Notes under the pieces: model-generated
Told to the model about the DNA's origin: nothing
Database searches by the model: none
The model's input: the letters and a program-made list of their open reading frames with translations, nothing else
Program-made: the position numbers and the translations under genes
Assembly (NCBI GenBank): GCA_019114545.1
Contig: DXFG01000058.1
Span: 1 to 32,119, forward strand
Reading direction: 5' to 3'
DNA length: 32,119 nt
Origin: Candidatus Blautia pullistercoris
GTDB taxonomy: Bacteria; Bacillota; Clostridia; Lachnospirales; Lachnospiraceae
In this document: piece by piece, positions 1 to 32,119 of the stretch
Layout: every line of letters begins with the position of its first letter
Position numbering within the stretch: the stretch's first letter is position 1

Positions 1-44
1 CCAGTGTTGTCAGCGACTCTAAGTCTACTTTCCTGTTGAATCAT
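1..44 (-). CDS. rplN: 50S ribosomal protein L14 (uL14), N-terminal fragment cut by window edge
   Basis: Reverse strand reads MIQQESRLRVADNT from ATG at 44, preceded by AAGGAGGAA; expected position after rpsQ. Confidence 0.9.
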   Translation of the reverse strand, partial: MIQQESRLRVADNT

Positions 45-100
45 GCTGGGATTCCTCCTTCACGAATTTCCAAACTATATTCCCATAATTGAAAAACCAA

Positions 101-355
101 TTATTTCACTCTTTCTACAACTTCTACAAGTCTCCATCTCTTGTCTTTGGACAGAGGTCTTGTCTCCATAACCTTTACGGTATCACCGATGTTACAGGTA
201 TTCTCTTCGTCATGTGCTTTTAATTTATAGGTTCTCTTTACGATCTTTTTGTAAAGAGGATGTTTTACGTGGTCTTCGATAGCAACGACGATAGTTTTGT
301 CCATCTTGTTGCTGACAACTTTACCAACACGTGTTTTTCTCAGATTTCTTTCCAC
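101..355 (-). CDS. rpsQ: 30S ribosomal protein S17 (uS17)
   Basis: [27 protein letters not shown]... family signature; operon context. Confidence 0.97.
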
Positions 356-394
356 GATTATGCTGCTCCTTTCTATCTAATAGGAATTTCTTCC

Positions 395-607
395 TTACGC
401 ATTTGCCTTCTGAGCAATCAGAGTCTGGATTCTAGCGATGTTCTTACGAACCTCTTTAATTCTGCTTGTATTGTCCAGCTGATTTGTTGCATTCTGGAAT
501 CTCAGGTTAAAGAGTTCCTTTTTAGCAGCTACTAATTCTTCCTGTAATTCTGCAGCTGATTTTGTTCTTAAATCTTCTACATAATTTTTAATTTTCACTG
601 TTATCAC
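395..607 (-). CDS. rpmC: 50S ribosomal protein L29 (uL29); start may be the internal GTG giving [10 protein letters not shown]
   Basis: [31 protein letters not shown] signature; context. Confidence 0.95.
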
Positions 608-1019
608 CGCCTTCTAAGTCTGCACGAGAAACGATTTTACATTTGACTGGCAACTTATGCATTGCAAGACGTAATGCCTCACGGGCTGTTTCTTCCGGAA
701 CGCCTGCGATTTCAAACATTACTCTGCCTGGCTTTACAACTGCTACCCAGTATTCTAAGGCACCTTTTCCGGAACCCATACGTGTTTCTGCTGGTTTTGC
801 TGTTACTGGTTTGTCTGGGAAAATCTTGATCCAAACTTTACCGCCACGTTTGATATAACGAGTCATGGCAACACGGGCAGCCTCGATCTGGTTGGATTTA
901 ATCCAGCAAGGCTCTGTTGCAACCAGACCGAATTCACCGTAGTTGATTTTATTTCCTCTTAACGCTTTTCCTCTCATGGAGCCACGGAATTGTTTACGAC
1001 GTTTTACTCTTTTTGGCAT
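588..1019 (-). CDS. rplP: 50S ribosomal protein L16 (uL16)
   Basis: [23 protein letters not shown]; start trimmed from 1025 to the MPKRVK ATG. Confidence 0.97.
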
Positions 1020-1027
1020 TAACATAA

Positions 1028-1684
1028 TTATTTATCGCTCCCTTCCTTAGTTCCTTTTGTTGGAAGTACTTCGCCATTGTAGACCCATGTCTTAACGCCA
1101 ACTTTGCCGTAAGTGGTATCTGCTTCAGCGAAACCATAGTCGATATCTGCTCTTAAAGTCTGAAGGGGAATGGTTCCCTCGATGTAAAATTCTGTACGGG
1201 CCATATCCGCTCCGCCCAGACGTCCGGATACGGAAGTTTTGATTCCCTTTGCGCCGGCTTTCATTGTTCTGGACATTGCAGACTTCATAGCACGACGGAA
1301 GGAAATACGGTTCTCAAGCTGAAGAGCAATGTTCTCTGCTACCAGCTGAGCGTCTTTATCCGGTCTCTTTACTTCTTTGATGTCAACAACTAATTTCTTA
1401 TCTGTATATTTCTGTAATTCAGCTTTCACTTTCTCGATTTCAGAACCGCCTTTACCGATTACTACTCCCGGTTTTGCAGTGTAAACAATCACTTTTACTC
1501 TGTCAGAAGCTCTCTCGATTTCGATTCTGGAGATGCCTGCGCTGTATAATTTCTTTTTCAGAAATGTTCTGATATTATAATCTTCCACTAAGTTGTCAGC
1601 GAAATCGCCTTCAGCATACCATTTGGAATCCCAGTCTTTGATAACGCCGACTCTGAGTCCGTGTGGGTTAACCTTCTGTCCCAT
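1028..1684 (-). CDS. rpsC: 30S ribosomal protein S3 (uS3)
   Basis: [32 protein letters not shown]. Confidence 0.98.
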
Positions 1685-1695
1685 GATATTCCTCC

Positions 1696-2082
1696 TTATC
1701 TCTCATCCAATACAACTGTGATATGGCAGTTTCTCTTTAAGATTCTGTAAGCTCTGCCCTGTGCTCTCGGTTTGATTCTCTTCATTGTAGGTGCTTTGTT
1801 AGCGTAGCACTCTGCAATGTAAAGATTTTCCGGATTCATACCATTGTTGTTCTCAGCATTTGCAATAGCTGATTCCAGTAATTTTTTGATCACGCTGGAA
1901 GCGTATCTTGGATTGTATGTTAAGATACCAAGTGCAGTCTGCACGTCTTTGCCACGGATAACATCCAGTACGTAGCAAGCTTTCTGTACGGACATTCTTG
2001 CGTAGGATAACTTTGCAGAGGGTCTTGTATCTTTATTAGCATTTCTTGCTCTTTTAATCTGACTTCTATGTCCTTTTGCCAT
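1696..2082 (-). CDS. rplV: 50S ribosomal protein L22 (uL22)
   Basis: [29 protein letters not shown]...; context. Confidence 0.97.
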
Positions 2083-2104
2083 GATAAAAGCCTCCTTTCA
2101 AATA

Positions 2105-2386
2105 TTAACGAACACCTGATTTTTTCTCGTCTTTGCCGTGTCCTCTATAAGTTCTTGTAGCAACAAACTCACCAAGTTTGTGGCCAACCATATCTTCTGT
2201 AATATAAACCGGCACATGTTTTCTTCCGTCGTGAACAGCGATTGTATGTCCAACGAAGGAAGGGAAAATTGTGGAACGACGTGACCAGGTTTTAATAACT
2301 GTCTTATCGCCGGCAGCATTCATAGCGTCTACTTTTTTCAGTAAGCTTTTATCTGCGAACGGTCCTTTTTTTAATGAACGAGCCAT
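2105..2386 (-). CDS. rpsS: 30S ribosomal protein S19 (uS19)
   Basis: [23 protein letters not shown]. Confidence 0.98.
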
Positions 2387-2400
2387 TGTCTTACCTCCTA

Positions 2401-3246
2401 TTATTTAGCTAATGTTTTGCCATCTCTTCTTCTTACAATTAACTTGTTAGACTGTTTGTTTTTCTTTCTTGTCTTCAAGCCAAGAGCCGGTTTGCCCCAT
2501 GGAGTACATGGACCTGGGCGTCCGATACCGGTCTTACCTTCACCACCACCATGTGGATGATCGTTGGGGTTCATAACAGAACCACGAACGGTAGGTCTGA
2601 TGCCCATGTGACGTTTACGTCCTGCTTTACCGATGTTGATAAGGCTGTGCTCGCCGTTTCCTACTACGCCGATAGATGCGCGGCAGTTTAAAGGAACCAT
2701 TCTCATTTCGCCTGATGGAAGACGAAGTGTTGCATATTTTCCTTCTTTTGCCATTAACTGTGCTCCGTTACCAGCAGAACGAACCAGCTGTCCGCCTTTG
2801 CCCGGATACAGTTCAATGTTGTGTACCATAGTACCAACGGGAATACTAGCTAAAGGCAGGCAGTTTCCAGGTCTTACCTCGGCATTCTCGCCGTTCATGA
2901 TCTTCATGCCAACCTTTAATCCTTCTGGAGCTAAGATATATGCTTTCTCACCGTCTGCATATGCGATCAGAGCGATGTTAGCTGTTCTGTTCGGATCATA
3001 TTCGATAGTCTTAACTGTTGCAGGGATATCGTCTTTTCTTCTCTTGAAGTCAACGATTCTGTATTTTGTTCTGTTTCCGCCTCCGCGGTGTCTTACTGTG
3101 ATTTTACCTTGATTATTACGTCCAGCATTTTTCTTTAAGGACACAACCAGAGATTTCTCTGGAGTTGAGGTTGTGATCTCGCTGAAATCAGAACCTGTCA
3201 TGTGTCTTCTGGAAGGTGTATATGGGCTGTAGGTTTTAATTCCCAT
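2401..3246 (-). CDS. rplB: 50S ribosomal protein L2 (uL2)
   Basis: [25 protein letters not shown]...; start trimmed from 3264 to MGIKTY, preceded by AAAGGAGAG. Confidence 0.98.
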
Positions 3247-3475
3247 TACTGTCTCTCCTTTCATATCCGCCAGCCGGCAACATGCCCTGGCGTTTCTTTG
3301 CCGCAGCCAAATATCGGATTAATTTTTCTTGACTGCTGTAGTTATCATCGTAGTTTGTACGGGTATGTTCACTCAACTAAACTCGGCTGTCGCCTTCAGC
3401 TCTGCCTTGTCAAGGTCCGTGAACGGGGTCCGACTAAGGCTCAACTATCGCCTGACGGCTCTGTTTCGCCAAGTC

Positions 3476-3775
3476 TTATAACCCCTCAAAAATTTCAATA
3501 TCTTTGCTATCTTCTGTAAGAGTTACGATAGCTTTCTTTGTCTTAGCTGTTTTCCCGAAGGTCATTCCTCTTCTTTTTGTCTTGCCATCTAAGTTCATGG
3601 TGTTGACAGATTTTACTTTTGTTCCTTCGAACATTTTTTCAACAGCTTCTTTGATCATGGTCTTGTTAGCCTCTGTGTGCACTAAGAAAGTATATTTCTT
3701 CTCGCCCATGGCTGCCATGCTCTTCTCTGTTACAATCGGTTTCAGGATTACATCATAATACTGTACGTTTGCCAT
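3476..3775 (-). CDS. rplW: 50S ribosomal protein L23 (uL23)
   Basis: [27 protein letters not shown]. Confidence 0.97.
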
Positions 3776-4395
3776 TATGCGTATACCTCCTCAATTGCTG
3801 CTGCAGAAGCTTTTGTCAGGATCAGTGTATTGTATTTCAGTACATCGTATACGTTGATAGTACCTGGTAATGCTGTGATCACATCCGGAATATTTCTTGC
3901 GGACAGTACCACGTTCTGATCGTTATCAGCCAGAACAACCATTGCTTTAGAAACATTCAGGTTATTCAGCACGTTCTGCATTGCCTTTGTCTTAATTTCA
4001 TCTAATTTCAGATCTTCCAGAACGATCAGCTTATTCTCCTGTACTTTGCTTGTCAGTACAGATTTCAGAGCTGCTCTTCTTTCTTTTTTATTCATCTTCA
4101 GAGAATAATCTCTAGGTGTTGGTGCGAATACCACACCGCCGCCTGTCCACTGTGGAGCTCTTGTTGAACCCTGTCTTGCATGACCGGTTCCTTTCTGTCT
4201 CCAGGGTTTTCTTCCGCCGCCGGATACTTCAGAACGTGTTTTTGCCTTCTGTGTACCCTGACGATTATTTGCAAGCTGACGAACAACAGCTAAATGTACT
4301 AAGTGGTCGTTGATCTCTACACCGAACACCGCATCGTTTAATTCCATTGTTCCAACTTCTTTGCCTTCCATATTATAAACAGATACGTTTGCCAT
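3775..4395 (-). CDS. rplD: 50S ribosomal protein L4 (uL4)
   Basis: [25 protein letters not shown]...; start trimmed from 4416. Confidence 0.97.
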
Positions 4396-4424
4396 TTGTA
4401 TGGTCCTCCTTTCCAACGAAAACT

Positions 4425-5054
4425 TTATTTGCCGGCTTTCACTGTTTCTTTAACGGTAACTAAGGATTTCTTAGGTCCTGGAACAGCGCCTTTTACCAGA
4501 AGCAGATTGTTTTCAGCATCTACTCTTACGATCTCAAGGTTCTGTACAGTCACTTTTACATGTCCCATCTGTCCTGGCATTCCTTTTCCTTTGAATACCT
4601 TGGAAGGATCAGAACAAGCGCCGTTGGAACCTGCGTGACGGTGATATTTAGAACCGTGAGCCATAGGTCCTCTGGACTGTCCGTGTCTCTTGATGGCACC
4701 CTGGAATCCTTTACCTTTGCTGATAGCAGTAGCATCGATCTTGTCCCCTGCTGCAAAGATGTCAGCTTTGATTTCCTGTCCTAAAGAGTATTCGCCTTCC
4801 AGCTTTAACTCCCTTACATATCTTCTGCAGGAAACTCCGGCTTTGTCAAAGTGTCCTTTCATTGGCTTATTCACAAGATTTTCTCTCTTGTCGCCAAAGC
4901 CAACCTGTACTGCTTCATATCCATCGTTGTCCATGGTCTTAACCTGTGTTACCACACAAGGACCAGCCTGCAATACAGTTACTGGAGTCAACACTCCGTC
5001 TTCGTTGAAGATTTGAGTCATTCCGACTTTAGTAGCTAAGATTGCTTTCTTCAT
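4425..5054 (-). CDS. rplC: 50S ribosomal protein L3 (uL3)
   Basis: [35 protein letters not shown]. Confidence 0.98.
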
Positions 5055-5171
5055 TTTTTACCTCCTGTGAATCTACAGCGGATTACACTGTGTTGTGCAA
5101 TCATCCTAGACAAACAGTCGATATATAGTTCTATATCAACCTTGTAAGGATAATCTCTTCATCAAACAGAA

Positions 5172-5489
5172 TTATTTCTGTTTCATCTTGATATCAATAT
5201 ACACACCTGCAGGCATCTCCAGTCTTGCCAGAGCGTCTACTGTTTTCTGTGTTGGTGCGATGATATCGATCAGTCTTTTATGAGTTCTCTGCTCGAACTG
5301 TTCTCTGGAATCTTTGTCTTTGTGAACCGCACGCAGGATTGTCACAACCTCTTTCTTTGTAGGAAGGGGAACCGGTCCGCTAACAGTTGCTCCATTCTTC
5401 TTAACAGTTTCGATGATTTTGCCTGCAGACGCATCTACTAACTGATGGTCGTAAGCTTTTAAAGTGATTCTCATTACTTGACTTGCCAT
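5172..5489 (-). CDS. rpsJ: 30S ribosomal protein S10 (uS10)
   Basis: [44 protein letters not shown]; start trimmed from 5546; RBS AAAGGAGGAG upstream. Confidence 0.97.
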
Positions 5490-5524
5490 AAAAAAAGTCT
5501 CCTCCTTTTCGCACTTTTTGTAGT

Positions 5525-5629
5525 ACGACAAGCGGCGACTGTACACATTCCCGTGTGTGTCATCTCAAATCTGCACACACTCCCACTCATTCGTGGTAAG
5601 TCTCTTGATGTTATACAGTGACTTGTCGT
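5525..5629 (-). ncRNA. Candidate structured 5' leader of the S10 operon (multi-branch element)
   Basis: Minus-strand pairings: ACGACAAG(5629-5622)/CTTGTCGT(5532-5525), ACTGTA(5619-5614)/TACAGT(5543-5538), CCAC/GTGG (5596-5583), GTGTGTG(5580-5574)/CACACAC(5559-5553). Confidence 0.6.
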
Positions 5630-5719
5630 CAGTTTCCTAACTTGACATTCGCTCCACGGAAAACCTGCCACATAGGCAGCAACCTCACGCTTCATAGCTA
5701 TCATGTCACAGCACTTGTT

Positions 5720-5748
5720 AGTATAATAGAAGTTTTTCCAGATTGCAA
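5720..5748 (-). promoter_or_regulatory. Predicted housekeeping promoter of the S10 operon
   Basis: Minus strand TTGCAA (5748-5743), 17-nt spacer, TATACT (5725-5720). Confidence 0.7.
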
Positions 5749-5796
5749 GCTTTTTTTCTCTGGTTTTGTATTTTTTTTGTATTTTTTTCCATACAT

Positions 5797-5834
5797 AAAA
5801 AGCACCGGAAACAATTTTGTTTCCGATGCTTTTC
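5797..5834 (-). terminator. Intrinsic terminator (probably bidirectional)
   Basis: Minus strand AAAAGCATCGGAAACAAAATTGTTTCCGGTGCTTTTTAT: strong stem plus U-run between the 5908 gene and the S10 promoter. Confidence 0.8.
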
Positions 5835-5907
5835 CTTCTATATAATATATGAAACGAGTGTACTGACACAGCCATAATTCAACGAATGACTTGTCTGATA
5901 TATACCA

Positions 5908-7116
5908 TTAAAGAATATCTGAGTAATCCAGCAGTGTAACCTGATTATCTTTATCCTCTTTTACTTCAGGAGTATCTCCTGCAGCCTGTGCTTTCGCCAG
6001 GAGTTCTTCTATTGTAGGCGCATTAGGAACAGATTCTGGATTGAAGCTTCTCTCTTCTTCCAGGGTCTCAGGAATTTCCTCAGGCTCCTCCTCTTCCTGG
6101 GCTTCTGCCTCTGCTTCCATCTCTTCTTCCGGTTTTTCTTCTTCTGCTGCTATTTCCTCTAAAGATTCTGTTTCTTCAGAAAGAGGAACATCCCATTCTT
6201 CCTGTTGGATTTCTTCCGGAACTTCCTGGATTTCATCAGGAATGTTTTCCTGGTCTAAACTGCTGATATCCGGCATCACGATAGTGGCATCCGGAACCTG
6301 CTCCGGTTCACTGATCTTGGAAACACCTGCAGCTACAGAAGACATGGCCTCTTCCACTGCTTTATCAAGATCTTCTTCCGTTGAAAAATTTTCCCGGGAA
6401 ACTGTCTCTTCAAAATCCTGATCTTCAGAAAGCCCTTCTTCTGTTTCTTCTGTTTCTTCTGTTTCTTCTTCCTCTTCGTCCTCTTCCCGAATCCCTTTTC
6501 TCGCCATTTTTCTGCGGCGTTTTTCTTCCTTTTTCAGTCTTCTGCGTTCCCGGCGAGAAAGAACCTCTTCTTCCTCCTCATCTTCCCTTTCGTCTTCTTC
6601 CTGAGAATCTTCTTCATCCTCCTCGTCATCCTCTTCCTCGTCTCTGTCTTTTCGCCAGATCTCAGAAAGAATAAACAGAATAATCAGGAAGACAATTCCC
6701 AAGCCTACAACGATCAGACCTTCTGTACTCTGAAGAGCGATAGCTCCATAGCCGATAAAGGGAACCACCAATACCACTCTGGGGACAGATTTCTGTATCG
6801 TAATGTTCTGCTCGTCGCTGTTCCTGTTATAAGGATCGCTCACTCTGTAGGCGCCTGCACTGGCATCCATATCTGTAATCTCATAGATATAATCGCTGGA
6901 ACCTTCGCTGTAGATAATCCGGTCGCCCACCTCCAGGTCACCGGCATCCGTGCTCCGCCCATAGGCTACGGATCCTACCGGAAGGTTTGTATCGGTCTCC
7001 GTATTATCATTCATGACCGTATCTACTCCTGCAAAAGGAGGCACCAGCAGTGCAGCCGCTACAGCAATGGCAGCGATCACCACCAGGTTTACAATGATCT
7101 TCAAAAATTTTGACAT
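5908..7116 (-). CDS. Signal peptidase (S26/SipW)-like membrane protein with long acidic C-terminal region; probably non-catalytic
   Basis: N-terminal TM, LPVGSVAYGRSTDAGDLEVGDRIIY and VPFIGYGAI motifs resembling S26B peptidases, second TM, then about 230 aa rich in Glu/Asp. Confidence 0.6.
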   Translation of the reverse strand: MSKFLKIIVNLVVIAAIAVAAALLVPPFAGVDTVMNDNTETDTNLPVGSVAYGRSTDAGDLEVGDRIIYSEGSSDYIYEITDMDASAGAYRVSDPYNRNSDEQNITIQKSVPRVVLVVPFIGYGAIALQSTEGLIVVGLGIVFLIILFILSEIWRKDRDEEEDDEEDEEDSQEEDEREDEEEEEVLSRRERRRLKKEEKRRRKMARKGIREEDEEEEETEETEETEEGLSEDQDFEETVSRENFSTEEDLDKAVEEAMSSVAAGVSKISEPEQVPDATIVMPDISSLDQENIPDEIQEVPEEIQQEEWDVPLSEETESLEEIAAEEEKPEEEMEAEAEAQEEEEPEEIPETLEEERSFNPESVPNAPTIEELLAKAQAAGDTPEVKEDKDNQVTLLDYSDIL

Positions 7117-7192
7117 TTTTTATACTCCTTACTTTACAGCTTGGCCGTTATATTTTGTGATTTGTTTTATCTTATCATTTTTCAGCCAGGAT

Positions 7193-7275
7193 GTATAGAG
7201 CGAATTTTCAATAACGATTCCGTCATAAGTGAATCTAAGCTACATGGCTGAATCGTTACGAATTTTCAGCTATAC
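7193..7275. repeat. Intergenic palindromic element with nested inverted and direct repeats
   Basis: GTATAG(7193-7198)/CTATAC(7270-7275); direct repeat CGAATTTTCA (7201-7210, 7259-7268); TAACGATTC(7212-7220)/GAATCGTTA(7250-7258). Confidence 0.6.
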
Positions 7276-7281
7276 TAACTC

Positions 7282-8661
7282 TTACATGTCTTTCAGGAAA
7301 GCACAGTATCCTCTGTATGCCTCATAGATATCTACTTTGCTGGCGATTTCCCATGGAGAATGCATGTTCAGTACTGGCACACCGCAGTCAATAACTTCCA
7401 TATTATAGTTTGCCAGAATATAGGCGATAGTTCCTCCGCCGCCCTGGTCCACCTTACCCAGTTCTGCGGTCTGGAAAGCTACATGATTTTCTTCCATAAC
7501 TTTGCGCAGCTTTGCTATGTATTCCGGATTGGCATCATTTGATCCGCTCTTTCCACGGGAACCTGTATATTTATTAAAAGTAATTCCATGGCCCAGGTAT
7601 GCTGCGTTCTTTTTCTCCATAACCTCCGGGTAGTTGGGGTCAAAGGCAGCGCTGACATCAGAAGACAGCATCATGGAATTTTTTAAAGCTCTTCTCAAAA
7701 GCAGTTCGCTGTACTGTCCTGCAGCATTCATAACCTCTGCAGTTGTGTTTTCGAAGAACCGGGACTGCATGCCGGTAGCACCTACGCTTCCGATCTCTTC
7801 TTTATCCACTAAAAGGCACACCGAAGTATATTTCACCTTATCCTGGGCCAGCATAGCCATAAAAGAAGGATACGCACATACACGGTCATCATGTCCGTAG
7901 GCCATGATCATGCTTCTGTCCAGACCGTAATCTTTTGCCGGTCCTGCCGGAACCACTTCCAGTTCTGCGGAAAGAAAGTCCTCTTCCTGGATTCCGTATT
8001 TCTCCTCCAACAGTTTCAGGATCCGGGCTTTCACCGGCTCTTTCTCTTCTTCCCCTGTTTCTAAAGGAATACTTCCCACAAGTACATCCAGATTTTCTCC
8101 CTCTACGACTTCCGCTGCATTTTTCTGCATCTGTTTTCCGGAAAGATGGATCAGAAGGTCTGAGATACCTACCACCGGATCATCCTCTTTCTCTCCCACA
8201 ACTACCGGAATAATCTCTCCACTCTTCTTTGCTACCACACCGTGAAGGGCCATGGGCAGAGTCACCCACTGGTATTTCTTCACACCTCCATAATAATGGG
8301 TATCCAAAAGAGCCAGCTCTGTATCTTCATATAAAGGATTCTGTTTCAGATCCAGTCTGGGTGAATCTACATGGGCTCCCAGGATCCGCATTCCCTTTTC
8401 TATAGGTTCCTCGCCGATGATGTACATTGCCAGAGTCTTCCCCATATTATTGGCATAAACTTTATCTCCCGGCTTCAGCTCTGTTCCCTGAGCGGTTATC
8501 TCTTCCAGATTTCTGTAGCCTGCTTTCTCCGCCATTTTTATCATTTCGGAAACACATTCTCTTTCTGTTTTGCAGCAGCTCATAAAATCTTTATATGCTC
8601 CACAGAAATCAAAAACTTCTTTTTTATCTGTGTATTTTTTCCATGCATTTTCCGTCTTCAT
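7282..8661 (-). CDS. M18 family aminopeptidase
   Basis: ILGAHVDSPRLDLKQNPLYED, AYGHDDRVCAYPS, DKEEIGSVGATGMQS, PVLNMHSPWEIASKVD; start at MKTENAWKKY. Confidence 0.92.
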   Translation of the reverse strand: MKTENAWKKYTDKKEVFDFCGAYKDFMSCCKTERECVSEMIKMAEKAGYRNLEEITAQGTELKPGDKVYANNMGKTLAMYIIGEEPIEKGMRILGAHVDSPRLDLKQNPLYEDTELALLDTHYYGGVKKYQWVTLPMALHGVVAKKSGEIIPVVVGEKEDDPVVGISDLLIHLSGKQMQKNAAEVVEGENLDVLVGSIPLETGEEEKEPVKARILKLLEEKYGIQEEDFLSAELEVVPAGPAKDYGLDRSMIMAYGHDDRVCAYPSFMAMLAQDKVKYTSVCLLVDKEEIGSVGATGMQSRFFENTTAEVMNAAGQYSELLLRRALKNSMMLSSDVSAAFDPNYPEVMEKKNAAYLGHGITFNKYTGSRGKSGSNDANPEYIAKLRKVMEENHVAFQTAELGKVDQGGGGTIAYILANYNMEVIDCGVPVLNMHSPWEIASKVDIYEAYRGYCAFLKDM

Positions 8662-8773
8662 GCTTATCCGCCTCCTGTTATACATTTTTTCATAGCTATT
8701 TCGATTCTACTACAACTTTCCGCTGATTGCAAGGCAGGGGTTGCTTCTTCCAGGCTTATCTTATATAATTAGC

Positions 8774-9631
8774 ATGAATTCTGAACGAAAGGCGGCACCT
8801 GTTTTGAAAAACAAAATCAAAGCCATTGAAGACCTGTCGCTGAACGCCTGGCCTTCACATCAAATGCAGATCTATGACGGTTGGATCCTTCGTTTTTCTT
8901 ATTTTTATACCCATCGGACAAACTGCATCGAGCAGATCGGCCCCTCCACTATCCCTCTTCAGGACAAATTAGATTACTGTGAAGAAGTCTATGAGAGATG
9001 GGGCACTCCTGCCATCTATAAGATCACGCCTCTGATCAACAGTTCTTTTGACCAGAAACTTACGGAAAGAGGCTACCACATCGCTCACATCACGGAGGTC
9101 ATGACCATGGAACTTGGCGGTCCTCTGCCTGGCGGGATCCCATGGAAAGTGGAACTTTCCCCCAGGATCACCTCACGTTGGCTGGATGCCCTCTTTGCCA
9201 TGAAAGGAACCGTAAATCAGATACACCGAAAAATCGTTCCTTCCATGTATGCGGCAATCCCCAAGGATGTTATTGCCGCTTCCGTTTTTGACAAGGACCA
9301 GGTAATCGGCACCGGCCTTGGCATATTGGACAGGGATTATGTAGGGCTTTATGCCATCCATGTATCTGAAAAATACCGGGGCCATCATATCGGACAATCA
9401 ATCTGCCGCTCTCTGTTAAATGCAGCGGCCCGGCAGGGGGCTTCTTCTGCCTATCTTCAGGTGGTCAAAGGGAATGAAGCCGCTAAAAATCTTTACCGTT
9501 CCCTGGGGTTTGAAGATTTCTATACATATTGGTTCCGGCAGCAGTATCCTGTTAAAAAATGGGAAAATCAGCCGGTAGAAAGTCCGGAAGCATTGCAGCA
9601 GCTGCAACAGACGTCAGGAGCTCTTAGTTGA
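8774..9631 (+). CDS. GNAT family N-acetyltransferase
   Basis: C-terminal GNAT motifs: VGLYAIHVSEKYRGHHIGQSICRSLLNAAARQGASSAYLQVVKGNEAAKNLYRSLGFEDFYTYWFR. Confidence 0.85.
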   Translation: MNSERKAAPVLKNKIKAIEDLSLNAWPSHQMQIYDGWILRFSYFYTHRTNCIEQIGPSTIPLQDKLDYCEEVYERWGTPAIYKITPLINSSFDQKLTERGYHIAHITEVMTMELGGPLPGGIPWKVELSPRITSRWLDALFAMKGTVNQIHRKIVPSMYAAIPKDVIAASVFDKDQVIGTGLGILDRDYVGLYAIHVSEKYRGHHIGQSICRSLLNAAARQGASSAYLQVVKGNEAAKNLYRSLGFEDFYTYWFRQQYPVKKWENQPVESPEALQQLQQTSGALS

Positions 9632-9649
9632 GACCTGACTGCTAAAACA

Positions 9650-9712
9650 AACCCGGCAGCCGGGACGAATTGGAAACCCACTTTTTGTTCCATTCCTTCC
9701 GGCTGCCGGGGC
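9650..9712 (-). terminator. Long stem-loop terminator downstream of the crh-like gene
   Basis: Perfect CCCGGCAGCCGG...CCGGCTGCCGGG arms with inner pairing, followed on the minus strand by TTTGTTTT. Confidence 0.65.
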
Positions 9713-9750
9713 AGTATTTAAATCTTCAGTTCAAGTAAGACATTCCACCA

Positions 9751-10014
9751 TTATTTCTGAGACTTTCTGCTCAGGTATTCTTCGATACCCTTCATAGCCT
9801 CTTCCTCATCTACGCCTTCTACAGATACTGTCACTTTTTCTCCAGCATCCAGTCCAAGGCTCATCATACCCATAATGCTTTTTGCGTTCACCCGTTTCTC
9901 CTCATTCTCCAGATAAATGCTACTTGCATACTGGCTGGCGATCTGAACGAGCAATGCGACAGGCCTTGCTTCCAGTCCGTTTGAAATCCCAATCGTTATC
10001 GGTTTCCTAATCAT
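9751..10014 (-). CDS. HPr-family protein, Crh-like (Glu in place of His15, Ser46 motif kept)
   Basis: SNGLEARPVALLVQIASQY...VNAKSIMGMMSLGL; adjacent to whiA as crh is in Bacillus. Confidence 0.85.
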   Translation of the reverse strand: MIRKPITIGISNGLEARPVALLVQIASQYASSIYLENEEKRVNAKSIMGMMSLGLDAGEKVTVSVEGVDEEEAMKGIEEYLSRKSQK

Positions 10015-11036
10015 ACTTGTTCCTCCTTATTCCTGTCTGCGCTTCCAAAAGGGTGCGCAGCGTGGGCCTTCATGTCCATGTTTCCCACATCGTTGCATTC
10101 TCTGAGCTGTTCTGCTATGGTACTGATCTTCCTGAGTCTGTGATTGATCCCTGACTTGCCAATAGGCACAGTCAGGAGCGCTCCCAACTCTTTCAGGGAT
10201 GCCTGTGGATATTCCAGCCGGACTATCGCTGTCTCCTCCAGATTTTCCGGAAGTCTGTGGAGACCTATCGTATCCCGGATATATGCAATATCCTCCATCT
10301 GCTTTACCGCAGCATTTACAGTCTTGTTAATATTTGCCGTTTCGCAGTTCACCTTTCTGTTCACAGTATTCCGCATTCCCTTGAGGATCCTGACATTTTC
10401 CAGGTTCATCAAAGAGACTCCTGCTCCCATAAGGCCTAAAAGTTCTACGATTTGTGCGCCTTCTTTCACATAAACAACATCATACTTTTTGCGTTTCACA
10501 ATCTTGGCATCAATTTCAAAAGACTGTATCAGCTCCTGCAGCTGCCGGGCCTTCTCCTGGCTGGTACATACGATCTCAAAGTGATAAAACTTGGTAGGAT
10601 CGCTGATGGAACCGGCACATAAAAAAGCGCCCCGCAGGAAGGCCCTCTTACAGCAATTCTTCTGAATCACCATTTGACTGACCAGGCCCTCCACGGCTGC
10701 CGTACTCCTGTCCGGGGAAAGAATCTTTACCGCCTGCAGAATCTTCACCGTAAGTTCCTGATTTCCTACGTCAATCGTAAATCGGTTGTTTTTTTTGACT
10801 ATTCTTTCATCAATAGAAACTTCGTCATTTATTTTAAACGTTTTTTCCAGCAATGTAAAGTATTTTCTTATAATCCCTGGATTTTCCGCAGATACTCTCA
10901 AATCTGTCTCACCCTGGCTGTTTTTTCGGATTTCTCCGTTAAAGGCCACGATGGCAGCCAGTTCTGCAATCCTGCAGTGTCTGGCATTATCAGTTTTTTT
11001 CAGTAGTTCTTCTTTTACATCTCCGGAGAAAGACAT
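10011..11036 (-). CDS. whiA: DNA-binding protein WhiA
   Basis: MSFSGDVKEELLK...RRAFLRGAFLCAGSISDPTKFYHFEI...HRLPENLEETAIVRLEYPQASLKELGALL. Confidence 0.95.
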   Translation of the reverse strand: MSFSGDVKEELLKKTDNARHCRIAELAAIVAFNGEIRKNSQGETDLRVSAENPGIIRKYFTLLEKTFKINDEVSIDERIVKKNNRFTIDVGNQELTVKILQAVKILSPDRSTAAVEGLVSQMVIQKNCCKRAFLRGAFLCAGSISDPTKFYHFEIVCTSQEKARQLQELIQSFEIDAKIVKRKKYDVVYVKEGAQIVELLGLMGAGVSLMNLENVRILKGMRNTVNRKVNCETANINKTVNAAVKQMEDIAYIRDTIGLHRLPENLEETAIVRLEYPQASLKELGALLTVPIGKSGINHRLRKISTIAEQLRECNDVGNMDMKAHAAHPFGSADRNKEEQV

Positions 11037-11905
11037 TACTTTCCATCCTTTTCTATATCTCTATGTTCTATGCGAAGTCCATATTCTTCACTTTTATCAA
11101 GACGGCGGTAGAGCTCGTTGGCAAGAGTCACCGAACGGTGCTTGCCCCCGGTACATCCTACCCCGATAACCAGCTGGGTCTTTCCCTCTGCAATATAATT
11201 GGGAATCAGGAACCGGATCATATCCTCCAGCTTGTCAGAAAATTCATGAGCCAGATCAAATCCCATAACATAATCTCTCACTGGCTGGTCATTGCCGCTT
11301 AAGGGACGAAGCTGCTCTATGTAGTAAGGATTTGGCAGGAAGCGCACGTCAAAAACAAGATCCGCATCCTGGGGAATTCCGTATTTAAAGCCAAAGGACA
11401 ATACTGTGACCATAAGGTTGCGGAACTTAACATTTTCCACAAAAATTTTTTCCAGTTCTTCCCGAAGCTCCCTTGTGAGAAGTTTGCTGGTATCCAGGAT
11501 ATAATCTGCATACTGCTTCAGGTCTTTCAGACGTTCCCTCTCTTTTTTGATTCCTTCATCCACCCGGCCGCTGCCTGCCAAAGGATGGCTTCGCCGGGTT
11601 TCCTTATACCGCTTCACCAGAGCCTTATCCTCTGCATCCAAAAACAGGATTTCTACTTTTGTCCCCGGATACTTGATCTTCTCCAGAACGGATTCCAGTT
11701 CATCTAAAGATTTACCGCTTCTTACATCGATCCCCACAGCCACTCTCTCGATCTCTCCCGGACCGCTATCCCGGATAATCTGGATAAATTTTTCGATCAG
11801 AGGCACCGGCAGATTATCCACACAGAAATATTCCATATCTTCCAGCATTTTCAAGGCAGTACTCTTTCCTGCTCCTGACATTCCCGTAACAATTACAAAC
11901 CGCAT
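11036..11905 (-). CDS. rapZ: RNase adapter/nucleotide-binding protein RapZ (YvcJ)
   Basis: MRFVIVTGMSGAGKSTALKMLEDMEYFCVDNLP...IGVGCTGGKHRSVTLANEL. Confidence 0.96.
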   Translation of the reverse strand: MRFVIVTGMSGAGKSTALKMLEDMEYFCVDNLPVPLIEKFIQIIRDSGPGEIERVAVGIDVRSGKSLDELESVLEKIKYPGTKVEILFLDAEDKALVKRYKETRRSHPLAGSGRVDEGIKKERERLKDLKQYADYILDTSKLLTRELREELEKIFVENVKFRNLMVTVLSFGFKYGIPQDADLVFDVRFLPNPYYIEQLRPLSGNDQPVRDYVMGFDLAHEFSDKLEDMIRFLIPNYIAEGKTQLVIGVGCTGGKHRSVTLANELYRRLDKSEEYGLRIEHRDIEKDGK

Positions 11906-11913
11906 AGCTCCTC

Positions 11914-12828
11914 CTAAAATTCTCCCAGAAATTTCACTTCTGTCTCCAGTTCCACGCCGAATTTTTCCCGGACTCTCTTCTGCACCTCCCGGATCAGGGT
12001 CAGGACATCGCTGGCGGAAGCCCCTCCGGTATTGACTACAAAGCCGCAGTGTTTCTCAGAAACCTGAGCTCCTCCTACGGAAAATCCACGAAGGCCTGCA
12101 TCCATGATCAGCTTTCCCGCGAAGTAACCCTCCGGCCGTTTAAAGGTACTGCCGGCGCTTGGCAGATCCAGAGGCTGCTTCTCCACTCTTTTCTGTTTCA
12201 GGTCCTCCATAAGCTTCCGGATCTCTTCCCGGTCTCCCGGCCGAAGTTCCAGCACTGCCGCCAGGACAATATAGCCTTTTTCTTTCACTGCACTGGTCCG
12301 GTATCCCAGCTTCAGATCTTTCTTTTCCAGAGTAAAGATCCTTCCCTGCTGATCCATGACCAATACCTCTTTGAGGATATCTTTCATCTCTCCTCCGTAG
12401 GCCCCTGCGTTCATCACCACTGCGCCTCCCAGGGTCCCGGGAATCCCTGCGGCAAACTCCATACCGGTAAGTCCTTCCTCCAGGGCCTCCGCCGCAATCT
12501 TTGCCAGGCTCGCCCCGGCCTTTGCATGGATCAGGCAGCCTTCCACCCGGATGTCACTGACATTTTTCCACAGCTGAATCACTACACCACGATATCCCTG
12601 ATCGCTGACCAGGAGGTTGCTGCCGTTTCCCAAAATGAAATAAGGAAGTTTTTCCTCCCGGCAGATCTCTACCACTTTCTGTATTTCCTTTGCACTGTGA
12701 GGACAGAGGTAATAATCCGCCGGGCCTCCGATGCGAAAGGTCGTGTGCCTTTTCATAGGCTCATTTCTATATACATTATCACTGCCAAGACAGGCACAGA
12801 ATTTATTCTCGATCCTGTTATTTTCCAT
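11914..12828 (-). CDS. murB: UDP-N-acetylmuramate dehydrogenase
   Basis: HTTFRIGGPADYYLCP...LGNGSNLLVSDQGYRG...PSAGSTFKRPEGYFAGKLI. Confidence 0.96.
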   Translation of the reverse strand: MENNRIENKFCACLGSDNVYRNEPMKRHTTFRIGGPADYYLCPHSAKEIQKVVEICREEKLPYFILGNGSNLLVSDQGYRGVVIQLWKNVSDIRVEGCLIHAKAGASLAKIAAEALEEGLTGMEFAAGIPGTLGGAVVMNAGAYGGEMKDILKEVLVMDQQGRIFTLEKKDLKLGYRTSAVKEKGYIVLAAVLELRPGDREEIRKLMEDLKQKRVEKQPLDLPSAGSTFKRPEGYFAGKLIMDAGLRGFSVGGAQVSEKHCGFVVNTGGASASDVLTLIREVQKRVREKFGVELETEVKFLGEF

Positions 12829-12848
12829 TGTTCTGTTATATTCCCCTT

Positions 12849-13637
12849 TTATGCTTTATTAAAAACCAGATCCCTGATCACTTCTCCTGCTATCATCAGA
12901 CCTGCCACTCCCGGAACAAAAGATACGCTGGCCGGAACAGGCCGTCCTGTCCCGCTTCTGGTCTCCTGGACAGTTTCGGTTTTCTTTTCCGGCTGTCCCA
13001 GACGCCTCCGGTTCTCTTTGGGCAAAGGTTCTGTAGAAAAAAGGACCTTCACCTTTTTGATCTTCCGCTTCTTTAACTCTGCCCGCATCACTTTTGCCAA
13101 CGGGCAGACACTGGTCTTGGAAATATCTGCGATCTGAAAGCAGGATGGATTCAGCTTATTGCCGGTTCCCATACAGGAGATTACCGGCACCCCTGCTTCC
13201 TTGGCCTTTTCGATCAAAAGCAGCTTGGCAGATACCGTATCCACCGCATCCACAATATAATCAAACGTGGAAAAATCAAAAAGCTCCGCCGTCTCTGCCC
13301 CGAAAAAGGTATCATATGTATGCACCACTGCATCCTGATTGATATCCATGATCCTTTCTTTTGCTACCAGGACTTTTTTCCTCCCTATGGTAGAGCGGAG
13401 GGCTACCAGCTGCCTGTTGAGATTTGTCAGACTCACCACATCGTGGTCCACCAGCGTCAGGCTTCCCACTCCGGATCTGGCCAGAGCTTCCACCACATAA
13501 GAGCCTACCCCTCCGATCCCGAATACTGCGATCTTTGCTTCCGCCAGTATTTTCAATCCTTCTTTTCCTAAAAGTTCTTCTGAACGCGAGAATGCATGAA
13601 GCATCTTCCGTTTCCTCCTCTGATTTAAGGTCTGCAT
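12849..13637 (-). CDS. tcdA: ThiF/E1-like tRNA threonylcarbamoyladenosine dehydratase (TcdA family); start probably at internal MLHAFSRSEELLG
   Basis: AVFGIGGVGSYVVEALARSGVGSLTLVDHDVVSLTNLNRQ...DAVDTVSAKLLLIEKA. Confidence 0.88.
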   Translation of the reverse strand: MQTLNQRRKRKMLHAFSRSEELLGKEGLKILAEAKIAVFGIGGVGSYVVEALARSGVGSLTLVDHDVVSLTNLNRQLVALRSTIGRKKVLVAKERIMDINQDAVVHTYDTFFGAETAELFDFSTFDYIVDAVDTVSAKLLLIEKAKEAGVPVISCMGTGNKLNPSCFQIADISKTSVCPLAKVMRAELKKRKIKKVKVLFSTEPLPKENRRRLGQPEKKTETVQETRSGTGRPVPASVSFVPGVAGLMIAGEVIRDLVFNKA

Positions 13638-13754
13638 ATAAGGGGGGTTGCCCCATGAACTTATCCACTATCCCGCTCATGTGACAGCCCCTCTCCTTAT
13701 CACTGACCTTTATACTGTTTTTTATTATACTATCATTTTGAAAAAAAGTATAGC

Positions 13755-14111
13755 TTAGTTTTTCATCTTGGGTTTGAAAATAAGGCTTGCCAGGTACCCG
13801 AAAATCAATGCCGCAGAGATCCCCACTGCGCTGGCGGTAAATCCTCCCATAAAAATCCCCAGGAATCCCTGTTCCAGCACTGCTTTTTTTACCCCCTTAA
13901 AAAGGGTATTTCCAAATCCCAGCAAAGGTACGCTGGCGCCTGCCCCGGCAAAATCGATAAGCCTGTCGTAAATCCCCAGACTTCCCAGTACCGCTCCGGT
14001 ACATACCAGAAGCACCATGACCCTTCCCGGCATCAGTTTTGTCTTTTCCAGAAGTATCTGGACCAGAGCGCAGATAATGCCCCCCACCCAGAATGCCTGA
14101 ATATATTCCAT
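13755..14111 (-). CDS. spoVAE: Stage V sporulation protein AE (SpoVAEb type)
   Basis: AFWVGGIICALVQILLEKTKLMPGRVMVLLVCTG; follows spoVAD. Confidence 0.9.
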   Translation of the reverse strand: MEYIQAFWVGGIICALVQILLEKTKLMPGRVMVLLVCTGAVLGSLGIYDRLIDFAGAGASVPLLGFGNTLFKGVKKAVLEQGFLGIFMGGFTASAVGISAALIFGYLASLIFKPKMKN

Positions 14112-14122
14112 ATTTTTCTCCT

Positions 14123-15151
14123 TTAACAGTGTTCCGCCACAACCGCCTGGGCAATTCCGGGAACACTCTTTCCTTCATTATAACTGACTTTGGACAGCAG
14201 GGCTCCTGTAGGGATAAAAAGGATCCTTCTCCACTCTCCCTTTTCCACCTTCGGCAGAATATAAGAGGCAAATGTGGCTGCTGAGCAGCCGCAGCCGCTT
14301 CCTCCTGCATGAGTATCCTGTGTCTCTTTGTCAAAAATCTCAATTCCGCAGTCCATATGCCTGTCTTCTATACAGATCCCCTTCTCTTCCAGCAGATCAA
14401 ACAGTATTTTCTGGCCGATTTCTCCCAGGTCCCCGGTGATGATCCTGTCATAATCTTCCGGTTTTCTGGTGAAATCCCTGAGATTTGCCTCTATGGTACT
14501 GGCCGCCGCAGGAGCCATACAGGCTCCCATATTGAAAGAGTCTTTCAGACCAAAGTCCACGATCTTTCCTGTAGTGATCCCGGTGATCCTGGCATGACTT
14601 TTCCTGGTTCCCAGAATACAGGCGCCGCTTCCGGTAACCGTCCAGGTAGCGGAAAGAGGCCTTTGACTGCCGTATCCCAGAGGATATCGAAATTCCTTCT
14701 CAGCACTGCAAAAATGGCTGGAGGTCACCACCCCTACATATTCCCCATAGCCTCCCGCTACCGCCATAGAAGCCAGAGACAAAGCCTCTCCCATAGTGGA
14801 GCAGGCCCCGTAGAGTCCGTATACCGGTCTGTGAAATCCCATAATACCAAAGGATGAAGCGATAGTCTGAGCCAGGAGATCCCCCGCATAGATCAGCCGC
14901 AGCTCTTCCCGGGAAATCCCTGCTTTTTCCATAGCAATAGATAAGGCTTCTTTCTGTAGGGTGCTTTCCGCCTCCTCCCAGGAGCCGCAGCCAAAGAGAC
15001 CGTCTTCTTCTCCGATCTTATCAAAATATTTTCCCAGAGGCCCATCCCCTTCCTTCTTTCCCACCACGGAGCCGGCCCCCAGCAGATATACGCTGCTGTC
15101 AAACTGAATACTTTGCTCACCTACTGTATGTCCCATTACACAATCCCCCAC
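14123..15151 (-). CDS. spoVAD: Stage V sporulation protein AD
   Basis: Thiolase-like fold: VGEQSIQFDSSVYLLGAGSVVGKKEGDGPLGKYFD...GSGCGCSAATFASYILP. Confidence 0.94.
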   Translation of the reverse strand: MGDCVMGHTVGEQSIQFDSSVYLLGAGSVVGKKEGDGPLGKYFDKIGEEDGLFGCGSWEEAESTLQKEALSIAMEKAGISREELRLIYAGDLLAQTIASSFGIMGFHRPVYGLYGACSTMGEALSLASMAVAGGYGEYVGVVTSSHFCSAEKEFRYPLGYGSQRPLSATWTVTGSGACILGTRKSHARITGITTGKIVDFGLKDSFNMGACMAPAAASTIEANLRDFTRKPEDYDRIITGDLGEIGQKILFDLLEEKGICIEDRHMDCGIEIFDKETQDTHAGGSGCGCSAATFASYILPKVEKGEWRRILFIPTGALLSKVSYNEGKSVPGIAQAVVAEHC

Positions 15152-15606
15152 ATATGAAGAAAATAATAGATCAGTCCCAGAAGAGAAGAAACCAGAATCC
15201 CGTAAAGGATAACAGGTCCGGCAATGGTAAAGATCTTACAGCCGATACCGAATACCTGGCCTTCCTTCTGATACTCAATAGCCGGGGCTGCCACAGAATT
15301 GGCAAATCCGGTGATGGGTACTAAAGTTCCTGCGCCGCCCCATTTTGCCAGTTTTGGATAGATATTCAGCCCTGTGAAAAGGGCACTTAAAAATACCAGG
15401 ATCAGCGAAGTCCAGGACCCCGCTGTCTCTTTATCCAGCCCCAGCCACTGACACAGGTTTAAAATTCCCTGTCCTAATGTACAGATAAGACCGCCGCTTA
15501 TAAACGCTCTCCACATATTCTTTATCAAAGAGTGGACAGGGGTCTTCTTTTTTACATAGTCTTCATATTGCTTCGCTTTTTCCTGTTCTTTCTGCGGCTG
15601 CTCCAT
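15136..15606 (-). CDS. spoVAC: Stage V sporulation protein AC
   Basis: MEQPQKEQEKAKQYEDYVKKKTPVHSLIKNMWRAFISGGLICTLGQGI; start trimmed from 15903. Confidence 0.92.
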   Translation of the reverse strand: MEQPQKEQEKAKQYEDYVKKKTPVHSLIKNMWRAFISGGLICTLGQGILNLCQWLGLDKETAGSWTSLILVFLSALFTGLNIYPKLAKWGGAGTLVPITGFANSVAAPAIEYQKEGQVFGIGCKIFTIAGPVILYGILVSSLLGLIYYFLHMWGIV

Positions 15607-15659
15607 ATAGTCTTTACCTCCTTTTGCTTCTGGTCTTAGTATGCGGACTGCACCTGGTT

Positions 15660-16070
15660 TTATGCACAAAGCTGAAGAAGACTTCCCAGAATTTTTCCCG
15701 CAGCAATGGAAATAATGATCAGTACCGCTCCTTTGTGTATTCCCAAACGTCTGGCTGCTATGGCAAAGGCATTTACCACTTCCCCCAGGGCAATGATCCA
15801 GCTTCCCAGAAAAATTCCGAAAAAAAGACCTGTAAAGCCGGTGCCAAGACTTCCCACAGGCACCTTCAGACTGTATACAGAAACCAGATTCCCCAGGATA
15901 CATCCCAGAACCAGAAAATCCTCATATAAAAGAATATGTCTTCCCGTATGGGTGATACCCGCATATCTTGGGATAATACCCAGTCCTATGATAAAGGCTG
16001 ACAGAGCGGCAGCAACTACAGCGCCTCCGCAGAGGCCGGTAATCCCTGTAATGATCAGTCCCAGACTCAT
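15660..16070 (-). CDS. spoVAB: Stage V sporulation protein AB
   Basis: TM-rich protein GGAVVAAALSAFIIGLGIIPRYAGITHT between spoVAA and spoVAC. Confidence 0.88.
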   Translation of the reverse strand: MSLGLIITGITGLCGGAVVAAALSAFIIGLGIIPRYAGITHTGRHILLYEDFLVLGCILGNLVSVYSLKVPVGSLGTGFTGLFFGIFLGSWIIALGEVVNAFAIAARRLGIHKGAVLIIISIAAGKILGSLLQLCA

Positions 16071-16696
16071 ATGCAGTGCTCCTTCCCGCCTTTTCTCCTG
16101 TTCTTATCCGCAATGAGGGTCTTGTCCACATCTTCTTCATAGGTACGCATCTGCACCTCTATAGGAGAAGGATCTTTGGTGATCTTCCCGTGTCCGAAAT
16201 GATTGAAAAAGAAAAGGACGCCAATCCCGATCCCAAGAGAATAACAAAATTCCAGAAGGGTCCAGCCCTCCGGTCTGATCCCGGTAAGCTGGAAATACAG
16301 CTTGGGGAAAAGAGTCTGTATATCGATATCCGTGTTAAAAGTCATAATGGAAAAGGCTGCTCCGAAAAAGGAAAGAATACAGACAAACCCCGTCTTTATA
16401 TACGCTTTCCACTGCCCCCCTTTTGTAAGTTCCTTATAGGTGACGATAACATTTGCCTCTCCTATATGGGTCACATCCAGATTTTTCTCCTCCCGGGCAA
16501 TAGCTCTTACCAAATCCACCGCCGAAACTACATATCTTCCCTGGGCATGATCCGGTATGGTCATGACCCGGCGAACCAGATTTCGATCCACTACTTTCTG
16601 GTCATTGCAGGCCAGCTTTGCCACATCTCCCAGACAGATCTGAGGGCTGTGGACCTCCACGTTTTTTTCTGTTTGTATATATAAGACTTCACTCAT
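16067..16696 (-). CDS. spoVAA: Stage V sporulation protein AA
   Basis: MSEVLYIQTEKNVEVHSPQICLGDVAKLACNDQKV; start trimmed from 16735. Confidence 0.88.
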   Translation of the reverse strand: MSEVLYIQTEKNVEVHSPQICLGDVAKLACNDQKVVDRNLVRRVMTIPDHAQGRYVVSAVDLVRAIAREEKNLDVTHIGEANVIVTYKELTKGGQWKAYIKTGFVCILSFFGAAFSIMTFNTDIDIQTLFPKLYFQLTGIRPEGWTLLEFCYSLGIGIGVLFFFNHFGHGKITKDPSPIEVQMRTYEEDVDKTLIADKNRRKGGKEHCI

Positions 16697-16764
16697 AAAG
16701 AACCTCCCTGCATAAAAAGATTTGTGCCCTGTCAATGCTGCCGCAAACAGTTTCCTCTGGGCTA

Positions 16765-16794
16765 TAGTATCTCTGTTCAGGAAGGTAATTATTC
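16765..16794 (-). promoter_or_regulatory. Predicted forespore sigma-F/sigma-G type promoter for the spoVA genes
   Basis: Minus strand GAATA (16794-16790), 18-nt spacer, GATACTA (16771-16765), close to the GHATR-N18-CATNHTA consensus, in the sigF-spoVAA gap. Confidence 0.55.
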
Positions 16795-16802
16795 TTGTCC
16801 GC

Positions 16803-17516
16803 CTATAGTTTTTCCCGGAGACGGCCCAGTATTTTTTTCTCCATCCGGGAAACCTGGACCTGGGATAATCCCATTTTTTCTCCTATATAGGCCTGGGTCT
16901 TTTCCTGAAAAAAGCGCAGATAGATCAGTTCACGCTCTTTAGCGCTTAAATCTCCCAGAATCTCCTCTAAAAACATTTTGTTCAGAACCTCTTCCTGCTG
17001 GCTTTTTTCCTGAGGCAGTTTATCCTCCAGAGAGATATCACTGCCATCACTTTCGTAGATCGTTTTTTGGAGGGATTCTATCTGTGCTCCCGACTCCAGA
17101 GCCATGACCAGCTCCTCTCTTGATATCCCCACTTCTGTCGCCAGCTCTTCCATATCCGGTTCCCGGTTCTTCTTCTGGAGCAGCCGCTCTCTGGCCGCAT
17201 AGGCTTTAGCTGCCGTCTCCTTCAGAGAACGGCTGACTTTCATCATACCGTCATCCCGGAGATATCGCTTGATCTCGCCTGTGATCATGGGCACCGCATA
17301 AGTAGAAAATTTCACATTATAGGAAAGATCAAATTTGTCGATAGCTTTCAGCAGCCCTATGCTCCCGATCTGGATCAGATCCTCCATCTCTACACCCCGG
17401 TTCTGAAATCTTTTCGCAATGCTGTGGACCAGCCCCATATTTTTTTCTGCCAGTATATCTCTTGCTTCCTTATCTCCCTGGTGCACACGCCCGATAAGGG
17501 CAAGGATATCGTCCAT
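16803..17516 (-). CDS. sigF: RNA polymerase sporulation sigma factor SigF
   Basis: MEDLIQIGSIGLLKAIDKFDLSYNVKFSTYAVPMITGEIKRYLRDDGMMKVSRS; spoIIAB upstream. Confidence 0.96.
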   Translation of the reverse strand: MDDILALIGRVHQGDKEARDILAEKNMGLVHSIAKRFQNRGVEMEDLIQIGSIGLLKAIDKFDLSYNVKFSTYAVPMITGEIKRYLRDDGMMKVSRSLKETAAKAYAARERLLQKKNREPDMEELATEVGISREELVMALESGAQIESLQKTIYESDGSDISLEDKLPQEKSQQEEVLNKMFLEEILGDLSAKERELIYLRFFQEKTQAYIGEKMGLSQVQVSRMEKKILGRLREKL

Positions 17517-17524
17517 ACGCCCTC

Positions 17525-17968
17525 CTATTCAAAAACCGGATTCTGTCTTCCGATGAGCTTTTTCATAGTCACAGTGGTTCCCTTCCCCGGTTCCGACTCT
17601 ACTGTCACTTGATCCATAAAAGCTTCCATAAAGGCAAACCCCATGCCTGACCGGTCCTGTTCCGGTTTGGTGGTATACAACGGCTCCATGGCCTTCTCAA
17701 CATCTTCGATCCCTTTCCCTGTGTCCTTTACCACCACGGTCAGTTCTCTTTGATCATTTCTGCACTCTATCCGTATTTTCTCTGTTCTCTCATCATAAGC
17801 ATGAACAATGCAGTTGGTAATCGCCTCAGAAACTGCGGTTTTTATATCTGCCACCTCTTCCAGAGTAGGATTCAGCTGGGTGCTGAAAGCCGCTACTGCT
17901 ATCCGTACCAGTCCTTCATTACAGGATCTGCTCTCTACTTCCAAGATCATCTCATTTTTCTTTTCCAT
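17525..17968 (-). CDS. spoIIAB: Anti-sigma F factor SpoIIAB
   Basis: KNEMILEVESRSCNEGLVRIAVAAFSTQLNPTLEEVADIKTAVSEAITNCIVHAY; GHKL ATPase motifs. Confidence 0.96.
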   Translation of the reverse strand: MEKKNEMILEVESRSCNEGLVRIAVAAFSTQLNPTLEEVADIKTAVSEAITNCIVHAYDERTEKIRIECRNDQRELTVVVKDTGKGIEDVEKAMEPLYTTKPEQDRSGMGFAFMEAFMDQVTVESEPGKGTTVTMKKLIGRQNPVFE

Positions 17969-17980
17969 GGCCGGGTCCTC

Positions 17981-18316
17981 CTATCTTTTCCTGTGGTTCC
18001 ACACAGGTTCCTGGCTGATCTCAATATGTTTGTAAATTCCCGAAAGCTGCATGATCCGCAAAATCCTGTCATTTACATGAATGGCACTGACAGTACCGCC
18101 GCTGTAGCTTAATAGCCGTTTTCTTCCCATGATCATTCCAATCCCTGAGCTGTCCATAAAATCTGTATTTGAGAAATCAAAGACCAACTGCCTTACTGCT
18201 CCCCTTTCCAGCTCCTGGTCTATGGCTCCGGTGATCTGCTGGGCAAAATGATGGTCCAGCTCCCTGGGAATATAGACAATAAGCATTGTCCCTCTTTTTT
18301 TCATATATTCTTCCAT
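17981..18316 (-). CDS. spoIIAA: Anti-sigma F factor antagonist SpoIIAA (start uncertain; MKKRG or MLIVYIP also possible)
   Basis: STAS domain with VFDFSNTDFMDSSGIGMIMGR. Confidence 0.93.
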   Translation of the reverse strand: MEEYMKKRGTMLIVYIPRELDHHFAQQITGAIDQELERGAVRQLVFDFSNTDFMDSSGIGMIMGRKRLLSYSGGTVSAIHVNDRILRIMQLSGIYKHIEISQEPVWNHRKR

Positions 18317-18383
18317 AATCTGTCCCCTTTCTATCCATACTCCCCCTCCTCTTTAGAGGGTTTTTCTCTGATTTTAGCGTATA

Positions 18384-18420
18384 GAAAAAGGAGCCTTTTC
18401 TAAAAGCTCCTTTTCCTCAA
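18384..18420. terminator. Bidirectional intrinsic terminator
   Basis: AAAAAGGAGCCTTTTCTAAAAGCTCCTTTTCC stem with T-runs on both sides. Confidence 0.75.
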
Positions 18421-18449
18421 GGTTCCTCTTATGTATGTGCTGCCACATT

Positions 18450-19946
18450 TTAACCTTCGGTTCCTTCATCTGTATTTTCTTCATCAGTACTGGTGTCCTG
18501 GCTGCTCTCACCGTCTCCGCTCTGGGTGTCTCCCTGGCTGTCCTCCGTGGAGATCTCATCTTCATGCTGATCGATATAGTCCTGGGCATCCAGGGCATTC
18601 TGGGTTCCTGGATAATTATCCACTACTTTCTGATACCAGGAAACCGCATTTGCCACATCGCCTTTTCCTGCATAGGCCTGGGCCAGATAATACATGGATC
18701 TCCGATCCTGTGTGCCGATATTTACAGCCTTCGTCAGGCTCTCAATGGCAGCATCATAGTTTCCTGCGTTTATATAATTGATGCCTTCATCCCGGTACTG
18801 TCTTTTCAGAGTATCTCCTACCTGGTTCATAATCGTATCATAGATACTCTTTCCTTCTACTGAAAGAGAATCCGAACTCACCTCTGCAATGGCATTGGCT
18901 GCATTGGTAAAATTGCCCTGCTGATACTCATCCCAGGCCTTTAAAAGATTCTCATAATCGGTGGTCTGTTTCTCGGCCGCTTCGATCTGGCTCTGGGCCG
19001 TATCTACAGATTCCTGGGAAGCATTCATCTGTTCCTGGAGGCGCTCCAGTTCCGCTGCCTGGGTAGCCATCTGATTGCTGTAATCTACCACCTTCTGATT
19101 CGCCGCTTCGTTGACATTCTGGGTAATGGCAGGCACCACCAAAAACCAGAGAGCCGCCGCACCCACCACCAGTCCCAGCACAAGATTTACCAGGGTATTC
19201 GTGATGGTCTTTTCCCGGAATTCAGGAGGCTGTATCACAACATCATTTCCGGACCGGTAGATCAGACTTCCGTCCTTTCCTTCCCTCTCTTTCTCCCGCA
19301 TGCCAAACCGTGGTTCCAGATTTGTCCGCCTTCCGGTCTGTTCCTCTACTTCTTTGAGAAATCTCAGGGTAGTGGTATTGCTCTTATCGATCTTGGCCGC
19401 TGTTTTCAACTGTCTTCTGGCCTTCTCATACTCTTCTTCATGGATATAGATCAAAGAAAGGAGGTGATATCCTTTAATCAGCTTAGGATTGCTGGCCAAT
19501 ACTTTTTTCAGCTGCATTTTCGCCATATCTGTGTTGCCGCTTCTGCAGTATTCCAGACACTGGTTATATTTTCTTATACTGTTGTTAATTTCATCCAGAC
19601 GGTTTCCGTCCTTCTGAAGCTGACTGATATATCCGGCTGCAGGATTGTCTGCAGGCATCATATTTTTACTGATCACCCAGTGACTGAGAGCCGCTACTAC
19701 TTCTCCTGTTTCAAAATACACCAGTCCCAGCAGATTCCTGGCCTGTATGTTCAGTTTATTCATTTTCAGGCTTCGCTTCAGACAGGTAATGGCTCCTGAC
19801 AGATCCCTGACCTGGGCTTTTTCAAGTCCCTGGTTATAATAAAGATTTGACAAAGCCCACGCCTTTTTCTGGGCTGTCACCCTGCATCCGCACTTGGGAC
19901 AATACTCAGAGGCAGTCAGCGGAGCGTTGCATATCATACAATTCAT
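18450..19946 (-). CDS. Zinc-ribbon plus TPR-repeat membrane protein with coiled coil
   Basis: CMICNAP...CPKCGCRV zinc ribbon; TPR-like repeats; TM VLGLVVGAAALWFLVVPAI; further TPRs and acidic C-terminus. Confidence 0.8.
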   Translation of the reverse strand: MNCMICNAPLTASEYCPKCGCRVTAQKKAWALSNLYYNQGLEKAQVRDLSGAITCLKRSLKMNKLNIQARNLLGLVYFETGEVVAALSHWVISKNMMPADNPAAGYISQLQKDGNRLDEINNSIRKYNQCLEYCRSGNTDMAKMQLKKVLASNPKLIKGYHLLSLIYIHEEEYEKARRQLKTAAKIDKSNTTTLRFLKEVEEQTGRRTNLEPRFGMREKEREGKDGSLIYRSGNDVVIQPPEFREKTITNTLVNLVLGLVVGAAALWFLVVPAITQNVNEAANQKVVDYSNQMATQAAELERLQEQMNASQESVDTAQSQIEAAEKQTTDYENLLKAWDEYQQGNFTNAANAIAEVSSDSLSVEGKSIYDTIMNQVGDTLKRQYRDEGINYINAGNYDAAIESLTKAVNIGTQDRRSMYYLAQAYAGKGDVANAVSWYQKVVDNYPGTQNALDAQDYIDQHEDEISTEDSQGDTQSGDGESSQDTSTDEENTDEGTEG

Positions 19947-19957
19947 AAACTTCTCCC

Positions 19958-20107
19958 CTATTTATCTGAAGTGCTGCTGTTGTCTTTTATCATCTCTTTC
20001 AGGATGTCAATTACATCCGTCAGATCCTGCTGGTAAATGGCGCCTTCTGCATCATCCACTTCCAGACAGGGCTGAAATTTTTTCAGTTCTTCTTCAAAAT
20101 TAATCAT
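19958..20107 (-). CDS. Small 49-aa acidic protein, missing from the supplied ORF track
   Basis: MINFEEELKKFQPCLEVDDAEGAIYQQDLTDVIDILKEMIKDNSSTSDK; start overlaps folC stop; GGAGG RBS upstream. Confidence 0.65.
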   Translation of the reverse strand: MINFEEELKKFQPCLEVDDAEGAIYQQDLTDVIDILKEMIKDNSSTSDK

Positions 20108-21401
20108 GGAACGTCCTCCTTACATAATCTTTTATCTCCCCTGCAAGATAGAGGGAACCGGCCACGAACATCAGACCATTCCCTTTCTGAGCATATGCCA
20201 TATCAAATGCTTTTTCCGGATTCGGCTGTGCATATACATTCTGGCATCCCTCTTTTTTAAAAAGCTCTGCCAGCTCTGCGGCCGACTGCTTCCTGCTTCC
20301 CCATATCTCCGTGGTCACCACGCAGGAAAAATGCAGTCCCCGGCAAATCTCATGGATCATATCCCGGAAATCCTTGTCCGATACTGTGGAAAACAGCAGT
20401 GTGATGGGATAATCCTTCTGAAAGAATTCTACCGTCTCTGCAAACTTTGCAATCCCGTCCTCATTGTGGGCGCCGTCTACGATCACCCCAGGCAGTATAG
20501 TCTCCATTCTTCCCTGCCAGCGGGTATTTCTCATGCCCCGAATCAGAGTGTCTTTCTCCAGATGATGATCTTTTTTCAGAACCCCCATAGCCTCCAGCGC
20601 CAGGGCAGCATTCATCATCTGATATCTGGCAATAAACGGAACAAACAGTTCGGTCTCCCCGTATACCCTGGAATCAGAAACAAAACGGATTCCTTCAGGA
20701 GTATAGTCCTTCAGTTTCTGATTTTCCTCCTTCATTTCATACCAAGGGCATTCCAGACTTTCCGCCCGGCCTCTTATCACCTCTGCGGCTTCCGGATTAT
20801 TCCCGTCAAAGACCACCGGCACACCGGGTTTAATGATCCCCGCTTTTTCTCCTGCGATCTCCCGGATGGTATTGCCCAGATATTCCACATGATCCAGACT
20901 GATAGAAGTGATCACACAGACCAGCGGATTTCTCACAGAGTTTGTGGCATCCAGCCTTCCCCCGAGCCCGGTTTCCAGTACAATATAGTCAACCTCTTCT
21001 TTTGCAAAGATCAACATGCCCATCAGAAATAAAAACTCAAAGTATGTGGGGTGGTAGTCACCTTTTTCCACCAGAGAATCTGCCAGTTCCTTCACACGGC
21101 AGAAGGCCTCCAGAAAAATCTCATCGGAAACCATCACCTCATTGATCTGAAAACGTTCGTTGATCTTCACCAGATGGGGAGAGGTGAACAGACCGCATTT
21201 ATAGCCCCCTTCCTCCAGCATGGTGGAGATAAAAGCACAGACGCTGCCTTTCCCATTGGTTCCCGCTACGTGGATGATCTTTTTCCCTTCATCAGGACTT
21301 CCTAAAAGATCCAGGCAGTGTCTGGTATGTTCCAGTTTATTCTTTGTTGTAAACTTCGGTATATCTTCGATATATTGAACCGCTTCTTCATAAGTGAACA
21401 A
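20100..21401 (-). CDS. folC: Bifunctional folylpolyglutamate/dihydrofolate synthase
   Basis: HVAGTNGKGSVCAFISTMLEEGGYKCGLFTSPHLVKINERF; DGAHNEDGIAKF. Confidence 0.95.
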   Translation of the reverse strand: MFTYEEAVQYIEDIPKFTTKNKLEHTRHCLDLLGSPDEGKKIIHVAGTNGKGSVCAFISTMLEEGGYKCGLFTSPHLVKINERFQINEVMVSDEIFLEAFCRVKELADSLVEKGDYHPTYFEFLFLMGMLIFAKEEVDYIVLETGLGGRLDATNSVRNPLVCVITSISLDHVEYLGNTIREIAGEKAGIIKPGVPVVFDGNNPEAAEVIRGRAESLECPWYEMKEENQKLKDYTPEGIRFVSDSRVYGETELFVPFIARYQMMNAALALEAMGVLKKDHHLEKDTLIRGMRNTRWQGRMETILPGVIVDGAHNEDGIAKFAETVEFFQKDYPITLLFSTVSDKDFRDMIHEICRGLHFSCVVTTEIWGSRKQSAAELAELFKKEGCQNVYAQPNPEKAFDMAYAQKGNGLMFVAGSLYLAGEIKDYVRRTFHD

Positions 21402-21522
21402 GCTGTATCCCTCCTGTCCTGCAGAAATGGAGATCTTCCGGCATCCCGTCTGTCTCGGCGGGCTACACTATTTTTGAAAGCCCACGGATTACTTTGAAAC
21501 CGGGCTTTCATAGTAAAGCAAA

Positions 21523-21594
21523 GACACCACTTCTGTTATAATGATCGGCCTGGCCAAGTGCCAGGGTCACTTATCATTATAATGAAGTGGTGAC
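21523..21594. repeat. 72-nt near-perfect interrupted palindrome
   Basis: GACACCACTTC/GAAGTGGTGAC, TTATAATGAT/ATCATTATAA and CCTGGC/GCCAGG nested arms. Confidence 0.75.
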
Positions 21595-21634
21595 AATATG
21601 CAAGCAAATTATGTCGTCTGGAGAAAAAAGCTCT

Positions 21635-23758
21635 CTATTCTTCCTGATTTTCTCCCGTCTGTTCCTCTTCAGCAGAAGTCCCTTCCGTCTGAGTTTCGTC
21701 CGTTTCCTGGACCTGCTCCTCTTCTTCATCGGCCGGTGCCTGGGTCAGGACTGCCTCCTGGCTGCCCTCCGGCGGTTCGTGATAAATATAGCTTTCTGTT
21801 CTGGTCAGAACTCTGTGGGTAGAGCTGTTGCTTCTGGTGGCAATGTCCACTTCATCTCCGTCCTGCAGAAGGTCTGTCAGGACAAGAAGGGTATTTTCAT
21901 CTATAAAGGTGGCTTCCACCAGTTCTCCGTTCACTTCCAGATACGAAGACTGGGTAAAGTTAGAGCCCCGGATATAATATCTGCCTTCCGAGATTTCTTC
22001 GATACTGTCAAGCTGTGTATCTACCACACCCAATTTCATATCCGTCTTTTCATACGGGGTTTCTCCTCCATAGACATACCTTTCTCCGTAAAGAATGTCA
22101 TACTGGAGCATTTCCAGATCTACCTGATAATCCTGGGTATTCTTTCTGGCCTGGTGGAAACGGAAAACATTTCCTTCGTGAATCCCCACCCGGTCCATGA
22201 CCTCTGCCGCCATCTGGTAGGCTGCCAGGTTTTTGTCCTGCTTCTCCAGGCCCATGTTATCCCAGATCACATACTGGGTCTGGAAAAGATAACGGTTCTT
22301 CATATCCGTCACCGTCAGATCCATAGTCGGAAGATGATCACCGTACATCACAAGGACCACATCCTCATCTAACTGGGACAGAGCATCGGTCAGCTCACCG
22401 ATAAACTGGTCCATCTCATAGATCTGGTTGCAGTAGTATTCCCATTTATTGTCCTGGGCCTCTGTACTGCTGCCGGATACTGTAATCTTCGGATCCTCCA
22501 GCACCGGTTCTTCCGGATAATCTCCGTGCCCCTGAACAGAGATTGTGTATACATAATCCGGGCCTTCTGTAGACTCCATAGCCTGAAGGATATACTTAGT
22601 CAGGTTCCTGTCCCGGATCCAGTCGTTAGGGTTGGTATCATCCTGCTCAGACATATATTCAGAGGAAGTAAATGTATCAAATCCCAGGTTCGCAAACACC
22701 CGTCTTCTTCCGTAGAAATTCGCTTCATTATTGTGGATTGCGTGAGTGCCATAACCCAGATTCTTCAGAACGTAAGCTGCGCTCTCACAGGTTTCTGTTT
22801 CCAGGATTCCTTTGTAAGGATACTCTCCCGGTCCAAAATAGTGCATGCTCATTCCGGTAATAGATTCAAATTCTGTGTTCGCCGTACCCGCTCCTACAGA
22901 AGGCACTTTATAATATCCGGATGAATATTCCTCCATCAGCTTCCGGAAATTGGGAATGGGATCCTCAGACACATTCAGGTAATTTACCAGTGTAGGATCA
23001 AAAAAAGATTCCAACTGGAGGAAGAGAATATTGGGCCGGCTGTCTCCTGTTTCAGGAAGTGAATCTTCACTGTCAATGATCTCCTCCACAGCACTTTCCG
23101 AGTAATCCCTGGGGCAGCTGATCCCGGTGTTAAAAATGGTAGTCGCAAGGCAGTAGGGATACCCATAATCCTCATAAGCAAAGGCAATATTTCCAAAGTA
23201 GTTGGAAAGAACCCTGTTCTCCAGGGCCAGCCTGGTAGTTCCTGCAAATGCAAGTATTCCCACAATGATTAATGGCACATTCACCTTATAGCGAAGTTTT
23301 CCCTTATATCTGGGACCCTTGATAAACAGCAGGACCAAAGCCAGCACCGCCACTACTGCCAATACCACTACTACCCAGAAAAAGAAAGGGGGCAGATACC
23401 GGTCAGCTATCTCAAAGGCGTCGGTGATCATATGCAGGTCCGGCCCTGTAAAAGGCGTTACCCTGGTAGACAGCAGTACGCCATTAATGATTCCCAGTCC
23501 CATCCAGAAAATGGTAAGGATCGTCCTCCAGAAAACTCTTCTTCGGAAAAGATACACGATCAGCGTAGTTGTAAAGATCAAAAATGTGTTATACAGAAAG
23601 ACCAGAGGCCGTTCTGTCAGAAAATCTATGGCTTCCCAGATAGAATGTCTGGAAATCGCTTCTATAAAGAAGTAGCCTATAAATACCGCCAGGAACTGCA
23701 GCGGCACAGAAAACATATTCAGATATTTCAGGCATAATACCTTCCTGATTTCTTTCAT
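21635..23758 (-). CDS. LTA synthase (LtaS)-like sulfatase family membrane protein
   Basis: Five-TM N-terminus; RPNILFLQLESFFDPT; VPSVGAGTANTEFESITGMSM; VLVMYGDHLPTM; acidic C-terminal tail. Confidence 0.88.
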   Translation of the reverse strand: MKEIRKVLCLKYLNMFSVPLQFLAVFIGYFFIEAISRHSIWEAIDFLTERPLVFLYNTFLIFTTTLIVYLFRRRVFWRTILTIFWMGLGIINGVLLSTRVTPFTGPDLHMITDAFEIADRYLPPFFFWVVVVLAVVAVLALVLLFIKGPRYKGKLRYKVNVPLIIVGILAFAGTTRLALENRVLSNYFGNIAFAYEDYGYPYCLATTIFNTGISCPRDYSESAVEEIIDSEDSLPETGDSRPNILFLQLESFFDPTLVNYLNVSEDPIPNFRKLMEEYSSGYYKVPSVGAGTANTEFESITGMSMHYFGPGEYPYKGILETETCESAAYVLKNLGYGTHAIHNNEANFYGRRRVFANLGFDTFTSSEYMSEQDDTNPNDWIRDRNLTKYILQAMESTEGPDYVYTISVQGHGDYPEEPVLEDPKITVSGSSTEAQDNKWEYYCNQIYEMDQFIGELTDALSQLDEDVVLVMYGDHLPTMDLTVTDMKNRYLFQTQYVIWDNMGLEKQDKNLAAYQMAAEVMDRVGIHEGNVFRFHQARKNTQDYQVDLEMLQYDILYGERYVYGGETPYEKTDMKLGVVDTQLDSIEEISEGRYYIRGSNFTQSSYLEVNGELVEATFIDENTLLVLTDLLQDGDEVDIATRSNSSTHRVLTRTESYIYHEPPEGSQEAVLTQAPADEEEEQVQETDETQTEGTSAEEEQTGENQEE

Positions 23759-23801
23759 ACTCTCTCTCCTAAACCTCTATGCGGCAGCCCCCCTGCGCAT
23801 T

Positions 23802-26447
23802 TTACTGCAGCTGCGCTAATCTTTCTTTTACCTGTTCCATCATGGAAGTATAACGTTCCAGTTTGGCCCGTTCTTCATCAACTTTCGCTTTAGGCGCCTT
23901 ACTGATGAAACGTTCATTTCCAAGCATTCCGTTTACACGGGCAAGTTCTTTCGTTAATCTCTCTTCTTCTTTTTTCAGTCTCTCAATCTCTTTTTCCACA
24001 TCAACCAGCTCTGCAAAAGGCATATAGATTACAGCTTTAGAGGTAACGGCAGATACTGCATCCTCGTCAATGCCGGTCTTATCCTTCTGAACGATCACCT
24101 GGCTTGCATGAGCCAGAGACGCAAAGAATACTTCGCCTTCTTCAAAGATCTTTCGGATCTTCTCATCCTCTGCAGTTACGAAAACCTTAGCTTTCCTGCT
24201 GGGAGGAACGTTCATGCCTGTACGTACATTCCGGATACTTCTTACCGCTTCCTTGATGATCTCCACAGCTTCCTCTTCTTTGGCAAAGTTCCATTCTTCT
24301 TTAAATACCGGCCAGGAAGAGATCATAATGGATTCTTCCTCCGGATGAAGGGTACAGTAGATTTCTTCTGTGATAAAAGGCATATAAGGATGGAGCAGCT
24401 TCAGAGCATTTCCAAGAACCTTCTTCAGCGTCCACAGAGCCGCACCTTTGGTACTGTCTGTATCGCTGTAAAGTCTTGGTTTCACCATCTCGATGTACCA
24501 GTCGCAGAATTCTTCCCAGATAAAATCATATACCTTCTGCACCGCAATACCCAGCTCATATTTGTCCATATTTTCCGTAACATCTTTTGCCAGGGTGTTT
24601 ACCTTAGACAGGATCCATTTATCTGCTCCTGTAAGTTCTGCAAGATCCATGTTCTCAGGAACTTCCGCTTTCTCCAGGTTCATCATGATAAATCTGGATG
24701 CGTTCCATACCTTATTGGCAAAGTTCCGGCTGGATTCCGCTCTCTCCCAGTAGAAACGCATATCATTTCCCGGAGCGTTTCCGGTGATCAGAGTAAGGCG
24801 GAGCGCATCAGCGCCATACTTGTCGATCACTTCCAGGGGATCAATCCCGTTTCCAAGGGATTTGCTCATCTTTCTCCCCCGGGAATCTCTTACCAGCCCA
24901 TGAATCAGCACATGATGGAATGGAGTCTTTCCTGTCTGTTCCAGACCGGAGAATACCATACGGATTACCCAGAAGAAAATAATATCATAGCCTGTAACCA
25001 GCACATCTGTGGGATAGAAATATTCCATCTCCGGGGTCTTATCCGGCCAGCCCAGAGTAGAGAAGGGCCAAAGGGCTGAGGAAAACCAGGTATCCAGGGT
25101 ATCCTCGTCCTGATGGAAATGGGTGCAGCCGCATTTCGGGCATTTCCGGGGCATTTCTCTTGCAACTACGGTTTCACCGCACTCCTCACAGTAATAAGCC
25201 GGAATCCGGTGTCCCCACCAGAGCTGACGGGAGATACACCAGTCTCGGATATTTTCCAGCCAGTGGAGATAAGTCTTATCAAATCTTTCCGGAACAAATG
25301 TAAGATTCCCTTCTTTTAAGGTATCAATAGCAGCCTGAGCCATCTCTTTCATACGAACAAACCACTGAGGCTTGATCATAGGCTCTACGGTAGTGCCGCA
25401 GCGGTCATGGGTTCCTACGCTGTGAGAATGGGGAACCACCTTTACCAGAAGGCCCTGTTCCTTCAGATCCTCCACCATAGCTTTTCTGGCTTCATACCGG
25501 TCCATACCTGCATATTTGCCTCCCAGCTCATTAATGGTGGCATCATCATTCATAATGTTGATTTCTTCCAAATTGTGGCGTTTTCCCACTTCAAAGTCAT
25601 TAGGATCATGAGCCGGAGTGATCTTTACACAGCCGGTTCCAAACTCTTTATCCACATATTCATCAGCGATCACGGGGATCTCTCTGTCCGTGAGAGGCAG
25701 CTTGAGCATCTTTCCTACCAGGTGTTTATATCTTTCATCCTCCGGATTTACTGCCACTGCCGTATCTCCCAGAAGGGTTTCCGGACGGGTGGTGGCAATC
25801 TCTACATACTGTCCTTCCTCTCCCACTACCGGGTAGTTGATATGCCAGAAAAATCCGTCCTGGTCCTCATGTTCTACCTCTGCATCAGAGATGGACGTCT
25901 GGCATACCGGACACCAGTTGATGATCCTGGATCCTTTATAGATGTAGCCTTTCTCATAAAGCTTGATGAACACTTCCTGAACCGCCTTGGAACAGCCTTC
26001 GTCCATGGTAAAACGTTCCCTGTCCCAGTCAGCGGAAGCACCCAGCTTCTTTAGCTGATTGATAATCTTTCCGCCGTATTCCTCTTTCCAGGCCCAGGCA
26101 TATTTCAGGAATTCCTCCCTGCCAATCTCATTTTTATCAATACCCTGCTCTTTTAATTTTTCAATAACCTTTACCTCTGTGGCAATGGCTGCATGGTCGG
26201 TTCCCGGCTGCCACAGGGCCTCATATCCTTCCATTCTTTTAAAACGGATCAGGATATCCTGCATAGTCTCGTCCAGAGCGTGTCCCATATGGAGCTGTCC
26301 TGTTACATTTGGCGGGGGCATCACAATGGTAAAAGGTTTCTTGTCTGGGTTTACCTCTGCATGAAAATATTTGTTATCCAGCCATTTCTGATAAATGCGG
26401 TCTTCCAGACCTTTGGGGTCATAAGTTTTTGCAAGCTCTTTGCTCAT
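23802..26447 (-). CDS. valS: Valyl-tRNA synthetase
   Basis: [73 protein letters not shown]. Confidence 0.98.
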
Positions 26448-26499
26448 AATCTCCTCCTCTTGGTCATAAGGGTATCCTTACATAAAAAATACCCTCCAT

Positions 26500-26740
26500 A
26501 ACCATCTGCTTAATAGTTACAAAGGGCGACAAAGCCGCGGTACCACCTTTATTTATCACTCAAAGGTCCTGTAACGGGGACAAACCGGGAAAACCTACCA
26601 AATCTCACCCTTACAGGCAATCTCCTTCAGCCTTCCGGTTCAAAAGCTACCTTCCGCCCTTTTTCCTTAAACAATCTTTCAGCCGATGAATTGTTCTCTC
26701 TGCAAGTTCCCAGAGCGTACTCCTCTTTCTCATTACCTTT
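26500..26740 (-). promoter_or_regulatory. T-box leader of valS
   Basis: Minus strand T-box motif AAAGGTGGTACCGCGGC (around 26533-26550), stem I GAGGAGTACGC, probable specifier GUA in GAAGGTAGCTTTTGAA. Confidence 0.9.
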
Positions 26741-26808
26741 TTCTTTCGATGCCATGGATTTCTTTGCACTGCGTACTCCCGAAATCCATACATCTTCTCA
26801 TTTTTCTT

Positions 26809-26837
26809 ATCATAGTCATATTGAAAAGCTTTGTCAA
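26809..26837 (-). promoter_or_regulatory. Predicted promoter of the T-box/valS transcript
   Basis: Minus strand TTGACA (26837-26832), 17-nt spacer, TATGAT (26814-26809). Confidence 0.7.
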
Positions 26838-26994
26838 GATAGGAAATTGTGAATTTTTTCGTAAATTTAACAGAAAAGAAAGAAAAGATTTTCAAAAGGA
26901 AGCTGACATATGTTTCATGGGGCAGCTTCTTATGTTACTATAAAATCTGTAAACAACAGACTGAAATGTATTTAACAGCAGGAGGACCACAGCA

Positions 26995-28047
26995 TTGAAA
27001 GATCATTTATTCAAAAGCATATTAAAGACAGGAACCCTCTTGGGCGGGCTGGCTCTGGGTGCTGTTTCCTGGTACACGCTCCGGGAATACCGTCCCCAAA
27101 AAGTGACTCCTCTGCCTGCCCCGAAAGACGGACAGACACTTTCTCTGAAGGATCCCTTCCGGCTCCTTACCTGGAATATCGGCTTCGCCGGTTTTGACAA
27201 GACCATGGATTTCTTCATGGACGGAGGAAAAATGGTCCGCCCCAGAAACCGGGAACAAGTTGTAAAAAACATGAAGGGCATTAAAAAAATCCTGGACACC
27301 CAGAAGGCAGAGGTATATTTTCTCCAGGAAGTGGACCTGGACTCTTCCCGCTCCTACCGGATAGATCAACACCGCTATTTTGAAAAATCCCTGGGAATCC
27401 CGGGTATCTTTGCCTGGAACTATAAATGCGACTTTATCCCCTACCCTTTCCCTCCCCTGGGGAAAATGAGCAGCGGCCTTGGCACATTTACCGGTCTGAA
27501 GATCCGTTCAGCCCGGCGGCTGTCCCTTCCCGAATCTTTCTCCTGGCCGGTGAAGACCTGTAATCTGAAACGGTGTATTCTGGAAACCAGGATTCCCATA
27601 AGAGGCAGTTCCAGGGAACTGGTCCTTTTTAACTTTCACCTGGAAGCCTATGACAAAGGAGAAGGAAAACTGGCCCAGAGCCGCCTGCTGGCCAAAATCC
27701 TTTCCCTGGAATATGAAAAAGGCAATTATGTCATCGCCGGAGGAGATTTCAATCAAATCATAAAAGGAGAGGAAAAATATCCTCTCCACAAAAGCAAGAA
27801 CTGGACCCCCGGTCTGCTTGAGAAGGAATTTCTCCCTCCTCATTTTTCCATAGCTGCCGATGATACCTTTCCTACCTGCCGGCTTCTGGACCAGCCTTAT
27901 GACGGCTCTGCTGAAAAAGGCCGGGTATATGTACTGGACGGTTTTCTGGTGTCAGACAACCTGAAAGTCTCCAAGGTTTCCGTAGTGAATACTGATTTTG
28001 CCTATACAGATCATCAGCCTGTAATGCTGGAAGTACGCTTTCTGTAG
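26995..28047 (+). CDS. Endonuclease/exonuclease/phosphatase (EEP) family protein
   Basis: LLTWNIGFAGFD, VYFLQEVDLDSSRS, FNFHLEAYDKGEGKLAQSRLLAK, VIAGGDFNQ, YTDHQPVMLEVRF; TTG start after GCAGGAGGACC. Confidence 0.88.
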   Translation: MKDHLFKSILKTGTLLGGLALGAVSWYTLREYRPQKVTPLPAPKDGQTLSLKDPFRLLTWNIGFAGFDKTMDFFMDGGKMVRPRNREQVVKNMKGIKKILDTQKAEVYFLQEVDLDSSRSYRIDQHRYFEKSLGIPGIFAWNYKCDFIPYPFPPLGKMSSGLGTFTGLKIRSARRLSLPESFSWPVKTCNLKRCILETRIPIRGSSRELVLFNFHLEAYDKGEGKLAQSRLLAKILSLEYEKGNYVIAGGDFNQIIKGEEKYPLHKSKNWTPGLLEKEFLPPHFSIAADDTFPTCRLLDQPYDGSAEKGRVYVLDGFLVSDNLKVSKVSVVNTDFAYTDHQPVMLEVRFL

Positions 28048-28050
28048 CAT

Positions 28051-29469
28051 TTAAGTTCTTGCGGCATCGGTCTTTTTGTATCCTACTGTGCTGGTCTGCT
28101 GGCGGAATAAAAGGAGCAGCCCCCTTACGCAAAGCTCCATGCACATGGCCAGCCATACGCCATGAAGTCCCCAACTTCCCACCAGCAGCAGGGACAGGGT
28201 CAGACGTACGCCCCAGATACTGATCAAATTTAAAATACTGGGAACCAGAGTATCTCCAGCTCCCCGGAGTGCTCCGGAAGCCACGATAGACACACCATAG
28301 AGAGGCTCCGCAAAAAGCTGGATCCTGAGTACTTCTGCCGCCAGCTGCCGCACCTGCAGGTCCGGGGTCATCAGCTGGAAAACCCAGGGACAGATAAAAA
28401 ACATCACTGCGCCGGTGACCGCCATGATCCCGCCTCCAAGAAGGACCGAAAGATTGGAAAAGCTTTTTGCGATCTTTTCTTTTCCCGCCCCCAGGCTCTG
28501 ACCTACCAGAGCTGTAGCCGCTTCCGCAATTCCATAGCCTGGCATATAGCAGAAACTTTCTGCAGTGACTGCAAAGGAGTTTGCCGCAATGGCTGCGGTA
28601 CCCAGAGGGGCAATGATCCTGGTAGTAGCAATCATAGCGCCGCACACCGCCACATGTTCAAAAGCCAGAGGAGCGCCTATATGCAGGGCATTTACCAAAA
28701 TCCGCCTATCTATCCTTCCTGTCTTCTCTCCTCTGAACCGGAATACAGGAGAACGGAAGCAGACAGACCAGAGCATCAGGATACAGACCACCAGCTCCGC
28801 CAGAGCTGTTCCTATAGCGGCTCCCAGCACGCCGTAATGCCGGATAAATATCATGTTGAAAAAAATATCCAGAAGACACATACTGGCATTTAAAATACTT
28901 GGCGTACGCATATTTCCGCTGCACTGAAGCATAGAGCCTGCCAGACGGTTAAGCTGCACTGCCGGAAGAGAGCAGGCATAGACAAAGAAATATCCGGAGG
29001 CATCCTTCCAAAGCTCTTCCCCTGCGCCCAGCCAAATGGGCAGATGTCCGCTGAGAGCAATTCCCAGTATCATAAGAAGCAGAGAAAAACAGAGGGCAGC
29101 GCACAATCCGTGTTTCAGAATCTTTCTTGCATAGGCTTCCTTCCCTCCTCCAATCTGATGAGCAGCCTGTACGGAAAAACCTGCAGCCACCCCGCTGCAC
29201 AACCCTCCAAGAAGCCAGGTGCTGGTGGATACTACTCCGATAGAGGCTGAAGCCTGGGGGCCCAGATTCCCCACCATTGCCTGATCAATATACTGCATTA
29301 GAATCGATGTTATCTGTGCCATAATGGCAGGAACGCTCATCTGCCATACAATCGCCAGCTTCTCCCGCCTTGTGATCTCGCCCTCTCGCCGAAAAAAAGC
29401 GGTCAGCCGTTCTTCAGGCCTTATTTTTTTCTTATTTTTATCCATTCTTTTTACATCTCTCTTTTTCAT
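28051..29469 (-). CDS. MATE family efflux transporter (start could be MDKNKKK at 29445)
   Basis: 12-TM pattern; VWQMSVPAIMAQITSILMQYIDQAMVGNLGPQASASIGVVSTSTWLLGGL. Confidence 0.92.
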   Translation of the reverse strand: MKKRDVKRMDKNKKKIRPEERLTAFFRREGEITRREKLAIVWQMSVPAIMAQITSILMQYIDQAMVGNLGPQASASIGVVSTSTWLLGGLCSGVAAGFSVQAAHQIGGGKEAYARKILKHGLCAALCFSLLLMILGIALSGHLPIWLGAGEELWKDASGYFFVYACSLPAVQLNRLAGSMLQCSGNMRTPSILNASMCLLDIFFNMIFIRHYGVLGAAIGTALAELVVCILMLWSVCFRSPVFRFRGEKTGRIDRRILVNALHIGAPLAFEHVAVCGAMIATTRIIAPLGTAAIAANSFAVTAESFCYMPGYGIAEAATALVGQSLGAGKEKIAKSFSNLSVLLGGGIMAVTGAVMFFICPWVFQLMTPDLQVRQLAAEVLRIQLFAEPLYGVSIVASGALRGAGDTLVPSILNLISIWGVRLTLSLLLVGSWGLHGVWLAMCMELCVRGLLLLFRQQTSTVGYKKTDAART

Positions 29470-29699
29470 AAGTTCAAATTTGCATGCGCCTGATATTGGT
29501 CAACGCTCTGCTTTCTGATCAGATAAGAAAGAGTCCTTCCCTATCCGCTGCGATACTGCGGACAGTTAAGGCAAAGCCTGTCGCTGTCCGTTGCCCGGCA
29601 AATGGTGCTGCGTGCCAGTGGCATGGGTTTAGCACGGACCGCAGCGGAGCAGAGACCTGCTCGTGCAAGCACAGCGGTCGCCCGACCGGCGTATTGTGC

Positions 29700-29727
29700 A
29701 AAAAGAAGAGGCCTGTTACAGCCTCTC
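29700..29727 (-). terminator. Terminator-like hairpin between riboswitch and MATE gene
   Basis: Minus strand GAGAGGC-TGTAACAG-GCCTCTTCTTTTTG. Confidence 0.5.
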
Positions 29728-29927
29728 CCTTGGATAATATGAAGTTTTCGACGGTCCTCCCGGCTTCTGTCACGACACCTTGGTCCTGCGGAGGATGTGT
29801 ATGTTCCGTTGGTTGCGGGACAACGGAAAAATTATACAGGGCCATAAAAAGAATCCGGGAAAAACCATCTGCCATTTAATCATGCATAATTCTATAAATT
29901 CAGGCGTTTACCTTTCGGCTTTATTCC

Positions 29928-29958
29928 ATAAAAAATCCGCCTTCTCATGAAAAGCGGA
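29928..29958 (-). terminator. Intrinsic terminator, expression platform of the cobalamin riboswitch
   Basis: Minus strand TCCGCTTTTCATGAGAAGGCGGATTTTTTAT. Confidence 0.75.
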
Positions 29959-29984
29959 AACATACAGTTCCTTCGGGAACTATG

Positions 29985-30200
29985 GGGATTTCAAACTTTG
30001 CACGGAAGTTTTCACCTTACTGCTATCAAGCAGGTTTCCTGACTTATGGTTCTCTGCTCTGCCTCTCCTTCTCATACTTGCGTACAATGGATTTCTCTGG
30101 CTTCGCTCCCCAAATACAGTGACCGGATCGCTCAGGATTCTCACCTGATTCCCTTTTCATCAATGTTGTGCGGTCAACATCGATGCACTTAATAGGTTTA
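29985..30200 (-). promoter_or_regulatory. Cobalamin (B12) riboswitch
   Basis: Minus strand AAAAGGGAATCAGGTGAGAATCCTGAGCGATCCGGTCACTGTA ... AAGTCAGGAAACCTGCTTGATAGCAG (B12-box core) with flanking P2 and 3' hairpins. Confidence 0.9.
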
Positions 30201-30217
30201 TGGAATTATACATCTGT

Positions 30218-30246
30218 ATAATACCACCTGCCGTAACATGCGTCAA
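30218..30246 (-). promoter_or_regulatory. Predicted promoter of the cobalamin riboswitch transcript
   Basis: Minus strand TTGACG (30246-30241), 17-nt spacer, TATTAT (30223-30218). Confidence 0.55.
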
Positions 30247-30458
30247 GAAATTTCCGGATTTTCTTCTTTCTTTTTTTCTTCTCTTCTTCTTTTAGTCATC
30301 AAGCCTCCAATCCTGCCGGTTTCTTTGGCAGAGAGACTTTTCCACCCGTCTTCCAGAACTTTGTCCAGGACTCCCAGTTCTTCGGCAATCTCATATTTGA
30401 GCTGTTCTTCCTGCGGAATCTTATTTAAATCAATTTTTTCTTCTTTTTTCTTAGACAT
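30243..30458 (-). CDS. Alpha/beta-type small acid-soluble spore protein (divergent)
   Basis: LKYEIAEELGVLDKVLEDGWKSLSAKETGRIGGLMTKR matches SASP alpha/beta pattern; start trimmed to MSKKKEE with GGAG upstream. Confidence 0.8.
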   Translation of the reverse strand: MSKKKEEKIDLNKIPQEEQLKYEIAEELGVLDKVLEDGWKSLSAKETGRIGGLMTKRRREEKKKEENPEIS

Positions 30459-30482
30459 AAAAAGCCACACTCCTTTTTTCTA

Positions 30483-30511
30483 GAGTATGGCCCTTTTCTT
30501 TTTCTTTATAC
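30483..30511 (-). promoter_or_regulatory. Predicted sigma-G promoter of the SASP gene
   Basis: Minus strand GTATA (30511-30507), 17-nt spacer, CATACTC (30489-30483). Confidence 0.5.
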
Positions 30512-30585
30512 AATTTTTAGCGATATCTGGATTAAAAACTTACGCCTGCATGCGCAATATGGCTGAACCGCTGCCAGCCTTTTTC

Positions 30586-30771
30586 TTATTTGGGAATGAC
30601 GATCGCCGCAATGATATAGGCGATGATCCCGGAGCCAAAGCTCATACAGGTCACAATGACCCAGGCAAGGCGGATCAGAGTGGGATCTATGTTAAAATAC
30701 TCTCCGATCCCTCCGCAGACTCCCGCCAGCATATAATTTACAGAAGAACGATATAACCTCTTATCTGACAT
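30586..30771 (-). CDS. PspC domain protein
   Basis: LYRSSVNYMLAGVCGGIGEYFNIDPTLIRLAWVIVT. Confidence 0.92.
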   Translation of the reverse strand: MSDKRLYRSSVNYMLAGVCGGIGEYFNIDPTLIRLAWVIVTCMSFGSGIIAYIIAAIVIPK

Positions 30772-30786
30772 GACACATACCCCTTT

Positions 30787-31677
30787 CTATTGATCCTCAA
30801 AATCTATTCTGATATTTCCTGCATTGTTCTCTATGTCCATGGTCTTATCTGAAGATACTGCTCCAAATGTTCCTTCATGAAAGCCCTCTATGCTCTCTCC
30901 GCCCAGGTCCAGGGCGCCGGTATTTACACTGACATCTGCCGCATAGTCATTCAGTTTTCCGGTATATTTTATCTTCAGCCGTCCGGCTGCACAATTCAAA
31001 GTGGAATCTTCAGCCTCCATCAGTTCCACCTCCAGATTACCTGCTGCCACATCTATATCACAGCTCCCGGCAGCAAGCTTACCTTCTGCCTCCAGGCTTC
31101 CTGCGCTGGAATTCAGATACAGATCCTCAAATCTCTTATCCTGTGGGATCTGGATCAGCAAAGTTTTTTCACTGTCCACTGATGAGTCGCTTCTGGATAT
31201 GGTAAGTTCTTTTGTATCAAGATTCATATCTGCCACATAAAGACTGGAATCCAGCCCCGAAATCCATATTTTTCCATCCGGAGAGGGCTGTATCCGGATT
31301 TCTCCTGCTTCAGCCGTCACGTAAAGACTCTCTACCTTTGAAGCGTCAACGCTGGCTCTCTGGCTGGCGTCGGACCAGTCCATATTGCGGACTCCGGTTT
31401 CATCAGACCAGTCTCTGGTCCAGGATTCTCCTCTTTCCTCCCAGTAATCTTCCCAATCCTCTCCAAACTTTTCCAGATCGTCCAGGCCCGTCAGCCGGTC
31501 CAGCCAGTTCATTCCAAACCAGCGGTTAAAAATATCATTCTTTTCTGCGCTTCGTTCCATCCCGTTCATGAATGCCTGAGGGGAAGCCCCGAAAAGGATT
31601 CCTCCTGCTGTCAGGATCCCTCCTGTGATCAGCATAACAAGAGCTGTGATCAAAGCGATTTTTGTAAACTTTTTCAT
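30787..31677 (-). CDS. DUF4097-type beta-strand repeat membrane-anchored protein
   Basis: N-terminal TM then repeated short beta units (LYVTAEAGEIRIQPS, LYLNSSAGSLEAEG, IDVAAGNLEVELMEAEDSTLNCAAGRLKI). Confidence 0.75.
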   Translation of the reverse strand: MKKFTKIALITALVMLITGGILTAGGILFGASPQAFMNGMERSAEKNDIFNRWFGMNWLDRLTGLDDLEKFGEDWEDYWEERGESWTRDWSDETGVRNMDWSDASQRASVDASKVESLYVTAEAGEIRIQPSPDGKIWISGLDSSLYVADMNLDTKELTISRSDSSVDSEKTLLIQIPQDKRFEDLYLNSSAGSLEAEGKLAAGSCDIDVAAGNLEVELMEAEDSTLNCAAGRLKIKYTGKLNDYAADVSVNTGALDLGGESIEGFHEGTFGAVSSDKTMDIENNAGNIRIDFEDQ

Positions 31678-31976
31678 GAATTTTCACCTCCCCGGATACC
31701 TCTGTGCAGGACTCTCTGGATCAGATCCACCGCCCAGCGGAATACTGCGGGAAACGCCCGGAAGACCAGCCAGATAAAAGCCAGAAGCAGCAGGATCCCC
31801 ACTGCTGTCATCATAAGTGACGCTCCCACACAGGCAACTGCCGTAGGGGGAGAAGGCAGCTGGAACACCAGGGTGTGGATCAGAAACATAACGCCGCCTA
31901 CAGTCAGACCGATTCCTCCCGCCAGGAGTCCGAGGATCCCTCCGACGATTCCTATCAGCAGACCCAGTGCCCCCAT
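31674..31976 (-). CDS. Small hydrophobic membrane protein
   Basis: MGALGLLIGIVGGILGLLAGGIGLTVGG...; stop overlaps DUF4097 start. Confidence 0.6.
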   Translation of the reverse strand: MGALGLLIGIVGGILGLLAGGIGLTVGGVMFLIHTLVFQLPSPPTAVACVGASLMMTAVGILLLLAFIWLVFRAFPAVFRWAVDLIQRVLHRGIRGGENS

Positions 31977-32119
31977 TCCGAACCAAACACAAATGGGAGG
32001 GCCACTACAGCAAAAATGATCAGCAGGATCCAGCCGGTTCCGCTTCTGGAACGTCTTGGATTCTGTCCATAATTTCTTCCATATCCGGCTCTGCTGTAAG
32101 GGCCGTCATAACTGTGCTG
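31955..32119 (-). CDS. C-terminal part of a Tyr/Gly/Arg-rich, single-TM membrane protein (5' end outside window)
   Basis: QHSYDGPYSRAGYGRNYGQNPRRSRSGTGWILLIIFAVVALPFVFGSEWGHWVC*, read through to the window edge. Confidence 0.5.
   Translation of the reverse strand, partial: QHSYDGPYSRAGYGRNYGQNPRRSRSGTGWILLIIFAVVALPFVFGSEWGHWVC

Follow-up and report, generated by a model that had tools for sequence, protein, structure and literature searches.

The window, i.e. the whole 32,119-nt stretch of DNA that was analysed, carries on its minus strand the start of the S10 operon, in which the RF03136 leader is followed by rpsJ, rplC, rplD, rplW, rplB and further genes down to rpsQ. The spacer between rplW and rplB occupies positions 3247-3475 of the minus strand (229 nt), and the rplB downstream of it is 91% identical to the rplB of Blautia sp. 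MSJ-19, in line with Blautia being the probable genus. The features considered in the present work, given in the order of transcription, are the following.

5623-5703, minus strand: S10-Clostridia leader RF03136 (98.6 bits), which is known to regulate the operon from upstream
5072-5109, minus strand: covarying hairpin before rplC, CUAGGAUGA-UUGC..GUAA-UCCGCUGUAGA, in the rpsJ-rplC spacer (5055-5171) and not part of the repeat
3476-3775, minus strand: rplW (L23), according to the ORF list and the operon annotation; its stop codon TAA (3476-3478) abuts repeat unit 1
3432-3475, minus strand: repeat unit 1, an H1-type hairpin with truncated 5' end, GACUUGGCGAAAC..GUUGAGCCUUAGUC; alone it folds at -16.2 kcal/mol (z -2.9)
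3367-3424, minus strand: repeat unit 2, an H2-type hairpin, GUUCAC..GUGAAC
3303-3336, minus strand: hairpin P1', GCAGUC-AAGAAAAAUUAAUCCGAUAUUU-GGCUGC, with a 22-nt loop, in single copy per genome
3268-3292, minus strand: hairpin P2, CGCCAG-GGCAUGUUGCCGG-CUGGCG, already named in the original prediction
3247-3262, minus strand: RBS of rplB, GAAAGGAGAGACAGTA
2401-3246, minus strand: rplB (L2), 281 aa

Elsewhere in the window, a T-box leader (26519-26742, minus strand) and a cobalamin riboswitch (30012-30207, minus strand) score above the Rfam gathering threshold.

The original prediction had pointed out the unusual length of the rplW-rplB spacer. This holds against the other junctions contained in the window, which range from -14 to 39 nt, with the exception of rpsJ-rplC (117 nt), which was not mentioned. 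The two imperfect copies of about 45 nt that it had placed at 3374-3417 and 3431-3475 are exact both in coordinates and in strings. They are identical in 32 of 46 columns, and not one of 2000 dinucleotide shuffles of one copy aligns as well (mean 0.3 vs 15). They look repeated partly because (C)TTAG is present in both arms of each hairpin. The GTTCAC/GTGAAC pairing, the CGCCAG..CTGGCG hairpin before the rplB RBS and the three occurrences of GGCGA on the minus strand are also there as described. For 3249-3490, the fold of the transcribed (minus) strand has a z of -2.7 relative to shuffles, one in 200 of which is as good, while the fold of the plus strand is no better than those of shuffles (z -1.1). 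No Rfam model matches the rplW-rplB spacer, even at E values up to 5.

G+C-rich hairpins located 3' of a stop codon could in principle serve, inside the operon, as intrinsic terminators of transcription or as attenuators. We consider this extremely improbable, as neither unit is followed by a U run (AUACCCG follows unit 2) and essential genes lie downstream.

A comparison among congeners divides the spacer into two parts. The last ~90 nt before rplB are always kept, whereas the two-copy part is optional. The latter is complete in G000, G004, G006, G012 and G015, reduced to a single unit in G007 and G016, diverged in G009 and G011, and absent from G001, G003, G008, G010, G013, G017 and G018. 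Unit 1 follows the same lines, being present in G004, G006, G012 and G015 and absent in G007, G016 and G018. Unit 2 of the window has lost its core motif, reading GACA where the congeners keep RYGA. The last ~90 nt before rplB are a conserved element distinct from the repeat.

These observations bear directly on the possibility that all 229 nt of the spacer, together with the repeats, form a single r-protein-responsive or processing element that controls L2 onwards. Such an element would be in line with the stable fold of the transcribed strand, with the sense orientation in the operon and with the small number of operon junctions at which the repeat is found. However, the repeats are missing or halved in close congeners where the rplB-proximal part stays (absent, for example, in G018, G013 and G003), and they are also present after pgk, in V-ATPase-like and decarboxylase operons, and dispersed in the genome, such that this explanation is largely refuted and appears to us very improbable. 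As the repeats are optional at rplW-rplB and are found at other junctions and elsewhere in the genome, they are not a conserved rplB-specific protein site. One conserved r-protein element spanning the entire spacer was accordingly rejected on the basis of the presence and absence of the repeat among congeners.

The mid-operon element of the original prediction is, in other words, partly supported. It may correspond, as an r-protein site or a processing site, to the rplB-proximal hairpin, which is conserved, keeps its structure and lies directly 5' of the rplB RBS, but not to the ~45-nt copies, which are optional and dispersed. The prediction had proposed to look for conservation and covariation in relatives, and these are seen for the rplB-proximal part, with no conservation for the repeats. 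It had also asked about an already described Rfam family, and neither part matches one. Taken as a whole, the spacer is best explained as a composite, in which a dispersed hairpin repeat was inserted upstream of a conserved rplB leader, and we regard this reading as probable.

The segment 3367-3475 consists of two adjacent units that belong to a family of interspersed hairpin repeats in the Lachnospiraceae. In each unit, an arm (C)TTARYGA pairs with an arm GARYTTAG(T). The resulting CUUAG/CUUAG helix has a U.U mismatch at its centre and is flanked on the inner side by tandem G.A steps. A BLASTN search of the window's own genome with the window copy returned the locus itself and otherwise chance matches, and degenerate patterns were needed to find the repeat beyond the rplW-rplB locus. 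The strict pattern CTTAGYGA-N5..35-GARYTTAGTG, applied to 150 genomes of the family, yields 121 matches in at least 38 genomes, with up to 14 per genome, compared to 2 for the reversed pattern. It is important to note that this pattern fixes the mismatches, and conservation is therefore claimed for the variable positions and not for the U.U and G.A mismatches. The R/Y positions covary (GC/GC, GT/AC, AT/AT and AC/GT), and the inner stem is complete in 21 of 50 thinned copies, compared to 2.1 in shuffles. The repeat alignment (n=19) has a covariation score of 0.550 vs 0.185 when shuffled, and in the hairpin 89.5% of the cells are paired, vs 70.8% when shuffled and 22-48% when slid. No Rfam match was obtained at the repeats in 14 other loci, and the literature searched by words or motif letters, mostly papers available without subscription, gave no relevant account of a described Lachnospiraceae repeat.

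Exact matches to the composite of an H1 followed by an H2 unit in the same orientation number 12 and are spread over 8 of the 200 genomes covered and over 7 genera, while the reversed pattern has no match. The repeat is also found at rpsN-rpsH and rpsH-rplF, in a V-ATPase-like operon and in a decarboxylase operon, and after pgk, where in G160 the composite forms a tandem array with a period of 117 nt. A restriction of the repeat to r-protein operons was dropped after the family-wide matches of the strict pattern and the pgk copies.

In one genome, G119 (L145-L155), ~14 matches, most of them near-identical, lie within long inverted repeats. About a dozen of these inverted repeats are near-identical, ~130 nt long and tipped by the repeat hairpin, and we note in passing that they may represent a recently spread MITE-like element. 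In G101 (L182, L183), G078 (L184) and G048 (L181), a tip hairpin GGCACTTAGCGA..GAGCTTAGTGCC or GTCC is located inside long unrelated inverted repeats, which suggests a second architecture of the repeat family.

Within the S10-spc operon, the repeat is found in 19 of 39 loci, at rplW-rplB, rpsN-rpsH and rpsH-rplF, and in one case at rpmC-rpsQ. The operon spans ~15 kb and contains about 22 of the 121 family matches, compared to an expectation of ~0.6; the assignment was made by hand from contig positions, and by tblastn for split contigs. The copies in the operon are oriented in the sense direction in 29 cases and antisense in 2 (uncorrected for ancestry), while outside r-protein operons the corresponding numbers, 15 and 8, amount to a weak preference (p 0.21).

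The copies usually begin at a stop codon. In the 39 operon loci, sites lacking the repeat mostly end in TAA, and TAG|GC is the usual reading at sites bearing it. When rpsN-rpsH and rpsH-rplF are pooled, the stop codons are TAG 18, TGA 2 and TAA 1 with the repeat, and TAG 10, TAA 35 and TGA 1 without it. The Fisher test for TAG vs TAA gives p=5e-8, uncorrected for phylogeny, and several of the TAG sites scored as being without the repeat contain remnants of it. An exception to the switch to TAG is rplW, where most sites, including that of the window, keep TAA. Since filled sites read TAG|GC and empty ones TAA, the simplest reading is that the repeat would insert between TA and A of the stop codon. 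The pairs of loci compared (G015 with G016 and G000 at rpsH-rplF, and G018 with G016 at rplW-rplB) have flanks too diverged to give a clean empty and filled pair with a resolved right border, and the mobility of the repeat is for this reason something that we infer.

Two rpsN-rpsH spacers deserve separate mention. In L087, one repeat pair is nested inside the H2 unit of an older pair, which suggests successive insertions. The spacer of L113 is 418 nt long and consists of some five hairpins in tandem, all copies of a different, unrelated repeat, directly after TAG|GC.

A serious rival to any role of the repeat is neutral carriage, in which the units are MITE-like passengers that insert at TA and survive where they do no harm, with no function as RNA. 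The TA at the left border fits with this, as do the near-identical matches inside the long inverted repeats of G119 and the weak orientation preference outside r-protein operons. Yet the copies sit at the stop codon despite the presence of other TA sites in the spacers, and neither the strong sense bias inside the operon nor the enrichment there would be expected of passengers. On balance, we judge neutral carriage to be possible but somewhat unlikely.

The other part of the composite, the rplB-proximal element, has a fixed position and a single copy, and was found in 16 of 16 congeners in which the rplB site could be located. Its genus form is GCAGUC-(22 nt)-GGCUGC, then CGCCAG..CUGGCG, and then the RBS. 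In P1', all 6 pairs are kept in 12 sequences, two of the pairs being changed on both sides. P2 reads CACCAG..CUGGUG in G004 and its relatives (CGCC/GGCG to CACC/GGUG, i.e. G-C to A-U) and is lengthened in G003, G008, G009 and G010.

At the level of the family, the hairpin before rplB has the form CUAU-NNNN-(6-9)-NNNN-GAUAAUAAA, for example CUAU-ACGC-loop-GCGU-GAUAAUAAA, with 4 bp between fixed flanks. Spacers were picked by the 3' flank alone (55 of 94). All 4 pairs are formed in 45 of these 55, with 13 different stems, whereas shuffled arms form them in 22 on average and in 30 at most. The curated alignment A2 (n=38) has a covariation of 0.782 vs 0.306, which is indicative only, as its sequences were chosen to pair, the unbiased figure being 45/55. 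Rfam gave no match at this hairpin in two loci carrying it.

On these grounds, the rplB-proximal hairpin is a credible, and in our view probable, mid-operon r-protein leader that has no Rfam match. P1', which has a longer loop, is possibly the genus form of the family-wide hairpin, to judge from where it lies and from a partial resemblance in sequence. A leader at this gene is not without precedent, as an L2 leader candidate has been put forward at rplB for Alphaproteobacteria (Eckert 2020, PMC7247131).

Similar hairpins precede other genes of the operon. The motif AGGAUGA-NNNN..NNNN-UCCGCUGUAGA before rplC is present in 33 of 35 loci with no Rfam match, and all 4 pairs are formed in 31 of the 33 (shuffles: mean 16.7, max 23), making it a candidate L3/rplC leader. 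Directly before rplF, 30 of 34 loci have CUGAAAACAGA-hairpin-CCGAAAAUYUAAGU (rpsH-rplF spacers, e.g. L090 and L093); the hairpin covaries strongly and is complete in 30/30 (shuffled 15.8, max 21), and Rfam gave no match for it in the loci scanned. Directly before the rpsH RBS, ACAUGAAAAGUCUAAA is kept in most of the genus (rpsN-rpsH spacers, e.g. L080 and L087) and is possibly an S8-related site.

The junctions that are long and variable, namely rpsJ-rplC, rplW-rplB, rpsN-rpsH and rpsH-rplF, are those followed by a gene that has its own conserved motif. The S10-spc operon would then be split into separately led blocks, and the repeat may be tolerated at the borders between them because no tightly coupled genes are separated by an insertion there.

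We now consider how the two parts of the spacer might act. The repeat would behave in a REP-like manner, in that it would spread as copies and be tolerated at junctions followed by a gene with a leader of its own. In the mRNA, it is expected to fold directly behind the terminating ribosome, and it would therefore probably slow termination or shield the upstream cistron from 3'-to-5' decay. In E. coli, according to earlier work cited in PMC12306157, REPs located less than 16 nt from the stop codon lower translation and stall ribosomes, and a hairpin that starts at the stop should act likewise or guard the upstream message against 3'-to-5' decay. The rplB-proximal hairpin would be a mid-operon leader, most likely read by L2, that controls rplB onwards. 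Going further, an undescribed mobile hairpin element may target stop codons, entering inside TA|A and rewriting the stop to TAG, and may have colonised the essential S10-spc operon and other busy Lachnospiraceae operons, where, once transcribed and folded against the ribosome at termination, it would tune the ratios of neighbouring cistrons exactly where the downstream gene has its own r-protein leader. This extended scenario is speculative, and we consider it unlikely to hold in full.

Finally, we compare the two parts with known systems. The repeat shares several features with the REP/BIME elements of Enterobacteria and Pseudomonas, these being short imperfect hairpins, interspersed as palindromic units in intergenic regions, arranged in composite pairs, present several times per genome (here in 38/150 genomes) and often lying within 15 nt of a stop codon. 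Its 5' edge at filled sites, TAGGCC, resembles the enterobacterial REP start GTAGGCC (PMC2817692). With respect to the GTAG-like tetranucleotide of REPs, the foot of the hairpin reads TAG|GCC at most filled rpsN/rpsH sites, and TAA or TGA elsewhere. In contrast to REP/BIME, the repeat has a U.U and tandem G.A core, begins within the stop codon, occurs in few copies in most genomes and is concentrated at r-protein operon junctions. The alternating orientation of adjacent REP units is not seen in the composites, where H1 and H2 are direct.

These likenesses raise the question of whether the repeats are genuine REP/BIME elements that owe their movement to a RAYT-type Y1 transposase, as would also fit with the Y1 proteins of RAYT size in G034, G054 and G056, whose open frames have 261-283 aa. 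However, the Y1 tyrosine transposase (PF01797) is absent from 14 of the 26 genomes searched. These include G000 and G015, and also G009, G012, G013, G016, G075 and G113, which are at least 99% complete, and all eight carry copies of the repeat. With no Y1 transposase in many carriers and the units being direct instead of alternating, we do not grant the repeat REP membership and hold a RAYT-driven origin to be quite unlikely.

The rplB hairpin is similar to the Alphaproteobacterial L2 leader candidate (PMC7247131) in being a structured conserved RNA directly before rplB in the S10 operon, with L2 as the presumed ligand. The hairpin described here comes from another phylum and has 4 bp with fixed CUAU and GAUAAUAAA flanks. 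RF03136 is likewise an r-protein leader of the same operon, but it is located before rpsJ, and neither its sequence nor its model matches anything in the rplW-rplB spacer.

By this comparison, the repeat is a REP-like element without Rfam match, and the rplB hairpin is probably a new r-protein leader. A stop-codon repeat concentrated in r-protein operons offers a natural test of how structures touching the stop affect termination and cistron ratios, an effect so far shown for REPs in E. coli. The covarying hairpins before rplB, rplC and rplF, none with an Rfam match, suggest in turn that the long S10-spc transcript of the Lachnospiraceae is divided into separately controlled blocks.
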